Shown one piece after another: positions 1 to 64,000 of a stretch of DNA of 64,000 bases. The stretch's first letter is position 1. Each line of letters begins with the position of its first letter. The position numbers and the translations under genes were made by a program. Source of the DNA: Cobetia amphilecti (lineage in GTDB: Bacteria; Pseudomonadota; Gammaproteobacteria; Pseudomonadales; Halomonadaceae); NCBI RefSeq assembly GCF_020217465.1, contig NZ_CP084115.1, positions 2,170,001 through 2,234,000 on the forward strand, given 5' to 3'. The notes beneath the pieces are model-generated. The model worked only from the letters and a program-made list of their open reading frames with translations, was not told where the DNA came from and did no database searches.

Positions 1-2
1 AG

Positions 3-353
3 GAAGGCGATCACCCCGGCCACTATGTGGTGGCGCCCTCCACCACCAGTCCGCTGAGCGCCGCCTGGGTCGAGGAAGCCATCACCGAGCCGGAAACCGG
101 TCAGCTGGAATTCGACTTCGATGCTGAGCCTGATTTGAGCGAGGAAGAGCTCGCTACCCAGCAACAGGAAGCGGCCTCCGAAGCAGAAGGAGGCGTCGTG
201 CAGCAGGTCGACAATGAGGAAGGCGTGATGAACGACCGCGTCACCGGCATGGAAGACGACTGGCACCTGGATGGCCATATCGACGAGCAGGCCCAGCACC
301 TCAGCGAAGAGGAACGTCGCGTAAAATCAGAACCGGAGCGCGAGAGCTACTGA
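3..353 (+). CDS. C-terminal part of an unknown acidic protein (5' cut by window edge)
   Basis: The frame is open from position 3, with no stop between the window edge and the TGA at 351-353, so this is the tail of a longer gene. A GTG at 27 could be read as a start, but the upstream codons are coding-like. The visible 116 residues are very rich in Glu, Asp and Gln, with short stretches such as QLEFDFDAEPDLSEEE, and no motif I recognise. There is no membrane segment. The low-complexity acidic composition suggests a disordered C-terminus. Function unknown. Confidence 0.5.
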   Translation, partial: EGDHPGHYVVAPSTTSPLSAAWVEEAITEPETGQLEFDFDAEPDLSEEELATQQQEAASEAEGGVVQQVDNEEGVMNDRVTGMEDDWHLDGHIDEQAQHLSEEERRVKSEPERESY

Positions 354-399
354 TCACGCCTGACGGCATGCCGAAATTGACGAGATAAAAAAGAGATCA

Positions 400-433
400 C
401 CAAGAACACCGCCCTGAGAGGCGGTGTTCTTGG
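400..433. terminator. Strong hairpin, probable terminator of the upstream gene
   Basis: A perfect 14-bp stem (CCAAGAACACCGCC with its complement) closes a 6-nt loop CTGAGA. An A-run at 385-392 lies to the left, giving a U-tract only on the minus strand; on the plus strand there is no T-run. It sits 46 bp after the stop of the acidic-protein gene, so it most likely insulates that gene from rbs. Confidence 0.6.
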
Positions 434-669
434 TTGGAGCGGGCGAAATAGCGGCGGGCGGAACAAGGAGAGGATAACGTTCGGGGGAAACCAAGAAGGC
501 GCAAAACGATAGAGACTCAGCGACGACGATTTCCAAGCCACATACCCAGTGTTTTTCTCATTCTCAGCGGCTAGACCCTAATAAATAATTACCATTGCAC
601 ACCCCGCACTAGACCTCAGACTACAGAAAGGTAGTCACCCTACAGCACCTACGACGTATCGCTTACCGC

Positions 670-687
670 ACCGCAAACGTTTGCGGT
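670..687. promoter_or_regulatory. LacI-family (probable RbsR) operator
   Basis: An 18-bp perfect palindrome ACCGCAAACGTTTGCGGT has the central CG and the AAACGTTT core typical of LacI/GalR/PurR-type operators. It lies 78 bp before the rbsD start, and the only LacI-family regulator in the window (rbsR) closes the same cluster. RbsR binding is therefore inferred. A PurR- or CcpA-like regulator encoded elsewhere cannot be excluded, because the core is shared by the family. Confidence 0.75.
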
Positions 688-764
688 TCATAATTGGCGC
701 CATTGTGAACCAGCGGATTCAGATACTGGATCGACTCATTCCTGCTTTACCCAAGGACTGCGAC

Positions 765-1184
765 GTGAAACGACACGGCATCTTGAACGGACCTCTCAGT
801 GGCCACCTCGCCCGCCTCGGCCATACCCACACCGTGGTGATCGCCGACGCAGGCCTGCCGATTCCCGAGGGCGTGCCCTGTGTCGACCTCGCGGTGGTTT
901 CCGGCCTGCCCGCCATGCTGCCGGTACTGGACGCCCTGCTGGCCGAGCTGTGCATCGAGGCCACGACCCTGGCCGAGGAGCTGCCGGTCAAGAGCCCCTC
1001 CTTCCATGACGCCATCATCGAACGTCTGGATACACTGGATCGTCTGTCACTCACGCCGATCACTCGCCAGCAACTCAGTCATGAAGCCTTCAAGGCGGCG
1101 CTACCCGAGGCCAGCGTCATCGTGCGCACGGGCGAGTGCACGCCGTACGCCAACGTGATCCTGCACTGTGGGGTGCCCTTCTGA
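765..1184 (+). CDS. rbsD: D-ribose pyranase RbsD
   Basis: RbsD interconverts the beta-pyranose and beta-furanose forms of D-ribose in the cytoplasm. The protein begins VKRHGILNGPLSGHLARLGH and contains the conserved IADAGLPIP segment. I chose the GTG at 765 because AAGGA lies 7 nt upstream and it gives 139 residues, the same length as E. coli RbsD. A longer reading from 681 would run into the operator. The C-terminal RTGECTPYANVIL matches the family's catalytic end. The stop overlaps the rbsA start (TGATG), implying translational coupling. Confidence 0.93.
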   Translation: MKRHGILNGPLSGHLARLGHTHTVVIADAGLPIPEGVPCVDLAVVSGLPAMLPVLDALLAELCIEATTLAEELPVKSPSFHDAIIERLDTLDRLSLTPITRQQLSHEAFKAALPEASVIVRTGECTPYANVILHCGVPF

Positions 1185-2815
1185 TGCAGAGCCATGCACA
1201 ACCGAGAGTGCTGATGGCACTCAAGGGCATCGACAAGGGCTTCTCAGGGGTCAGCGTGCTCAAGGGTGTCGATCTGACCCTGCGCGCGGGGCGCGTGCAT
1301 GCGCTGGCCGGTGAGAATGGCGCGGGCAAGTCGACGCTGATGAAGATTCTCTCCGGCGTCTATCGCTATGACGCCGGCACGCTTTGGCTGCGTGACGAGG
1401 AAGTGGTCTTCACCACTCCACGTCAGGCGATGGACAGCCGCATCGCCATCATCCACCAGGAACTCAATCTGGTGCCAGGCCTGTCCGCCGGCGAGAACAT
1501 CTTTCTCGGCCGTGAGCCACGCACCGCGCTGGGCACCGTCGACTGGAAGCGTCTGCATCGCGATGCCCGCCAGCTGCTCGACCGCCTGCGCCAATCGTTG
1601 GATTCCCGCACCGCCGTCAGCGAGCTGAGCATCGGTCAGCAGCAGATGGTCGAGATCGCGCGTGCGCTGTCGCTGGACGCCGAGATCATCATCATGGATG
1701 AGCCCACCGATGCGCTGACCGACATCGAGACCGAGATTCTCGCCGAGGTCGTGGCGGAGCTGCGCGCCGAGGGCCGCTCGCTGGTCCTGATCACCCACCG
1801 CCTGAACGAGATCTTCAGCATGTGCGATGAAGTCGCCGTGCTGCGCGATGGCCAGATGATCCACCAGGGCCCGACGGCGGAACTGGATGAGGATGGCCTG
1901 ATTCGCCTGATGGTCGGCCGCGAGCTGGCCGAGCGCTACCCTTATACGCCCGCCACCCCTGATGGCGAAGCGATGCTCGAGGTCGAGGATCTCGAGGCGC
2001 CGGGTGTCAAGGGCATCAGCTTCTCGGCCCGTCGCGGGGAAGTGCTCGGCTTTGGCGGCCTGATGGGCGCCGGGCGTACCGAACTGGCCCGCGCCCTGTG
2101 CGGCGATACCCGTATCAGCGCCGGCAGTGTGAAGCTGCATGGCCAGCCGGTGCGCTTCGCCTCGCCGGCCGAGGCATTGGCCGCGGGCCTGGTGTACGTG
2201 CCGGAAGACCGCAAGCAGGCGGGCCTGATTCTCCCTCACTCGGTGGCCAACAACATGTCGTTGAGCGCCCTGCCCAGCTTCTGTGGCGCGTTCGGGCGTA
2301 TTCGCCATGGCGAGGAAGCCGCCGCCGTCGAAAGCTTCGTCAAGAGCATGCAGATCAAGGTCAGCAATACCGACCAGCCGGTCGATACCCTGTCCGGCGG
2401 CAACCAGCAGAAGGTGTCGCTGGCCAAGGCATTGATGCCGGCGCCGGAGCTGGTGATTCTCGATGAACCGACCCGTGGCGTGGATGTCGGCGCCAAGCGC
2501 GAGATCTACCTGCTGATCAACGAGCTCAAGCGCCAGGGCAAGTGCGTGCTGCTGATCTCCTCGGAGATGCCCGAACTGCTCGGCCTGGCCGATCGCATTC
2601 TGGTGGTCGCCGATGGACGCATCTCCGGCGAATTCAGCCGTGAGAACGCGACCCAGGAGGCGATCATGACCGCGGCCTCGGGGCTTGAGAGCCTCCTGAG
2701 CAGTGGCAACGACGCCGCGAATGGCACGTCAATGTCCAGCGCTGCATCACGCGCTACCGCCCGCCCGTCTTCAACCCCCGATTCCTCCGCTTCCCGCCAC
2801 GAGATGCCGAACTGA
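1184..2815 (+). CDS. rbsA: Ribose ABC transporter ATP-binding protein RbsA
   Basis: This is the duplicated ATPase of the ribose importer. The first cassette has Walker A GENGAGKST at residues 43-51, the signature LSIGQQQM and Walker B IIIMDEPTDAL. The second has a degenerate P-loop (GLMGAGRTE), LSGGNQQK and VILDEPTRGVDVGAK, the usual asymmetry of carbohydrate-uptake-type ATPases. The start at 1184 overlaps the rbsD stop; in-frame codons from 1136 would overlap rbsD further. The protein is 543 residues, about 40 longer than E. coli RbsA (501). The excess is mostly a Ser/Ala-rich tail after the conserved end, not seen in the enteric protein. The stop overlaps rbsC (TGATG). Confidence 0.95.
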   Translation: MQSHAQPRVLMALKGIDKGFSGVSVLKGVDLTLRAGRVHALAGENGAGKSTLMKILSGVYRYDAGTLWLRDEEVVFTTPRQAMDSRIAIIHQELNLVPGLSAGENIFLGREPRTALGTVDWKRLHRDARQLLDRLRQSLDSRTAVSELSIGQQQMVEIARALSLDAEIIIMDEPTDALTDIETEILAEVVAELRAEGRSLVLITHRLNEIFSMCDEVAVLRDGQMIHQGPTAELDEDGLIRLMVGRELAERYPYTPATPDGEAMLEVEDLEAPGVKGISFSARRGEVLGFGGLMGAGRTELARALCGDTRISAGSVKLHGQPVRFASPAEALAAGLVYVPEDRKQAGLILPHSVANNMSLSALPSFCGAFGRIRHGEEAAAVESFVKSMQIKVSNTDQPVDTLSGGNQQKVSLAKALMPAPELVILDEPTRGVDVGAKREIYLLINELKRQGKCVLLISSEMPELLGLADRILVVADGRISGEFSRENATQEAIMTAASGLESLLSSGNDAANGTSMSSAASRATARPSSTPDSSASRHEMPN

Positions 2816-3792
2816 TGTCTACTCCTTCTTCCTCTGCCGCCAGCGGCCGCCGCCTCGACGTCATGCGTCTGCTGGTCGACAACAAGGCGCTGATCGCGCT
2901 GGCTCTGTTGATCGCCGTGAGTGCCGGCCTGTCCGACAACTTCCTGTCATCTGACAACCTGCTCAACGTGCTCCGCCAGACCAGCATCAATGCCATCATC
3001 GCCATGGGCGTGACCTTCGTCATTCTCACCGCGGGCATCGATCTGTCCGTCGGCGCGGTACTGGCGCTGACCGGCGCCTTCGCGGCCTCGATGACCGCCG
3101 CCGGCCTCTCCCCCTGGCTGAGCGTGCCGGGCACCATCATCGCCGGTGCCGGCCTGGGCGCCATTTCCGGCCTGTTCGTCGCCTTCGGTCGCATCCAGGC
3201 CTTCATCGTTACGCTGGTGGCGATGACGGTGCTGCGCGGTGCCACGCTCGTCTACACCGATGGCCGTCCGGTCTCCATCGGCGTCAGCGAAGCCGCGGAC
3301 AGCTTCTGGAATCTGGGCGGCGGTTACTGGCTCGGCGTGCCGATTCCGATCTACATGATGTTCTTCGTCTACGTGCTGTGCTGGGGCGTGCTGCATCACA
3401 CCCGCTTCGGGCGCCACGTCTATGCGGTCGGGGGTGGTGAGAAGGTCGCGCGCCTGTCCGGCATCAACGTCAATCGCATCAAGATCAGCGTCTATGCCAT
3501 CGCGGGTGCCTTCGCGGCACTGGCTGGTGCCATACTCGCCGCACGTCTGGGTTCGGCACAGCCGAATGCCGGCACCGGTTACGAGCTGGACGCCATCGCG
3601 GCGGTCGTCATCGGCGGTACCAGCCTGATGGGTGGCCGCGGGCGCATCTTTGGCACCTTGATCGGTGCACTGGTGATCGGCGTGCTGAACAATGCGCTGA
3701 ACATCATGGGCGTCTCCAGCTACTACCAGATGATCGCCAAGGGCGCTGTCATACTGCTTGCGGTACTGATCGACAGCCGTGCGCAGAAATAG
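2815..3792 (+). CDS. rbsC: Ribose ABC transporter permease RbsC
   Basis: This is the inner-membrane permease subunit of the ribose importer. It has 325 residues against 321 in E. coli. It is a hydrophobic protein with about eight to ten membrane segments and the family stretch [17 protein letters not shown] after the second helix. The C-terminal half carries [15 protein letters not shown], the conserved cytoplasmic loop that contacts the ATPase. Its ATG overlaps the rbsA stop. It presumably forms a homodimer in complex with RbsA and receives ribose from RbsB. Confidence 0.95.
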
Positions 3793-3849
3793 AAGAGCAA
3801 GTACGTAAGACACGACACGATTTCATTCCCTGCAGCATCGAAGACCCTC

Positions 3850-3874
3850 GCCCCCGTGCGCCAACCACGGGGGC
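3850..3874 (+). other. Intercistronic hairpin between rbsC and rbsB
   Basis: A perfect 9-bp GC stem (GCCCCCGTG with its complement) with a 7-nt loop lies in the 122-bp gap between rbsC and rbsB, followed by no T-run. Binding-protein genes are needed in higher amounts than permease genes. Such a hairpin could partly terminate transcription or protect the upstream mRNA end; this role is inferred. Confidence 0.5.
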
Positions 3875-3914
3875 CCTTCAGCGGGTCGCCGACAACAATG
3901 AAAGGACCATCGCC

Positions 3915-4817
3915 ATGAAGAAGAACGGAAAACTGCTCACCTCCACGCTGACCACCGCCATCACTGCCGCAGGCCTGAGCTTGATGCCGGTGCAATCCGC
4001 CATGGCCGACAAGATCGCGCTGGTGGTCTCGACGCTGAACAACCCGTTCTTCGTCAGCCTCCAGCAGGGTGCCAAGGACAAGGCCGAGGAACTGGGCCAC
4101 GAGCTGATCGTGCTGGATTCCGGTGATGACGCCGCGCGTGAGCTGTCCAACGTCGAGGACGCCCTGTCCCGCGGCGTCGATCTGCTGCTGATCAACCCGA
4201 CCGACTCCGATGCCGTGGTCTCAAGCGTGCGCACCGCCAATGGCCGTGATGTGCCGGTGGTGACACTGGATCGCAGCGCCAACGGCGGTCGGGTCGCGGC
4301 GCACGTCGCCTCCGACAACGTCGCCGGGGGTGAACTGGCGGGCAATTTCATCGCTGAGAAACTCGCAGGCAAAGGTGAGATCGTGCAGCTGGAAGGTGTC
4401 GCCGGCGCCTCGGCCACGCGCGATCGTGGTGAAGGCTTCATGAAGGCCATCGACGGCCAGTCAGGCCTCAGCCTGGTGGCCACTCAGCCGGCCAACTTCA
4501 ACCGCACCCAGGGGCTGAACGTGATGGAGAACCTGCTGCAGGCGCACCCGAGCGTGAATGCCGTCTTTGCACAGAACGATGAAATGGCGCTCGGCGCACA
4601 GCGTGCCCTGCAGGCCGCTGGCAAGGACATCCTGCTGGTCGGCTTCGATGGTACCGATGAAGGCATCAAGGCCGTGCAGGCCGGCAAGATGGGCGCCACC
4701 GTCGCCCAGCAACCGGCACTGATCGGTAGCCTCGGCGTCGATACCGCCGACAAGCTGCTCAAGGACGAAGACGTCGAGAAGACCATTTCCGTGCCGCTCA
4801 AGCTGATCACCGAATAA
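3915..4817 (+). CDS. rbsB: Periplasmic D-ribose-binding protein RbsB
   Basis: This is the periplasmic receptor that delivers ribose to RbsC-RbsA. It has 300 residues (E. coli 296). A Sec signal peptide ([10 protein letters not shown], hydrophobic core, cleavage after SAMA) is followed by [15 protein letters not shown], the start of the type-1 periplasmic-binding fold. The segments [14 protein letters not shown] and [11 protein letters not shown] are family landmarks that contact the sugar. The ATG has AAAGGA 9 nt upstream. A terminator follows 40 bp after the stop, so rbsDACB end as one unit before rbsR. Confidence 0.95.
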
Positions 4818-4856
4818 GCGACCGCACGGCTCGCACCCTCTTCATCGCAAGACAGG

Positions 4857-4881
4857 ACGCCGGCCACTGGCCGGCGTTTTT
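4857..4881 (+). terminator. Rho-independent terminator after rbsB
   Basis: A 9-bp stem ACGCCGGCC/GGCCGGCGT with a 3-nt loop is followed directly by a run of T (4877-4881). It would end the rbsDACB transcript and uncouple rbsR, at least in part. Confidence 0.85.
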
Positions 4882-4963
4882 CCGTCTTTCCTTCAATGGC
4901 GTGTCTTGCTCGCCTCGCAGGGACAGTGACGCCCACTCGACTTTCACCACCAGGGATAGAGAT

Positions 4964-5989
4964 GTGATTCGACTCAAGGATGTGGCGGCACACGCCGGAG
5001 TTTCCGTGACCACGGTGTCGCATGTCGTGAATGCCACCCGCCCGGTGGCCAGTGCGACCGAGGCCCGGGTACGCGAATCGATCGCCGCACTCGGCTATCG
5101 ACCGGACAGCGTCGCCCGCGCGCTGAAATCCAACCGTAGCCACACCCTCGGGATGATCGTCACCAATGCGCACAACCCCTTCTTCGCCGAGGTGATCCGC
5201 GGCGTCGAGGACCGCTGCTACCAGGCGGGCTACAGCTTGATTCTGTGCAACAGCGACGATATCGACGCCAAGCAGCTCAGCTATCTCGAGACACTGCGGG
5301 ACCGACGCATCGATGGACTGGTGGTGATGACCGCCAAGAACGGAGCCGGCTTTCTCGAGGCGCTCAGTGCTCTGCCACTGCCCACGGTGATGATGGACGC
5401 CGAGCCCCAACCGGGCTGGGACATGACGGTGGTCAATGATGATTCACGCCTGGGGGGCAGGCTCGCCATCGAACACCTGCTGGAGCAGGGGATCGAACGC
5501 ATCGCCCTGCTGACCGGGCCTCGCGATCATGCCCGTTCCCGCGAGCGACTGAGCGGAGCGCTGGACGCTCTGCACGCCGCCGGCCTGGGGCTTGCCGAGG
5601 ACTGGCAGATCGAGACCCAGCTGATGCTGGCCGACGGTCATCGCGCGGCCCATCTGCTGCTGGCCGATCCGGCCGACAGACCCGATGCCATCTTCGCCTT
5701 CAATGACCTGCTGGCACTGGGCTGTCTGCGCGCCGCTCGAGACCTGGGCCTTGAGGTACCCACGCAGCTCTCGATCATCGGCTACGACGATATCGAGATC
5801 AGTGCCTATCTCTCACCCGCCCTGACCACCATCCGCCAGCCGATCTATGCGCTGGGCACCACGGCCGTCGATCAGCTGATCGCGCGCCTGGAAGGCACCC
5901 CCTTCCCGGGCCAGACCCAACTGGCCCCGAGGTTGGTGAAACGCGACAGTGTCGCGCAGCCAGGCCAGCGCCTTCAGAGCCACGTTTGA
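4964..5989 (+). CDS. rbsR: LacI-family ribose operon regulator RbsR
   Basis: This is a 341-residue transcription factor. The N-terminal helix-turn-helix and hinge (IRLKDVAAHAGVSVTTVSHV, then RPDSVARALKS) are followed by a ribose-binding-type sensor domain (GMIVTNAHNPFFAEVIRGVE). I chose GTG 4964 because the LacI family starts this close to the HTH and AGGGA lies 7 nt upstream; the frame is open further to 4901. E. coli RbsR has 330 residues. It probably represses rbsDACB through the palindrome at 670-687 and responds to ribose. Ribokinase, which sits between rbsB and rbsR in E. coli, is absent. Confidence 0.88.
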   Translation: MIRLKDVAAHAGVSVTTVSHVVNATRPVASATEARVRESIAALGYRPDSVARALKSNRSHTLGMIVTNAHNPFFAEVIRGVEDRCYQAGYSLILCNSDDIDAKQLSYLETLRDRRIDGLVVMTAKNGAGFLEALSALPLPTVMMDAEPQPGWDMTVVNDDSRLGGRLAIEHLLEQGIERIALLTGPRDHARSRERLSGALDALHAAGLGLAEDWQIETQLMLADGHRAAHLLLADPADRPDAIFAFNDLLALGCLRAARDLGLEVPTQLSIIGYDDIEISAYLSPALTTIRQPIYALGTTAVDQLIARLEGTPFPGQTQLAPRLVKRDSVAQPGQRLQSHV

Positions 5990-6009
5990 GCGCAGCCACG
6001 TTTGAGCAC
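5978..6009. repeat. 16-bp tandem duplication across the rbsR stop
   Basis: AGCCACGTTTGAGCGC (5978-5993) is followed at once by AGCCACGTTTGAGCAC (5994-6009). The first copy contains the rbsR stop codon. It looks like a recent slippage duplication. Confidence 0.85.
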
Positions 6010-6168
6010 AGTAAGTATTGAGCGCCTCCAGGATAGATCACAGATCTATACCGGTTGAGTATCAAACATATCAAACACCAACATTTCTCTTATAGGTGAA
6101 CACTGCCTACCCTGCCCCTCGTGAATCACCGCTGCCACGGCTGGCAGCACGCACATGAGGACACCCAG

Positions 6169-7439
6169 GTGACAGGCACTCCCCCTTCCAGCACTTCCCG
6201 ATCGGACACAGCCCGATCAGATACTGTCCAGTCAGGCCCAGCCTCGCCGACATCGACATCGGACGCCGACAGCACGCCCGCCATTGGCCGTGGCCTGCTG
6301 TTGCTGATGGCGATCGCGGTCGCTGCAACTGCCGCCAATCTGTACTACAACCAGCCGCTGCTGGCAGAGATGGCCCGCTCACTGGGCGTGAGCCAGGGCT
6401 TGATCGGCCTGATTCCCTCCGCGACCCAATTCGGCTACGCCGCCGCCATCCTGCTGATCTCGCCGCTGGGCGACACCATGGACAGGCGCCAACTTATCCG
6501 CAATCTGTCCATCATCCTGGCACTGGCCTCACTGGGCATCTTCCTGGCACCCAGCTTCTGGCCGCTGTTGCTGGCAAGCTTCGTGGCCGGGCTGGGCGCC
6601 AACATCACCCAGCAGCTGATTCCGCTGACCGCCTCGCTGTCCACCCCCGAGGCGCGCGGCAAGAACATCGCCACCCTGATGACGGGGTTGACCATCGGCA
6701 TACTGCTGTCACGCACCCTGAGCGGCAGCATTGGCGAATACTGGGGCTGGCGCAGCGTCTTCCTGGTCGCGGCCATCCTCGCCATCATCATCGGTGTGCT
6801 GCTGCATCGTCACCTGCCCAGTCGCGCGCCTGCCGTGCAGATGGCTTACCCCAGACTGATCCTCTCGATGGGCACGCTGTTCAAGCAACATGCCCTGCTG
6901 CGAGAGTCCGCACTGACCGGCGCACTGTGGTTCGCGGCCTTCAATGCCATGTGGGCGACGCTGGCCACGATGCGCCGTTTGACTACAGCGTCCAGCAGGC
7001 GGGGCTGTTCGGTATCATCGGGCTGGCCGGCATCTTCGGGGCCAAGGCGGCGGGCCGTCTGGTCAATCGTGTCGGCGCAGGGCGCCTGATCAGCTTCGCC
7101 CTGGTGATGGTGCTGGCGTCCTTCGCGGCGCTCGGCCTCTGGGGAAACAGCCTGGCAGGGCTGATCGTCGGCATCATCCCGCTGGACCTGGGCGTCTTCG
7201 CAGCTCAGATTCCCAACCAGGTGCGCGTATTCTCGATCGACCCCAAGGCCCAGAGCCGCATGAACGCCGTCTACATGCTGTGCTACTACCTCGGTGCGGC
7301 AGCCGGTTCCGCCATCGGCGTCAAGATGATGAGCGTGTATGGCTGGCAGGGCATGTCGCTGTTCGGGCTGGCACTGGCAGCGGTGGCACTGGTGCATCAT
7401 GGTGTGAAGCAGCGCCGCTCGGCCTCTTCATCACAGTGA
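6169..7439 (+). pseudogene. MFS transporter, split by a frameshift
   Basis: Two frames together make one major-facilitator protein of about 420 residues. The first (to about 6970) carries NLYYNQPLLAEMARSLGV, the loop SPLGDTMDRRQ and WGWRSVFLVAAI. The second resumes at FDYSVQQAGLFGIIGLAG (6978 on) and runs to 7439 with the remaining helices. Frame 1 changes to frame 3 between about 6961 and 6978, which requires loss of one base. I prefer the GTG at 6169 (GAGGA 7 nt upstream); the frame is open from 6121. The family includes putative drug or metabolite exporters related to YgaY/YnfM; substrate unknown. It is either a true pseudogene or a one-base sequence error. Confidence 0.8.
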
Positions 7440-7737
7440 GATAAAGACAGTGAGGCGAGAGCGCAAGCGAAGCGCTGGATGGGCAGGCGAGGCGCGAAGG
7501 AGAGAAAGCGCGAAAGTGATGAAAGCGAAGCGATGAACGGCTGAGAGCCTGAGATGGCGCCTGGTCAGCACGTCGAGTCATGGGCAATCACACCCCATGC
7601 CACGGCAGCTGGCCAGGCGCCTGAAATGGTGGCGCAATTCAGGTAAACTCTGCGCGCCATTTCGGTGCGTCGCCGAGGTGGTACGCGATTCACGACCCGT
7701 TATCGGGGCAAGAACCCGTCAAACCCTCGAGATCCAC
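7440..7737. other. Purine-rich intergenic spacer
   Basis: The first 110 bp after the MFS gene are strikingly purine-rich, with many GCGA, GAAGCG and GAGA words (for example GCGAAGCGATGAA). Only irregular, unphased repetition is visible. The following 140 bp lead to the symporter gene. No gene or clear terminator was found. Confidence 0.4.
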
Positions 7738-8949
7738 ATGAAGCTCATCGTCAAACTTATCCTCGGCATCATTGCCGGCCTGCTGATCGGCCTGATGGCC
7801 CCGGATGCCCTCGTACGTGCCGCGCTGACCGCCAAGGTCATCATCGGCCAGCTGATCAACTTCACCATCCCGTTGATCATCCTGTTCTACGTCATGAGCG
7901 GCATCGCGTCGCTGCCGAAGAATTCCGGCGCCATGCTGGGTCGCACCGTCGGCATGGCCTACGGGTCGACGATTCTGGCCGGCATCTTCGCCTTCCTGGT
8001 GGCCAGCAACCTGCTGCCCGGCATGCTGTCCGGCATGGCGCCGGTCGCTGAAGGCCGCGATGCCCTGACTCCCTTTCTCGATCTCGAAATCCCCGCGGCA
8101 CTGCCGGTGATGACGGCCCTGGTGCTGGCCTTCGTGTTCGGCGTGGTCATCAGCCGCCGCGAACTGCCGACCCTGAAAAGCGCCGTCTTCGAATCGCGTG
8201 AAGTGGTCGAGGTGTTCCTCAATCGCGTCATCATCCCGCTGCTGCCCCTGTTCATCGCCGGCACCTTTGCCGAGATGGCCTACGAGGGCAAGGCGCTGTC
8301 AACTCTGGATACCTTCTGGAAGGTGCTGGTGCTGGCGATCGTGATGCACTGGATCTGGCTGAGCACGGCCTACCTGATCACCGGCCTTATCCAGCGTCGT
8401 TCTCCGCTGGGCCTGTTGCGCAACATGCTGCCGGCCTACCTGACGGCGCTGGGCACCATGTCGTCGGCGGCGACCATTCCGGTCAGCCTGCGTCAGACCA
8501 AGGCCAATGGCGTCAGCGATGAAGTGGCCAACTTCAGCGTGCCGTTGTGCGCCACCATCCACCTGTCCGGTTCCACCATCACCATCGTCACCTGCGCCAC
8601 TGCCGTGATGATGATGAGCCACAACCTGGCACTCGCAAGCCTCGGCGAAGTGATTCCGTTTCTGATCATGCTGGGCCTGACCATGATCGCCGCGCCCGGG
8701 GCACCGGGTGGCGCGGTGATGGCGGCGCTTGGCGTGCTGGGCAGCATGCTCGGCTTTGGCGAGGCGGAACTTGGCCTGATGATCGCGCTGTATCTGGCCC
8801 AGGACAGCTTCGGTACCGCCACCAACGTCACCGGCGATGGCGTGATCGCGCTGTGGGTCGATCACTTCGCGCGCCGCGATGGTGTGGTAGCTACGCCGGA
8901 GCTGGATGCCGCGACCGGTGAAGCACCGGTGGCACGCTCACAGCCGTGA
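7738..8949 (+). CDS. Dicarboxylate/amino acid:cation symporter (DAACS/SDF family)
   Basis: This is a 403-residue inner-membrane protein of the glutamate/dicarboxylate:cation symporter fold. The first helix MKLIVKLILGIIAGLLIGLM and LINFTIPLIILFYVMSGIA are typical. The re-entrant hairpin region reads GTMSSAATIPVSL, and the substrate site reads SVPLCATIHLSGSTI instead of the usual PLGATINMDG-type motif. HP2 is APGAPGGAVMAALG. The missing Asp of NMDG suggests altered substrate or cation use. I chose ATG 7738 because upstream codons from 7597 are not hydrophobic or family-like. A terminator follows at 9034. Confidence 0.85.
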   Translation: MKLIVKLILGIIAGLLIGLMAPDALVRAALTAKVIIGQLINFTIPLIILFYVMSGIASLPKNSGAMLGRTVGMAYGSTILAGIFAFLVASNLLPGMLSGMAPVAEGRDALTPFLDLEIPAALPVMTALVLAFVFGVVISRRELPTLKSAVFESREVVEVFLNRVIIPLLPLFIAGTFAEMAYEGKALSTLDTFWKVLVLAIVMHWIWLSTAYLITGLIQRRSPLGLLRNMLPAYLTALGTMSSAATIPVSLRQTKANGVSDEVANFSVPLCATIHLSGSTITIVTCATAVMMMSHNLALASLGEVIPFLIMLGLTMIAAPGAPGGAVMAALGVLGSMLGFGEAELGLMIALYLAQDSFGTATNVTGDGVIALWVDHFARRDGVVATPELDAATGEAPVARSQP

Positions 8950-9010
8950 GCTGCCATATGTGCTGAGCCGTGAGCTGTCGCATGCTCTGAGCCGTGCAAG
9001 AAGTGAGCTG
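8942..9010. repeat. 24-bp degenerate tandem repeat at the symporter stop
   Basis: Three consecutive units start with AGCCGTG: 8942-8965 and 8966-8989 (24 bp each) and a shortened 8990-9010. The stop codon of the symporter (8947-8949) lies in the first unit. Confidence 0.75.
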
Positions 9011-9033
9011 AGCCACCTGTGCTGACAGTCGTC

Positions 9034-9068
9034 AAAAGCCCCGCCTCCTTTCGGAGACGGGGCTTTTT
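9034..9068 (+). terminator. Rho-independent terminator after the symporter
   Basis: Stem AAAAGCCCCG-C-CTC pairs with GAG-A-CGGGGCTTTT around a TTTC-type loop, with one C/A mismatch. It ends in five T. The A-run on the left makes it usable from both strands. Confidence 0.88.
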
Positions 9069-9088
9069 CATGCCAGCGGCCATCCATA

Positions 9089-9136
9089 CGCTCATCTCCA
9101 CGGTCTTCCTCACGGTCATCCTCGCGCTCATCCTCT
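9089..9136. repeat. 12-bp tandem repeat, four copies
   Basis: Units CGCTCATCTCCA, CGGTCTTCCTCA, CGGTCATCCTCG and CGCTCATCCTCT follow each other without gaps. They are purely intergenic and pyrimidine-rich on the plus strand. Confidence 0.8.
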
Positions 9137-9293
9137 CAACCACCCCGCAGGGTGGCGTGCCGGCGGCGAGGTGAGACATGACGCCGCGCCGTGCCTGACA
9201 CCCACAGGCCAAACGGCTACCATTGGCGCCCACGCGCGAGTGCTGTCATCGCTGCCGTACGCCATCACCCTGTTACCGTTGCCGGAGTGCCAG

Positions 9294-10334
9294 ATGTCCC
9301 TGCTTCCCCCTGCACTGTTCTGTCCTTCGATATCACTACCGATATCTCGCCCGCGTCTGGCACGCATGTTCGCCACCCTGTCGCTCACCACTGCCAGCCT
9401 GACCCTTGCCCAGCACGCCAGCGCGCTGGAGATCGGCATGCCCGCCGATGGCGGCGTCAGCGTCAGTCCCGCCGTGATGCTTGAAGCCGAGGGCACCCTC
9501 GATGAGCAACTGAGCAGCCCGCTGATGCTCAAGCAGTTCTCAAGCCCCGAGGCCGTGGAGCAAGGGCTGAGCGATGGTAGCCTCGACGCCGCCTACCTGA
9601 CGCCGCAGATGCTCAAGGCACTGACCGACAGCGGCATGTCACTGCGAGTGCTGGACGGCGCGGATCTCGACGATGTCAGCCTGGTCGCGCGCGATGAGCT
9701 GATCCGCTACACCGAATTGTTCGAGCCGCAGGAGCTGCTGATCCGCTTCCTCAATGACACCACGCGTGCGGTGCGAGTGGTGATGCGCGATGACGATGCA
9801 CGCTCGCATCTGGCGCTGAAGCAGTGGATCGAGGTCAAGGTCGGCTCCAGCATGCAGCTGGTCAGCCCGCGCTCGCTGGAAGAGCTCGAAGGCGATGAAT
9901 ATGTAGGGGATGCGCCTCAGGCACTGATCAACAGCCGCAAGATGCACGCCGCCTTCCTCAACGGCGATGACGCGACGCGTCTGGTGGCGCTGCATCCGCT
10001 GTCCAAGAACTGGCTGCCGCGCGCCGACATGCTCGACCTGCCGCGCATGCTGCTGGTCAGCCGCGCCGATATCGAGGATGCGAGCCTTGAGGCCGAGCTC
10101 GAGTCTCTGTCCGTCGCACACGCCCGCATGCAGCAGAGCCTGCACGGCGAAGAGCCGATGAAGCTCGCCTTCACGCTCAAGCAGGCCTGGCCGGCGGATG
10201 CCGGTGAGGCGCCGAGTCTGCCCAAGGTGGTGCATGCGCTGAACGGGCGCGCTATCCCGACCGCCGACATGCGCACCGCCCTCAAGGACTGGCTGGGCAA
10301 GCAGCAGTCAGCGGTCAGCTGGCCTGAGCTATAG
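9294..10334 (+). CDS. Exported solute-binding-like protein, function unknown
   Basis: This is a 346-residue protein with an N-terminal export signal (hydrophobic stretch MFATLSLTTASLTLA, cleavage near HASA-LE). The mature part resembles the first lobe of a type-2 periplasmic substrate-binding protein (LMLKQFSSPEAVEQGLSDG, DAAYLTPQMLKAL), the way SsuA/ThiY-like proteins begin. I am not certain of the family. ATG 9294 has GGAG 7 nt upstream; ATG 9366 would also leave an intact signal peptide. No ABC permease or ATPase gene lies beside it. A 12-bp repeat and a terminator follow. Confidence 0.7.
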   Translation: MSLLPPALFCPSISLPISRPRLARMFATLSLTTASLTLAQHASALEIGMPADGGVSVSPAVMLEAEGTLDEQLSSPLMLKQFSSPEAVEQGLSDGSLDAAYLTPQMLKALTDSGMSLRVLDGADLDDVSLVARDELIRYTELFEPQELLIRFLNDTTRAVRVVMRDDDARSHLALKQWIEVKVGSSMQLVSPRSLEELEGDEYVGDAPQALINSRKMHAAFLNGDDATRLVALHPLSKNWLPRADMLDLPRMLLVSRADIEDASLEAELESLSVAHARMQQSLHGEEPMKLAFTLKQAWPADAGEAPSLPKVVHALNGRAIPTADMRTALKDWLGKQQSAVSWPEL

Positions 10335-10336
10335 CA

Positions 10337-10372
10337 GTAGACCCAGGTGTAGACCCGGCCGTAGGCCCAACA
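10337..10372. repeat. 12-bp tandem repeat, three copies, just after a stop codon
   Basis: GTAGACCCAGGT, GTAGACCCGGCC and GTAGGCCCAACA start 2 bp after the stop codon of the upstream gene. Confidence 0.8.
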
Positions 10373-10406
10373 GTCATGCCCGCCACAGGGCAAATGACAG
10401 ACACAA

Positions 10407-10434
10407 AAAAAACCCGCCGATTGGCGGGTTTTTT
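10407..10434. terminator. Bidirectional terminator between convergent genes
   Basis: A perfect 12-bp stem AAAAAACCCGCC/GGCGGGTTTTTT with loop GATT serves the exported protein gene on the plus strand and the coiled-coil gene on the minus strand. Confidence 0.93.
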
Positions 10435-10449
10435 CGATCAAGGCAACGA

Positions 10450-10983
10450 TCAGGCGTCGAGGGCTTCAGCGATCTGGGACTGAGCCTTCGGGCCGATGCC
10501 CTTGACTTCAGAGATCACGCCATCAGCGTGAGCCTTGCGAACCTTGGCGACATCGTCGTAGCCAGCGTCAGTCAGGGCACGGATAGCGGCAGCGTTGAGG
10601 CCGAGGTCTTCCAGAGAGGTCGCATCGGCTTCTTCGGTCGCTTCCTCGACGGCTGCGCCCATCGGCATCATGCGAGACTGGGCGATGGCCTGTTCGCGTG
10701 CCAGACGTGCCTTGTACTGCACAAGCTTCTGGTTGAACTCGTGTTCGACCTGCTTGCGGTGCTTGTCAGAGGCTGCGGCTTTCTCGCTCAGGCGTTCGTT
10801 GCGAGCGCGCAGGTCTTCGACTTCCTTCTTTGCCTTGTCACGGGCATTGCGGAGCTTGTCGGCTTCTTTGCTGGCTTCACGCAGCTGACGCTCCAGCTCC
10901 TTGATGCGGGCGTTCTGGTCCTGCTTGGTGTCCTGCTCCTGAAACAGGGATGCAAGCTGGTCGTCAAGATTAGCGTCGGTCAT
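10450..10983 (-). CDS. Coiled-coil protein with C-terminal helix-hairpin-helix
   Basis: This is a 177-residue soluble protein. Residues about 20-100 form a charged coiled coil (RIKELERQLREASKEADKLR and onward). Residues about 120-175 form a helix-hairpin-helix-like domain ending VKGIGPKAQSQIAEALDA, a fold common in DNA-binding proteins. No catalytic motif was seen. It is a single gene, closed by the terminator at 10407-10434. It could be a DNA-associated structural or repair accessory protein, but the name of the family is not known to me. Confidence 0.75.
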   Translation of the reverse strand: MTDANLDDQLASLFQEQDTKQDQNARIKELERQLREASKEADKLRNARDKAKKEVEDLRARNERLSEKAAASDKHRKQVEHEFNQKLVQYKARLAREQAIAQSRMMPMGAAVEEATEEADATSLEDLGLNAAAIRALTDAGYDDVAKVRKAHADGVISEVKGIGPKAQSQIAEALDA

Positions 10984-11157
10984 ACTGCTATGTTGCCTCG
11001 AATAATTGATAAAGAGCTAAAGTCTGGGCGCACATTCTACCGCAGTTCTTCAGTTTGTGCTGCATTTGAGCGCAACCCGAGCGGGATGAATGTGAATCGG
11101 GGGTCCTGCATGGGGCAATATTACCCCAACTGTGTGACATCGCCAGCCACGGATGAA

Positions 11158-11202
11158 CCAGTTATGGACGATCCAGTCATGGATGATCCAGTCGTGGAGG
11201 AT
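11158..11202. repeat. 15-bp tandem repeat, three copies
   Basis: CCAGTTATGGACGAT, CCAGTCATGGATGAT and CCAGTCGTGGAGGAT are contiguous; the differences lie mostly at two-base positions. Because 15 is a multiple of 3 they keep a frame open (EPVMDDPVMDDPVVED), but no gene is supported. Confidence 0.85.
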
Positions 11203-11273
11203 ACCGAGCGCGGGATGAGACGGCACTGAACGCACACGATAATCGCATGTCGGCGCCGTGGCGCAGGTCACGG

Positions 11274-11305
11274 AAAAGACAGCCCGCTTTCATGGGCTGT
11301 CTTTT
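11274..11305 (-). terminator. Terminator of the dehydrogenase operon
   Basis: A perfect 12-bp stem AAAAGACAGCCC/GGGCTGTCTTTT with an 8-nt loop lies downstream of the cytochrome gene on the minus strand. Its A-run gives the U-tract. On the plus strand it ends in TTTTTT and may also work from that side. Confidence 0.85.
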
Positions 11306-11366
11306 TTAGCGGTTACCCAGCACTTGTGCAGGCCTGTCAGCCTAGACCTCAGTGCCTGCACCGGAC

Positions 11367-12896
11367 TCAGTGCTTGCGCCAGTCCTCGAGCTTGTCGCTC
11401 AACTGCTGACGACGCGCTTCGGGCGATGCCAGCGTCTCGGACTGATGGCCTTCCCCGAAGCGATTCTCGAGATAGTCCATCAGATTGATCAGCTCATCAT
11501 CGGTCAGGCTGTCATCGAAGGCCGGCATGAAGACACTGTGGCCATTGTTCTCACGCTGCACGCCATTGAGGATCGCCTGGGCCAGATTGTCCGGATAGAC
11601 ACTGCCGGTCACGCTGTTGTGGAACAGCGACGGGTAGTAGCCATCCTGGGTGCCGGCACCATCCGCGCCGTGGCACATGGCGCAGTGGCCCAGATACAGA
11701 CGCACGCCCGGCGTGGCATCGGTCAGCTGGCCGATCAGATCTTCATCGTCGGGACGCTTGTCCAGCGGCTGACCGCGCAGCAACAGCACGTCATCGGCCG
11801 GTGCGCCCTGATTGAAGCGCGTGGCGACCTGCGGCTCGCTTTCGGCCTCGCGATCGCCATCATTGACCGCCTCGCCCTGCTCGCCCTTGCCATCCACCGC
11901 CGGAATCGACTTCAGATAGACCGCGATGGCGCGCAGGTCATCTTCACTCATGTGACGCATGGAGTGCTCGACCACATCCGCCATCGGGCCGCCAGCCTGC
12001 GCCTTGCCCTTGAGGTTGCCGGTCGCCAGATAGGTCTGGATATCCTGCTCGCTCCAGCTGCCCAGACCATCCTGCATGTCCGGCGTGAGGTTGAAGGCGC
12101 GCCAGCCCTCGATCATCGCCCCACCCAGATAGCCTTCTTCATCACCGGTCAGTGCCGTTTCCTGGAAGGCGAAGCCACGTTCGGTGTGACAGCTGCCACA
12201 GTGGCCCGGCCCCTGGACGAGATAGGCGCCACGGTTCCAGTCGGCACTCTTGTCCTCGTGGTCCTGCCACGGCTCCAGCGGCGAGAAGATCTCTTCCCAC
12301 AGCGCCATCGGCCAGCGCATGTTGAGCGGGAACGGAATCTCGCTTTCGCGGTTGGGCGTGCTGCTCGGCGTCACCTCATGCATGTTCCAGGCGTAGAGCG
12401 CCTTGATGTCCTCATCCGTCAGACGGGCGTAGGACGGGAACGGCATCGCCGGATAGAGGTTGTGGCCGTCGGCAGCCTCGCCCTCGCGCAGCACACGGGT
12501 GTATTCCTCGAGGGTGTAGTTGCCGATGCCGTGCTCGGTGTCCGGGGTGATGTTGGTGGCGTAGATCTCGCCCACCGGGGTCTCGAAGCCGAGGCCACCG
12601 GCATATTCATCGCCGTCCTCGGTGCTGTGACAGGCCGCGCAATCGCTGGCGCGCGCCATGTACAGACCCTTTTCGATCAGCGCGGGGTCATTGGTGGCAG
12701 CCTTGTCGGCTTCCACCTGGCTGGCGTGCTCGTCCTCGCCACTACCACAGGCGCTGAGCAACAAGGCGCTGGTGCCCGCAATGGCGGCCAGGCGGACGGC
12801 ACGGGTCAGGCGTGCGGGGCGAAGGATCGGGCGGGCACCGCGACCTTTCTCATCAATGGCATCACGGGTGCCAGCAGTACGGACGTGCGGGACCAT
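11367..12896 (-). CDS. Triheme cytochrome c subunit of membrane-bound dehydrogenase
   Basis: This is the electron-transfer subunit that passes electrons from a GMC flavoprotein dehydrogenase towards the quinone pool or terminal oxidases. It has 509 residues. A long basic N-terminus precedes a lipobox (LLLSAC, Cys50), suggesting a lipoprotein anchor. Three heme-binding CXXCH motifs are present: CAACH at 86-90, CGSCH and CAMCH. The layout matches the cytochrome subunit of acetic-acid-bacteria alcohol and gluconate dehydrogenases. I chose ATG 12896 because AGGAA precedes it and the upstream GMC gene stops 2 bp before it (TAAGCATG), implying coupling. An upstream in-frame ATG at 12962 lies inside the GMC gene. 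Confidence 0.88.
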   Translation of the reverse strand: MVPHVRTAGTRDAIDEKGRGARPILRPARLTRAVRLAAIAGTSALLLSACGSGEDEHASQVEADKAATNDPALIEKGLYMARASDCAACHSTEDGDEYAGGLGFETPVGEIYATNITPDTEHGIGNYTLEEYTRVLREGEAADGHNLYPAMPFPSYARLTDEDIKALYAWNMHEVTPSSTPNRESEIPFPLNMRWPMALWEEIFSPLEPWQDHEDKSADWNRGAYLVQGPGHCGSCHTERGFAFQETALTGDEEGYLGGAMIEGWRAFNLTPDMQDGLGSWSEQDIQTYLATGNLKGKAQAGGPMADVVEHSMRHMSEDDLRAIAVYLKSIPAVDGKGEQGEAVNDGDREAESEPQVATRFNQGAPADDVLLLRGQPLDKRPDDEDLIGQLTDATPGVRLYLGHCAMCHGADGAGTQDGYYPSLFHNSVTGSVYPDNLAQAILNGVQRENNGHSVFMPAFDDSLTDDELINLMDYLENRFGEGHQSETLASPEARRQQLSDKLEDWRKH

Positions 12897-12898
12897 GC

Positions 12899-14512
12899 TT
12901 ATATTTCCTGTTCGAGCAGATCGGCAATACGCAGAGACAACGCCGCGATGGTCAGGGTGCAATTGACCGACCCGACGGTGGGCATGCTGCCGGAGCTGGC
13001 GACAAACAGGTTGTCATGGCCATGCACTCGGCAATCGCGATCCACCACGGAATCTTTGGGGTTGTCTCCCATCAGGGTCGTACCGCAGATATGCTGGTTG
13101 TTGGAGAACTCATCACGGAACGCGATGTCGGTGCCTCCCATCAGCTGAGCGATACGCGCATATTGTTCACGGGTATGCGCGGCGCTGCGCTTGACGTAAT
13201 CATCGATAGCATAACGGAATTCCGGGCGCGGCAGGCCGAGAGCGTCATGTTTTTTTGACGGCGTGATGCGATTGGCGGCCTCTGGCAACAGCTCGTGGAA
13301 GCTGTCGAACTGCACATAGCGGCTGGCGCGGTTATCGATCTGCGCCTGCAGATCCGCGCCGAGCCTGAGCGGTGTTTCCGACAGCACTTCGGTCGTCATC
13401 TGCTGCGTGCGGGCAATGTTGGACAGGTGCAGCTTCTTGGACGCGAAGTCCTTGCGGAAGTCGCCGTCGCGCCAGGTGATGATGGAGGTCATCTCCTGAG
13501 GGCCACGCCCAGCCCACAGCGGCTCATCGGCCAGAAAGCTCACCCCGGTGCCGGGATGGTCCATAAGATGCCGGCCGACCATGTCGTTCTGGTTACCCAC
13601 CCCATCGGGGGTATGGGCGTTGACCGACATCTGCATCAGCTTGGGCGTCTCGATGCCATTGGCCGCCAGCACCACTCGCGCCGCACTCAGGCGATGCTGC
13701 GTGCCCTCGGGGTCCAGATAACGTACCTCGCGAATCTTGCCACTGGCGTCGCTCTCCAGGTGATGCACGATGGCATTGTCGATCAGCCTGGCACCGGCAC
13801 GTTCGGCCTTCTCGACATGGATGATGCCGGAATACATCGCGCCGATCGGGCAGATGGGCATGCAGTTGTTGTTGCCACAGCAGGTCGGGCGCTCATCATA
13901 GGGGCGGCTGTTGCGCGCCACCGGCTCGGTGACCATGTCAAAGCCGTGGGGATTGATGCGCTCGCTGACCCGCCGCTCGTTCCACGACAGCGGCAGAGGC
14001 GCCATCGGATACTCGGCGCTGCGTGGGCTGCCGAGATCGACATCATTCGGCCCCCAGACACCCAGCGCAACCTCAGCCCGGAAGTAATAGTCTTCCAGAT
14101 CGTCATAGCCGATCGGCCAGTCGCGCCCGACGCCATACTCGCTCTTGAGCACGAAATCGCTGGGCAGAAAACGCCAGGAAGACGCCGCCCAGTGCCAGGT
14201 AGTGCCACCGACCGCGCGAATGTACTGGGCGTCGTAGGCCTGCTCGCCCTTCTGCACCAGATAGTCGGCATTCTCGCCGTAGAGCATCGGATGGGGCGCC
14301 GCCTTGCTGGCAGGATAGGGCCCCATGAAGTCCATCTTGTTGGCCTGGTTGCGGAAGCGCTCGACGATCTGCCAGCGCTGCATGCGCGGGCCGGCTTCCA
14401 GCATGATGACCGACTTGCCGGCCTCGGCCAGGCGATGTGCGATCAGGGCACCGGCAACGCCGGAACCGACCACGATCACATCGGCATCATACGCACGGGA
14501 TTCCTCGGCCAT
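12899..14512 (-). CDS. GMC-family FAD dehydrogenase, large subunit
   Basis: This is the catalytic flavoprotein of a three-subunit periplasmic dehydrogenase of the gluconate/sorbitol/2-ketogluconate type; the exact substrate cannot be told. It has 537 residues with an FAD-binding Rossmann motif GSGVAG at 16-21, then the GMC elements GGTTWHWAASSWR and TCCGNNNCMPICPIGA (Cys-rich loop). The C-terminal NQHICGTTLMGDNP and SVNCTLTIAALSLRIAD carry the catalytic His/Asn region. ATG 14512 has GAGGAG upstream. It has no signal peptide of its own and probably rides out with the Tat-exported small subunit encoded upstream. Confidence 0.9.
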   Translation of the reverse strand: MAEESRAYDADVIVVGSGVAGALIAHRLAEAGKSVIMLEAGPRMQRWQIVERFRNQANKMDFMGPYPASKAAPHPMLYGENADYLVQKGEQAYDAQYIRAVGGTTWHWAASSWRFLPSDFVLKSEYGVGRDWPIGYDDLEDYYFRAEVALGVWGPNDVDLGSPRSAEYPMAPLPLSWNERRVSERINPHGFDMVTEPVARNSRPYDERPTCCGNNNCMPICPIGAMYSGIIHVEKAERAGARLIDNAIVHHLESDASGKIREVRYLDPEGTQHRLSAARVVLAANGIETPKLMQMSVNAHTPDGVGNQNDMVGRHLMDHPGTGVSFLADEPLWAGRGPQEMTSIITWRDGDFRKDFASKKLHLSNIARTQQMTTEVLSETPLRLGADLQAQIDNRASRYVQFDSFHELLPEAANRITPSKKHDALGLPRPEFRYAIDDYVKRSAAHTREQYARIAQLMGGTDIAFRDEFSNNQHICGTTLMGDNPKDSVVDRDCRVHGHDNLFVASSGSMPTVGSVNCTLTIAALSLRIADLLEQEI

Positions 14513-14668
14513 GCAGGATTCTCCTCGGGAAATTGGGAACAGCAACAGGGGCAGTCAGGACGCCCCTGGAAGGTCTGGCATGCAGGCGATGTCAGGAGCT
14601 GAGGTCTAAGCACGGACTCAAGGCCCGACCATCCGCCACGCGCAAGCCTGGGGAGAAAGCGTGACCAC

Positions 14669-15217
14669 TCAGGCCTTGGGTGCCTCTGCCCAGAACCCCG
14701 GGCGATTGGGGCAATAGGTACGCACCACCTGCACATCGCGCGGCCCGGCATACATGCCAGCGCGTTCGAAAGCGATGACCTCGGCGGCAGGGTCACTGAT
14801 CGACTTGCCGACCGTGCCCAGCATCCAGGCCTGCAGCAGACGGCGCACCAGCGCCATCTCGCCGTCACTCAGGTCTTCCTTTTTCACGTACTCTCGCGAC
14901 TCGCCCAGGGCCAGCAAGCGAGTCTTGAGGGCCGGCAAGCTGCCGACACCGGGCACTCCCTCGGCTGGAATTCTCGCCAGCGCCTCGAAGTAGCGCTGGC
15001 CCAGCCGCTCATCCAAGGTCTTGTCGCTGAGCAACCAACGCGACAGGACCATGAACGTCGCGAAGGCACTGTCATCCTGCGTCTGTTGCTCGTCAGCGAC
15101 TGTCTCGGCCAGGGCCTGGAGGGACAGGCCGCCGAACACGGCAATGCCTGCCCCACCGAGCCCCAGCTTCAATAGCTGGCGACGTGAAGGATCAGTAGCG
15201 CTCTGGGATGTCGACAT
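14669..15217 (-). CDS. Small (gamma) subunit of gluconate-2-dehydrogenase-type complex, Tat signal
   Basis: This is a 182-residue protein with a twin-arginine signal (SRRQLLKLGLGGAG, residues 11-24) and a hydrophobic core ending near ALAET. The mature part has the gluconate-2-dehydrogenase subunit 3 look (FMVLSRWLL, LLQAWMLGTVG, AEVIAFERAGMYAG). Its likely role is to export and stabilise the GMC subunit. ATG 15217 has GGGAGG upstream; the frame is open further but without family features. It is the first gene of the leftward operon small subunit - GMC - cytochrome c, with a 156-bp gap to the GMC gene. Confidence 0.87.
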   Translation of the reverse strand: MSTSQSATDPSRRQLLKLGLGGAGIAVFGGLSLQALAETVADEQQTQDDSAFATFMVLSRWLLSDKTLDERLGQRYFEALARIPAEGVPGVGSLPALKTRLLALGESREYVKKEDLSDGEMALVRRLLQAWMLGTVGKSISDPAAEVIAFERAGMYAGPRDVQVVRTYCPNRPGFWAEAPKA

Positions 15218-15726
15218 GCGGCCCTCCCGGACAATGAATGGTTCACCCGACGCCAGCGCACAAGGCGGTATTGCCACCTGTGTGCTGCACCCGAATAGCA
15301 CTCGAACAGCACACCAGCAGACCTTGAGCGGTTCTGAACAGCTCTTGCGCAGCCCTTGCACAGGGTTTGATGAGTTGCATGGTAACAAGCGCCATCACGT
15401 TATAGACAAACGTATAATGAACAAGTAGTTCCTGTTTAAGCAACTCCAGAGACATGCTTTGCGCAACCCAGCCCGCTTACGGACAAACGCTTGCTGCTGG
15501 CCTACTGACAAGGGTCGTTCGAAACCGCGAGAGTTACCAGCGGATGCCCACGAATGCCGATGCCTGACGGAAGAGTCACCCGCGCCTGTCTCCCGCTCGC
15601 CGACAGTTCCCTGACTGTGCTCGGCGCAGTAGGATGTGGGGCAAAGGCAACAGCTGTGGCCAGACTGGCTCGCTCACGAGCCGACGCCCGCGCCGCCCAT
15701 CAACTCGACTTCAGGGAAGACTCGCC
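15218..15726. other. Divergent intergenic region
   Basis: This 509-bp gap separates the leftward dehydrogenase operon from the rightward lipoprotein gene. An AT-rich island at 15398-15425 includes a perfect TATAAT at 15413-15418, with no good -35 at the expected distance on the plus strand. The promoters of both units are expected here. Frames from 15554 and 15634 run into the lipoprotein gene and lack start signals. Confidence 0.45.
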
Positions 15727-16269
15727 ATGCTTCGTCACTTGCGTACTCCACTCGCTCTGCTCATGTGCACCGCCGTTCTTGCCGGGTGTGAAAGCGCCTC
15801 GCGCATGGCCGACAGCATTTCGCTGCCGGACTTCGGCTCCTCCTCGCAGACCGAACAGGGCGAGCAACGCGTCCAGCGCACCGTCGCCTTCCCGGAGGCG
15901 GAGTACGCCAAGCTCGACAAGACCGGCACCTCGGTGATCAAGGGCCGCATGTCCTATGAGTGGCAGGGCCAGACGATCTACGCCAACCGGGCGGGCATCT
16001 CGATCGCGCCGGTCACCACCTACTCCGCCGAAGCCGCGGAATTGGCGCTGGCGGGCAAGACGGCGTCTCGCGCCGACCCCCGTGCCCAGGCCTATACCCA
16101 CATCGTGCGCACTGACAGCAATGGCTACTTCAATGCCACTGGCCTGCCGTCCGGCACCTTCTATGTCGCCGGTGTCATCCAGTTGCCGGACGGCACACGC
16201 AGCCCGCTGATTCTCAGTCAGGTGCAGGTCGGCCGCGGCCAGACCCGCAGCATCGAGCTGAGCCGCTGA
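15727..16269 (+). CDS. Lipoprotein with transthyretin/carboxypeptidase-regulatory-like domain
   Basis: This is a 180-residue protein. Its lipoprotein signal peptide has the lipobox LAGC (MLRHLRTPLALLMCTAVLAG-C). The mature part has a linker, then about 100 residues resembling a beta-sandwich carboxypeptidase-regulatory-like domain (TDSNGYFNATGLPSGTFYVA, SQVQVGRGQTRSIELSR). ATG 15727 has AGGGA upstream. It probably sits in the inner leaflet of the outer membrane. Role unknown. The next gene is an AraC regulator 64 bp downstream. Confidence 0.75.
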   Translation: MLRHLRTPLALLMCTAVLAGCESASRMADSISLPDFGSSSQTEQGEQRVQRTVAFPEAEYAKLDKTGTSVIKGRMSYEWQGQTIYANRAGISIAPVTTYSAEAAELALAGKTASRADPRAQAYTHIVRTDSNGYFNATGLPSGTFYVAGVIQLPDGTRSPLILSQVQVGRGQTRSIELSR

Positions 16270-16333
16270 CGGCCCGCGTGTTCCTCTTGCTCTGCTTGCT
16301 GCCCTTGCATCGCCGGATGATGGCCATCGCACC

Positions 16334-17068
16334 ATGACGACACTCTCGTTGCGCGCCTATACCCCGCAGGCCACGAGTCATGACCACGACCACCACCAGC
16401 TGGTGCTGCCGATCCGCGGCCATCTCGATATCCAGGTCGGCAGCCATCATGGCACAGTGGTCACCGGCGAGTGCGTCATCATTCGCCCCGGGGAGGCGCA
16501 CCTGTTCCATGCCAAGGACGCCGCGCGTTTCATCGTCGCCGACCTGGACTACCTGCCCGACAATCTCGCGGCGTCGCAACGCGTGGTGTTCTCGATCAGT
16601 ACCCTGCTGATGAACTACCTGCTGTTTCTCGAAGCGCAGCTGCAGGGTGAGGTCGACAAGCACATCGATCAGCTCTCCATCGCGCTGTTTCTCGGTCTGC
16701 TGGAGAAGCAGACCTGTGATCAACGCGTCGATCGTCGTCTGCTCAGAGTGCTCGACGTCATGAACGCGCAGCTGGCCCAGCCCCACGACGTGGCATCACT
16801 GGCCCGACTCGCCCACCTGAGCCCGACCCAGTTTCACAAGGTGTTCCGCGACAATCTGGGCGTCAGCGTCAAGCAGTACCTGACCGCCAGACGCATGGAG
16901 CGCGCGCGGGCGCAGTTGATCCATACCGATCTCAGCGTCCAACAGGTCGCCGAGGCCGTCGGCTATCAGAACCTTTCCGCCTTCTCGCGGCGCTTTTCCT
17001 GCTACTTCGGCCAGTCGCCACGCGAGATGACGCGTCAGTATTCGAGCCTCACTCCCCCGAATGACTGA
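16334..17068 (+). CDS. AraC-family regulator with N-terminal cupin
   Basis: This is a 244-residue transcription factor. Residues about 10-90 form a cupin sensor with a His-rich start (TSHDHDHHQLVLP) and GECVIIRPGEAHLFH, a pattern typical of small-ligand AraC sensors. Residues about 140-240 form the double helix-turn-helix (LARLAHLSPTQFHKVFRDNL, VQQVAEAVGYQNLSAFSRRF, GQSPREMTRQ). It lies directly upstream of two EamA transporters on the same strand and probably controls them, as AraC-exporter pairs often do; this is inference from position. An 8-bp tandem repeat straddles its stop codon. Confidence 0.87.
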   Translation: MTTLSLRAYTPQATSHDHDHHQLVLPIRGHLDIQVGSHHGTVVTGECVIIRPGEAHLFHAKDAARFIVADLDYLPDNLAASQRVVFSISTLLMNYLLFLEAQLQGEVDKHIDQLSIALFLGLLEKQTCDQRVDRRLLRVLDVMNAQLAQPHDVASLARLAHLSPTQFHKVFRDNLGVSVKQYLTARRMERARAQLIHTDLSVQQVAEAVGYQNLSAFSRRFSCYFGQSPREMTRQYSSLTPPND

Positions 17069-17098
17069 ATCACTGAATGACCGACTGACTGACTGACA
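17059..17098. repeat. 8-bp tandem repeat, five copies, across the AraC stop
   Basis: GAATGACT, GAATCACT, GAATGACC, GACTGACT and GACTGACA are contiguous. The stop TGA of the AraC gene is at 17066-17068, so the last two codons lie in the repeat. Confidence 0.8.
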
Positions 17099-17276
17099 CG
17101 ATCATCTGAACAACCGATTGAGTCCCCGAACCCAGCAGTCAATCACCGCATGCTGGTGGTATATGACGTTTTTTGCTTCTCCTGGCAGATCAGAGCGTAG
17201 TTTCAGCACAATATATTCTCGCGATGCCGCGTAATCTCGTGCACACCGAGATACACTTCATTGCGAGCCATCCACC

Positions 17277-18434
17277 ATGCAGCACTCCTTCTCCCGGACG
17301 CCCTTCCGCCCAGCGCTGGAACGCCAGATCGGCAATCTTTCCGTCCTCACGGCCGCCCTGCTATGGGGCACGACCGGCACCGCCGCCCACTTCAATCAGG
17401 ATGTCAGCCCGTTGGCCACCGGCGCCTTCGCCATGGGCTTTGGCGGCATTCTGCAGGCCGTGCTGTCGCGACGAATCCTCCATGAGGAGCTGGCCGCCCT
17501 GCTGGTCCACAAGCATCTCGTGCTGTGGGCGGCGCTGTTCATCATCGTCTACCCACTGGCCTTCTATTCGGCCATGGAATACACCGGCGTCGCGATGGGC
17601 ACCGTGATCACCATCGCCACGGCGCCGTTAGCGGCAGCGGTGCTGGAATATGTGCTGGATCGCAAGCGCGTCAGTGCGCGCTGGTACACGGCGCTGATGC
17701 TGGGCATGGCCGGCGTGGGGTTGATGGCCATGGGCGAGACACGCCTGGCAGACACGGCGGCAAACGCCACTGCCAGCGGCGTTGCCAGCGAGAGCCACAA
17801 GCTTATCGGTATCGGGCTGGGCGTGCTGGCCGGCGCCAGCTACGCCACCTATTCGCTGCTTGCCAGACGCATGATGCTGCTGGGCGTGCATCGCCGTGCG
17901 GCCATGGGGGCGATGTTCGGCTGTGCCGGCGTCCTGCTGTTGATCGGCCTGGCCATCAGCTGCCTGCTCCTCGATCCACGTCTGTTTGCCACGCCGGTGA
18001 ATTCGGCGGTCGCCATCTACATGGCACTGATCCCGATGCTGCTGGCCAGCCTCATCTTCGGGCGCGGGCTCGCCAGCGTGCCCATCAGCCGGGTGACGGT
18101 TCTGACCATGTTCGAGCCGCTGGTGGCGGGCCTGTTGGCCGTCATCGTGGTCGGCGAGCAGTTCACGCTGATGGGCGCCATCGGCATGGTGCTGATCATG
18201 ACCTGCCTGATGCTGCAATTGCGTCCGCAGGCAACGCAGGCACCGATGGCCAGCCCGCAGGCAGACCTCGCGGCCTGGACGACGCCCGACACGGCCTGCG
18301 ACGCGCTAGCTGAGACACACGGCGACACTGCCCACTGGGGTGAGCATGATCCGTGGAGCGATACCGAGCATGGCCGCGATGCCAAGCAAGGGTCGGAGCA
18401 AGGATCGGACCCATGGCAGCGTCATGACGCCTGA
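17277..18434 (+). CDS. EamA-family (DMT) transporter, first of a tandem pair
   Basis: This is a 385-residue inner-membrane protein of the drug/metabolite transporter superfamily with ten predicted helices in two EamA repeats. It opens with LTAALLWGTTGTAAHFNQDV; the second half carries ASYATYSLLARRMM and RVTVLTMFEPLVAGLLAVIV. After the last helix comes a roughly 70-residue hydrophilic tail rich in Asp, His and Gly (for example GDTAHWGEHDPWSDTEHG), unusual for the family and absent from the neighbouring paralogue. Likely an exporter of amino acids or small metabolites; substrate unknown. The ATG at 17277 gives the expected cytoplasmic start. Confidence 0.85.
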   Translation: MQHSFSRTPFRPALERQIGNLSVLTAALLWGTTGTAAHFNQDVSPLATGAFAMGFGGILQAVLSRRILHEELAALLVHKHLVLWAALFIIVYPLAFYSAMEYTGVAMGTVITIATAPLAAAVLEYVLDRKRVSARWYTALMLGMAGVGLMAMGETRLADTAANATASGVASESHKLIGIGLGVLAGASYATYSLLARRMMLLGVHRRAAMGAMFGCAGVLLLIGLAISCLLLDPRLFATPVNSAVAIYMALIPMLLASLIFGRGLASVPISRVTVLTMFEPLVAGLLAVIVVGEQFTLMGAIGMVLIMTCLMLQLRPQATQAPMASPQADLAAWTTPDTACDALAETHGDTAHWGEHDPWSDTEHGRDAKQGSEQGSDPWQRHDA

Positions 18435-18595
18435 CGGCATTGATGAAATTGAGGGCAAGTCACAGTGCGCACTGAGCGGCAGCCAGCCGGCGCGGCAACT
18501 CAACTGCTCGAAAGTGGTTCCAGCACACTTTCGCCAGCGCTCATGCGGCGACTGAAAACGGCCAAGGGATTGGCAATACACGCAAGGACATCACC

Positions 18596-19588
18596 ATGAC
18601 AACCACACGCTCCGATATCGCCGGGTCTGCAAGGTCGACCGACATGGGAAGCCTGGCCGTCCTGTTTGCCGCGCTGCTGTGGGGCACCACCGGCACGGCG
18701 GCCCACTTCAATCAGGATGTCAGCCCGCTGGCGACCGGCGCCTTCGCCATGGGCGTCGGCGGCCTGCTTCAGGCAGTGATCGCACGGCCCAATATCATGG
18801 GCTGCCTAGGCCTTTTGATGGCGCAGAAGCGCTGGGTATTGCTCGGCGCCGTGTGTGTCGTCATCTACCCGCTGGCCTTCTACTCCTCGATGAATCTGGC
18901 CGGCGTCGCCATCGGCACGGTGATCACCATCGCCACTGCGCCACTGGCCGCGGCGATTCTGGAGCGCCTGTTCGGCCACCACCAACTCACTCTGAGCTGG
19001 TATATCAGCCTCGCGCTGGGCATTGCCGGTGTGGCGATGATGGCGATGGGCGAAACGGCCACTCATGGCGGGGAACTTGCCACCGTCAGCGCCAGCGGCG
19101 ACCCGATGGTGACAGGGTCAGGGGGCGTGCCTGATGCTGACTGGCAACGTCTGGGCGGTATCGTGCTGGGTATCATTGCCGGCACGACCTACGCCGCCTA
19201 TTCGCTGATCGCCCGGCGCATGATGGACCAAGGCACCCACGCCCGCGCTGCCATGAGCAGCCTGTTCGGCGTCGCCGGTATCGCGCTGATCGCCGGCCTG
19301 GGTCTCAGCATGCTGATGGCCGACCCGCGCCTGTTCGCCACCCCCGGCAACACATCGGTCGCGCTCTACATGGCGCTGGTACCGATGTTCCTTGGCTATA
19401 TTGCCTTCGGCTACGGCCTGAAGACCGTTGCCGCCAGCAAGGCCACCCTGCTCACCCTGTTCGAACCGCTGGTCGCCGCGCTGCTCGCCATCACCATCGT
19501 CGGGGAACATATCGCACCGCTCGGCTGGCTCGGCATGGCGCTGATCGCGGTCTGCCTGCTGATTCAGGTGAAGCCAGCAACCGCCTGA
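18596..19588 (+). CDS. EamA-family (DMT) transporter, second of a tandem pair
   Basis: This is a 330-residue DMT-superfamily protein, ten helices, clearly paralogous to the gene 161 bp upstream: LWGTTGTAAHFNQDVSPLAT is identical in both, and much of the matching DNA is conserved. It lacks the acidic C-terminal tail of its partner. ATG 18596 is preceded by AAGGA. Two EamA proteins encoded together may act as separate exporters or as a pair; the sequence does not decide. The terminator at 19633 closes the unit. Confidence 0.87.
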   Translation: MTTTRSDIAGSARSTDMGSLAVLFAALLWGTTGTAAHFNQDVSPLATGAFAMGVGGLLQAVIARPNIMGCLGLLMAQKRWVLLGAVCVVIYPLAFYSSMNLAGVAIGTVITIATAPLAAAILERLFGHHQLTLSWYISLALGIAGVAMMAMGETATHGGELATVSASGDPMVTGSGGVPDADWQRLGGIVLGIIAGTTYAAYSLIARRMMDQGTHARAAMSSLFGVAGIALIAGLGLSMLMADPRLFATPGNTSVALYMALVPMFLGYIAFGYGLKTVAASKATLLTLFEPLVAALLAITIVGEHIAPLGWLGMALIAVCLLIQVKPATA

Positions 19589-19632
19589 TCAACGCGAGCG
19601 GCTCGACGAGATGGCCCCGGAAACGAAAAACA

Positions 19633-19667
19633 CAAAGCCCCAACCTGAAATTCAGGCTGGGGCTTTG
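19633..19667. terminator. Hairpin terminator between convergent EamA and higA
   Basis: A 17-bp stem with one mismatch (CAAAGCCCCA-A-CCTGAA against TTCAGG-C-TGGGGCTTTG) and a minimal loop lies 45 bp after the EamA stop. An A-run to the left supports use from the minus strand. Confidence 0.8.
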
Positions 19668-19732
19668 CATTGCTGGGCATAAGCTCTCGGGCTCACGCCA
19701 TCTCAATCACTCGCCGTGAAGAGCGCGCGCCG

Positions 19733-20062
19733 TCAATGCGAGGCAAGCTCGCCGGCATCCACTTGCGGTGTTATCCGACGTACGCCCTTGGCATCCTGCG
19801 CGTAGGCACGATGTCGCACATCCCAAAGCTCCACGGCATGCTGGATGTTGAGCCAGAACTCCGGCGTATTGCCTAGCGCAGCCGCCAGCTTGATGGCCAT
19901 CGGTGCCGTCAAGGTGCCCTTGTCATGCACGATACGGCTCAGGGTATTTCTATGCACTCCCATCGCCTCGGCCAGGGTGCGGATATCGATGTTCATCGGC
20001 TCCAGAAACTCTGCCGTCAACATCTCTCCTACCGTCAGCGGGCGCCGCTGGGTGTTTCTCAT
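19733..20062 (-). CDS. higA: HigA-type antitoxin
   Basis: This is a 109-residue Xre-family antitoxin. The HTH core reads DIRTLAEAMGVHRNTLSRIV, followed by MAIKLAAALGNTPEFWLNIQ, a signature of the HigA/VapI group. It neutralises HigB by direct binding and represses the operon. ATG 20062 (also GTG at 20065) has AGGAGG upstream. Unlike enteric pairs with separate genes, the toxin frame here runs 113 bp into higA because its own stop has been lost (see higB). Confidence 0.87.
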   Translation of the reverse strand: MRNTQRRPLTVGEMLTAEFLEPMNIDIRTLAEAMGVHRNTLSRIVHDKGTLTAPMAIKLAAALGNTPEFWLNIQHAVELWDVRHRAYAQDAKGVRRITPQVDAGELASH

Positions 20063-20369
20063 CACTGCTACCTCCTCTAGCCCTTGTAAGCAGCGGGTCT
20101 AGATGTGTTTGATGGGCGACCCCTGCCTCCCACCGGAAGATGAGTCGATACTGCTTGTTGACAAGAATCGAGCAATAACCTGCGAGATTGCCCTGCAGAT
20201 GCTCGAACCGATTGCCCGGTGGAACCCTCAGATCAGACTCCTGACTTGCGGCATCGAGAATCTGCAACTTTCGGTAGAGCGAACTGGAGAGCGCCGCAGG
20301 TATCTTGCGGTCGCCAACATCATGCTCATAGAAGCGCTCGAGCCACACATCCCTGAATTCCACCGCCAT
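19950..20369 (-). CDS. higB: HigB-type toxin, C-terminus altered by probable frameshift
   Basis: This is a RelE/HigB-family mRNA interferase. The fold is visible in LERFYEHDVGDRKIPAALSS, LYRKLQILDAA and LVNKQYRLIFRWEAG. ATG 20369 is preceded by AAGGTG. HigB proteins are usually about 92 residues and many end in a LDPHTYKG-like peptide. Here the frame reads HLDPLLTRARGG and continues to 139 residues inside higA. In the neighbouring frame TAC AAG GGC TAG (Y-K-G-stop, 20088-20077) is present, so a one-base loss near 20090 probably removed the native stop. Whether the extended protein is toxic is unclear. Confidence 0.75.
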   Translation of the reverse strand: MAVEFRDVWLERFYEHDVGDRKIPAALSSSLYRKLQILDAASQESDLRVPPGNRFEHLQGNLAGYCSILVNKQYRLIFRWEAGVAHQTHLDPLLTRARGGSSDEKHPAAPADGRRDVDGRVSGADEHRYPHPGRGDGSA

Positions 20370-20393
20370 GGCAGCACCTTTTTTCCTCATTCT

Positions 20394-20414
20394 ATGCACA
20401 ACCACGTTGTGCAT
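20394..20414. promoter_or_regulatory. Inverted repeat, probable HigA operator
   Basis: Nine-bp arms ATGCACAAC and GTTGTGCAT flank a 3-bp centre (CAC), 25 bp upstream of higB on the minus strand. Position and perfect symmetry fit autoregulation by the HigA-HigB complex. Confidence 0.7.
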
Positions 20415-20449
20415 CAAGCGGTTCTACCCTGACGCTACCCCCCAGGAAA

Positions 20450-20482
20450 AACGCCCAACGAGTCCAGGACTCGTTGGGCGTT
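20450..20482 (-). terminator. Terminator of codB
   Basis: A 16-bp perfect stem AACGCCCAACGAGTCC with its complement lies 38 bp beyond the codB stop. The A-run to its left (20447-20451) gives the U-tract on the minus strand. Confidence 0.85.
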
Positions 20483-20520
20483 TCATATTCCTCTGCCCTT
20501 CACACCAGACGCTCAACCAC

Positions 20521-21837
20521 TCACGCCGCCGTCTTGCTGGCCAGTTCTACCTTGGCAAGCTTGCTCAGCCCGCCGTAGACGACGAAGGCGACCATGACAC
20601 CCACGACCGGCGGCATGAAGGGTGAACTCCAGGCGCACAGGCAGGCGATGGCGTAGGCGGCGAGACCCGGCCAGTGGTAATCGACCTTGTGCATCTCGGC
20701 GAGGCGCGGATACTGCCCTTTATGACCGAGCCAGAAGTTGGCCATGATCACGCCGCCGATCGGCGGAATGAAGGTGCCGAGCAGAATCAGGAACGGAATC
20801 AGCCACTCATACATGCCGAGTACCGCCAGCACTGTGCCGATGGCCGCGCCGCCCAGAGTGACACGCTGGCGATGCGGCGTGCGCAGCAGATTGCAGCCGG
20901 CGATGGCGAAGTTGTAGATGGTGTTGTCCTGGGTGGTCCAGATATTGAGGAACAGCATCAGGACGGCGAGGCTGACCAGCCCCTGGGCGATCATCACGTC
21001 AACGATATCGGCTTGCTGGTAGATCATCGCGCCGAGCGCGCCGGTGAGCACCATCAGGCCATTGCCAGCGAAGAAGGCCGCCAGGGTGGCAATGACGGCG
21101 ATCTTCGGCGAACGCGCGAAGCGGCTCCAATTGGTTGCCTGGGTGCCACCGCTGATGAAGGTGCCGATCACCGCGGTGATGGCGGCCGTCCAGCTCATGG
21201 AGTCCGTCGGCGTCAGTGACGCAAGGCCTGCCACGCCGCCGACATCGACCATGCCGGTGTAGAGACTGAACAGGATGAACAGCAGCATGGCCGGCACGGC
21301 GATGCGCGAGAGCATGTCCAGCCCGCGATAGCCGATCATCGCCGTCAGACAGAAGGCAAAACCGAAGATGATCATCAGCGGCGTGGTCAACCACTCCGGC
21401 AAGCCGAGTGTCTTGACCAGCACGATGGCGATGGTCGCGGTGCCCCAGGCGTACCAGCCGATCTGGGTGAACCCGAGCACGAAGTCAGACAGGCGACTGC
21501 CCTTCTCGCCAAAGCACAGCCGTCCCATCAGCACTGAATTCAGACCACTCTTGCAGGCGATATAGGCCAGGGCAGCGGCGTAACCACCGAGCAGCAGATT
21601 GCCGATCACGATGATCCACAGCAGTTCATTGAGCGCGAACGCGGCACCCAATGACCCACCCGCCCACATGGTGGCGGTAAAGAAGGTGAAGCCGAGCAGC
21701 ACCATCGAGATGGAAAGCAGCCCACGTCGTGCCGAAGCGGGCACTTCGCTCAAGGGATAATCATTGCCGGATTCGCCTGTCATCGATTGCTGATCTGAGG
21801 TGCGGTCTGAGGCGTGCGGTGAGGAGTTTTCTGCCAT
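20521..21837 (-). CDS. codB: Cytosine permease-type NCS1 transporter
   Basis: This is a 438-residue NCS1-family symporter with twelve predicted helices. It aligns well by eye with E. coli CodB: VPASARRGLLS at the N-terminus, FTFFTATMWAGGSLG in helix 1, GFTQIGWYAWG in helix 3, VIGTFISGGTQATNWSRFAR and LNIWTTQDNTIYNFAI in the substrate region, IPPIGGVIMANFWL near the end. It imports cytosine or a related purine/pyrimidine/hydantoin. No cytosine deaminase gene (codA) is adjacent, so the exact substrate is not certain. Its N-terminus is about 20 residues longer than CodB and polar. Confidence 0.85.
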   Translation of the reverse strand: MAENSSPHASDRTSDQQSMTGESGNDYPLSEVPASARRGLLSISMVLLGFTFFTATMWAGGSLGAAFALNELLWIIVIGNLLLGGYAAALAYIACKSGLNSVLMGRLCFGEKGSRLSDFVLGFTQIGWYAWGTATIAIVLVKTLGLPEWLTTPLMIIFGFAFCLTAMIGYRGLDMLSRIAVPAMLLFILFSLYTGMVDVGGVAGLASLTPTDSMSWTAAITAVIGTFISGGTQATNWSRFARSPKIAVIATLAAFFAGNGLMVLTGALGAMIYQQADIVDVMIAQGLVSLAVLMLFLNIWTTQDNTIYNFAIAGCNLLRTPHRQRVTLGGAAIGTVLAVLGMYEWLIPFLILLGTFIPPIGGVIMANFWLGHKGQYPRLAEMHKVDYHWPGLAAYAIACLCAWSSPFMPPVVGVMVAFVVYGGLSKLAKVELASKTAA

Positions 21838-22313
21838 GAGTGCCTTCCTGGAGCTCGGTCGTGAGTCGTCGAGTCTTGTGGTGGTGTCAGCCTGCCCGAA
21901 CGCCGGCCACCGCCCCCTGCGCGCAAGGTGGTGGTCAGAGCGGCGGTCGCTACCCTACCACCACGCAAGATTCACGCCACCCATCCTCAAACCGTGCAAG
22001 ACGCCAGCTCGTCGTCTGCCTCATGAAGCTGACACAGGCGTCAGGATCTGGCCTGTCAGCAGGCGCGGTTGGGCGCAGGACCGCCTCCAGAAATGATTTC
22101 GCGACTAGTCCGGCGCAGTACCCACAACCCTTCAATTACGCAGACTTTGGCATCAACTTGAGTGCCAGACACCAGAACGCCACGCGGCGCACTCTTTCAG
22201 TGCAGCGCGTGGCGTGGCTCGAGGCGTCCTGCACTGACATCGAAACCTGACGCCGAGTACAGGATGCAAATTTTTTCAGGTTTTCCTTGTTCAGCGGTTC
22301 ATGCTGAAGCCCT
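21838..22313. other. Intergenic region upstream of codB
   Basis: This 476-bp gap between two leftward genes contains an imperfect hairpin at 22178-22214 (perfect 8-bp base CGCCACGC/GCGTGGCG), possibly ending the molybdoenzyme transcript, and an A/T-rich run at 22268-22274. The codB promoter must lie in the left part. No riboswitch fold was recognised and frames here are short. Confidence 0.4.
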
Positions 22314-24752
22314 TCAGCTGCTCGCCAACACCCCTTCGCTGGCATTGACCTCTTCAGTGTCCATCAGGCGCAGTCTGACCGGCACCGATTTCGAGGCGGG
22401 CGTATTGCTGCGCGCATCGCGGTGATCCAGCGGAATCAGATCATTGGTTTCCGGATAGTACGCTGCCAGACAGCCGGTCGGGATGTCGTATTCCTTGAGC
22501 TTGAAGCCCGCCATGCTGCGCTCGACGCCGTCTTCGCTGACCGTTTCCAGCGTCACGCGCTGACCCTCGCTCAGGCCCAGCGTCTCGAGATCCTGCGGGC
22601 TGATCATCACCACCATCCGCGTGCCATAGACGTCGCGATAGCGGTCGTCATTGGAGTAGACGGTGGTATTGAACTGGTCGTGACCGCGCATGGTGATGAG
22701 CAGGAAGGTGCTATCCATGTTCAGGGTCTCATGGGTGACCTTGTTCAGCCCCTCCTCATCCGTGCCCAGCCCCTCGGGGAATAGGAAGTTGGCACGCCCC
22801 GAGTCGGTATGCCAGATGCGCTCGCGCGGGGCGATGCGGATATGGAAGCCGCCCTGAGCCAGGCGCGCATTGTAGTCGGGGAAGATCTGCGGGAAGACCT
22901 CTTCGATGCGATCACGGATGCGCGCGTAATCCGCCTGCAGCCAATCCCAATCCAGGGTCGGATGCGGCGGCAACGTCGCCTTGGCCAGCTGACAGGTGAT
23001 GGCGATCTCGGAGTGCAGGCTTGGGTCCGCCGGTGCCATCACGCCGCGCGACGGCGCCACGTTGCACATACCGTCCTCGGCACTGGAGACCTGCTCCGCG
23101 CCCTTGCCATCGGCGCCCGCCTGCAGGTCACGTTCGCTATGGCCAATCGTGGGCAGCACCCAACCATGCTTGCCGGGGTGCAGGTGACTGCGATTGAGCT
23201 TGGTGGCGACATGCACCGTCATGTCGAGATCGTGTACCTTCTCGACCACGCGCTTCTGATCGGGAATCGCACGGAAGAAGTTGCCGCCCATGCCGATGAA
23301 GGCCCGTACCTCGCCACGCAGAATCGCCTCGCAGCATTCGGCGACATCATGGCCATTCTCGCGCGGGCACTTGATGTCGAAGACCCGATCGAAGGCATCC
23401 AGCATCGCGTCATTGGGCAGGTTCTCGATGCCGACGGTGCGGTCACCCTGCACATTGGAATGGCCGCGTATCGGGCAGGCGCCCGCGCCGGGCTTGCCGA
23501 TATTGCCACGCAGCAGCAACAGATTGATGATCTGCTGGATGGTGTCGCCGCCGCGCGCATGCTGGGTGATGCCCATGCCCCAGCAGCAGATCACGCGCTC
23601 GGCCTCCAGATAGGTTTGCCCCGCCTGTTCCAGCGATTCACGTGACAGGCCGGACATGGCGACCAGATCCCGCCACTCGAGCTTGCGGCAATGCTCGGCG
23701 AAGGCATCAAAGCCGTGGGTATGCTGGGCGATGAAGTCATGATCCAGATAGCCCACCGCATGCGGATTGCACTCGCGAAGCGCGTCGTCAGCCTCGATCA
23801 CGTACTTGCACATCGCCTGCACGGCGGCGAGGTCCCCGCCGATGCGCAGCTGATGATACTGACTGCTGATCTCGACACCCTTGCCGCCCAGCATGTCCTT
23901 GGGCGACTGCGGATCGGCAAAGCTGACCAGCGCCCGCTCGCGCAGCGGGTTGAAGCTGACCACCTCGGCCCCGCGGCCACGCGCCTCGTGGAGATCCCCC
24001 ATCATGCGCGGGCTGTTGGTGCCGCTGTTCTGGCCGAAGATGAAGATGGCATCGGCCTGCTTGAAGTCCTCGAGATTGACCGTCGCCTTGCCGATGCCGA
24101 TGGACTCCGGCAGCGCTCGGGAGGTGGTCTCGTGACACATGTTCGAGCAGTCCGGGAAGTTGTTGGTGCCGTACATGCGCCCGAACAGGGAAAACAGGAA
24201 CGCCGCCTCGTTGGAGGTACGCCCCGAGGTGTAGAACTCGACCTGATTCGGGTCCTCATAGCGTTTGAGGCGTTGGCCAATCTCGGCGTAGGCAGCTTCC
24301 CAACTGGTGATCTCGTAGCGGTCCGTCTGGGCGTTGTAGCGCAGGGGGCGCGTCAAGCGCCCTTCCTTCTCCAGATGGTGATCCGACCATTCACGCAACT
24401 CGCTGAGCGTATTGTTGGCGAACAGCTCATCACTGACTCGTTCACGTGTCGCCTCCCACGCCAGCGCCTTGGCACCGTTTTCGCAGAAGTTGGCCCCCTT
24501 GGGCTTGTCACCATTCGGCCAGGCGCAGCTCGGGCAGTAGAAGCCATCGGGCTTGTTCATCTTCATCAGGCTGCGATGGCCCTCGATGGGTAGATGCTCC
24601 TGCCAGATGAACTTCTCGACCGCCTTGATCGACGGCCAGCCACCGCCCGGCGGCCGGTCCAGCTGACTGCCGGACAGCGACGCCGATAACGCCGGCGCGT
24701 GGGACCCCTTGGGGCCGAAGGAATCGACTGGCGTGGTCTGGTCTTGGGACAT
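22314..24752 (-). CDS. FdhF/YdeP-family molybdopterin oxidoreductase
   Basis: This is an 812-residue cytoplasmic molybdopterin-guanine-dinucleotide enzyme of the YdeP branch (E. coli YdeP has about 760 residues). Near the N-terminus, CPSCAWPN...NFCENG (Cys73, 76, 90) replaces the four-Cys iron-sulfur loop of FdhF. DCSNMCHETTSRAL places Cys206 where FdhF has selenocysteine 140, the likely Mo ligand. GQNSGTNSPRMMGDLHEAR, KPGAGACPIRGHSNVQGDR and the C-terminal TMRGHDQFNTTVYSNDDRY are typical. ATG 24752 has AGGAG 8 nt upstream; the frame stays open for 240 further codons across the divergent hemerythrin gene, which is a shadow. YdeP is linked to acid resistance in E. coli; the reaction is unknown. 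Confidence 0.88.
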   Translation of the reverse strand: MSQDQTTPVDSFGPKGSHAPALSASLSGSQLDRPPGGGWPSIKAVEKFIWQEHLPIEGHRSLMKMNKPDGFYCPSCAWPNGDKPKGANFCENGAKALAWEATRERVSDELFANNTLSELREWSDHHLEKEGRLTRPLRYNAQTDRYEITSWEAAYAEIGQRLKRYEDPNQVEFYTSGRTSNEAAFLFSLFGRMYGTNNFPDCSNMCHETTSRALPESIGIGKATVNLEDFKQADAIFIFGQNSGTNSPRMMGDLHEARGRGAEVVSFNPLRERALVSFADPQSPKDMLGGKGVEISSQYHQLRIGGDLAAVQAMCKYVIEADDALRECNPHAVGYLDHDFIAQHTHGFDAFAEHCRKLEWRDLVAMSGLSRESLEQAGQTYLEAERVICCWGMGITQHARGGDTIQQIINLLLLRGNIGKPGAGACPIRGHSNVQGDRTVGIENLPNDAMLDAFDRVFDIKCPRENGHDVAECCEAILRGEVRAFIGMGGNFFRAIPDQKRVVEKVHDLDMTVHVATKLNRSHLHPGKHGWVLPTIGHSERDLQAGADGKGAEQVSSAEDGMCNVAPSRGVMAPADPSLHSEIAITCQLAKATLPPHPTLDWDWLQADYARIRDRIEEVFPQIFPDYNARLAQGGFHIRIAPRERIWHTDSGRANFLFPEGLGTDEEGLNKVTHETLNMDSTFLLITMRGHDQFNTTVYSNDDRYRDVYGTRMVVMISPQDLETLGLSEGQRVTLETVSEDGVERSMAGFKLKEYDIPTGCLAAYYPETNDLIPLDHRDARSNTPASKSVPVRLRLMDTEEVNASEGVLASS

Positions 24753-25019
24753 GTCGGGGCTCCTGACGGTGGCGGCCGGCGGCTGGCATCGATCAGACAC
24801 CGCTGCGGTCACGCCACCGAACAAAGAATTCAAGGGTAACCATTGCTTCCTTGACTCGCGCCAAGCCTTTTTCAAGGCCGATCGCCGTTGCGCACTTGAA
24901 CTTCCGCCGATCCGCCACCAGAGTTGTACAGACCTGACACAAACAAGATCGCACTTGAGCAAGACCGCACACAAGCAGACCTGCCACTCAACACGCCAGA
25001 CATGATGAGGAGCTGGAAC

Positions 25020-25460
25020 ATGACCGTATTTGAAGCCCTGCGCGAGACCCACGACGAACAACGCCGCCTGCTGGACATGCTGCTGCAGACCGAGGGTGAC
25101 AGCGAGCCGCGCGATGATCTGTTCAAGCGTCTCAAGGAATCGCTGACCAATCACGCCGGTGCTGAGGAACGCGCGCTCTACATGCCGATGATGGAGCACG
25201 ACATGACGCAGGAGAAGGCGCGTCACAGTGTCGCCGAGCACCATGAGATCGATGAACTGGTCGAGAAGCTCGAGGCGACCGACTACAGCTCGCCGGGCTG
25301 GCTGGCCACAGCCAAGCAGCTCGAGCACCTGGTGACCCACCATCTGGATGAGGAAGAGCAGGAAGTCTTCCAGCTGGCAGGCCGCGTCTTCGATGACGCC
25401 ACCAAGAAGCGCCTCGCCGAGGAATATCATCAGGACATGAAGGCGCGCGAAGCGGCCTGA
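25020..25460 (+). CDS. Hemerythrin HHE-domain protein
   Basis: This is a 146-residue helical protein with the metal-ligand pattern of hemerythrin-like HHE domains: His10 in RETHDEQRRLL, HAGAEERALY, EHHEIDEL and HHLDEEEQEVFQ. Such proteins bind a di-iron centre and sense or carry O2, NO or oxidants. ATG 25020 is preceded by AGGAG at 7 nt. It is divergent from the molybdoenzyme gene (267-bp gap), so a shared response to redox conditions is plausible but not shown. A terminator follows at 25546. Confidence 0.87.
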   Translation: MTVFEALRETHDEQRRLLDMLLQTEGDSEPRDDLFKRLKESLTNHAGAEERALYMPMMEHDMTQEKARHSVAEHHEIDELVEKLEATDYSSPGWLATAKQLEHLVTHHLDEEEQEVFQLAGRVFDDATKKRLAEEYHQDMKAREAA

Positions 25461-25545
25461 GCCAGAATTCAGCATCGAGCCAGGTCGAAAGCGCTTGGCG
25501 CTGTGACAGGCTGAATGCTATCGATAAGCGCCGATGACGCACACG

Positions 25546-25582
25546 AAAACGGGCTGACCACATCATGTGGCCAGCCCGTTTT
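25546..25582. terminator. Bidirectional terminator
   Basis: Stem AAAACGGGCTG-A-CCACAT pairs with ATGTGG-C-CAGCCCGTTTT (one mismatch) between the convergent hemerythrin and spermidine-synthase-like genes. Confidence 0.88.
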
Positions 25583-25689
25583 GTCATGCGTTCAACCAGC
25601 CGCGAAGGCGCTGCTGTCTCTCACAGCGTGTGTCATAGCGAATGAGGCGAAGAGTCATCCATCACGTCATCAGCCACGACGCACTCGGG

Positions 25690-26499
25690 TTACTTGCGGC
25701 GCGATGGCCGTGCGGTACCTTTCGCTGCCGACTTTCTGCTTGGGCTGCCTGAGCGCTTGCCCTTGCCTCTCCCAGCCTTAGGCCTGGCATCAAGTGCCTC
25801 GGAGCGCCCCACGTAACGCGCGATCCAGATGGTGTGCTTGGCTCCCGAGGTGCCATGCGCGTAGACCTGACGCGCCTCGGCCTTGAAACCGGCCCGCGAC
25901 AGGCGCTGCGAGAAACGCGCATCGGCCGTGGCCGACCACACCGCCAGAATGCCGGCCGGGCGCAACGCCCTGGCGCATACCGCCAGCCCCTCCGCACTGT
26001 AGAGCCAGTCGTTGTCATCCGCAGTCAGGCCTTCCGGGCCATTGTCCACATCCAGCATGATGGCATCGAAGCCACCGGGCGCTTCACGCAGCATCTCGGC
26101 GACATCGCGATTCTCGACTGTCGTGCGCGGGTCCCGAATCGGATAGCCCGCCTTGGCCCCCAGCGGGCCGTCATTCCAGGCCACCACTCCCGGTACCAGC
26201 TCGGCGACGACCACCTCGGCATCTGCCTTGAAGTGCTTGAGCGCGGCAGCCAGCGTGAAGCCCATCCCCAGGCCGCCGATCAGAACGCGCTGTGGCGCCG
26301 CCGACGTGCCGCGACTCTTGAGCAGGCCGGCAGGAATCTCAGCCAGCGCATCTTCCGAGCCATGCATGCGGGTGTTCATCAGCTGCCCGCCCTTGCCGCT
26401 CTCGATCTTGATGACGAAGTCCTCGCCATACTCGAACAGGCACAACGAATCCGACGTGCCGGGGATCGGCGCGGTATCGAGCAGCACAAAGCGTTTCAT
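25690..26499 (-). CDS. Spermidine synthase-like protein with basic tail
   Basis: This is a 269-residue protein of the class-I methyltransferase/spermidine synthase fold. GGLGMGFTLAAAL is the nucleotide-binding loop, AELVPGVVAWN follows strand 2 and DAIMLDVDNGPEGL is strand 4. The N-terminal beta sheet of true SpeE enzymes is reduced. Polyamine-specific residues are not obvious, so this is one of the SpeE-like proteins whose reaction is unknown. The last 35 residues are almost all Arg, Lys, Gly, Ser and Ala (GKGKRSGSPSRKSAAKG), which suggests nucleic-acid or membrane contact. Monocistronic. Confidence 0.75.
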   Translation of the reverse strand: MKRFVLLDTAPIPGTSDSLCLFEYGEDFVIKIESGKGGQLMNTRMHGSEDALAEIPAGLLKSRGTSAAPQRVLIGGLGMGFTLAAALKHFKADAEVVVAELVPGVVAWNDGPLGAKAGYPIRDPRTTVENRDVAEMLREAPGGFDAIMLDVDNGPEGLTADDNDWLYSAEGLAVCARALRPAGILAVWSATADARFSQRLSRAGFKAEARQVYAHGTSGAKHTIWIARYVGRSEALDARPKAGRGKGKRSGSPSRKSAAKGTARPSRRK

Positions 26500-26939
26500 G
26501 GCACATCCATAGAAGGAAAAATGATCATCTGTCAGGTGGCTTCGTGGCCATCCTGACTATATTCAACATGACGGACATCTGTACGACATGGGGGAGCGTT
26601 AGTCTAACAGTCAGAACCCCATGGCAGGCATCCGCCTGCGCGAAGGCATGAAGTTTCGCGAAAGCACGAGAAAAATGAGAGCATGCGCGCATCAAGGCTG
26701 GAAGATATTCGCGAATTCTCTAATACTAGCTTTTGTAGAACGCAACACCGTCGTAAACCAGACACACTCAGAACGAACACTCTCAGTAGCAACTGTCACT
26801 TGCCTGATGGCTGGCGCGCAATGTAAAGCGCGTGGGTCTCGCCGGCAGATGGGCTAGCCTCACCACCGACGAAGCAGCGTGACACCTAGAGAATCACTCA
26901 AGATTCCGACTCATCGGAACCCGAAAAGAGGATATTTCG
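26500..26939. other. Intergenic region, no gene seen
   Basis: This 440-bp divergent gap has lower GC than its surroundings, especially around 26690-26790. It should hold promoters for both neighbours. Short frames on both strands (for example 26604-26792 minus, 26621-26857 plus) have no ribosome-binding site or recognisable product. Confidence 0.4.
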
Positions 26940-27293
26940 ATGCCGCATACCCATCCGGAGCGACTCGCGACGATCAGTGCCAGCCAGGTCGAGGAACATT
27001 TTCGCGATCTCCATCCCATCGTGGCGTTGGTCTCAGCCACTCGGCTGCTGCAATTCCTCGAACGGGAAGGTCTGACACTGCATGCACACCGTGCCCTGTG
27101 CGCCAACATCATTCGCAAGGCATTGCCCAGCCTCGAAACCGGCCCCGGGCATGATCCTGCCAATTTGCCGAGCCTGCACGGAATAGAACAGACCGAGGAA
27201 AGCGAGCCGCGTGTTCCGCTTGCGCAGGCCTTGGCAGCGGGCGCCAGTACGCCAGCCACCATGCAAGACAAGCATGAGGATATCGCCTCCTGA
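26940..27293 (+). CDS. Small protein of unknown function
   Basis: This is a 117-residue soluble protein. The N-terminal 65 residues are mostly helical (ISASQVEEHFRDLHPIVALV, LLQFLEREGLTLHAHRALCA); the C-terminal part is polar and probably disordered. AGAGGA lies upstream of the ATG, and a good terminator follows 34 bp after the stop, which supports a real gene. No family recognised and no signal peptide. Confidence 0.6.
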   Translation: MPHTHPERLATISASQVEEHFRDLHPIVALVSATRLLQFLEREGLTLHAHRALCANIIRKALPSLETGPGHDPANLPSLHGIEQTEESEPRVPLAQALAAGASTPATMQDKHEDIAS

Positions 27294-27327
27294 CAACCGT
27301 CAGGCTTGCCGATGACGAGACATTCTG

Positions 27328-27363
27328 ACGCCCAGCTCCGTTCACACGGGGCTGGGCGTTTTT
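27328..27363 (+). terminator. Rho-independent terminator after the small protein gene
   Basis: A 13-bp stem (ACGCCCAGC, then TCCG, with its complement, one G-T pair) with loop TTCACA is followed by TTTTT. Confidence 0.9.
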
Positions 27364-27493
27364 ATATCGCTAAACAAGAAAATCATGATTAAGGGGGTTT
27401 AATCCGCCACGATCGTCCACAGATCTGTGGGTAGACGTTCAGCGTCTGAACGCGCAGCAGCGCATTCACGATCAACGAACCGGAGGTGACGGC

Positions 27494-28348
27494 ATGACTC
27501 AGCAACAGCCCCCACAGCATCAGAACTATCAACCGGGCGATGAACATCGCATGGACCCCAAGCCCGAATATATCCGCGAGAGCTATCGGGGCAGCGGCAA
27601 ACTTCTGGGCAAGGTGGCAGTCATCACCGGTGGTGACAGCGGTATCGGTCGCGCCGCCGCCGTGCACTTCGCACGCGAGGGTGCCGATTGTCTGATCACG
27701 CACCTGGGCAGTGAAGAAGTCGATGCCCAGGAGACCATCCGTCTGATCGAAGCCGAAGGCAGACGCGGACGCCGCATCGCAGGGGATATCGGTGACCCGG
27801 CCTTCTGCCGCAAGGTTGTCGAGGGCGCTCTGGAGGAATTCGGTCAGCTGAATATCCTGGTCAACAATGCTGCAGAACAGTACGACTGGGACGACGTCAC
27901 CGAGATCGATGACGAACAGATCGAGCGCACCTTCAAGACCAATCTGTTCAGCCACTTCTACATGATCAAGGCCGCCGTGCCGCATCTTTCCAAAGGCGAC
28001 TCCATCATCGCCACCTCGTCCGTCAACGCCTTCAAGGGCAACGACAGCCTGATCGATTACAGCGCCACCAAGGGCGCCATCCAGGGGCTGGTACGCTCAC
28101 TTTCCGGCACGCTGATGGACCGCGGCATTCGCGTCAATGCGGTTGCACCCGGCCCGGTCTGGACTCCCTTGATCCCCGCCAGCTTCGAGGATGAGAAGGT
28201 CGCCAACTTCGGCCAGCAAGTACCGATGGAGCGCCCCGGTCAGCCTAGCGAGATGGGCCCGGCCTACGTCTATCTGGCCAGCGAAGATTCAAGCTACATG
28301 ACAGGCCAGACAATCCACCTCAACGGCGGCGTCGTGCTCAACACCTGA
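27494..28348 (+). CDS. General-stress short-chain dehydrogenase (YghA/YhdF type)
   Basis: This is a 284-residue NAD(P)-dependent SDR. An N-terminal polar arm of about 35 residues (MTQQQPPQHQNYQPGDEHRM) is typical of the YghA/YhdF/YdaD group. The cofactor motif is GGDSGIGRAAA, followed by NNAAEQ, the catalytic Ser in IIATSSVNAF, and YSATKGA with the catalytic Tyr and Lys. Substrate is unknown; homologues are induced by osmotic or general stress. ATG 27494 follows GGAGGTGACGGC. Isolated gene, with a hairpin at 28434 downstream. Confidence 0.9.
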   Translation: MTQQQPPQHQNYQPGDEHRMDPKPEYIRESYRGSGKLLGKVAVITGGDSGIGRAAAVHFAREGADCLITHLGSEEVDAQETIRLIEAEGRRGRRIAGDIGDPAFCRKVVEGALEEFGQLNILVNNAAEQYDWDDVTEIDDEQIERTFKTNLFSHFYMIKAAVPHLSKGDSIIATSSVNAFKGNDSLIDYSATKGAIQGLVRSLSGTLMDRGIRVNAVAPGPVWTPLIPASFEDEKVANFGQQVPMERPGQPSEMGPAYVYLASEDSSYMTGQTIHLNGGVVLNT

Positions 28349-28674
28349 TCGCCCTGCTTTTTCAGGCTCCCACTGTGCCTGATGCTTGAGAGCAGTACCG
28401 CCGCAAGCGGCGAGAAACAACCGCGCAGGAAACGCAAGGCCACCCGATCCGGGTGGCCTTCTTGCATAGGGGACGGTTCATGGAAGACGCGCTGCACCTC
28501 GGCGCCTGCTCAGCGCTCAAGCCGCCTTTGCTCTCCCTGGAAGTATCAGGTCCTCCTGTCTGTCCCTATCAGTCTTTTCAGTCGGCTGAAAGCCAGTGGC
28601 CTCTCTATTCTGGTAGCAGCCACAGACGTTGCCGTGGACAGGATTGAGCATTACCCGCTCTGCAGGAGGCAAGC
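28349..28674. other. Intergenic region between the SDR and patatin genes
   Basis: This 326-bp spacer holds the hairpin at 28434-28465 and then about 200 bp that must contain the patatin promoter. No repeat or small gene is convincing. Confidence 0.4.
28434..28465 (+). terminator. Hairpin, probable SDR terminator
   Basis: GCAAGGCCACCC pairs with GGGTGGCCTT-C-TTGC (one bulge) around GATCC. The T-tract is poor, so termination strength is uncertain. Confidence 0.55.
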
Positions 28675-29697
28675 ATGTCCAAGTTGATTCTTTCTCTGGA
28701 TGGCGGCGGCATACGCGGGGCGGCCACCGCTCAATTTCTGATGCGTGTCGATGCGACACTCAGGAATGAGCACCGTACCAGTCTGCGTGAGCAGGTCGAT
28801 TTCTATGCAGGCACCAGCACCGGCAGCCTGATCGCGCTGGCGCTGGCGACCACCGACATGAGCCTCGAGGACATCAATGGGCTCTACAGCGCGACCAGCG
28901 TCAGGCAGATCTTCGCCGACAACCGCGGCTGGTTCGAACTCGATGGCATCAATGCACCCAAGTACGAGGCCAAGGGCAAGAGCACGATGCTCAAGAAGCA
29001 CCTCGGCCAGGCCAAGCTCAGGGATGTCCCCGCTGGCAAGCAGGTGCTTGTCGTCACCTACGGCATCGAGAGACGCCGCCCGCATGTCCTGAAGTCGAGC
29101 AAGCGCGAGCATCACAAGCTGCTGGCCTGGCAGGTGGCGGATGCCTCCAGCGCGGCGCCGACCTACTTCCCGACCCGAGACATGAAGCTCGGGCCGGACA
29201 ACGAGCAGACCTGGCTGATCGATGGCGGCGTCATCGCCAACAACCCCACCATGTGCGCCATCGCCGAAGCCTGTCGCCTGTGGCCGCATGAGCCGCGTCG
29301 CGTGCTGTCGATCGGCACCGGAACACGCACGCGCAAGATCAATGGCCCGGATTCGCAGCACTGGGGCGCAGTACAGTGGGTGCTGGAAGGCAGCCTGATC
29401 GACGTGCTCTCCGATGAGAAGGTGGTCGGCTATCAGGCCATCACCATCTCGCCGCCGGGCAGCTATATCCGCGTCAATGCCGAGATGCGCCCGCAACCGG
29501 GGATGCTCAAGGCGCCTGATGACGCGATGGACGACATCAGCACCACCAACATCAAGCATCTGAAGGTCATGGGCGATTTCTGGTTCGAGCAATATGGTGA
29601 CGCCGTGGTGGCCCTGATCACCGACCGCTACCAAGGGCCCTCGCTTGACCGCATCGATCCTCTCACCGGCCGGCCGCAAGCCTATCAACCGCACTGA
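28675..29697 (+). CDS. Patatin-like phospholipase
   Basis: This is a 340-residue acyl hydrolase of the patatin family. The oxyanion-hole loop DGGGIRG is at 9-15, the nucleophile elbow GTSTG at 46-50 (Ser48) and the catalytic Asp in DGG at 183-185. This is the Ser-Asp dyad of lipid acyl hydrolases acting on phospholipids or galactolipids. It has no signal peptide, so it is cytoplasmic. AGGAGG precedes the ATG. Patatin phospholipases also serve as effectors of CBASS antiphage systems, but no cyclic-nucleotide synthase gene lies nearby. The next gene (exported coiled-coil protein, 90 bp on) may be co-transcribed. Confidence 0.88.
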   Translation: MSKLILSLDGGGIRGAATAQFLMRVDATLRNEHRTSLREQVDFYAGTSTGSLIALALATTDMSLEDINGLYSATSVRQIFADNRGWFELDGINAPKYEAKGKSTMLKKHLGQAKLRDVPAGKQVLVVTYGIERRRPHVLKSSKREHHKLLAWQVADASSAAPTYFPTRDMKLGPDNEQTWLIDGGVIANNPTMCAIAEACRLWPHEPRRVLSIGTGTRTRKINGPDSQHWGAVQWVLEGSLIDVLSDEKVVGYQAITISPPGSYIRVNAEMRPQPGMLKAPDDAMDDISTTNIKHLKVMGDFWFEQYGDAVVALITDRYQGPSLDRIDPLTGRPQAYQPH

Positions 29698-29787
29698 GCA
29701 AGCCTTCCCCACATTGCACTCGGAGACGTCTGTCAGCGATTTTGCTACTCTGCGCTGCCGTGCTTCACGCCGACCCGAGTTCATTCA

Positions 29788-30987
29788 ATGACACATGGCA
29801 CACCGCAAGACACTCGCATTCGCCCCGCCACCTCAACATGGCGAATGCTGGTGACTTTCACATTATCTCTGGCGATTCTCGTACCCACTACAGCGCAGTC
29901 AGACGACGATATGCACTTTGACCAGCCGGAAGCCTTCGCCACCCTGAAGAAGGCGGTCAGCTATTTCGATGAAATGGATACCTTGCCGGAAGAGGCATGG
30001 ATCAGCCGAGATCAAGCGTCGGCGCGCAGCGATATGGACGAGATGATAGAGGAAGCCATGCAGGCCCTCGACGTCCCGCAACTCTCGACACTGCGCAGCA
30101 CCTATCGCCAGGTCGAGGACAAGATACGCGAGTCGCGTAGCGAGATTTCCGAGTTGAAGGAAAAGCGCATCCTTGCGCCTGACACCGATGTCTCGACGCT
30201 GACGCGCCTCACGCCCACCGACACCCTGCGCGAATTCACCGCCAGTACGCGCGGCGATTATGATCTGCTGATCGCCGCGCATGAGAAGAACATCGCCGCC
30301 TATCAGGGCGAGCTGACCACGCTGGAAGGCAAGCTGGCCGCGCGACTCGAGGAGATCGGCATCACCCTGACGCCAGACCAGATCCAGGTATGGCTGTCCT
30401 CGGTGGTCGGCGATGATGTGCTGACCATGAGTGTAGTGTTCGCCAGCATCAAGTCGGTGGCCCAGCAGCTCGCGGAGCTGACCCGCGACAGCGGCGAGAA
30501 CCTCGACTACGCGCGTCGTTATTACGGCATGGTCGTCATGCTTCACCGCATGATCGTGACCATGCAGCAGGACTTCATCACGCGCGTGAATGATGAGGTA
30601 CTGCCGCAACTGCAAGGCTTCGCCGACGAAGCCGAGGCCACCACGCGAGAAGCGCGCACGCTGATCAAGCAAGGCGGATCACGCGAGAGCCTGGAAAACA
30701 ACATCCGCGCCAATACGCTGACGCTCAAGACGATCAACCTGTATCGTTCGCTGGTCACCGAGCAGCGCGACCGCGTCACGACCTCTCTGACCAAGAGCCA
30801 GCGCGAGCTTGCGGTGGCGACCAATACCTATCGCACCGTCAAGCTCAGCGCTCACGTCGCCGACCTGATCCGCCAGGGTGTCAAGACCTTCGACACCCTC
30901 GCCGGACTGCAGGTGCCGGTCGCCACCAGCTTCGAGAACAGCGCTATGCGCGAGGAATTCCGCAAGCTGACCGAGCGCATGCGCTAG
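29788..30987 (+). CDS. Exported coiled-coil protein of unknown function
   Basis: This is a 399-residue protein. An N-terminal hydrophobic segment (MLVTFTLSLAILVPTTAQS) acts as signal peptide or anchor. The rest is predicted to be largely helical, with heptad-rich stretches (RSTYRQVEDKIRESRSEISE, LTTLEGKLAARLEEI, NNIRANTLTLKTINLYRSLV). No catalytic motif or known domain recognised. It may form a long periplasmic rod. The preceding patatin gene on the same strand is the only obvious partner. A 782-bp gene-free stretch follows. Confidence 0.7.
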   Translation: MTHGTPQDTRIRPATSTWRMLVTFTLSLAILVPTTAQSDDDMHFDQPEAFATLKKAVSYFDEMDTLPEEAWISRDQASARSDMDEMIEEAMQALDVPQLSTLRSTYRQVEDKIRESRSEISELKEKRILAPDTDVSTLTRLTPTDTLREFTASTRGDYDLLIAAHEKNIAAYQGELTTLEGKLAARLEEIGITLTPDQIQVWLSSVVGDDVLTMSVVFASIKSVAQQLAELTRDSGENLDYARRYYGMVVMLHRMIVTMQQDFITRVNDEVLPQLQGFADEAEATTREARTLIKQGGSRESLENNIRANTLTLKTINLYRSLVTEQRDRVTTSLTKSQRELAVATNTYRTVKLSAHVADLIRQGVKTFDTLAGLQVPVATSFENSAMREEFRKLTERMR

Positions 30988-31096
30988 CAGTCCACCTCCC
31001 TCTGGGCCAGAGGCAGGAAGCATGGTTCAGAGGGCATTTACCGTCTCTCTTCGGCAGGTTGCGCACGGCTTTCAGTTATCGATCATCTCTATGGGC

Positions 31097-31180
31097 TTGA
31101 GACATGGAACCTGAGATATACAACCTGAGACATGGCACTTGAGATCTAGCACTTGAGAAACAGAGCTTCAGGCACGGAGC
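31097..31180. repeat. 14-bp tandem repeat, six copies
   Basis: Contiguous 14-bp units: TTGAGACATGGAAC, CTGAGATATACAAC, CTGAGACATGGCAC, TTGAGATCTAGCAC, TTGAGAAACAGAGC and TTCAGGCACGGAGC. The strict 14-bp phase across 84 bp, with point differences only, points to an old slippage array. Confidence 0.85.
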
Positions 31181-31265
31181 TTGAGATTCACGCTGTTTCG
31201 CCCACTGCTCCCTCCGCACTTCGCGAATTACTCCGCTGCCCGTTTCGTTCCTGACTCCCCTCTTT

Positions 31266-31293
31266 ATTCCATCCTGATCATTCCATCCTGATG
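31266..31293. repeat. 14-bp direct duplication
   Basis: ATTCCATCCTGATC is followed at once by ATTCCATCCTGATG. It has the same period as the array 86 bp upstream, with unrelated sequence. Confidence 0.85.
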
Positions 31294-31769
31294 AGAGTCT
31301 CTTCTGCTCTCAGCCCTGCTTTCCGCTGTACCCTCTCACTCAGGCCGTCCCCGTATCCTCTGTCAATCTTCCCTTGGCGACTTCGCCTGACCTCCTCCTC
31401 GCGGCTGCTCTTTCTGATTACTCTTGAAGACTGCTCTTGACGGTAGAGGTTTTCCGTTAATTCAACTATCCAACTCCAGCTTCAGTGGCCCCTGCTCTCG
31501 AGACGCCCACCATGAACTTGCGGGAAATCGCTAAACTTTAGAATAATCGCAGAACCTGAACTAACATGAAAACATGTCAGACTAGCAGGTGGCAGAACAT
31601 CACCTGATGAGAAATACGTTCTTGACCCTGGATAGCCGGATTGAAGAGCGACAAGGCTTGTTCAGAGGAATCACACAGGAATGTCAGTCCTTTGACTGGG
31701 AGATTGATAGTCATTATCCAGGTCAGGACGCCACGATTTGCCTTCGTTACCCATGACAGGACGTGACTC

Positions 31770-33266
31770 ATGCGCAAGCAATCGTTACGGACAACGGGAC
31801 TGCTGGTACTGGGCAGTATGGTAGGGATCACCACCGCTCATGCCAGTGAAGCAACCGAGACCACATCTCCCAGGGCCGAGATCGAGCATGGGAAATACAT
31901 CGCCCGGGCGGCTGACTGCGCGGCTTGCCACATGGGCCCTGATGGCACGCCATACGCTGGGGGCCGGCCGATCAGCACGCCGATGGGCGACGTGGTCGCC
32001 ACCAATATCACATCATCAAAGGAATACGGTATCGGCGATTATTCGCTGGAAGACCTCACCAACGTATTGCGCCATGGCAAGACGCCCGACGGCAGCCACC
32101 TGTATCCCGCCATGCCTTACCCTTCCTATCGTGGCATGAAGCAAGACGATATCGCGGCACTATACGCCTATCTGCAAAGTATTCCCGCAGTGGATCGCGA
32201 ACCCGAGGCCCACACCGACATGGACTTCCCATTCAATTTCCGGATATTGATGGCGATGTGGAATACGCTCGAACTTGAAGATGATCCTGCCTCACAGGGG
32301 CAGGATGGGGCGGTGAGTCGTGGGCAATACCTCGTGGATCATCTGGCACATTGTGGTACCTGCCATACCCCTCGCGATGATTTCATGGCCAGTGACTCGA
32401 CGCGTTATCTGAGTGGTGCACGGTTGGGAATCTGGTCGGCCCCCAACATAACCTCCGATGAGACGTCGGGTATCGGTGCCTGGCAAGACCAGCAACTGGC
32501 GGATTATTTCAAACATGGCATGGCAGGCTATGTCGCCCAGGCAGCCGGCCCCATGGGCGAGGCTGTCCATCAGAGCCTGCAATATCTGAGCGAGAAGGAT
32601 CGTCTGGCGATCGCCGCTTATCTGAAGACGGTGCCAGCAATTGAGGATGAGACCCAGCAACAGCCCGTGTTCGATCAGATGGCCAATCAGGCACTGCTAG
32701 GCCATGAGCCGGTGGTGAGCCCCGCCACCCGCCACCGCGAAGACACGCTGGCAACGCAAGGCCTCAGGCCAGACGATATCGCGCAACCAGACACCGGACA
32801 GGGGCTCTACCTCACCCATTGTGCAGCCTGCCACGCGGCGGATGGCAATGGTCAGCCGGTCTCCTACTACCCGAGTCTGAACGGGAACACCACCCTGCGG
32901 CGCGCCGACCCGCGCAACCTCATCGCGGTGATTACCGAGGGTGTCGCCTATCAAGGCGCGACGCCACTGCCTCAGATGCCGGGCTTTGCTGAAGTGTTGA
33001 GCCATGCCGAGACCGCCAAGGTGGCCAACCATGTCAGAACCGAGTTTGGCGGGCACGACGAGAGTCAGCTCACGGCGCAGGACGTCAATGAGCTGATCAC
33101 GGGTGAGCGCCCGGTGCCGGCACTGATACGCCACGCCGGTACCCTCGCCTGGCTGGGCATTATCGTGGCCGTGACACTGGCGGGCCTCGCTGGTTGGTGG
33201 CTATGGCGGCGCCGTGATCGCCGCCAGCCCGCCAGTGCCACGTCCAATACCCATCACTCGCCATAA
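31770..33266 (+). CDS. Triheme cytochrome c with C-terminal membrane anchor
   Basis: This is a 498-residue periplasmic cytochrome. A Sec signal (cleavage near TTAHA-S) leads to three heme motifs: CAACH at 50-54, CGTCH and CAACH. It ends in one membrane helix (LAWLGIIVAVTLAGLAGWWL) and a basic cytoplasmic tail. It is homologous to the cytochrome subunit encoded at 11367-12896, a type normally paired with GMC dehydrogenases. Here the next gene, 10 bp downstream, is a flavin amine oxidase, so it probably takes electrons from that enzyme. The anchor is C-terminal helix rather than lipid, unlike its paralogue. Confidence 0.88.
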   Translation: MRKQSLRTTGLLVLGSMVGITTAHASEATETTSPRAEIEHGKYIARAADCAACHMGPDGTPYAGGRPISTPMGDVVATNITSSKEYGIGDYSLEDLTNVLRHGKTPDGSHLYPAMPYPSYRGMKQDDIAALYAYLQSIPAVDREPEAHTDMDFPFNFRILMAMWNTLELEDDPASQGQDGAVSRGQYLVDHLAHCGTCHTPRDDFMASDSTRYLSGARLGIWSAPNITSDETSGIGAWQDQQLADYFKHGMAGYVAQAAGPMGEAVHQSLQYLSEKDRLAIAAYLKTVPAIEDETQQQPVFDQMANQALLGHEPVVSPATRHREDTLATQGLRPDDIAQPDTGQGLYLTHCAACHAADGNGQPVSYYPSLNGNTTLRRADPRNLIAVITEGVAYQGATPLPQMPGFAEVLSHAETAKVANHVRTEFGGHDESQLTAQDVNELITGERPVPALIRHAGTLAWLGIIVAVTLAGLAGWWLWRRRDRRQPASATSNTHHSP

Positions 33267-33276
33267 GGGTGTTCTC

Positions 33277-34881
33277 ATGCCTACGCCTCCTTTCATGACA
33301 CGTCGCGACCTGCTGACCATGATCGGCAGAACCGCTGGTGCGAGCGCACTGTATTCCGCCATGTCCTCCATGGGCCTTGCCAAGGCCTCGACCTTCACCG
33401 GTGAATTGAATCTCTCACAGGCCCCCAAGGGCGACAGCGTCCTGGTGCTGGGGGCCGGCCTCGGGGGCATGACGGCGGCCTACGAATTGCGCAAGGCGGG
33501 TTACGACGTCAGCGTACTGGAATACAGCGAGCGGGCCGGCGGGCGCTGCTTCACGCTCCACGCCGGGGATACGGTCACTGATCTTTCCGGCGAGACACAG
33601 CACTGCGACTTCTCACCTGGCAACTACATCAATGTCGGCCCGTGGCGGGTGCCTTATCACCACTACGGTGTGCTGCATTACTGCAAGAAATTCGGGGTCA
33701 AGCTAGAACCCTTCATCCAGCTCAACTACAACGCCTATGTGCACGCGCAGAACGCTTTTGAGGGCAAGCCACAGCGGGTACGGGAAGTGCTGACCGACAT
33801 CCACGGCTACACCTCGGAGCTGCTGGCCAAGGCCACCGACCAACGTGCACTGGACGAAGTACTGACGAAGGAAGACTGCGAGGCTCTGCTCGACCAGCTG
33901 GATGACTGGGGGCGCCTGACCGGCGATCACCAGTATCAGCAAAGTCTCAAGGCCAGCCGCTTCCGAGGCTACGAGCATTGGCCTGCCGGCGGCCTGATGC
34001 CAAGGCCGTCGCCCAGCAAGCCACTGGATTTCAAGGAGCTGCTGCACTCCGGCCTGTGGGGACTGCTGCTGGATTACTTCAACAACGAGTACCAGCACAC
34101 CATCTTCGAGCCGGTGGGCGGCATGGATCAGATCGCCAAGGGCTTCGCGCGCGAGGTCGGGGACCTGATTGAATATCGCGCCCAGGTGGTGCGCATCGAA
34201 CAGTCCGAGACTCAGGTCATCGTGCACTACATCGACCCGAGCCGGCCGGACGACATCAAGACGCGCAGTGCCGACTGGTGCGTGTGCAACATTCCGCTGT
34301 CGATCCTCAGCCAGATTCCAGTGGATGCCTCGCCGGCCTTGCGTCAGGCCATCGCCGCAGTGCCCTATGGCAGCTCCACCAAGACCGGTCTCGAGTTCAA
34401 GCGTCGCTTCTGGGAACAGGACGAGAGCATCTTCGGGGGTATTACCTTCACCGACCTGCCAATCACCACCATCTCCTATCCGGCCTACGACTACTTCAGT
34501 GATGGCCCGGCGGTCCTGCTGGCTGCCTACACCTTCGATGATCCCAACAGCTACACGATGTCCACGCTGACCGCCAGGGAACGCATCAAGGCAGCGCTGG
34601 CCTACGGCAAACAGATCCACCCCCAGTATGAAGAGGAATTCTTGAGCGGGGTCTCGTGGTCCTGGCATCGCAGCCCCTGGTCACTGGGCTGCTACGGCCT
34701 GTGGACCGATGAACTGCGTGCGGCACACTACGAGACACTGTGCGAGATCGATCATCGACTGGTGCTGGCCGGCGAGCACTGCTCCTACATCCCTGCCTGG
34801 CAGGAAGGCGCCATTCTGTCGGGCATGGATGCCAGCCAACGTCTGCACGAGAAAGCCACCAAGCACAAGGCAAGCGCCTGA
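33277..34881 (+). CDS. Tat-exported flavin amine oxidase
   Basis: This is a 534-residue FAD enzyme of the monoamine/L-amino-acid oxidase fold. TRRDLLTMIGRTAGAS (8-23) is a twin-arginine signal, so the folded flavoprotein is sent to the periplasm. LVLGAGLGGMTAAYEL (57-72) is the dinucleotide motif, ERAGGRCFTL is the second FAD contact and the C-terminal LAGEHCSYIPAWQEGAILSG is the hallmark flavin-pocket segment. The substrate is unknown, likely an amine or amino acid. ATG 33277 was chosen for the Tat signal; ATG 33295 would shorten it. It lies between two cytochrome c genes, which suggests it acts as a dehydrogenase feeding the respiratory chain rather than an H2O2-forming oxidase. Confidence 0.87.
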   Translation: MPTPPFMTRRDLLTMIGRTAGASALYSAMSSMGLAKASTFTGELNLSQAPKGDSVLVLGAGLGGMTAAYELRKAGYDVSVLEYSERAGGRCFTLHAGDTVTDLSGETQHCDFSPGNYINVGPWRVPYHHYGVLHYCKKFGVKLEPFIQLNYNAYVHAQNAFEGKPQRVREVLTDIHGYTSELLAKATDQRALDEVLTKEDCEALLDQLDDWGRLTGDHQYQQSLKASRFRGYEHWPAGGLMPRPSPSKPLDFKELLHSGLWGLLLDYFNNEYQHTIFEPVGGMDQIAKGFAREVGDLIEYRAQVVRIEQSETQVIVHYIDPSRPDDIKTRSADWCVCNIPLSILSQIPVDASPALRQAIAAVPYGSSTKTGLEFKRRFWEQDESIFGGITFTDLPITTISYPAYDYFSDGPAVLLAAYTFDDPNSYTMSTLTARERIKAALAYGKQIHPQYEEEFLSGVSWSWHRSPWSLGCYGLWTDELRAAHYETLCEIDHRLVLAGEHCSYIPAWQEGAILSGMDASQRLHEKATKHKASA

Positions 34882-34957
34882 GGGGGCCAAGTTGATCTTC
34901 CACGACACCGGTTCATCGGCGAAGGGCGCAACCAGGCAAGCAACGAAATTCGCCACC

Positions 34958-35698
34958 ATGGGATGGCGTAGCAGCGTGATGGCCTGTGCTCTGGGCGCGG
35001 TGAGTCTGACCACCACGGCCCTGACGGTATCGGCCGCCGCAGCGACGAACGACAGTATGCAACATCACCGTCTCACGCCGCCGTGGGTAGTGAGTCAGGC
35101 AGACTCCCGCCAGGCCACCACGGCACCCCCGGACCGGAAGCCTGAACAAGGGGCGAAAAAGACACCCGAAAGCGGTGCTGGCGGGCCTTCCCGAGAAGGC
35201 GCCAGCAACTCGACTGACAAGACCGCCGAGGACAGCTCTAGGCCAGGCGCCAGCAAGGGCACCCTGAAAGCCACCGGCGAGGCAACGGGGAAGACAGGCA
35301 CTATCAGTGCGCCCGTCACGTCCGGCAGCCAGGAGGTGAACCCGCGCTGGGAGGAGTGGTTTGCCGACACCAAGGGCTATTCCGCCAGCAGCGGCAAGGC
35401 AGTCTATGAGACCCTGTGTCAGGCCTGCCACATGGCAGATGGTCAAGGCGCTCAGAGTGCCGGCACCTTCCCGTCCTTCGTCGGCAATGAACGCCTGCGC
35501 ACGCCCTACTATGCCGTTGATGTGGTGCTCAATGGCCTGCGCGGCATGCCTGGCTTCGGCGACACCTTGAGTGACAAGCAGATCGCCGATGTGGTGAATC
35601 ACCTGCGCAGCCATTTCGGCAACCAGCTCGAGGCGACGCTGAGCGCCGAGGATGTCGCGCGCATGCGTCCCGATCTCGGCAAGGCCGAACCTCGCTGA
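34958..35698 (+). CDS. Monoheme cytochrome c with low-complexity linker
   Basis: This is an exported cytochrome of about 246 residues. A Sec signal (MGWRSSVMACALGAVSLTTT, cleavage near SAAAA) is followed by a roughly 90-residue disordered linker rich in Thr, Ser, Gly, Lys and Pro. A C-terminal class-I cytochrome domain carries one heme motif (CQACH in YETLCQACHMADGQG) and the distal Met in GLRGMPGFGDTLSD. The ATG at 34958 starts directly at the signal. A TTG at 34892 with AGGGGG 5 nt upstream is an alternative that would add 22 residues. Probably the mobile or tethered acceptor for the amine-oxidase system. Confidence 0.8.
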   Translation: MGWRSSVMACALGAVSLTTTALTVSAAAATNDSMQHHRLTPPWVVSQADSRQATTAPPDRKPEQGAKKTPESGAGGPSREGASNSTDKTAEDSSRPGASKGTLKATGEATGKTGTISAPVTSGSQEVNPRWEEWFADTKGYSASSGKAVYETLCQACHMADGQGAQSAGTFPSFVGNERLRTPYYAVDVVLNGLRGMPGFGDTLSDKQIADVVNHLRSHFGNQLEATLSAEDVARMRPDLGKAEPR

Positions 35699-35786
35699 AG
35701 CCGGGCGTACCTATCCTGTGGTCAGCAATCACGCCCGTCCGCAGGCCACAGGATCACGACAGCGAGTGTCGTCATACCCGTCAGGA

Positions 35787-37292
35787 CTAGCGTAGCGGGG
35801 AGCCGCCCAGCGGGGTGCCGCCCAAACGGATGTCGCGCATGCTCAGGATGCTCTCCAGCGTGCGCCGTAGGCGCGCCACCTCGTTGACAAGGCTATCTCC
35901 CGCCAACATCCCCACTCCGAGCACCAGGCCACGACGCGAATCATTGGCACTACACACCGGACTTAACGGCCGCACGATCAGATGCTCCTTGACCATCAGT
36001 TGCGCGACGCGCTTGTCGTCGATCTCGGGGGCAAATTGCACGCACAGGCTGATACCGCGTGATGGCGGCGAGACACTGATCACGCCCTTCACCTGGCACA
36101 GCTGGTCATGCACCACCTGCTGTCGGCCCAGATAATCGCGCTGGATGCGCTGATACCAAGCGTCCAGATCGCCATCGGCGATGAACTGCGCCAGCACCGC
36201 CTGATCGAGCATTCGCCCCTCGCGGAACACCTCACTGCGCAGACGGTTCATCGGCCCGGCCAGCGCGCGCGGTACCACCAGGTAGCCCAGCCGCAGCCCG
36301 GGAAACATCAGCTTGGAGAACGAGCCCACCAGCAGGCGATTGCCGGAATCGGGATCAAACAGCAACTCGCCATGATCATCACCGCTGAACTCGTAATCAT
36401 CCTCGAGGATATAGGCGGGCTGACAGACCTCGCAGAGCGCCAGCTTGTCACACCGCGAGGTGGGCACACTCAAAGGATAGTGATGCGAGCCGGTGAAGTA
36501 GGCAATCTGCACCGGCCCCTTGGCAAGCGCGGTGAGATCATGTCCGGCCTCGCCCGTCGTGTCGCTAACAGGCCGCCAGGGAATCTGCCGGGTCTCGAGT
36601 CCAGCGGCCAGAAAGACATTGCGTGCCCCCCAGTAGCAGGGAGACTCCATCACCACCTGCTGCCCCGCATCTGCCAGCGCCAGCGCGCACAGTTCGATGC
36701 CGTGGTGAGTGCCCTCGGTGATGATGATCTGCTGGGTATCGCAATCGATATTGCGCCAGCGGCGTAGAAAATCGCGTATCTCACGCTTGAGCGGGCCGTA
36801 GCCGCCGCTCGAATACGACAGCAGCAGCGCATTGTGGGGCACCGTCACACTGGCATATAGCTGACGCCACTTGCGCATCGGAAAGCGTGCGATATCCGGA
36901 ATGCCCGGCACGAAGGCACCACTCTGGATCAGGCTGGCCCCCTGCCCGCCCAGCACCCGGTGCGCACGGGTGGAGAGCGGCAGTGGCACAGGTGATGCCT
37001 CAGGCATGGCGCTGCCGGGTCTCGCGGCATAGGGGCGGCGCGTCCAGGTGCCCTGACCCTGCCCGGTGTGTAGATAGCCCTCATCTATCAATGACTTAAT
37101 GGCCAATGACAAGGTGTTGCGCGCCACCCCCAGTGCATCGCACAGTTTGCGGTGCGGCGGCAGCCGAGCACCGACGGGCCACTGTTCGCGGATCATCTCC
37201 AGCAACGCCTGCTCCAGGCGCACCTGCTTGCCCAAGGTCTCGGACTGGCGGCGATAACATTCGATCAGCGGCTCAAGCGCAGCCAGTTCCAT
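35787..37292 (-). CDS. gabR: MocR/GabR-family PLP-dependent regulator
   Basis: This is a 501-residue transcription factor. Residues about 20-90 form a GntR-type winged helix (WPVGARLPPHRKLCDALGVA, LAIKSLIDEGYLHTGQGQG). The rest is a class-I aminotransferase-like domain: IITEGTHHGIEL, the EDDYEFSGDD segment and the PLP lysine in VGSFSKLMFPGLRLGYL. MocR proteins of this type sense GABA as an external aldimine and activate gabTD. Divergent from gabD with a 276-bp gap containing a phased direct repeat, so the GabR assignment is well supported by context. ATG 37292 has GGGAGA upstream. Confidence 0.85.
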   Translation of the reverse strand: MELAALEPLIECYRRQSETLGKQVRLEQALLEMIREQWPVGARLPPHRKLCDALGVARNTLSLAIKSLIDEGYLHTGQGQGTWTRRPYAARPGSAMPEASPVPLPLSTRAHRVLGGQGASLIQSGAFVPGIPDIARFPMRKWRQLYASVTVPHNALLLSYSSGGYGPLKREIRDFLRRWRNIDCDTQQIIITEGTHHGIELCALALADAGQQVVMESPCYWGARNVFLAAGLETRQIPWRPVSDTTGEAGHDLTALAKGPVQIAYFTGSHHYPLSVPTSRCDKLALCEVCQPAYILEDDYEFSGDDHGELLFDPDSGNRLLVGSFSKLMFPGLRLGYLVVPRALAGPMNRLRSEVFREGRMLDQAVLAQFIADGDLDAWYQRIQRDYLGRQQVVHDQLCQVKGVISVSPPSRGISLCVQFAPEIDDKRVAQLMVKEHLIVRPLSPVCSANDSRRGLVLGVGMLAGDSLVNEVARLRRTLESILSMRDIRLGGTPLGGSPLR

Positions 37293-37422
37293 CCAAGTCT
37301 CCCGTTGTCGTTGTCGATATGGTGTCACGCAGCTCCTCGAGGTTGTCCCACTCCCGTCAGCCACGCGCTTCAAGGCCGGCGCGCAACGCCCATTCAGCCC
37401 TGATTATCCGCAGCCCCAGTCG

Positions 37423-37452
37423 ATTGGTCCAGTCAAACGCGCAATTGGTCTA
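37423..37452. promoter_or_regulatory. Direct-repeat operator, probable GabR binding site
   Basis: ATTGGTCCA (37423-37431) and ATTGGTCTA (37444-37452) are direct repeats 21 bp apart start to start, two helical turns, so both face the same side of the DNA. MocR regulators are known to bind direct repeats. The site lies between gabR and gabD, 117 bp upstream of gabD. Confidence 0.7.
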
Positions 37453-37568
37453 TTCGCCTAAACAGTGGGCGCTGATAGCGTGTGTTTCATCAATCAGGCG
37501 GGTAGCGCAACCAATCTCCGCAGCCCGTATTCGTGTCCAACGACCATCGTCAGCAGCAGGAGCTTCAC

Positions 37569-39062
37569 ATGTCCCGTTCCGCCCTCCCGATCAGCGACTT
37601 CCTGAAGCGCTACGTCAACTCGGAAACCAGCAGCGACGTCTTCGTCCCGGCGCTCATCGGTACCGAGCACCGCGAGACCGGCACCACCTTCAACGTGACC
37701 AATCCGGCCACCGGCGAGCAGCTGGCCCGTGTCGCCGAGGTCAGCGCCGATGACACCCGTGACGCCGTCGCCGCGGCCGAGGCCGCCGGCAACGCCTGGA
37801 AGAAGGTGCCGGTGAAGGAGCGATCCGCACTGCTGCGTCGCTGGTTCGATCTGGTGCTGGCGCATCGTGAAGATCTCGCCCAGCTGATGACGCTGGAACA
37901 AGGCAAGCCGATGGCGGAGTCGCGTGGCGAGGTGACCTATGGCGCCTCCTTCATCGAATTCTTCGCCGAAGAAGCCAAGCGCATGGCCGGAGAGACCCTG
38001 CCGTCCCACGGTGCCGACAAGCGTCTGATGGTACTGCGCGAGCCGATCGGCGTAGTGGCCGCGATCACGCCGTGGAACTTCCCGCTGGCGATGATCACCC
38101 GCAAGTGCGCCCCGGCGATCGCCGCAGGTTGTGCCGTGGTCATCAAACCGGCTGAAGCCACGCCGCTGACCGCATTGGCACTGGCGGACCTGGCGCTGGA
38201 AGCCGGCCTGCCGAAGGGGCTGATCAGTGTCGTCACCGCCATGAAGCCGATCGCCATCGGCGAAGTGCTGACCACCGATCCGCGCATCCGCAAGGTGTCC
38301 TTCACCGGCTCCACGCCGGTGGGCAAGACGTTGATGGCGCAGTGTGCCTCCACCGTCAAGAAGACCGCGATGGAGCTGGGCGGCAATGCGCCCTTCATCG
38401 TCTTCGATGATGCCGATCTGGATGCGGCCGTCGATGGCGCCATCGCCTCCAAGTTCCGCAATGCCGGCCAGACCTGCGTGTGCACCAACCGCTTCCTCGT
38501 CCAGGACGGTGTCTACGACGCCTTCGTCGAGAAGCTCGCGGCACGCGTTGAAAGCATGCAGGTCGGTGATGGCCTGGTCGAAGGCAACACCATCGGCCCG
38601 CTGATCAATGATGCGGCGGTCAGCAAGGTGCAGAGCCACGTCGATGATGCCGTCAACAAGGGCGCGCGCCTGGTCACTGGCGGCAAGAAGCACGCTCTCG
38701 GTCACAGCTTCTTCGAGCCGACCGTACTGGCCGATGTCACCACGGAAATGGTCGTCGCGGCTGAAGAAACCTTCGGCCCGCTGGCGCCGGTGTTCCGCTT
38801 TGGCAAGGACGAGGAAGCCATCGCGATGGCCAACGACACCCCGTTCGGGCTGGCCGCGTATTTCTACGCCAACGATTACCGCCGCATCTGGCACACGCTG
38901 GAAGCGCTGGAATACGGCATGGTCGGCGTCAATGAAGGCCTGATCTCGACAGAACTCGCGCCCTTCGGTGGCATCAAGGAATCCGGTCTGGGTCGTGAAG
39001 GTTCTCACCACGGTCTGGAAGAGTTCACCGAGCTGAAGTACATCTGCATCGGCGGCCTCTGA
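37569..39062 (+). CDS. gabD: Succinate-semialdehyde dehydrogenase GabD
   Basis: This is a 497-residue aldehyde dehydrogenase oxidising succinate semialdehyde to succinate with NAD(P). TPWNFPLAMITRKCAPAIAA contacts the cofactor, FTGSTPVGK follows, ELGGNAPFIVFDDADLD holds the general-base Glu and NAGQTCVCTNRF the catalytic Cys with the second Cys typical of GabD. The end PFGGIKESGLGREGSHHGLE is characteristic. ATG 37569 has AGGAG at 6 nt. Together with gabT it completes GABA use into the TCA cycle. Confidence 0.93.
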   Translation: MSRSALPISDFLKRYVNSETSSDVFVPALIGTEHRETGTTFNVTNPATGEQLARVAEVSADDTRDAVAAAEAAGNAWKKVPVKERSALLRRWFDLVLAHREDLAQLMTLEQGKPMAESRGEVTYGASFIEFFAEEAKRMAGETLPSHGADKRLMVLREPIGVVAAITPWNFPLAMITRKCAPAIAAGCAVVIKPAEATPLTALALADLALEAGLPKGLISVVTAMKPIAIGEVLTTDPRIRKVSFTGSTPVGKTLMAQCASTVKKTAMELGGNAPFIVFDDADLDAAVDGAIASKFRNAGQTCVCTNRFLVQDGVYDAFVEKLAARVESMQVGDGLVEGNTIGPLINDAAVSKVQSHVDDAVNKGARLVTGGKKHALGHSFFEPTVLADVTTEMVVAAEETFGPLAPVFRFGKDEEAIAMANDTPFGLAAYFYANDYRRIWHTLEALEYGMVGVNEGLISTELAPFGGIKESGLGREGSHHGLEEFTELKYICIGGL

Positions 39063-39199
39063 TCCTGCGAGGGCGCCTCGCGACGACGCATCGCGCCGAT
39101 GCCTCGAGAGGACGTCCCACAATGTTATCCCACCACGTTTACTGCACATCGGTGGCATGGCCCGCGCCATGCCACCGGCAACAAGAAAAGGGACCTGAC

Positions 39200-40486
39200 A
39201 TGAGCCACTCTCAGCTGAGCAACGAACAACTCGACGTCCTCAAGCACAAGTACGTCGCCAAGGGTGCCGTCACTGCCACACCGCAGTTCGCCGACACCGC
39301 GCTGAACGCCGAGATCTGGGATGCGGACGGCAACCGCTGGATCGACTTCGCCGGTGGTATCGGCGTGCTCAACCTGGGTCACCGTCACCCCAAGGTCGTC
39401 GCCGCCGTCAAGGCACAGCTCGACAAGGTCATGCACACCGCCGCGGGCGTCATCTCCTACGCGCCGTATGTGCAACTGAGCCAGAAGCTGGCCGAGCTGA
39501 CGCCGGTGCGTGGCCCGGAACGCAAGACCCTGCTGGTCAACTCCGGCGCGGAAGCGGTCGAGAACGCCATCAAGATCGCACGTGCCGCCACCGGACGCAG
39601 CGGCGTCATCACCTTCGACGGCGCCTTCCACGGCCGCACCATGATGACCCTGGCGATGACCGGCAAGGTGCTGCCGTACAAGAACGACTTCGGTCCGATG
39701 CCGGGTGATATCTTCCGTGCGCCCTACCCAAACCCGATTCACGGCATCAGCGAAGAGCAGTCCCTGAACGCCATCCGTACCCTGTTCAAGACTGACCTCG
39801 CACCGCACCGCACCGCCGCCATCGTCATTGAGCCGGTGCAGGGCGAAGGCGGCTTCTACATCGCCTCGCCGAGCTTCCTGACCGCCCTGCGTGAGCTGTG
39901 TGACGAGCACGGCATCCTGCTGATCGCCGATGAAGTGCAGTCCGGCTTCGCGCGTACCGGCAAGCTGTTCGCGATGGAGCACAGCGGCGTCGAAGCCGAC
40001 ATCATGACCATGGCCAAGAGTCTGGCTAACGGCATGCCGCTGTCGGCCGTCGTCGGTACCGCCGAGGTGATGGATTCCTCCGGCCCGGGCTCGCTGGGCG
40101 GCACCTACAGCGGCAACCCGCTGTCCTGCGCTGCGGCCCTGGCCGTCATCGACGTCATCCGCGAGGAGAACATCCTGGAGCGCAGCACCCAGATGGGCGA
40201 GCAACTGGCCGCGCGTTTCGCCCAGTGGGAAGAACGCTTCGCGCATGTCGCGCACTCACGCAATCAGGGTTCCATGGCGGCCTTCGAGCTGGTGGATGCC
40301 GATGGCAAGCCGGACCCCGCCGCGACGGCGGCGGTGTGTGCCAAGGCCAAGGAGCTGGGACTGATCCTGCTGTCCTGTGGCTTCTACTCCAACTCCATCC
40401 GCGTGCTGGTGCCGTTGACGGTCGAGCCGGAAGTGCTGGAAGAAGGTCTCGACATCGTCGAGAAGGCGCTGGAAAGCCTCGTCTGA
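39200..40486 (+). CDS. gabT: 4-aminobutyrate aminotransferase GabT
   Basis: This is a 428-residue class-III PLP aminotransferase (E. coli GabT 426). It converts GABA and 2-oxoglutarate to succinate semialdehyde and glutamate. NSGAEAVENAIKIAR, FDGAFHGRTMMTL and the Asp of LLIADEVQSGFARTG are conserved; the PLP lysine is in MTMAKSLANGMPLSAVVG. ATG 39200 follows AAAAGGGACCTGAC. The 137-bp gap after gabD has no terminator, so gabD-gabT is one transcript. The hairpin at 40519 closes it. Confidence 0.94.
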   Translation: MSHSQLSNEQLDVLKHKYVAKGAVTATPQFADTALNAEIWDADGNRWIDFAGGIGVLNLGHRHPKVVAAVKAQLDKVMHTAAGVISYAPYVQLSQKLAELTPVRGPERKTLLVNSGAEAVENAIKIARAATGRSGVITFDGAFHGRTMMTLAMTGKVLPYKNDFGPMPGDIFRAPYPNPIHGISEEQSLNAIRTLFKTDLAPHRTAAIVIEPVQGEGGFYIASPSFLTALRELCDEHGILLIADEVQSGFARTGKLFAMEHSGVEADIMTMAKSLANGMPLSAVVGTAEVMDSSGPGSLGGTYSGNPLSCAAALAVIDVIREENILERSTQMGEQLAARFAQWEERFAHVAHSRNQGSMAAFELVDADGKPDPAATAAVCAKAKELGLILLSCGFYSNSIRVLVPLTVEPEVLEEGLDIVEKALESLV

Positions 40487-40795
40487 TCCACGGCCTGTCA
40501 TGAGACAGACAAGCCAAGCAACGGCCACCTTAGGGTGGCCGTTGTCGTTTCCAGCGCAGCTCGCTGTGTTGGATGCCCCCCCCCTGGGCCAGGACATGCA
40601 TCGCAGCTGATTGCCCATCTAACCATATAGCCAATCAACCCAAGCAGCCTTTTGTGGTAACTAATTGATTAAATTATGATATTCGCTGAATTTCTGCGTC
40701 TTCCCGACCGATTATCGCCATGCCACACGCCATCATGAATGAAGGTTGCCAGAGAGAGCCCTTTCTCATCGGCAGCCCCTCGAGTGACCCCGACC
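40487..40795. other. Intergenic region between gabT and mmuP
   Basis: The 309-bp gap contains the gabT hairpin and an AT-rich stretch at about 40650-40700 (TAACTAATTGATTAAATTATGA), the best candidate for the mmuP promoter. No gene seen. Confidence 0.45.
40519..40544 (+). terminator. Hairpin terminator after gabT
   Basis: An 11-bp stem CAACGGCCACC/GGTGGCCGTTG around loop TTAG is followed by TCGTTT. The T-tract is weak. Confidence 0.65.
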
Positions 40796-42213
40796 ATGAC
40801 TGACAGCAACGCCCACGACTTCAAACGCAGCATGCAGCAGCGTCACCTGGTGATGTTGTCCCTCGGCGGTGTCATCGGCACCGGCCTGTTTCTCAGCTCC
40901 GGCTATACCATTCAACAGGCGGGCCCGGCGGGGCGGTACTGGCCTACCTGATCGGCGGACTGGTGGTCTATCTGGTAATGATGTGTCTCGGCGAACTGGC
41001 CGTGCATCACCCGGAACCCGGCGCCTTCAGCGCCCACGCCACCCGCTATCTTGGCCCTGCCACCGGCTATACCGTGGCCTGGCTCTACTGGCTGACCTGG
41101 GCCGTGGCGCTGGGGTCGGAATTCACCGCCTCCGCCGTATTCATGGGGCGCTGGTTCCCCGGCGTCGAGCCATGGGTCTGGTGCGCCATCTTCTCGCTGA
41201 TCGTGTTCGGCATGAACATCGTCTCGGCGCGCTTCTTCGCCGAATCCGAATTCTGGCTGTCGCTGATCAAGGTCGCCGCGGTGATCGTGTTCATCGCGGT
41301 GGGGGCCGCCGCCATGTTCGGCTTCACGCCCCTGGCGGGTAACGTCGAGGCGCCGGGCATCACGCGTATCCTGCAGGAGGGGGTATTCGATCACGGCGTG
41401 ATGCCGATTCTGATGACGCTGCTGGCTGTCAGCTTCGCCTTCTCCGGCACCGAGCTGATCGGCATTGCCGCAGGCGAAAGCAAGAACCCCGAGAAGAACG
41501 TGCCGCTGGCGATTCGCGCGACCCTGTGGCGGCTGATCATCTTCTTCATCGGTACCATCATCGTCATCGCCGCCCTGTTGCCGCAGGACAGCGCCGGCCT
41601 CAAGGAAAGCCCCTTCGTGGCGGTCTTTCAGCTCACCGGTATTCCCTACGCAGCGGATATCATGAACTTCGTGATCATCACCGCGCTACTGTCAGCGGCC
41701 AATTCCGGCCTCTACGCCGCCTCCCGCATGCTGTGGACCCTGGCGGACCAGAAGACGCTGCCGCGTGTGTTCAGTCGCGTCAATCAGCGCGGCATTCCGG
41801 TGCCCGCCCTGCTGATCACCATGCTCGGTGGCCTGCTGTCACTGCTCTCCAGCGTGTATGCCGAGGACACCCTCTATCTGGCGCTGGTGTCGATTTCCGG
41901 GCTGGCCGTGGTCCAGGTGTGGATGGCGATCGCCGCCAGTCAGTTCAGCTTCCGCCGCCAGTGGCTGAAGGCCGGCCATAGTGCCAGCGAGCTGACCTAG
42001 CGCGCGCCGCTGTATCCCGTCGTACCGATTGCCGCCTTCCTGTTCTGCGCGCTGGCCTGCATCGGCATCGCCTTCGATCCCAACCAGCGCATCGCGCTCT
42101 ACTTCGGCGTGCCCTTCGTGGCGCTGTGCTATCTGGTCCACTCTCTGACCCATCGCACGTCTGCCGACGCCGCGAATTCCCCGACTCCACAGGAGGCCCT
42201 CGATGCCCGCTGA
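40796..42213 (+). pseudogene. mmuP: S-methylmethionine permease-like APC transporter, frameshift plus in-frame stop
   Basis: This is an amino-acid permease of the APC family broken twice. The first part ([20 protein letters not shown]) ends in a stop at about 40949. The continuation ([20 protein letters not shown]) resumes in another frame after a one-base loss in the GC run CCGGCGGGG at 40925-40933. A TAG at 41998-42000 (SELT-stop) then interrupts a frame that goes on through [20 protein letters not shown] to the true stop at 42211-42213. Joined, it gives a normal 12-helix permease of about 470 residues. Its end overlaps mmuM by 11 bp, the E. coli mmuPM arrangement, so S-methylmethionine is the likely former substrate. 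Confidence 0.85.
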
Positions 42214-43222
42214 TGCCACCCGCAATCCGCTGAGCGCCATCACCGCGCGCCAGCCCTTCCTGATCGTCGATGGCGCCCTGGCCACCGAACTTGAGCGCGC
42301 CGGGTTCGATCTCTATGACTCGCTGTGGTCGGCCAGAGTGCTGGCCGATGAGCCGCAGGCGATCGTCGATGTGCACCGCGCCTACTTCGAGGCCGGCGCC
42401 GATGTCGCCACCACCGCCAGCTACCAGGCAACGCTCGAGGGCCTGATGGCGCGCAGCCTGAGCGAGACCCAGGCCAGCGCGCTGATCCAGCGCTCCGTGA
42501 CCCTGGCGGCGCAGGCCCGCAGCGAGTACCTGGCTGCGCACCCGGAGCGTCTGGACTGCCCGCCGCTGGTCGCGGCCTCCGTCGGCCCCTATGGCGCATA
42601 TCTCGCCGATGGCTGCGAATACCGTGGTGGCTACGCGCTGGACCGCGCTGGTCTGCGCGACTTCCACCGTGCCCGTCTCGCCACGCTGCTCGATGCCAAG
42701 CCGGACATTCTCGCCGTGGAGACGCTGCCGTGTGCCGAGGAAGCACTGGCCGTGTGTGATCTGCTGCGCGATGACTTCCCCACGGCGCGTGCCTGGATCG
42801 CCTTCAGCGCGCGCAATGCCACCGAATTGAGCGACGGCACGCCGATCCGAGACGCCGTGCGCGCCATCGCCGACTGCGAGCAGGTGGTCGCCATCGGCGT
42901 CAACTGCACCGCGCTTGAGCACATCGAATCGCTGGTGCGTGAGATTCGTGGCGAGACCGACAAGGACATCGTCATCTACCCGAACTCCGGTGAGGTCTAT
43001 GACCCGATCACCAAGACCTGGTCTGCCGCCTGTGCCGTCTCGGCTGATGACGAGGGCCAGGGCGTTGAGCACGGTTTTGAACACGGCTTTGACCACGACC
43101 ATGATCTCGCCGGCTGGACACCGCGCTGGCTGGCCGCCGGCGCCACGGCGATCGGTGGCTGCTGCCGCACCGGCCCGGACGACATCCGCGCCCTGGCGGA
43201 CCTGCGCAAGGCGCTGAGTTGA
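42203..43222 (+). CDS. mmuM: Homocysteine S-methyltransferase
   Basis: This is a 339-residue zinc enzyme that methylates homocysteine, normally with S-methylmethionine, to give methionine. [20 protein letters not shown] at the N-terminus and the zinc ligands Cys in [10 protein letters not shown] and the pair in [11 protein letters not shown] are present. It is about 30 residues longer than E. coli MmuM, partly from a polar insert ([13 protein letters not shown]) before the last strand. ATG 42203 has AGGAGG 6 nt upstream, inside mmuP. The intact reading frame contrasts with the broken transporter upstream. Confidence 0.9.
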
Positions 43223-43274
43223 TTGAGGCACGGGGCTGATACGAACGCTGAGTACGCCGCAGTGAATACGCAGC

Positions 43275-43330
43275 ACTGAGCTCCAAGTACTGAACTCGAA
43301 GTGTTGAACTCCAAGCACTGAACACGAACG
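43275..43330. repeat. 14-bp tandem repeat, four copies
   Basis: Contiguous units ACTGAGCTCCAAGT, ACTGAACTCGAAGT, GTTGAACTCCAAGC and ACTGAACACGAACG lie 52 bp after the mmuM stop. Confidence 0.85.
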
Positions 43331-43505
43331 CCCTGTCCGGTCATGTCGCATGATCGGTCAGGGCGTTTTCGGTAGCGTCCCGCGCCCCAAATCGCTAGGA
43401 TGGCAGGACACTGATGAGCGATTACTCAAAATCATTCCGACATGCTCTCAAGATGGCCGTAGGCTCCCATTGAAGAGCGCGTGAGAGATCAGCAGGAGAA
43501 TCCCC

Positions 43506-44174
43506 ATGTCACAGCTCGATATCCAGGTCGCCTACGACGTGGTCTGCCCCTGGTGCTGGATCGGCAAGCGTCATCTTGATGACGCCATCGCGCAACTCGA
43601 CTTCAAGGATGAAGTGCGCGTCAGCTACCTGCCCTTCCAGCTCAATCCGTGGGTGCCACGTGAAGGCATGGCGCGCGCCGACTATCGCGCGCAGAAGTTC
43701 GGCAGTGTCGAGCGTGGCGTGGAGCTGGATGCGCAGGTGGCCCAGTCAGGCGCGCAGAGCGGCGTCACCTTCCGTCATGCCCTGATGAAGCGCACGCCCA
43801 ACTCCACCGACGCCCAGCGTATCGTCTGGCGCCAGCAGTCCGCGGGCCTGGCGGAGCGCCCGTTGCTGGAAGCGCTGTTCAGCGCCTACTTCCACGATGG
43901 CAAGGACGTGGGCGACCGCCAGGTGCTGGCAGAGATCGCAAGCCAGCACGATGAGAACCTGAGCGTCGAACAGGCGCTGTCCTTCCTCGAATCCGACGCG
44001 GGCGAGCAGGAAGTCGCCGCCCAGCAGGAAGCGCTGCGCAACGCCGGTATCCAGTCGGTGCCCAGCACCATCGTCGGCCAGTACTACGTACCCGGCGCAC
44101 AGCCGGTGGAAGTGCTGGTGCAGATGCTCAACGAGGCACGCGCCCAGCAGACGGATAGATCTGCCTCGCACTGA
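43506..44174 (+). CDS. DsbA-family oxidoreductase (FrnE-like)
   Basis: This is a 222-residue thioredoxin-fold protein with an insertion of helices. The active site CPWC is at residues 14-17 (AYDVVCPWCWIGKRHL), and the cis-Pro segment is GIQSVPSTIVGQYYVPGAQP. It has no signal peptide, so it acts in the cytoplasm, as FrnE-type disulfide oxidoreductases and 2-hydroxychromene-2-carboxylate isomerase relatives do. Substrate unknown. Ribosome-binding site AGGAGA upstream of ATG 43506; terminator at 44217. Confidence 0.88.
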   Translation: MSQLDIQVAYDVVCPWCWIGKRHLDDAIAQLDFKDEVRVSYLPFQLNPWVPREGMARADYRAQKFGSVERGVELDAQVAQSGAQSGVTFRHALMKRTPNSTDAQRIVWRQQSAGLAERPLLEALFSAYFHDGKDVGDRQVLAEIASQHDENLSVEQALSFLESDAGEQEVAAQQEALRNAGIQSVPSTIVGQYYVPGAQPVEVLVQMLNEARAQQTDRSASH

Positions 44175-44216
44175 CGCCAAGCGCTGTCACCAAGCGCGAA
44201 TGCCATGCACGGACAG

Positions 44217-44251
44217 ACGACACGCCCTTCGCAAGGATGGCGTGTCGTTTT
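44217..44251 (+). terminator. Rho-independent terminator after the DsbA-family gene
   Basis: A perfect 10-bp stem ACGACACGCC/GGCGTGTCGT is followed by TTTT. Confidence 0.85.
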
Positions 44252-44324
44252 GCGTTCAGGCATAAAGGAAAGGCTCATAGAGGCAAATCACGACAACAAG
44301 ACGACTCACGACAAGGATTGCTGC

Positions 44325-45260
44325 ATGCCGCGCCCCATCATTCTCGATTGTGATCCCGGCCACGACGATGCCATCTCGCTGATTCTGGCCCTGAGTTCAG
44401 ACGCGCTCGACGTGCTGGCCGTCACCACCAGCGCCGGCAATCAGACCCCCGACAAGACCCTCAACAACGCGCTGCGCGTGCTCACCCTGCTGGGGCGGCA
44501 TGACATTCCGGTCGCCGGTGGTGCGCCCAAGCCGCTGGCGCGTGAGCTGATCATCGCCGACAACGTGCATGGCGAAAGTGGCCTGGATGGCCCCGAACTG
44601 CCAGACCCCGCCTTCGCCCCCGTCACCCAGAGCGCCATCGAGCTGATGGCCGAGAAGGTCCGCACCTGTGAGCAGAAGGTCACGCTGGTGCCCTCTGGCC
44701 CGCTGACCAACATCGCGCTGTTTCTCGCTGCCTACCCTGAGCTGCACTCGCGTATCGACAGCATCGTGCTGATGGGCGGCGCGGCAGGGGTCGGCAACTG
44801 GACCCCCGCCGCCGAGTTCAACATCTTCGTCGACCCCGAAGCCGCCGACATGGTGTTCAAGTCCGGCCTGCCCATCGTGATGTGCGGGCTGGATGTCACT
44901 CATCAGGCGCAGGTCATGGACGAGGATATCGAGCGTATCCGCGCCATCGACAATCCCGTCGCCCAATGTGTCGCCGAGTTGCTCGACTTCTTCATGATCT
45001 ACCATCGCGACCCCAAGTGGGGATTCACCGGTGCGCCATTGCATGACCCCTGCACCATCGCCTGGCTGTTGAAGCCTGAGCTGTTCACCGCTGTCGAGTG
45101 CTGGGTCGGGGTCGAGACACAGGGCGAGCATATCCAGGGCATGACGGTAGTCGACCGTTACCAGCTCACCGGCAAGCCACACAACGCCAGGGTGCTGTTC
45201 GAGATCGACCGCCAGGGCTTCGTTGACCTGATCGCGCAACAGCTCAAGCGCTATCAATGA
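44325..45260 (+). CDS. rihA: Pyrimidine-specific ribonucleoside hydrolase RihA
   Basis: This is a 311-residue nucleoside hydrolase, the same length as E. coli RihA and highly similar throughout. The calcium-binding motif DCDPGHDD is at 8-15. [24 protein letters not shown] and [20 protein letters not shown] line the ribose site; [17 protein letters not shown] carries the last Ca ligand. It cleaves cytidine and uridine to base plus ribose, a possible source of ribose in the cell. ATG 44325 has AAGGA at 7 nt. Its stop lies in a 10-bp tandem repeat that leads into the next gene's start. Confidence 0.92.
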
Positions 45261-45286
45261 CTACCGATGACTATCGATGACGACCG
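45257..45286. repeat. 10-bp tandem repeat, three copies, joining a stop and a start codon
   Basis: ATGACTACCG, ATGACTATCG and ATGACGACCG are contiguous. The first contains the rihA stop (45258-45260) and the third begins with the start codon of the next gene (45277), so three ATG triplets in a row are spaced by 10 bp. Confidence 0.8.
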
Positions 45287-46956
45287 CTGATCGCCACGCC
45301 AGCGCCACTGCGCCACAAGAGCACGGCCATGGCTTCGACTACGACTACCTGATCGTGGGCTCGGGCTTTGGCGGCTCGGTATGCGCGCATCGTCTGACCG
45401 AGAAAGGCTATCGCGTGGCGGTCATGGAACAGGGCAAGCGCTGGACGCCGGACAACATGCCCCGCTCCAACTGGCGTCTTCGCCGCTGGCTGTGGCGACC
45501 GATGCTGGGGCTGCGCGGCTTCTTCACCATGAGCTTCTTCCGCCATGTCATCGTGCTGCACGGCAACGCGGTGGGTGGCGGTTCCATCACCTATGCGCAG
45601 ACACTGCTGGTGCCGCCTGCAAGGATCTGGGACAACGGCCAATGGGCAGGACTCAATGACTGGCATGCGGTGATGCCAGAGCACTACGCCACGGCGCAGC
45701 GGATGCTCGGCGTGACGACCAACCGGATCATCGCGCCGGCGGATGACGCCCTGAAACGCATGGCGGAAGTCGCCGGCTGCGAAGACACCTGGTACCCCAC
45801 CGAGGTCGGCATCTTCTTCGGCCCCGAGGGCGAAAGCGGCACGCCCGCCGCCGGTAGCACCCATCCAGACCCCTATTTCGCTGGCGAAGGGCCTGAACGA
45901 AAAAGCTGCATCGGCTGTGGCGGCTGCATGATGGGCTGCCGTCATGGCGCCAAGAACACACTCGACAGGAACTATCTCTATCTGGCCGAGAAGCACGGCG
46001 CCAAGGTGCACGCCGAGACCAAGGTGATCGATGTCGTACCGCTCAATGGCAAGGCGGATGGGGCCGATGGCTATGTGGTGACGACGGTGCCCTCCACCTT
46101 CGCCGGGCTCTATCTTGGCAGAGGCAAGCGCACGTTCACCTGTCAGTCCATCGTCTTCGCAGGCTCGTCGCTCGGCACCCAGGAGTTGCTGTTCCGCCTT
46201 AAGGACAAGGGCTCATTGCCGAACCTCTCGGACGCGCTGGGCAAGCGGATGCGCACCAATGCGGAGTCCTTGATCAGTTGTCGCATGCCGGGAAGTCGCG
46301 ATGACATGTCCAAGGGCATCGCCATTGGCTCCGGCATCCATATCGATGAGCACACCCATATCGAAGCCACGCGCTATCCCGCGGGCTCCGATTTCATGGG
46401 GCTGCTGTTCACCGCGATGGCCAGGGGCAAGCCTAGCTGGACACGCCCCTTCTCGTGGCTCAAGGCCATGGCGAAGGTGGTGGCGGCCAATCCGCGCCGC
46501 GCGCTGAAATTCCAGCTGCCGTGGGGCTTCGCGAAGGAAACGATCATCTTTCTGTGCATGCAGACGGCAGAGGGCCACCTCGACATGACGCTCAAACGCC
46601 TGTGGTACTGGCCATTTCGCAAGGCGCTGGTCACCGAAGGCAAGCGAATACCCACCTTCATCCCCGAGGCGAATGACTTCGTCACACGTGGCGCAGAGGC
46701 CATTGGCGCCATCCCCGGCAGCAGCATCCCCGAGATACTCTTCAACATCCCGACCACGGCGCACTGCATGGGCGGCGCGGCCATGGCGGCCTCCCCCGAG
46801 GACGGCGTCTGCGATGGCCAGAATCGCGTCTTCCATTATCGCAACATGCTGATCTGTGACAGCTCGATGCTCGCCGCCAACCTGGGCGTCAATCCAAGCC
46901 TGACCATCACCGCCTTGGCGGAACATGCGATGAGCCATATCCCGCGCAAGGAATGA
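45277..46956 (+). CDS. GMC-family oxidoreductase (cholesterol oxidase-like)
   Basis: This is a 559-residue FAD protein. GSGFGG at 28-33 is the nucleotide-binding motif. ESGTPAAGSTHPDPYFAGEG and the cysteine cluster CIGCGGCMMGC (Cys211, 214, 217, 221) characterise the cholesterol-oxidase-like GMC branch found in many bacteria. TTAHCMGGAAMA and NLGVNPSLTITALAEHAM give the active-site His and FAD contact. It has no signal peptide. Substrate unknown; sterol oxidation is not implied by homology alone. Starts 17 bp after rihA and could be co-transcribed with it. Confidence 0.87.
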   Translation: MTTADRHASATAPQEHGHGFDYDYLIVGSGFGGSVCAHRLTEKGYRVAVMEQGKRWTPDNMPRSNWRLRRWLWRPMLGLRGFFTMSFFRHVIVLHGNAVGGGSITYAQTLLVPPARIWDNGQWAGLNDWHAVMPEHYATAQRMLGVTTNRIIAPADDALKRMAEVAGCEDTWYPTEVGIFFGPEGESGTPAAGSTHPDPYFAGEGPERKSCIGCGGCMMGCRHGAKNTLDRNYLYLAEKHGAKVHAETKVIDVVPLNGKADGADGYVVTTVPSTFAGLYLGRGKRTFTCQSIVFAGSSLGTQELLFRLKDKGSLPNLSDALGKRMRTNAESLISCRMPGSRDDMSKGIAIGSGIHIDEHTHIEATRYPAGSDFMGLLFTAMARGKPSWTRPFSWLKAMAKVVAANPRRALKFQLPWGFAKETIIFLCMQTAEGHLDMTLKRLWYWPFRKALVTEGKRIPTFIPEANDFVTRGAEAIGAIPGSSIPEILFNIPTTAHCMGGAAMAASPEDGVCDGQNRVFHYRNMLICDSSMLAANLGVNPSLTITALAEHAMSHIPRKE

Positions 46957-47101
46957 TCTGCAGAATGCGTGGTGTGGAATGTGCTGATGCAGGAAGTGCT
47001 GGTGTAGAGAGAGAGAAAGCGACGGCTGGTATCATTGCCCGCCAGCGCCTCAGGCCAGGTGCCTACAACACGCGGGATCGATCAACACGGGAGCAACAGC
47101 A

Positions 47102-47329
47102 ATGAAACGGGTATCACTCTACAGCATGGCCAACTGCCCCCACTGCAAGACAGCCAAGCAATATCTGGAGCAGCAGAAGATCGGCTTCCGCCTGGTGGAT
47201 GTCCGATCCCCCGCGGGACAAAAGGAATTCGCCAAGACCGGCTTTCGCAGCGTGCCGGTCCTGAAGATTGGCGATCAGTTCCTGAAGGGCTTCAGCGTGA
47301 AAGGCTTCAATCAGTTGTATAGGGGTTGA
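47102..47329 (+). CDS. Glutaredoxin-like protein
   Basis: This is a 75-residue thioredoxin-fold protein. The active site is CPHC at 12-15 (SMANCPHCKTAKQYLEQQ) with the cis-Pro in FRSVPVLKIGDQFLKGFS. It is a compact NrdH/glutaredoxin-type dithiol reductant of the cytoplasm. ATG 47102 is preceded by GGGAG. It is the last gene before the insertion-sequence block. Confidence 0.88.
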   Translation: MKRVSLYSMANCPHCKTAKQYLEQQKIGFRLVDVRSPAGQKEFAKTGFRSVPVLKIGDQFLKGFSVKGFNQLYRG

Positions 47330-47428
47330 GAGGAGTACTCTTTATGACAGCAGTATCTTCTGGATACAGTTCATTACCCTGACAACCGCCTACTGCATGG
47401 GCCGGAAACTGAAAATATTTATAAAAAC

Positions 47429-48773
47429 GGCTCTTCGACGCCAGGTGTGGAATTAGTGCCCTAGAATGGTCCAGGATATGGGGCCCCGAACAGACTGGAG
47501 AATTGACATGGATGGTACTCAGATCCTGACCCTTGGTTTGGGCTTGCAAGCGCCTTGGAAACTCAAGGACCAGCATCTGGATACCACGTCATCTCCGCAT
47601 CGTCTCGAGCTTTACGTGGAAGCCGACCGGGGGAGCCTTTATGCCTGCCCGGAATGCGGCAAGGCATGCCCGGCGCATGACTTTGCCGACAAGTCCTGGC
47701 GACACCTGAACTTCTTTCAGCATCATTGCTATCTCCATGCCCGCGTTCCTCGCACCCGGTGTCCAGAGCACGGCGTCAAGCGAGTCGAGGTGCCCTGGGC
47801 TCGCCCTGATAGTGGTTTCACACTGTTAACAGGCTGCCATGTCGTTGGTCAGGGAGATGCCTGTGCTCGCCGTCTCTCGGCAATTGGAAGTCACTGACAA
47901 GCGTCTGTGGCGCATCGTGCATCATTACGTAGGCCGCATGCTGGGAGACCTGGATCTTTCTCAGGTTGCCAATGTCGGGGTAGACGAAACGGCATCACGT
48001 CGAGGGCAACGTTACGTCACCGTATTTCTCGATATGCAACGCCAACAAGAGCCGGTGATCTTTGCTGTCCAGGGACGTGGCAAAGAGACGATCAAGGCGT
48101 TCAGCGCCTTTCTCGAGGCACATGGCGGCGCCCCGGGCAATGTGGTTGAAGTCGTGTGTGACATGTCTCCGGCCTTCCTCAATGGCACTGCGAAACATCT
48201 TCCTGATGCTCGAGTGACGGTTGACTGGTTCCATATCGTGCAGACGTTCACCAAGGCGTTGGATGAAGTGCGTAAGCGGGAACGTCGAGAAAAAGCCCAT
48301 CCCAGGGCCCTGCGCTGGGCAGTGCTGAAAAGCATGGATAACCACAACCTGACGGAAAAGCAGCTGGTCGCCCTCCGGGAGCTGGTTGCTGACCAAAGGG
48401 CTACCGCGAATGCATGGATCATCAAGGAAAAGCTGAGGTGGATTCGTCGCGCACCGACAGCGCGCGGGGCTCGTTGGCGCATCACGAATTACCTCAATGT
48501 GATGCGTGAGGCAGTCGCCGGCCACACGCTCCTCAAGCCAATGGCAAAAGCACTCAATACGTTGGAGCGACATGCCGACCAGGTTGTGAGGCGCTGGTAT
48601 TCAGGCCTGACGAACGCATGTCTGGAAGGCATGAACGGCCTCTTTCAGGCTGCCAGATCTCGCGCTCGCGGCTACCGAAACGAAAGCAATTTCATTGCGA
48701 TGATCTACCTGATCGGCAGCCCCGTGGGGCGCATGCTGGATGAAGCCAAATCCACATGAAACGTCGAAGAGCC
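47429..48773 (+). mobile_element. ISL3-family insertion sequence, defective
   Basis: A 1345-bp element is bounded by inverted repeats: GGCTCTTCGACG at 47429-47440 and its complement at 48762-48773. Beyond a 5-bp mismatch both ends share TGTGGA, giving an imperfect IR of about 23 bp. It encodes one ISL3-type transposase. The 8-bp flanks expected to be duplicated (ATAAAAAC left, ACATTGAT right) do not match. The right end abuts an IS481 remnant, so one flank has been rearranged after insertion. Confidence 0.85.
47508..48759 (+). pseudogene. ISL3-family transposase, frameshifted
   Basis: The N-terminal part has a zinc-finger-like region (CPECGKAC, CPEHGVKRV) and the C-terminal part the ISL3 DDE domain: VANVGVDETASRRGQRYVT, VVEVVCDMSPAFLNGTAK, VDWFHIVQTFTKALDEVR and LEGMNGLFQAARSRARGYRN. 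The frame changes near 47825-47840. Comparing FTLL-TGCHVV with the expected FTLL..QAAMSLVREMP suggests a 5-bp loss after CTGTTA. Both halves are otherwise intact, so the lesion is recent. ATG 47508 has GGAG upstream. Confidence 0.85.
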
Positions 48774-49354
48774 ACATTGATATCAAGCACCTGCCCCAAA
48801 TGCCTGACGAAGATCAGAAGCGTTATCTCTACGTCGCGATTGATCGTGCCACTCGGTGGGTGTATCTGGAGGTCAGATCAAGTCAATCTGCAAAGGACAC
48901 CCAGGCGTTCATGAAGCGTGTGGAAGAGGAGGCTCCCTTCACGATTCGAACCGTGCTCACGGACAATGGTAAATCCTTTACCGATCGCTTCACCGTGGGT
49001 GGCGAACGTAAGCCCAGTGGAAATCATCTTTTCGATCAGGAATGTCAGAACCATGGTATTGAGCATCGATTGATCAGGCCAGGCAGACCCCAAACGAACG
49101 GGATGGTGGAGCGCTTCAATGGGCGTATCAGCGATGTTCTGGCGACTCGGCGTTATGACTCAAGTGAGGATTTAGAACAGACACTCGAGCGTTATTGCTG
49201 GCTCTATAACCACCACATTCCTCAGAAGGCACTACACCACAAAGCGCCTATAGCAGCAATGAAGGAGTGGCAGGTTGAACGACCTGAGCTGTTTACGCAA
49301 GCTATAGTCAATCAGACGGAACCCGACATCGCTGGCGCTGGAGATGATCAGTGA
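48774..49354 (+). pseudogene. IS481-family transposase remnant, 5' missing
   Basis: The reading frame covers only the C-terminal catalytic half of an IS481-type transposase: HIDIKHLPQMPDEDQKRYLY (first Asp), TVLTDNGKSFTDRF (second Asp), RPGRPQTNGMVERFNGRISD (Glu) and ALHHKAPIAAMKEW at the end. The N-terminal HTH half is absent. The left end lies exactly at the ISL3 terminal repeat, so the ISL3 element inserted into it and the left part was then lost, or the two were joined by deletion. The right IS481 end is not delimited; its frame closes at 49354 inside the AraC fragment. Confidence 0.8.
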
Positions 49355-49742
49355 ATGCCTGGCGGCCAGACCCGCCCAGACGGATGCCGGGGAAAGGCAT
49401 CCTCCCCGGGAGACGGCAGACTGGAAGGAAACGCTGGAAGACTGGATCCACAACGGGGAAGTTGCCTATCAAAGCCAGGCGGAGATCGCCGCTCGTCTGG
49501 GCATGAGCGTGCGCCAGTTGCAGCGCCGCTATCGCGATGCCTACGGCCAGACCATGACGCAGGACCTGAGACGACGACAATTGGTCCGTGCCGCTCACCT
49601 GCTTCAGGACCGCAATGTCACGGTGGAGGCCGCGGCCGAAATGGCGGGGTATCGCAGCGCCGCCAATTTCGCCACCGCCTTTCGTCGCCAGTTCGGCGTG
49701 CCGCCCAGTCAGCGGCCTGTCATTGACAACAGCGCGGTGTAG
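49344..49742 (+). pseudogene. AraC-family regulator, C-terminal fragment
   Basis: The 132 visible residues are the double-HTH domain of a GlxA-type AraC regulator: YQSQAEIAARLGMSVRQLQR, VEAAAEMAGYRSAANFATAF and FGVPPSQRPVID. Full proteins of this group have about 300-330 residues, so the sensor half is missing. The frame is closed by TAG at 49305, within the IS481 remnant. The fragment is therefore the victim of the IS481 insertion and is probably not functional, although an ATG at 49344 could allow a short product. Confidence 0.75.
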
Positions 49743-49788
49743 GGTGAGTCGACATGCAAGGGGGACGGTCAGGGCAAGGCGCTGGATG

Positions 49789-50619
49789 TCAAGCGCAAGC
49801 GGCAAGGAAGCGAACAAGTCGTGTCATCACTTCCTCTGGCTGTTCGCGATGCGGAACATGTCCGCAGTCGTCGAGAAGATGCAGCTCAGCGCCGCGCCCC
49901 GCGTTCTCGGTCAGGCGCGCCGGCTGGGAAGCACTTCCGTACTCATCCTGCGCGCCATGGATCACCAGCAACGGACAACGCAACGCTGCCAGAGAGGCAT
50001 CGAGACACCAGTCACGAAAAGCGGGGGCCAGCCAACTATCGATCCAGGCGCTGAGCACCCACTCGGTCCTGGAGCCGTGATATCGGGCAAGTCGTGCGCG
50101 CTGGTCGGGCTCGGCAAACAGGCGTTGCGCTTCACGGATACCGTTCAGGGTCAGCTCCTCGACCATCGCCTGCGCCGCCAGCGTGATAACAGCCTGACAA
50201 CGCGCATGATGTGTCGCGGCGCCGGCGATGGCCATGCCCCCGCCGACACTGTGGCCAAGCAGGATGAAGCGCTCCAGCGCGAGCCCTTCGATCACGGCCT
50301 GCAAGTCGCCGCGAGCCTCCTGCTCGATGAAATCCAGCGGCATGGGGTGATGGCGTGCCTCCGAACGGCCGAAGCCTGCCCGGTCGTAGGCGATTACCTC
50401 GCGTCCGCTACTGACCGCCAGCGTTGCAGGAAAGCCTCGCCACAGCGCCACGCAGCCCAGTGAGTCATGCAGCAGAATGATGGGCGCACGCACTGGGTTA
50501 ATGGCCGGAACGGCAGGCTGCCATCGGGCCACGAACAACGCACCATACGGGCCTTGCAACCAGTTCTGCTGGCATATGATGTCTTGTGATGTCACATCCA
50601 TGTCTCCTGTGCCCACCAT
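49789..50619 (-). CDS. Alpha/beta hydrolase
   Basis: This is a 276-residue hydrolase-fold protein. The oxyanion segment is LLHDSLGCVALWRGFP, the nucleophile elbow GHSVGGG, the acid in VIHGAQDEYG and the His in DDCGHVPHREQPEEVM. These form a complete Ser-Asp-His triad. Substrate unknown; esterase or C-C hydrolase. ATG 50619 has GGAG at a good distance, while ATG 50601 has its SD too close. It is convergent with the AraC fragment, which may once have been its regulator. Confidence 0.83.
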   Translation of the reverse strand: MVGTGDMDVTSQDIICQQNWLQGPYGALFVARWQPAVPAINPVRAPIILLHDSLGCVALWRGFPATLAVSSGREVIAYDRAGFGRSEARHHPMPLDFIEQEARGDLQAVIEGLALERFILLGHSVGGGMAIAGAATHHARCQAVITLAAQAMVEELTLNGIREAQRLFAEPDQRARLARYHGSRTEWVLSAWIDSWLAPAFRDWCLDASLAALRCPLLVIHGAQDEYGSASQPARLTENAGRGAELHLLDDCGHVPHREQPEEVMTRLVRFLAACA

Positions 50620-50760
50620 GGTGGAATCTCCGAGCTGTTGCTCTCAAGACACTGCCACAGCCCGCGCCGGGAAACGCTTAGACATCCTGATGACCCATTG
50701 CTAATGTTGGGCGTCGTCGCGGTATGCGCCCCTGTTGGTGTTGGCGGCAGATCGCAGCCG

Positions 50761-50820
50761 CACGATCGCAAACAGCACGAACGAAAAGCGCACGAACGAA
50801 AAGCGCACGACAGAACAAGA
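50761..50820. repeat. 15-bp tandem repeat, four copies, upstream of metY
   Basis: CACGATCGCAAACAG, two identical copies of CACGAACGAAAAGCG, then CACGACAGAACAAGA. The array ends 32 bp before the metY start and covers the zone where its leader should be. Confidence 0.88.
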
Positions 50821-50852
50821 ACTTCGCCACGCTCTCGCACAAGGACACTGTC

Positions 50853-52175
50853 ATGTCGGTTGACAACATGAAGCTGGAATCCCTCGCCCTGCATCACGGC
50901 TATACCTCGGAAGCCACCACCAAGGCCGCGGCGGTGCCGATCTACCAGACCACTTCCTACACCTTCGATGATACCCAGCATGGCGCGGATCTCTTCGACC
51001 TCAAGGTGCCGGGCAACATCTATACCCGCATCATGAACCCGACCAATGACGTGCTGGAGCAACGCATGGCCGCCGTCGAGGGCGGTATCGCAGCGCTGGC
51101 GGTGTCATCCGGCATGGCGGCGATCACCTATGCCATCCAGGCGCTGGTACAGGTCGGCGACAACATCGTCAGCACCAGCCAGCTGTATGGCGGCACCTAC
51201 AACCTCTTCGCCCACAGCCTACCGCGTCAGGGGGTCGAGGTACGCATGGCAGCCTTCGATGATTTCGAAGGCCTCGAAGCACTGATCGATGACAGGACCC
51301 GCGCCGTGTTCTGCGAATCCATCGGCAACCCTGCCGGCAACATCGTCGATCTCGCGCGTCTGGCCGAGATCGCTCACAAGCATGGCGTGCCACTCATCGT
51401 CGACAATACCGTCGCCACGCCAGTGCTGTGCCGCGCCTTCGATCACGGCGCCGATATCGTGATCCATTCGCTGACCAAGTACATCGGCGGCCACGGGACC
51501 ACCGTGGGTGGCATCATCATCGATTCCGGCAAGTTCGACTGGGTCGCCAACAAGGACCGCTTCCCGATCCTCAACGAGCCGGACCCCTCCTACCACGGCG
51601 TCGTCTACACCGAAGCCTTCGGCCCGGCTGCCTATATCGGTCGCTGTCGCGTGGTGCCGCTGCGCAATACCGGCGCGGCACTGTCACCGCAGAGTGCCTT
51701 CCTGCTGTTGCAGGGCCTGGAAACCCTCAGCCTGCGCATGGAGCGCCACTGCAGCAATGCGCTCGCACTGGCCGAATACCTTCAACAGCACCCGAGCGTC
51801 AGCTGGGTCAACTACGGTGCCCTGCCGGACAGCTCCTATCACGCCACCTGCCAGAAGATCACCGGTGGCAAGGCCTCCGGCATCATCAGTTTCGGCATCA
51901 AGACGGACGCGACAGGTGACGACAAGGCCGAAGCCGGGCGCATCGCCGGCGGCAAGTTCATCGATGCGCTGCAGATGATTCTGCGCCTGGTCAATATCGG
52001 CGATGCCAAGTCACTGGCCTGTCACCCGGCCTCCACCACTCACCGTCAGCTCAACGAGGAAGAACTGGCCAAGGCCGGCGTCTCGGCGGATCTGGTGCGC
52101 ATCTCGGTGGGGATCGAGCATATCGACGACATCATCGCCGATGTCAGCCAGGCACTGGACAAGGCGGTGGCCTGA
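50853..52175 (+). CDS. metY: O-acetylhomoserine aminocarboxypropyltransferase
   Basis: This is a 440-residue Cys/Met-metabolism PLP enzyme. It makes homocysteine directly from O-acetylhomoserine and sulfide (or methanethiol to methionine). AAAVPIYQTTSYTFDDTQHG, YTRIMNPTNDVLEQRMAAVE and VSSGMAAITYAIQALV are conserved; the PLP lysine is in VIHSLTKYIGGHGTTVGG. The length of about 430-440 and the inserted region after PDPSYHG fit the MetY group rather than MetB/MetC. ATG 50853 has AAGGA at 8 nt. With mmuM nearby, two homocysteine-linked enzymes lie in this window. Confidence 0.92.
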   Translation: MSVDNMKLESLALHHGYTSEATTKAAAVPIYQTTSYTFDDTQHGADLFDLKVPGNIYTRIMNPTNDVLEQRMAAVEGGIAALAVSSGMAAITYAIQALVQVGDNIVSTSQLYGGTYNLFAHSLPRQGVEVRMAAFDDFEGLEALIDDRTRAVFCESIGNPAGNIVDLARLAEIAHKHGVPLIVDNTVATPVLCRAFDHGADIVIHSLTKYIGGHGTTVGGIIIDSGKFDWVANKDRFPILNEPDPSYHGVVYTEAFGPAAYIGRCRVVPLRNTGAALSPQSAFLLLQGLETLSLRMERHCSNALALAEYLQQHPSVSWVNYGALPDSSYHATCQKITGGKASGIISFGIKTDATGDDKAEAGRIAGGKFIDALQMILRLVNIGDAKSLACHPASTTHRQLNEEELAKAGVSADLVRISVGIEHIDDIIADVSQALDKAVA

Positions 52176-52527
52176 CGCGGGAGCGGTTCCTAAACGACAG
52201 TCAGGCGACATTGAGGCGCCAACCAGGCAGTCTCAGTCATATCTCAGCGCCCGCGAAGACTCGCTTCTTTGCGGGCGCCTTGTGTTGCGTATCCCGATGA
52301 CTGTACTTCTCTCAGGCCTGCCAGACCTGCAAAAGACGACAAGAAAGATAACGGTATACATATCGCTGAACCGTTAGGTCGGCGGGACATCCAGACCCAG
52401 CATAAATCTGGTTAATACCAAGAATAAAAAATCGAAACTACCGAAATACACGAGCAGAACACACTCTTGGCTCAAGGCGCACACAGAGGCGCCTGTCACG
52501 ATGATAACAACTCCAAGAGGTGTCCCG
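52176..52527. other. Intergenic region before the TRAP operon
   Basis: The 352-bp gap contains the metY hairpin (52247-52278) and an AT-rich zone at 52340-52440 likely to hold the TRAP operon promoter. A minus-strand frame at 52374-52571 crosses it without coding features. Confidence 0.45.
52247..52278 (+). terminator. Hairpin, probable metY terminator
   Basis: GCGCCCGC-G-AAGA pairs with TCTT-T-GCGGGCGC (one G-T pair) around CTCGCT-type loop. The following CTTGTGTTG is only weakly T-rich. Confidence 0.6.
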
Positions 52528-53520
52528 ATGAAATCCGTCCAGTTGAAGCCAGCCCTGCTGACCACCGCCATCGCGGTGGCCTGTGCCTTGCCGCTGAGCG
52601 CCGCTCAGGCCCAGGATATCAAGCTCGGCCACGTGCTGGCGCCCACCCATAGCTGGAACATCGCGGCGGAAGGCTTCGCCAAGGAAGTCGCCGAGGCCAC
52701 TGATGGCCGCGTCAATTTCCAGGTCTTCCCCAGTGGTCAGCTCGGCAACGAGAAGACCGTCGTCGAAGGCATGCAGATCGGCAGTGTGCCGGCCGGCGTG
52801 ATCGGCTGTGGTTCCTTCCAGCCGCTGGATGCGCGCTTCGGCATCGTCGAACTGCCCTACTCCTGGCCGGACCGCGAACACGCCTACGCAGCCTATGACG
52901 GCAAGCTGGGCGATGCGCTCGAGGACATCGCCGACGAGCACAACATGAAGATCCTGTCGTGGTGGGAGAACGGCTTCCGTCACGTCACCAACAACCGTGG
53001 CCCCATCACCACCCCGGAAGACCTCGCGGGTCTGAAGATTCGCGTCACGCCGGACAAGATGCGTCTGGATACCTTCACCGCGCTGGGCTCAAGCCCCGCA
53101 CCGCTGTCCTTCGGTGAGCTCTACTCCGCGCTGCAGCAGGGCGTGTTCGATGCCCAGGAAAACCCGCTGGCCATCATCTATTCCTCTTCCTTCAGCGAAG
53201 TGCAGGACTACGTCTCCCTCACCGGTCACGTCTGGGCACCGGCGTGTCTGACCATGTCCAACTTCACCTGGAACCAGCTTTCCGAGCAGGATCAGGCGGC
53301 AGTGCAGAAGAGCGCCGACGAATGGCGTGACAAGCAGCGCGCGATGACCCAGAAGGATGACGCCGAGCTGGTCGCCAAGCTGGAAGAGGCCGGCATGCAG
53401 GTCAACGAGGTCGATACCGCGCCCTTCAATGCCAAGGTGCAGGGTGTCTGGGCCGAGTACACCGACGTCTTCGGGCCTGAGCTGATGGGCCTGGTCGAGC
53501 AATACCGCAAGGGCGAGTGA
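52528..53520 (+). CDS. TRAP transporter solute-binding protein (DctP type)
   Basis: This is a 330-residue periplasmic receptor. A Sec signal (cleavage at AAQAQ-D) is followed by IKLGHVLAPTHSWNIAAEGF, the DctP start. TPEDLAGLKIRVTPDKMRLD includes the conserved Arg that binds the carboxylate of the ligand, followed by ALGSSPAPLSFGELYSALQQGVFDAQENP, the family signature. The ligand is therefore probably a carboxylic acid. ATG 52528 has AAGAGG at 7 nt. First gene of the block that continues through the membrane subunits and five-carbon-chain-type enzymes to 60942. Confidence 0.92.
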   Translation: MKSVQLKPALLTTAIAVACALPLSAAQAQDIKLGHVLAPTHSWNIAAEGFAKEVAEATDGRVNFQVFPSGQLGNEKTVVEGMQIGSVPAGVIGCGSFQPLDARFGIVELPYSWPDREHAYAAYDGKLGDALEDIADEHNMKILSWWENGFRHVTNNRGPITTPEDLAGLKIRVTPDKMRLDTFTALGSSPAPLSFGELYSALQQGVFDAQENPLAIIYSSSFSEVQDYVSLTGHVWAPACLTMSNFTWNQLSEQDQAAVQKSADEWRDKQRAMTQKDDAELVAKLEEAGMQVNEVDTAPFNAKVQGVWAEYTDVFGPELMGLVEQYRKGE

Positions 53521-53522
53521 CG

Positions 53523-54116
53523 ATGTCTTCCGCCACTCCCTCCGTCAAGCCGCTGGCCGTGTTGTGTGCCGTGCGTACCCTGATGATCACCCTCTCACGT
53601 TGGAGCTGCCGGGGCTGTCTGGCCCTGGCTGCCAGCGGAGTCGCCGCGCTGTCGGCACTGGTGATCTGGACCGTCTTCATGCGCTGGGTCATGGGTCAGC
53701 CGCCGCACTGGGCAGAAGAGTTGCCGCAGCTGGTACTGGTATGGACCACCCTGCTGGCCGCGGTGTCCTGCACCCGCAACCGCACGCATCTGAGTGCGGG
53801 CCTGCTGCCGCTGCTGGTGCGCTCGGTGCGTATCCAGCGCATCACCTGCCGCATCACTGACGTCATGATCCTGATCATGCTGATGATGCTGGCCAAGGCA
53901 GGCATGGACCTGACCGCCATCACCATGCGTCAGACCACCACTGCGCTGCAGATTCCGGCCGGTATCGTCTATCTGTCCGTGCCGCTGTGCTGCACCGCAA
54001 TGGCCCTGATCCAGCTTGAGCATCTGTTGAGCCCTTCGGCCATCGCAGCCGAGATTCACGAGACAGATACCACTGCGTCTGACAACGCTTCATCTCGCCA
54101 AGGAGATGCCCCATGA
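53523..54116 (+). CDS. TRAP transporter small permease (DctQ type)
   Basis: This is a 197-residue membrane protein with four predicted helices. The conserved motif WAEELPQLVLVWTTLLAAVSC follows the second helix and RNRTHLSAGLLPLLV contains the typical Arg/His loop. It pairs with the large subunit. The start overlaps the preceding stop region (GTG at 53517 is an alternative), and its stop overlaps the next gene by 4 bp (ATGA). Confidence 0.88.
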   Translation: MSSATPSVKPLAVLCAVRTLMITLSRWSCRGCLALAASGVAALSALVIWTVFMRWVMGQPPHWAEELPQLVLVWTTLLAAVSCTRNRTHLSAGLLPLLVRSVRIQRITCRITDVMILIMLMMLAKAGMDLTAITMRQTTTALQIPAGIVYLSVPLCCTAMALIQLEHLLSPSAIAAEIHETDTTASDNASSRQGDAP

Positions 54117-55402
54117 CACTCGGCGCCCTGGCTCTGCTCGGCGTCTTCGCGCTCGGCATCCTCATCGACATTCCCATCGCCTTCGCGCTGTTGATGTCGG
54201 CCCTCTTCTACCTGCTGGCCTTTGGTGCCGCGCCCATGATGGTCTCCGCGCAGCAGTTCGTGGCCGGAATGGAAAGCTTCACCCTGCTGGCGATCCCGCT
54301 GTTCGTGCTCGCCGCCCAGTTGATGAACCGCGCCGGGCTGACCGAACGCCTGGTACGCCTGTGCATGGCGATGGTCGGTGACATCCGCGGCGGCTTGGCA
54401 GTGGTCGCGGTTCTTGCCTGCATGATGTTCGGCGCGCTGTCCGGCTCCGGCGTGGCGGACGTGATCGCCATCGGCAGCATGCTGCTGCCCACCATGGCCC
54501 GCAACGGCTATGACAAGGGCTTCAGCAGTGCGCTGGTCGGTACCGCCAGCTCCATCGGCACCGTGATTCCGCCCAGCATCGTGATGATCGTCTACGGCAC
54601 CACCTCCAATACCTCGGTGGGCCAGCTGTTCATGGGCGGCATCATCCCCGGCCTGATGCTGACCGTCGCGCTGGTCGGCGTCGCCCTCTACATGTCACGC
54701 AAGCATGGCTGGTCGGGCGGTGTCGCGGCCCGTGTGCCCGGCGAGCGACGCCGCGCCCTGCTCAGTGCCATGCCGGCACTGATGGTACCGGTGATGATCA
54801 TCGGCGGTATCCGCTTCGGGGTCTTCACGCCCACCGAAGCCGCCGCCTCCGCGATTCTCTACGCCATCATCATCGGCACCTGTGTCTATCGCAGCCTGAC
54901 CTGGCGCGGCTTCCTGGACAGTGTCCGCGCAACCGCCGAGACCACCGGCGCCATCCTGCTGATCATCGGTGCGGCCGGCATGTTCGCCTGGGGCCTGACC
55001 TACGAGCAGGTGCCGCAGGCCATCGCCCAGCTGATCGGCGAATTCACCGACAGCCGCATCAGCGTCCTGCTGCTGCTGACCGCCGTGCTGCTGGTACTGG
55101 GGTCCTTCATGGAAAGCGTGGCAATCATCATCATCGTGACGCCCATCGTGATGCCGCTGCTGGCGCAATACGGCATCAGCCCGGTGCACTTCGGGGTACT
55201 GCTGACCGTCAATCTGGCCATCGGCGCCAATACGCCGCCGCTGGGGATCGACCTGATGGCCGCCTGTCGCATCGCGGGCATCAACGTCAGCGACTCGCTG
55301 CGCCCGCTGGGCCTGATGCTGGGCGCGATGCTGACCGTGCTGATGCTGATCACCTTCATTCCGGAACTCGTGCTGTTCCTGCCCAACCTGATGGAGGGCT
55401 GA
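54113..55402 (+). CDS. TRAP transporter large permease (DctM type)
   Basis: This is a 429-residue, sodium-coupled membrane subunit with about twelve helices. FGALSGSGVADVIAIGSMLLP, GTASSIGTVIPPSIVMIVYG and NLAIGANTPPLGIDLMAACRIAG are the family landmarks for substrate and Na binding. ATG overlaps the small-permease stop. It forms the importer with the P and Q subunits; the substrate class is probably a carboxylate. Confidence 0.92.
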   Translation: MTLGALALLGVFALGILIDIPIAFALLMSALFYLLAFGAAPMMVSAQQFVAGMESFTLLAIPLFVLAAQLMNRAGLTERLVRLCMAMVGDIRGGLAVVAVLACMMFGALSGSGVADVIAIGSMLLPTMARNGYDKGFSSALVGTASSIGTVIPPSIVMIVYGTTSNTSVGQLFMGGIIPGLMLTVALVGVALYMSRKHGWSGGVAARVPGERRRALLSAMPALMVPVMIIGGIRFGVFTPTEAAASAILYAIIIGTCVYRSLTWRGFLDSVRATAETTGAILLIIGAAGMFAWGLTYEQVPQAIAQLIGEFTDSRISVLLLLTAVLLVLGSFMESVAIIIIVTPIVMPLLAQYGISPVHFGVLLTVNLAIGANTPPLGIDLMAACRIAGINVSDSLRPLGLMLGAMLTVLMLITFIPELVLFLPNLMEG

Positions 55403-55405
55403 GTG

Positions 55406-56209
55406 ATGACCACCGCCATGGACCACAAGCTTCCCCAGCGCTGGCTGTTCGTGCCGGGTGACGACGACGCCCGTCTGCAGGCCGCCCTCACCAGCGGCGC
55501 CGATGCCATCGTGGTCGATCTCGAAGAGTTCACCCCGGCCGCCGGACGCAAGCTTGCCATCAGTCGCTTCGCCGACTTCGCCAGACGCGCCCGTGCCCTG
55601 AAGGTGTGGCCGGCCGTGCGCCTCAACCTGCTGGAGCACGGCGGTCGCGAAGAGCTGGCAGAGCTGATCAGCACCACCCTGGGCGATCCCACCGGGACTC
55701 CCGCCGCCATCTTCCTGCCCGCCGTCGGGCAACGCGCCCAGCTGGCCGCGCTGGATGACGCCCTCGCCGAGCAGGAAGCCCTGCATGACCTGCCACGGGG
55801 CAGCCTGAAGAGCGTCGCGACGCTGGAAAGCCAGGCCGGACTGCTGGCCGCCGAGGAACTGCTCGCCGCGGGCGATGACACGCCACGCCTGCTGGGAGCG
55901 CTGATCGGTACCGGGGATCTGGCCACGGATCTGGGCCTGATGCCCGACCAGCCCGCCGCCACCATCACCGAGACGCTCAAGCCGTGGCGTCAGCGGCTGG
56001 CGAGAGCCTGCAAGACCCATCGCCGGCTGGCCATCGATGGCCCGTGGCGCTGGAAGCACGGGCTGGGTACCGACCAGCACTGGGCCAATCAGCAGGGGCT
56101 GCAGGCGCGTTGCGTCATCTACCCCGAACAGCTCGAGGCGCTTTACGACCTCATGCCCGCTCGCGGCGCTGACCCGATGCCCGTCGACAGCACCGCGCCT
56201 CAGACCTGA
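55406..56209 (+). CDS. HpcH/HpaI aldolase / citrate lyase beta-like protein
   Basis: This is a 267-residue TIM-barrel protein. WLFVPGDDDARLQAALTSGA and AIVVDLEEFTPAAGRK are the N-terminal strands of CitE-type lyases (Mg-binding Asp/Glu in DLEE). TLESQAGLLAAEELLAA and ALIGTGDLATDLGLMP follow, and GLQARCVIYPEQLEAL ends the barrel. Family members cleave malyl-CoA, citramalyl-CoA or similar; specificity is not visible. The protein is shorter than malyl-CoA lyases. ATG 55406 has GGAGGG at 7 nt, 3 bp after the permease stop, so it belongs to the TRAP operon. Confidence 0.85.
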   Translation: MTTAMDHKLPQRWLFVPGDDDARLQAALTSGADAIVVDLEEFTPAAGRKLAISRFADFARRARALKVWPAVRLNLLEHGGREELAELISTTLGDPTGTPAAIFLPAVGQRAQLAALDDALAEQEALHDLPRGSLKSVATLESQAGLLAAEELLAAGDDTPRLLGALIGTGDLATDLGLMPDQPAATITETLKPWRQRLARACKTHRRLAIDGPWRWKHGLGTDQHWANQQGLQARCVIYPEQLEALYDLMPARGADPMPVDSTAPQT

Positions 56210-56266
56210 GCCGCTGCCCTGCTGAGCGCCGCACCGAATTCATTACCGCGTCAAAACTACCGACGT

Positions 56267-56325
56267 CTCAACACCGATTTCTCAACATCCGAATTCTCAA
56301 CATTCGAATTCTCAACAACGAGAGC
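56267..56325. repeat. 14/15-bp tandem repeat, four copies, upstream of the ThDP gene
   Basis: CTCAACACCGATTT (14), CTCAACATCCGAATT (15), CTCAACATTCGAATT (15) and CTCAACAACGAGAGC (15) run up to 6 bp before the ATG at 56332, so the last unit occupies the ribosome-binding region. Confidence 0.87.
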
Positions 56326-56331
56326 ACTCCC

Positions 56332-58065
56332 ATGACTCAGGCCGCGAACACTTCCTCCGCTTCCACTCTGCCGCTGCGCAATGGCGGGCAGATTCTCGTC
56401 GATCAGATCCGTCTGCACGGTACCAAGCGTGTCTTCTTGGTGCCGGGCGAAAGCTACCTGCCGTGCATCGATGCACTCAATGAGCACAAGGGCTCCATCG
56501 AGCCCATCGTCTGCCGCCAGGAAAGTGGCGCAGGCTACATGGCCGAAGCCTACGGCAAGCTGACCAACGAGCCGGGCGTGTGCTTCGTCACCCGTGGCCC
56601 GGGCGCCACCAACGCCTCCATCGCCGTGCACACCGCCTATCAGGATTCCACGCCGATGATCCTGTTCATCGGTCAGGTCGGGGGCGACTTCATCGAGCGC
56701 GAAGCCTTCCAGGAAATCGATTACCGCCGCATGTTCGGCGAGATGACCAAGTGGGTCGCGCAGATCGACGACACCTCGCGCATTCCGGAATACATCGCGC
56801 GTGCCTATCAGGTGGCACGCAGCGGCCGTCCGGGCCCGGTGGTGCTGGCACTGCCCGAAGACACCCTGTGGGGCGAAGCCCAGGTCGCGGACGTCAAGCC
56901 GCACCCGCGTCTGGCCACCTACCCGGGTCAGCCGCAGCTCGATGAGCTCAAGCGCCTGCTCGCGACTGCCGAGCGCCCCTTCCTGCTGGTCGGTGGCAGC
57001 GGCTGGACCCGCGATGCCCAGGTCGCGCTGGAAGGCTTCGCCGAGCGCTTCGATATCCCCACCGGTGTCGCCTGGCGCCGTCTGGAGTGCGTCGATGCCG
57101 AACTGCCGCAATTCGCCGGTCACGTCGGCATGGGCATGCATGATGCGCTGCGTCAGCAGCTGGTCGAGAGTGACCTGGTGATCGCCGTCGGCACCCGTAT
57201 CGGCGAAGCCACCAGCGAAGGCTACAGCTGGATCCAGTCGCCGGTGCCGACCCAGAAGCTGGTGCACATCTACGCAGACCCGGAAGAGCTGGGCCGCGTC
57301 TATCAGCCGACGCTGGCCATCAATACCGACGTCAACGGCTTTGCACTGGCGCTCTCCACCCTGTCCCCGGATAGCGCGCCGCGCTGGTCCGGCATTACCC
57401 GCGAGGCGCGCGCCGCCTATCTAGCCACGCTGGAAGAGCAGCCGTCGCCGGGCCCGCTGAGCCTGGACAAGGTCAGTCTGACCGTCGACCGCATTCTCGA
57501 TGGCAAGGGCTGCATCAGCGTCGGCGCCGGCAACTACGCGCTCTACGCCCACCGCTATGTGCGCTTCCGTGGCCTGGGCAGCTCGCTGGCCCCGACCGTC
57601 GGTTCCATGGGTTACGGCCTGCCCGCCGCCATTTCCAGCAAGCTGGAGTTCCCGGAACGCCCCGCTGTCTGCTACGCCGGTGATGGCTGCTTCCAGATGA
57701 ACCTGCAGGAACTTGGTGTGGCGCTGCAGTACCGCCTCGGCGTCGTGGTGCTGGTGTTCAACAACGGCATGTGGGGCACCATCCGCGCCCACCAGGAAAA
57801 TGACTTCCCGGGCCGCGAGATCGCGCTGACCTTCACCAACCCGGACTTCGCCGCCCTGGTCACCGCCTACGGCGGCCTGGGTCAGGTGGTGGAGAAGGAC
57901 GAGGACTTCGAGGAAAGCTTCACGCGCGCGCTGGAATTTGCCGACCGCGAGCGTCTGCCGGCCCTGATCGAGCTGCGCTATGACCCGGACGGCATCGCCC
58001 CGGGCAAGCTGCTCAGCGGCATCCGTGAAGACGCCCTGACACGCAACGACAAGGGAGGTATCTGA
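56332..58065 (+). CDS. Thiamine-diphosphate enzyme (acetolactate synthase/2-oxoacid decarboxylase family)
   Basis: This is a 577-residue ThDP enzyme in three domains. The catalytic Glu64 lies in IVCRQESGAGYMAEAYG, TRGPGATNASIAVHTAYQDS is in the PYR domain, and the cofactor/Mg motif is GDGCFQMNLQELGVALQY ending with FNN. True biosynthetic acetolactate synthases have a small regulatory partner, which is absent here, so a catabolic decarboxylase or carboligase is more likely. The upstream ribosome-binding region (CAACGAGAGCACTCCC) is part of a tandem repeat. Next gene starts 1 bp after its stop. Confidence 0.88.
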   Translation: MTQAANTSSASTLPLRNGGQILVDQIRLHGTKRVFLVPGESYLPCIDALNEHKGSIEPIVCRQESGAGYMAEAYGKLTNEPGVCFVTRGPGATNASIAVHTAYQDSTPMILFIGQVGGDFIEREAFQEIDYRRMFGEMTKWVAQIDDTSRIPEYIARAYQVARSGRPGPVVLALPEDTLWGEAQVADVKPHPRLATYPGQPQLDELKRLLATAERPFLLVGGSGWTRDAQVALEGFAERFDIPTGVAWRRLECVDAELPQFAGHVGMGMHDALRQQLVESDLVIAVGTRIGEATSEGYSWIQSPVPTQKLVHIYADPEELGRVYQPTLAINTDVNGFALALSTLSPDSAPRWSGITREARAAYLATLEEQPSPGPLSLDKVSLTVDRILDGKGCISVGAGNYALYAHRYVRFRGLGSSLAPTVGSMGYGLPAAISSKLEFPERPAVCYAGDGCFQMNLQELGVALQYRLGVVVLVFNNGMWGTIRAHQENDFPGREIALTFTNPDFAALVTAYGGLGQVVEKDEDFEESFTRALEFADRERLPALIELRYDPDGIAPGKLLSGIREDALTRNDKGGI

Positions 58066-58066
58066 C

Positions 58067-59419
58067 ATGAGCACATCCACAACTCAAGCGACTCAAGACG
58101 TGCTGGACTCCCTCGCCCTGCGCGTCGATGGCAAGCGCCTGTGGGACGCGCTGATGACATTGGCCGAGATCGGCGCGACGCCCAAGGGCGGCAACTGCCG
58201 CCTGGCACTCACCGAAGAAGACCGCGCCGGCCGCGAGCTGGTCACCGGCTGGCTCGAGGCCGCAGGCCTCACGCTGCGCGTCGACGAGATCGGCAACATC
58301 TTCGCCCGTCGCCCGGGCCGCAATGACAGCCTGCCGCCGGTCGCCACCGGCAGCCACATCGACACCCAGCCCACCGGCGGCAAGTTCGACGGCTGCTTCG
58401 GCGTGCTGGCTGGCCTGGAAGTCATGCGCGTGCTGGATGAGCACGGCATCGAGACCGAAGCCCCGCTGGAAGTGGTGATCTGGACCAACGAGGAAGGCAG
58501 CCGCTTCGTGCCGGTGATGATGGGGTCCGGGGTGCATGCGGGCCTGATTCCGCTCGAGAAGGCACTGGCCGCCACCGACCGCGACGGCGACAGCGTTGCC
58601 GCGTCACTGGCGCGCACCGGCTATGCCGGCGACGTGCCGGTGGGCAGCCACGATTTCGGCGCCTATTTCGAGGCGCATATCGAGCAGGGCCCGGTGCTGG
58701 AGCAGGAAGAGATCACCATCGGTGCCGTCACCGGCTCGCTGGGTCTGCACTGGTTCGACGTGGTGGTCAGCGGTCAGGAAGCCCACGCCGGCCCGACACC
58801 GATGCCCTACCGCCGCGATGCGCTCAAGACCGCCTGCGCGCTGGTCAGCGACATCCTGACGCTGGCCGATGCCTATCAGCCCAACGGTCGCGTCACCTGT
58901 GGCGAATTCAATGTGCATCCCAACTCGCGCAACGTGATTCCGGGCCAGGTGCGCTTCAGCGTCGACCTGCGCCACCTGGAGCCGGCGGTGCTCGCCGAGA
59001 TGCACGACCAGCTCAAGGCGCTGTGCCTCAAGCATCACACCGCCAACCAGAGCGACAGGCAGCGGGTCGATGTCGAACTGATCGAGGTCCAGCACATTCC
59101 ACCGACGCCCTTCGCGCCGGAACTGGTCGAGATGGTGCGCAGCGCCAGCCAGGAGCTGGAACTCAGCTTCCGCGACATGGAAACCGGCGCCGGTCACGAC
59201 GCCGTGCAGATCGCCGGTATCAATCCGGTGGCGATGATCTTCGTACCCTGCGAAGACGGCATCAGCCACAACGAGAGCGAGAACGCCGAGCCTGCCGATC
59301 TCGAAGCCGGTGCCAACGTGCTGCTGCTGGCGATGCTCAAGCGTGCCGGTGTCGTCAGCACCAGCTCTGGCAATGACGAAGCCAATGCGCCCCACAACAC
59401 CGTGGAGAACGCCCAATGA
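58067..59419 (+). CDS. M20-family hydantoinase/carbamoylase-type amidase
   Basis: This is a 450-residue di-metal hydrolase of the N-carbamoyl-L-amino-acid hydrolase/allantoate amidohydrolase/beta-ureidopropionase group. PPVATGSHIDTQPTGGKFDG gives the first metal His/Asp, WTNEEGSRFVPVMMGSG the bridging Glu pair, and QEAHAGPTPMPYRRDAL the dimerisation-domain ligands. ETGAGHDAVQIAGINP and the final HNESENAEPADLEAGANVL complete the site. It would release ammonia and CO2 from an N-carbamoyl substrate, or hydrolyse another amide. It overlaps the next gene by 4 bp (ATGA). Confidence 0.9.
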   Translation: MSTSTTQATQDVLDSLALRVDGKRLWDALMTLAEIGATPKGGNCRLALTEEDRAGRELVTGWLEAAGLTLRVDEIGNIFARRPGRNDSLPPVATGSHIDTQPTGGKFDGCFGVLAGLEVMRVLDEHGIETEAPLEVVIWTNEEGSRFVPVMMGSGVHAGLIPLEKALAATDRDGDSVAASLARTGYAGDVPVGSHDFGAYFEAHIEQGPVLEQEEITIGAVTGSLGLHWFDVVVSGQEAHAGPTPMPYRRDALKTACALVSDILTLADAYQPNGRVTCGEFNVHPNSRNVIPGQVRFSVDLRHLEPAVLAEMHDQLKALCLKHHTANQSDRQRVDVELIEVQHIPPTPFAPELVEMVRSASQELELSFRDMETGAGHDAVQIAGINPVAMIFVPCEDGISHNESENAEPADLEAGANVLLLAMLKRAGVVSTSSGNDEANAPHNTVENAQ

Positions 59420-60942
59420 GCGCAACCACTGCAACCTCCGTTCCGCTGACGCATGCCGACTGGCAGCTGCGCGCCGCCGCGCTGACCTTCGAGACGCGTG
59501 CCTTCATCGACGGTGCTTATGTGGAAAGCACCGGCTGCGACACCTTCCCGGCGTATAACCCGGCCACCGGTGAAGTGCTGGCGCATGTCACCGCCTGCAC
59601 CGAGCAGGACATCGACCGCGCCGTGATGGCCGCGCGTCGCGCCTTCGACTCCGGTGTCTGGTCACGTCAGTCCCCCCAGGCCCGCAAGGCCGTGCTGCAG
59701 CGCTTTTCCCAGCTGATCAGCGACAATGCCGAAGAACTGGCCCTGCTGCAGACGCTGGAAATGGGCAAGCCGATCGGCGACAGCCTGGGCTTCGATCTGG
59801 CGGAAACCGCGCGCTCGGTGGCCTGGTACGCCGAGGCCATCGACAAGCATTACGACGAGATCGCGCCTACCGGCGAGAACGTGCACGCCACCATTACCCG
59901 TGAAGCGCTGGGCGTGGTCGCGGCGGTGGTGCCGTGGAACTTCCCGCTGATGATCGCCTCCTGGAAGTTCGCGCCGGCGCTGGCGCTGGGCAACAGCGTG
60001 GTGCTCAAGCCGGCCGAAGCCTCAAGCCTGAGTGCGCTGCGTCTGGCGGCGCTGGCCGATGAAGCCGGCATTCCGGCGGGCGTGTTCAACGTCACGCCAG
60101 GCCTGGGCGCGGTAGCGGGTCAGGCGCTTGGCCTGCACATGGAAGTCGATGCGCTGGCCTTCACCGGCTCCACCGCGACCGGCAAGCGCTTCATGCGCTA
60201 CGCCAGCTACTCCAACCTCAAGCGTGTGTGGCTGGAGTGTGGCGGCAAGTCGCCGCATATCGTGTTCGCCGATTGCCCGGACCTGGACCAGGCCGCTCGC
60301 GCCGCCGCCGATGCCATCTTCATCAATCAGGGCGAAGTCTGCATCGCCGGTTCACGCCTGTACGTCGATGAGGCCATCTTCGATGACTTCATGCCGCGCC
60401 TGATCGCCTGCGCCCGTGCCATGCCGGCCGGTGACCCGCTCGACCCGGCCACGCGCATGGGCGCACTGGTCAGTGCGGACCACCACGAGAAGGTGCTCGG
60501 CTTCGTCGAGACGGCGCTATCGGAAGGCATGACGCTGCACCAGGGCGGCCGTGCCATCGCCCCCGGCGACGCCACCTCCGGCGGCTGGTATCTGGAGCCG
60601 ACCATCGTGGAAGGCGGCCAGAACAGCACCGTGATGCGCGAGGAAATCTTCGGCCCGGTGCTGGGCGTGACCCGCTTCAGCGGCGAGGAAGAGGCCATCG
60701 AACTGGCCAATGATTCCATCTATGGCCTGGGCGCTGGGCTGTGGACGCGGGATCTGGCACGTGCCCATCGTGTCTCGCGGCGTTTGAAGGCGGGGCTGGT
60801 GTGGGTCAACTGCTACGCCGATGGCGATATCAGCGTGCCCTTCGGTGGCGTCAAGCAGTCCGGATTCGGGCGTGACAAGTCACTGCACGCGCTGGACAAG
60901 TACTCCGACCTGAAGACCACCTGGATCAATCTGGCCTATTGA
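59416..60942 (+). CDS. NAD(P)-dependent aldehyde dehydrogenase
   Basis: This is a 508-residue class-I/II-type aldehyde dehydrogenase. VPWNFPLMIASWKFAPALAL and FTGSTATGKRF bind the cofactor, LECGGKSPHIVFADCPDLD has the general-base Glu, and INQGEVCIAGSRLYV has the catalytic Cys (a single Cys, unlike GabD in this window). FGGVKQSGFGRDKSLHALDKY is the C-terminal signature, close to PuuC/gamma-glutamyl-aminobutyraldehyde and similar enzymes. Last gene of the block; its ATG overlaps the previous stop. A GC hairpin follows. Confidence 0.92.
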   Translation: MSATTATSVPLTHADWQLRAAALTFETRAFIDGAYVESTGCDTFPAYNPATGEVLAHVTACTEQDIDRAVMAARRAFDSGVWSRQSPQARKAVLQRFSQLISDNAEELALLQTLEMGKPIGDSLGFDLAETARSVAWYAEAIDKHYDEIAPTGENVHATITREALGVVAAVVPWNFPLMIASWKFAPALALGNSVVLKPAEASSLSALRLAALADEAGIPAGVFNVTPGLGAVAGQALGLHMEVDALAFTGSTATGKRFMRYASYSNLKRVWLECGGKSPHIVFADCPDLDQAARAAADAIFINQGEVCIAGSRLYVDEAIFDDFMPRLIACARAMPAGDPLDPATRMGALVSADHHEKVLGFVETALSEGMTLHQGGRAIAPGDATSGGWYLEPTIVEGGQNSTVMREEIFGPVLGVTRFSGEEEAIELANDSIYGLGAGLWTRDLARAHRVSRRLKAGLVWVNCYADGDISVPFGGVKQSGFGRDKSLHALDKYSDLKTTWINLAY

Positions 60943-60975
60943 GCCGTCGGTCGGCCCTCGAGGGTCGCCCCCGAA

Positions 60976-61013
60976 GCGCCGCTGCCACCCGGACTGTCTG
61001 GTGACAGCGGCGC
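60976..61013. terminator. GC hairpin between convergent operon and lysR
   Basis: GCGCCGCTG-C-CACC pairs with GGTG-A-CAGCGGCGC (one mismatch) around a 10-nt loop. No T-run, so termination may be weak; it separates the aldehyde dehydrogenase and the LysR gene. Confidence 0.6.
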
Positions 61014-61079
61014 GGGCCATTCAGAACGCGCTGCAGGACGGGCTCCAGCACAACGTCTTGAACTTGTCTCAAAGGTGAC

Positions 61080-62099
61080 TCAAGTGGCGGGCGTATCACC
61101 ACCCGGCGCACCGTCACTGGCCAGCACGGCATTCGTGTCCGGCAGTTGCATTTCGAGACCACGATGCAAGCGTTCTTCCAGCGGCACCTTGGCCAGCGCG
61201 TTGTGCAGGAAGTCGACAAAGGTGGATTCGGCGGCACTGAAACGCGCTTCACGATGCCACATCAGGTGCAGATCGATATCGGCCACGCCCCCATAGGGTG
61301 GCAAGGGCCAGAGCTGCCCTTCGTCGATCTCGCGCCGCACGGTGTGTTCCGGCATGCAGCCGATTCCCCAGCCGGCCAGCACCATGCGGCGGATTTCCTG
61401 CAGGCTGCTGGATTGACCGATCACCGGGCCCTGCAAGCCCTCGCGGGCGCGGAACATCGCCAGCGGTGACAGCACGCCATCGAGCTGCTCACTGCCAAAG
61501 GAGACATAACGCTCATTGCGCAGCGCCTCCAGCGGCAGATTCTGCTGACCGAACAACGGATGCATGCGACCACAGAAATAGCGGTAGCTCTGGCGCGCCA
61601 GCACCTGAGACATCAGCTGCTCGGGCGTCTGCTGGGCCAGACAGATACCCAAGGCCCCCTGGCGCTGCAGCAGACCCTGCTGCACCTCGTGACTGGACAT
61701 TTCCTGGATCGAGAAAGTGACCTGGGGGAAACAGCGATGAAAGCGCGCGAACACGCTATCAAGGAATCGGCATTCGATGCCGGTGATGAACAGGAGCGAG
61801 ACATGCCCGGAAATCTCCGTATGACTGTTGCCCACCTCAGAGGCGAGACGCGCCACGTTGGCGTAGATCTCCACCGCCTCGCGATAGACCACCTGCCCCG
61901 CCCCCGTCACGCGAAAGCTGTGACTGTCCCGTTCGATCAGACGCTGCCCCAGGCGCTCTTCCAGGCGCTTGAGTGACAGACTCACCGCTGGCTGTGACAG
62001 GTAGAGACGCGCCGCGGCCCGACTGACACTTTCCTCCTGGACGATGACGATGAATGTTCTCAGCAGGTTCCAGTCCAGCGTGTCATGTATGGGTCGCAT
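61080..62099 (-). CDS. LysR-family transcription regulator
   Basis: This is a 339-residue regulator. Its winged HTH spans about 10-70 (NLLRTFIVIVQEESVSRAAA, LSQPAVSLSLKRLEERLGQR), followed by a two-lobe effector domain (GHVSLLFITGIECRF, VLAGWGIGCMPEHTVRRE). The C-terminal 40 residues are longer than usual. Divergent from the sodium:solute symporter (186-bp gap) and convergent with the TRAP/ThDP block. It most likely controls the symporter, and perhaps the catabolic operon too. Confidence 0.88.
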   Translation of the reverse strand: MRPIHDTLDWNLLRTFIVIVQEESVSRAAARLYLSQPAVSLSLKRLEERLGQRLIERDSHSFRVTGAGQVVYREAVEIYANVARLASEVGNSHTEISGHVSLLFITGIECRFLDSVFARFHRCFPQVTFSIQEMSSHEVQQGLLQRQGALGICLAQQTPEQLMSQVLARQSYRYFCGRMHPLFGQQNLPLEALRNERYVSFGSEQLDGVLSPLAMFRAREGLQGPVIGQSSSLQEIRRMVLAGWGIGCMPEHTVRREIDEGQLWPLPPYGGVADIDLHLMWHREARFSAAESTFVDFLHNALAKVPLEERLHRGLEMQLPDTNAVLASDGAPGGDTPAT

Positions 62100-62285
62100 G
62101 GTGATTGTTCCTGTCCCGAAAGTGGCGCGACCGGCAAGAGCGCAATGAAACGCACTCTCGCCGACACCCAGATAGCAATAAAGTCAGCACCGCGTCACCG
62201 ACGTCTGCCCTCGAGTGATATATTCCCTCTCACTCAAGACAGCAATGACGATCAATACAAAATCAATAAAGCGGAAAACACGACG

Positions 62286-63713
62286 ATGTTCGATACCAGA
62301 GAAACCTTCATTCTCTCGATCATGATCATAGCATGTGGCGTATTTCTGATGGGGCTTTCGCTCTATTTCTTCCGCCACATCAAGACCTATGATGATTACA
62401 ATGTCGCAGGCCGTTCCACCTCGACCTTCCCGCTGATCTGTACACTGATCGGTACCGCCGTCGGCGGTTCTACCCTGCTGGGCTTCGTCTCCAAGGGTTA
62501 CACCTTCGGCATGGGCCAGCTGTGGCTGCCGGTGGGCATGACCTTCGCGGGCATCGCGCTGTACTTCTTCATCGGCAGGATCCACGCCGAAGGCGAGCGC
62601 CTCAACATGGTGACACTGGCCGACTTCCTGGTCAGTCGCTTTGGCGAAGGCGTCAGGGTGCCGACCCTGCTCAGTATCCTGTGTGCCTACGCGGCCATCA
62701 CCGGCATGCAGTTCGTGGCCGTGGCCACGGTGCTCAAGCTGGTGTTCGGCCTGGCACTGCCGGTGGGCATCCTGCTGACCTGGGCACTGCTGACCGCCAA
62801 GACATGGCTGGGCGGCCTGATGGCGGTCATCTGGTCAGATGCCATCCTGGGCACCCTGCAGACCCTGGGCATCTTCTTCCTGCTGGTCACCGTCTACTAC
62901 GCCAGCGGCAGCTGGGAGTCCATCAGCGCGGCACCCATGCCCGAAGGCAACCCTGACTTCCTGAGCCTGACCGGCATTTCGGGTCATGAACTGGCAGTCT
63001 ACATGCTGACCATCGGCGCCTATCAGTTCGTGCGCCAGGACCTGTGGCAGCGCTTCTGGGCCGCACGCAGCCTCAAGGCGGCACGCACCGGCTACGCCGT
63101 CGCCATCGTCTTCACGCTGCTGGTCGGCGCTGCCGTGGTCCTGATCGGCGCCTTTGCGAAACTGGGCCTGGATATCGCGGTGGCCAATTCGGACCTGTCC
63201 TTCTACGCCATCATCAAAGCGACACTCCCGCTGCCATTGATGGTCAGCATGGTCGTGGTGCTGCTGGCGACCATCATCTCATGCGCCGATTCGTTCTTCA
63301 TCGCCGGCGCGTCCTCGATTGCCAACGACATCATCAAGCCGCGCATGAAGGGCCGCGATGATGCCTTCATGCTGCGCATGAGCCGCCACTCGGTGGTCTC
63401 CATGTCCTTGATTTCACTGGGCCTGGCACTCTATGCACCGCGTCTGCTCGATATCTGGATTCTCGGCAGCGCAATGCTGGTCTGCGGTGTGCTGGTGCCG
63501 ACGGTGGTCGCACTGTGCCGTCGCACGCCAGACCCGCGTGGCGGGGTGATCATGATGTGGGGCGGGCTGGCCACCGCCGTGCTCTGGCAGGTGCTGGGCC
63601 ATCCCTTCGGCCTGCACCCGGTGATGATCGGCCTGCCGGTCTCGCTGGCGCTGATGCCGCTGGCGCTGCGCAAGCCGAGCCTGACTCTCTCGACCGAGTC
63701 CGCGGCGCGCTGA
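62286..63713 (+). CDS. Sodium:solute symporter (SSS family)
   Basis: This is a 475-residue membrane protein with twelve to thirteen helices. RHIKTYDDYNVAGRSTSTFP is the typical cytoplasmic loop after helix 1, ICTLIGTAVGGSTLLGFVSK contains the conserved unwound helix, and VVLLATIISCADSFFIAGAS is the Na-binding helix 8 (SCADS). The ATG at 62286 gives the normal short N-terminus; 67 further in-frame codons upstream are not family-like and reach into the lysR start. No strong ribosome-binding site is visible. The transported solute is unknown. Confidence 0.87.
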   Translation: MFDTRETFILSIMIIACGVFLMGLSLYFFRHIKTYDDYNVAGRSTSTFPLICTLIGTAVGGSTLLGFVSKGYTFGMGQLWLPVGMTFAGIALYFFIGRIHAEGERLNMVTLADFLVSRFGEGVRVPTLLSILCAYAAITGMQFVAVATVLKLVFGLALPVGILLTWALLTAKTWLGGLMAVIWSDAILGTLQTLGIFFLLVTVYYASGSWESISAAPMPEGNPDFLSLTGISGHELAVYMLTIGAYQFVRQDLWQRFWAARSLKAARTGYAVAIVFTLLVGAAVVLIGAFAKLGLDIAVANSDLSFYAIIKATLPLPLMVSMVVVLLATIISCADSFFIAGASSIANDIIKPRMKGRDDAFMLRMSRHSVVSMSLISLGLALYAPRLLDIWILGSAMLVCGVLVPTVVALCRRTPDPRGGVIMMWGGLATAVLWQVLGHPFGLHPVMIGLPVSLALMPLALRKPSLTLSTESAAR

Positions 63714-64000
63714 CTGGCCATGCTGACTCACTAACCTGCCTGGCCAGGATAACGGTTGCACTCAGTGCGTGTCAGACAGTGATGTAATACCCGAGAGCCC
63801 CCGTTGCCGAGACTCACAAGAGGTCATCGGCAACGGGGGCTTTCCTGTGTTCAGCTTCATTCACTCGATGATTTATGCCCGCCATTCTACTGACTATCTT
63901 CTTGACCAGCTTGCTGAGCGAGCAGATGGCTTCAGGAAGATTTTCGCGATCGACTGCCCACCATCCTTGCGACGACTTGCCTGCCTTTTCTGCCATCAAT
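63714..64000. other. 3' flank of the symporter gene, to the window end
   Basis: This region contains the symporter terminator (63796-63841). To its right is a minus-strand frame (63814-63996 and beyond the edge) that reads through the terminator stem and shows no recognised domain. It may be the end of a gene lying mostly outside the window. Confidence 0.35.
63796..63841. terminator. Long-stem terminator after the symporter
   Basis: A perfect 15-bp stem AGCCCCCGTTGCCGA with its complement encloses a 16-nt loop, followed by TTCCTGTG. It could serve both strands. Confidence 0.8.

What the first reader, a model, noticed from the sequence alone, without database searches (positions are those of the whole stretch)
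31770..35698. Periplasmic flavin amine oxidase encased by two cytochrome c genes
The three genes lie head to tail: triheme cytochrome c with a C-terminal anchor, Tat-exported amine oxidase and an exported monoheme cytochrome. Amine oxidases of this fold usually hand electrons to O2 and make H2O2. The triheme cytochrome belongs to a type that normally serves GMC-type alcohol or gluconate dehydrogenases, and a paralogue at 11367-12896 does exactly that. The arrangement suggests a respiratory amine or amino-acid dehydrogenase built by pairing an amine-oxidase flavoprotein with a borrowed cytochrome module. I know of no standard name for it.
Basis: partly seen in the sequence, partly recalled or inferred. 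Interest (0 to 1): 0.65.

Follow-up and report, generated by a model that had tools for sequence, protein, structure and literature searches.

The report
Amino-acid dehydrogenase with borrowed cytochrome
Three neighbouring genes probably make a bacterial enzyme set that strips electrons from amino acids outside the inner membrane and feeds them to respiration through cytochromes; the core pair resembles a known gene cluster, but the extra three-heme cytochrome looks like a part borrowed once from sugar- and alcohol-oxidising enzymes.

Summary
In detail: TriC (31770-33266, three CxxCH, C-terminal helix), FAO (33277-34881, Tat-like motif, flavin amine oxidoreductase) and MonoC (34958-35698, one CxxCH) lie head to tail. 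[quoted passage not shown] carboxylate-binding Arg and flavin Lys kept in 60 of 60 FAOs), so L-amino acids are likelier substrates than amines. The core is not new: FAO-cytochrome-(exported RidA) resembles the lao-cccA-ridA cluster of Gluconacetobacter diazotrophicus, and Tat amine oxidoreductases beside a cytochrome c gene are proven cytochrome-using dehydrogenases. What my literature searches did not find is the added triheme subunit. Of 60 FAO loci, 14 have TriC-FAO-MonoC, always in that order; their FAOs form one clade (99/96) inside the MonoC-bearing set, and their TriCs one clade (100/100) apart from GMC-linked and unassigned triheme cytochromes. In 5 of 5 congeners the flanking genes are adjacent: a 4.8-kb unit was inserted here. 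Best reading: a respiratory L-amino acid dehydrogenase that gained, once, the quinone-linked triheme subunit of GMC dehydrogenases. Substrate, electron route and O2 reactivity are inferred, not shown.

The parts
31770..33266 (+). TriC: triheme cytochrome c, membrane-anchored, of the GMC-dehydrogenase cytochrome-subunit type
   Evidence: ORF; 3 CxxCH; best solved relative fructose dehydrogenase cytochrome subunit 7w2j, E 5.1e-95
31917..31931 (+). heme-binding site CAACH, TriC domain I
   Evidence: residue 50
32352..32366 (+). heme-binding site CGTCH, TriC domain II
   Evidence: residue 195
32820..32834 (+). heme-binding site CAACH, TriC domain III (the domain homologous to MonoC)
   Evidence: residue 351; MonoC against TriC domain III 39% identical
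33141..33206 (+). C-terminal hydrophobic helix of TriC, followed by a basic tail
   Evidence: read from the translation; no topology program was run
33277..34881 (+). FAO: Tat-exported flavin L-amino acid oxidoreductase (lao type)
   Evidence: Pfam Amino_oxidase 2.4e-54; R. opacus L-amino acid oxidase 2jae E 1.5e-86; R124, K369, Y418, W508
33301..33306 (+). twin arginine of the Tat-like signal (TRRDLL)
   Evidence: read
34958..35698 (+). MonoC: exported monoheme cytochrome c (cccA type) with a long N-terminal extension
   Evidence: Cytochrome_CBB3 4.5e-14; best solved matches lie in the third domains of fructose and alcohol dehydrogenase cytochrome subunits
35417..35431 (+). heme-binding site CQACH of MonoC
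   Evidence: residue 154
30983..35806 (.). inserted unit: not at this site in 5 of 5 congeners, whose flanking genes are adjacent; right edge 35806-35826 depending on the congener

Best explanation
A periplasmic respiratory L-amino acid dehydrogenase. FAO, exported folded by Tat, takes a hydride from an L-amino acid and makes the 2-imino acid, which hydrolyses to keto acid and ammonia (many relatives encode an exported RidA beside it that would speed this). Reduced flavin gives its electrons one at a time to MonoC, its common partner, rather than to O2. TriC, membrane-anchored and of the kind that links GMC dehydrogenases to ubiquinone, was added once to this older two- or three-gene unit; it most likely collects electrons from MonoC (or directly from FAO through its third heme domain, a homologue of MonoC) and passes them to the quinone pool. 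The unit then spread by horizontal transfer and entered this genome as a 4.8-kb insert. Shown here: gene content, order, homology, residue conservation, single association of TriC with FAO in this sample, insertion. Inferred: substrate class, poor O2 use, electron order, quinone as acceptor.
For: Best solved relatives are L-amino acid oxidases; 176 of 466 aligned residues identical to the R. opacus enzyme, with Arg124, Tyr418 and Lys369 at the places of its substrate-binding Arg and Tyr (roles recalled) and the flavin lysine; in 60 FAOs R is kept in 60, K in 60, Y in 55. Adjacent MonoC in 47 of 60 loci, RidA near in 35 of 60; 30 of the 35 RidAs begin with a signal or lipoprotein peptide by eye. 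TriC in 14 of 60, always TriC-FAO-MonoC on one strand. FAO tree: the 14 form one clade, 99/96, nested in the MonoC-bearing set. TriC tree: the 14 are one side of a branch, 100/100, against 24 others, 19 of them beside GMC genes. In triplets MonoC has 126 or more residues up to its heme site in 11 of 14, against 0 of 32 readable MonoC-only loci. Literature: lao insertion mutants lost IAA formation from tryptophan, and ccm mutants (cited there from earlier work) made 5% of wild-type IAA (PMC5053998); most tested Tat FAOs with an adjacent monoheme cytochrome react with it far faster than with O2 (PMC12224317).
Against: No activity, substrate or complex was measured for any triplet. The PMC12224317 survey was seeded with NicA2, not with this L-amino acid oxidase branch, so the O2 argument is carried over; in that paper one FAO used both O2 and cytochrome, and the clade paired with membrane-bound diheme c4 cytochromes reacted only modestly with them. 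R. opacus LAAO, the closest solved enzyme, is named an oxidase. RidA is near only 1 of 14 triplets (L004) but 24 of 33 MonoC-only loci, so the imino-acid argument is weaker for the triplets themselves. A quinone role for TriC is carried over from GMC enzymes. The genome also encodes a caa3-like cytochrome c oxidase and a cbb3-like one that scores below the curated cut-offs, so MonoC could bypass TriC. Three triplets (L003, L026, L061) lack the long MonoC extension.
Confidence: 0.7

Rival explanations
1. FAO gives electrons to MonoC, which goes straight to a cytochrome c oxidase; TriC is a parallel acceptor or only a membrane dock and is not in the main path.
For: MonoC without TriC is the arrangement in 33 of 60 loci; the genome encodes a caa3-like oxidase and a weaker cbb3-like match.
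Against: TriC is kept in all 14 members of its clade, in one order, across gammaproteobacteria and an alphaproteobacterial plasmid; MonoC is longer in 11 of 14 triplets, which suggests that the two interact.
Confidence: 0.2
2. FAO passes electrons directly to TriC domain III, as GMC dehydrogenases do, and MonoC is a secondary or regulatory cytochrome.
For: MonoC and TriC domain III are homologous, so either could fit one docking face; TriC lies first in the gene order.
Against: MonoC is present in all 47 cytochrome-bearing loci, TriC in 14 of them.
Confidence: 0.2
3. An H2O2-forming periplasmic L-amino acid oxidase; the cytochromes scavenge peroxide or serve something else.
For: The closest solved enzyme is named an oxidase; the flavin lysine that promotes reaction with O2 is kept, though PMC12224317 says nearly all dehydrogenases keep it too.
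Against: FAOs with an adjacent monoheme cytochrome gene tested in PMC12224317 mostly react far faster with it than with O2; ccm mutants of G. diazotrophicus made 5% of wild-type IAA (cited in PMC5053998).
Confidence: 0.12
4. The true substrate is a primary amine or one special amino compound (for example arginine feeding the neighbouring GABA genes), not L-amino acids in general.
For: A MocR-type regulator, succinate-semialdehyde dehydrogenase and GABA transaminase genes follow in the window; a route from L-arginine by an oxidase/dehydrogenase to GABA is described in PMC2242806.
Against: The MocR gene is present in 5 of 5 congeners whose site lacks the triplet (the other two genes were not checked there); 20 flanking proteins at other triplets show no shared pathway; Arg124 and Tyr418 fit an alpha-carboxylate.
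Confidence: 0.12

Closest known systems
lao-cccA-ridA cluster of Gluconacetobacter diazotrophicus PAL5 (GDI2456-2454; PMC5053998)
   Same: Tat-exported L-amino acid oxidase-like flavoprotein adjacent to a cytochrome c gene and RidA; published primers for GDI2456 translate to YPSHGYF at 404 and QVIHPNY at 447, like YPAYDYF at 401 and KQIHPQY at 445 of the window FAO
   Different: no triheme cytochrome in the passages read; the window has no RidA near; the full GDI2456 sequence was not compared
NicA2/CycN, Pnao and other cytochrome-c-using flavoprotein amine oxidoreductases (PMC12224317)
   Same: Tat flavoprotein of the amine oxidoreductase superfamily with an adjacent monoheme cytochrome c gene
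   Different: the survey was seeded with NicA2; here the nearest solved relatives are L-amino acid oxidases; a triheme subunit is added (the word 'triheme' is not in that paper's main text)
Triheme cytochrome subunits of fructose, glucose and alcohol dehydrogenases
   Same: TriC is homologous over most of its length (7w2j 5.1e-95, 8hdd 3.2e-88), with the same three-heme plan
   Different: the partner here is an amine oxidoreductase and not a GMC protein; FAO-linked TriCs form a clade of their own
Rhodococcus opacus L-amino acid oxidase (2jae)
   Same: sequence family and the Arg, Tyr, Lys and Trp compared
   Different: named an oxidase; no cytochrome partner is part of its description (recalled)

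Membership tests
flavoprotein amine oxidoreductase superfamily (PF01593) | Amino_oxidase domain over the gathering score | tested here: met
   185.7 bits against a cut-off of 19.8
cytochrome-c-using FAO dehydrogenases (PMC12224317) | Tat signal on the flavoprotein | tested here: met
   TRRDLL near the N-terminus; by motif only, SignalP was not available
cytochrome-c-using FAO dehydrogenases (PMC12224317) | adjacent cytochrome c gene | tested here: met
   MonoC and TriC on the same strand
cytochrome-c-using FAO dehydrogenases (PMC12224317) | fast reduction of the cytochrome, slow reaction with O2 | not testable with these tools
   needs stopped-flow kinetics
lao-cccA-ridA cluster | LAAO-like flavoprotein followed by a monoheme cytochrome gene | tested here: met
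   47 of 60 related loci, window included; primer-derived motifs
lao-cccA-ridA cluster | adjacent RidA | tested here: not met
   none of the genome's four PF01042 matches lies in the window; RidA near 1 of 14 triplets. The window is a relative of this cluster, not a full copy
L-amino acid oxidase branch | nearest solved relatives and carboxylate-binding Arg/Tyr | tested here: met
   residue roles recalled
triheme cytochrome subunits of GMC dehydrogenases | three CxxCH domains and C-terminal anchor, homologous over most of the length | tested here: met
triheme cytochrome subunits of GMC dehydrogenases | GMC partner gene beside it | tested here: not met
   neighbour is FAO in all 14 loci; the window's GMC gene sits beside the paralogue at 11367-12962
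quinone-linked dehydrogenase | electron transfer to ubiquinone | not testable with these tools
   inferred from TriC homology

The most novel reading that the evidence does not exclude
Evolution converted a soluble, cytochrome-c-linked L-amino acid dehydrogenase into a membrane-bound, quinone-reducing complex in a single step, by recruiting a whole triheme subunit from the GMC dehydrogenases onto an enzyme that already used a free-standing homologue of that subunit's third domain; the three genes then moved as one self-sufficient cassette between Halomonas, Marinobacter and other lineages, and between bacterial classes.
Probability: 0.45. Interest if true: 0.62.

Novelty: new variant of a known kind. 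Interest (0 to 1): 0.5.

Why it matters
It would extend cytochrome-using amine oxidoreductases to the L-amino acid oxidase branch, so that many genes labelled 'flavin monoamine oxidase' need not make H2O2. It also offers a clear case of one kind of electron-transfer subunit beside two different flavoprotein families (GMC and amine oxidoreductase), with paralogues of both kinds 19 kb apart in one genome, so partner recognition can be tested by swaps. The exported RidA companions of relatives point to imine clearance in the periplasm.

Tried and rejected
Structure: the AlphaFold model of FAO from a 9-row alignment had mean pLDDT 48.7, too poor to use; no fold search was run. Substrate from neighbours: 20 flanking proteins at other triplets (RidA of L004 among them) gave chemoreceptors, a sensor pair, an ammonium transporter, YceI, flavodoxin-like proteins and others, with no shared pathway. 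GABA genes as a clue: set aside because the MocR gene stands next to the upstream gene in congeners whose site lacks the triplet. MonoC/TriC-domain-III tree: 106 columns for 61 rows, too few to say which came from which; TriC domain III attaches beside the triplet MonoCs, which leaves that open. Promoter and terminator scan: counts near those of shuffles. Literature: 'L-amino acid dehydrogenase' with respiratory chain or with cytochrome c and flavin found nothing; 'amino acid oxidase' with 'triheme' found 0 papers; 'L-amino acid oxidase' with RidA and cytochrome found 4. These cover only the held open library. NicA2 is not named among the 60 best of 99 solved-structure matches shown.

First trees had 9 triplets and gave the same answer as the final ones with 14. 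From the final TriC tree three near copies (L080, L085, L087) and six ORFs over 600 aa (L097-L099, L101-L103) were left out. L046 MonoC start could not be read; L007 FAO is split in two ORFs. MonoC lengths rest on the first ATG/GTG near the FAO stop. A loose RR pattern hit 59 of 60 FAO ORFs, but at least four hits (L017, L040, L047, L059) are not at a believable signal, so that count is not used as evidence. RidA was sought within 3.5 kb; four of the nine MonoC-only loci without it hold only about 1.5 kb of flank, so RidA may be undercounted there.
Full report
What is there. The window holds three + strand genes with short gaps: TriC 31770-33266, FAO 33277-34881 and MonoC 34958-35698. TriC has three CxxCH motifs, MonoC one. 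TriC ends in a hydrophobic helix and a basic tail. FAO carries TRRDLL near its start. Pfam gives Cytochrom_C, Amino_oxidase and Cytochrome_CBB3 respectively.

What the flavoprotein is. Its best match among solved structures is the L-amino acid oxidase of Rhodococcus opacus (E 1.5e-86; the organism is recalled, the call names 2jae), followed by other L-amino acid oxidases, among them reconstructed tetrapod ancestors; monoamine oxidase B (8.8e-14) and putrescine oxidase (1e-11) come far behind. Over 466 aligned positions 176 are identical. The Arg and Tyr that hold the substrate carboxylate in that enzyme (roles and numbers recalled, not from a call) correspond to Arg124 and Tyr418, and the flavin lysine to Lys369. 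In 60 FAOs Arg is kept in 60, Lys in 60, Tyr in 55 with 4 Phe and 1 gap. This favours L-alpha-amino acids over simple amines.

What TriC and MonoC are. TriC matches over most of its length the cytochrome subunits of fructose and glucose dehydrogenase (5.1e-95 and 3.2e-88). MonoC is a free-standing relative of the third domain of such triheme subunits: its best solved matches lie in the third domains of fructose and alcohol dehydrogenase cytochromes, and it is 39% identical to the corresponding part of TriC.

How widespread. At E <= 1e-60 FAO relatives occur in 7 of 151 genomes of the family sample, 6 of 369 of the class sample and 27 of 398 of the phylum sample (the window's own genome counts in each); at E <= 1e-150 in 9 of 341 of the order sample. 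One scan of named genomes gave 10 loci. 37 plasmid records match, of which I read 8 with annotation. From all these, 60 distinct FAO loci were compared: 47 have MonoC beside FAO, 35 have RidA near, 14 have TriC. All 14 TriC loci also have MonoC and run TriC-FAO-MonoC on one strand. The 13 loci lacking MonoC are all 38% identical to the window FAO or less; 10 of these have RidA.

RidA. By eye, of 35 RidA-type proteins 30 begin with a signal or lipoprotein peptide, 2 do not, and 3 could not be read because the ORF runs on upstream. RidA hydrolyses imines made by L-amino acid oxidases (as stated in PMC5053998, passages read). Only 1 of 14 triplets (L004, Halomonas halodenitrificans) has it in the stretches held, most of which reach 5 kb or more on each side (L104 ends soon after TriC), against 24 of 33 MonoC-only loci. 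The window genome has four PF01042 matches, none in the window. Why triplets lack the neighbour is unexplained.

One association. In the tree of 60 FAOs plus the R. opacus enzyme the 14 TriC-bearing FAOs form one clade, support 99/96, in 100% of 200 bootstrap trees, nested in the MonoC-bearing set; the 13 without cytochrome stand apart, support 90/78. In the tree of 38 triheme cytochromes the 14 FAO-linked ones are one side of a branch, 100/100, against 19 with a GMC gene beside them and 5 with no partner seen in the short flank. In a 299-genome phylum sample at E <= 1e-85 the only three TriC matches outside the FAO-linked set all lie beside GMC genes. So TriC joined FAO once, as far as this sample shows, and both have travelled together since. 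Roots are midpoint roots, so direction (TriC gained by FAO, not lost elsewhere) rests on the TriC-bearing FAOs being nested in the wider MonoC set. The tree program warns that long branches meet at the base of the FAO-linked TriC clade.

A change in MonoC. In triplets 126 residues or more precede and include the MonoC heme site in 11 of 14 loci, against 0 of 32 readable MonoC-only loci; L003, L026 and L061 are the exceptions. Five share a TPPW motif (L001, L002, L004, L005, L010), and the six of family code f2 have a lipoprotein-like cysteine, by eye. This may be a contact or tether evolved with TriC. Start codons were chosen by rule, and related loci are not independent.

Insertion. In 5 of 5 congeners held, the matches to the genes that flank the triplet here end 80-117 bases apart, and FAO is absent from those genomes at E <= 1e-60. 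Homology to them stops at 30982 and resumes at 35807-35827. The unit of about 4.8 kb is thus an insert in this genome; between 31023 and 31770 no further ORF of 100 aa or more was listed. The genus cannot be named from the calls; one genome of the same family has a contig of the same length, and the same match scores, as the named record of Halomonas sp. PR-M31.

What is known. PMC12224317 (abstract, passages, sections 13, 14 and 18 read) shows for FAOs found from NicA2 that a Tat signal plus an adjacent cytochrome c gene predicts a cytochrome-using dehydrogenase; two clades pair with monoheme class I cytochromes and react fast with them, one pairs with diheme c4 types and reacts modestly; its main text has no 'triheme'. 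PMC5053998 (abstract and passages read) reports the lao-cccA-ridA operon, loss of IAA formation in lao insertion mutants, and cites ccm mutants with 5% of wild-type IAA. Primers printed there translate to motifs at like places in the window FAO. PMC10805672 (passages read) repeats that cluster and describes an algal LAO1/RidA pair. [quoted passage not shown] its kinship to the window FAO was not tested. PMC9396064 and the other papers were seen as listings only.

Mechanism. Shown: genes, order, conservation, single association in this sample, insertion. Inferred: L-amino acid oxidised to imino acid; electrons to MonoC; then to TriC and ubiquinone. The quinone step is carried over from GMC enzymes (general knowledge). 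The genome encodes a caa3-like oxidase and a bo3 quinol oxidase over the curated cut-offs and a cbb3-like one below them, so both quinol and cytochrome c exits exist.

Verdict. A real, conserved unit; a new variant of a known kind. The core is known; the fixed triheme addition appears in no paper that I saw through my ten searches, which cover only the held open library.

Noticed in passing
window 31098-31167: About five tandem copies of a 14-base unit (TGAGACATGGAACC-like) in the lower-GC stretch upstream of TriC, inside the inserted segment; perhaps a regulator site.
   Followed up: no
L013, L014, L018, L031, L059 and others (RidA beside FAO-MonoC): RidA-family proteins with signal or lipoprotein peptides, apparently periplasmic; 30 of 35 by eye.
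   Followed up: partly
window 28675-29697 and 29788-30987: Patatin-like phospholipase scoring 148.9 bits on the NCBIfam CBASS lipase model (cut-off 200), followed by a protein with no Pfam match; the second is matched in 5 of 5 congeners.
   Followed up: no
L037-L045, L019-L021, L048: More distant FAOs without the adjacent cytochrome gene, 10 of 13 with RidA near; perhaps oxidases or users of another acceptor.
   Followed up: partly
L113 and L117 (L118, L121): One genome (G1095) carries two different TriC-FAO-MonoC triplets on two contigs.
   Followed up: no
L097-L099, L101-L103: Triheme-type domains in ORFs of about 890 aa, apparently fused to another domain.
   Followed up: no
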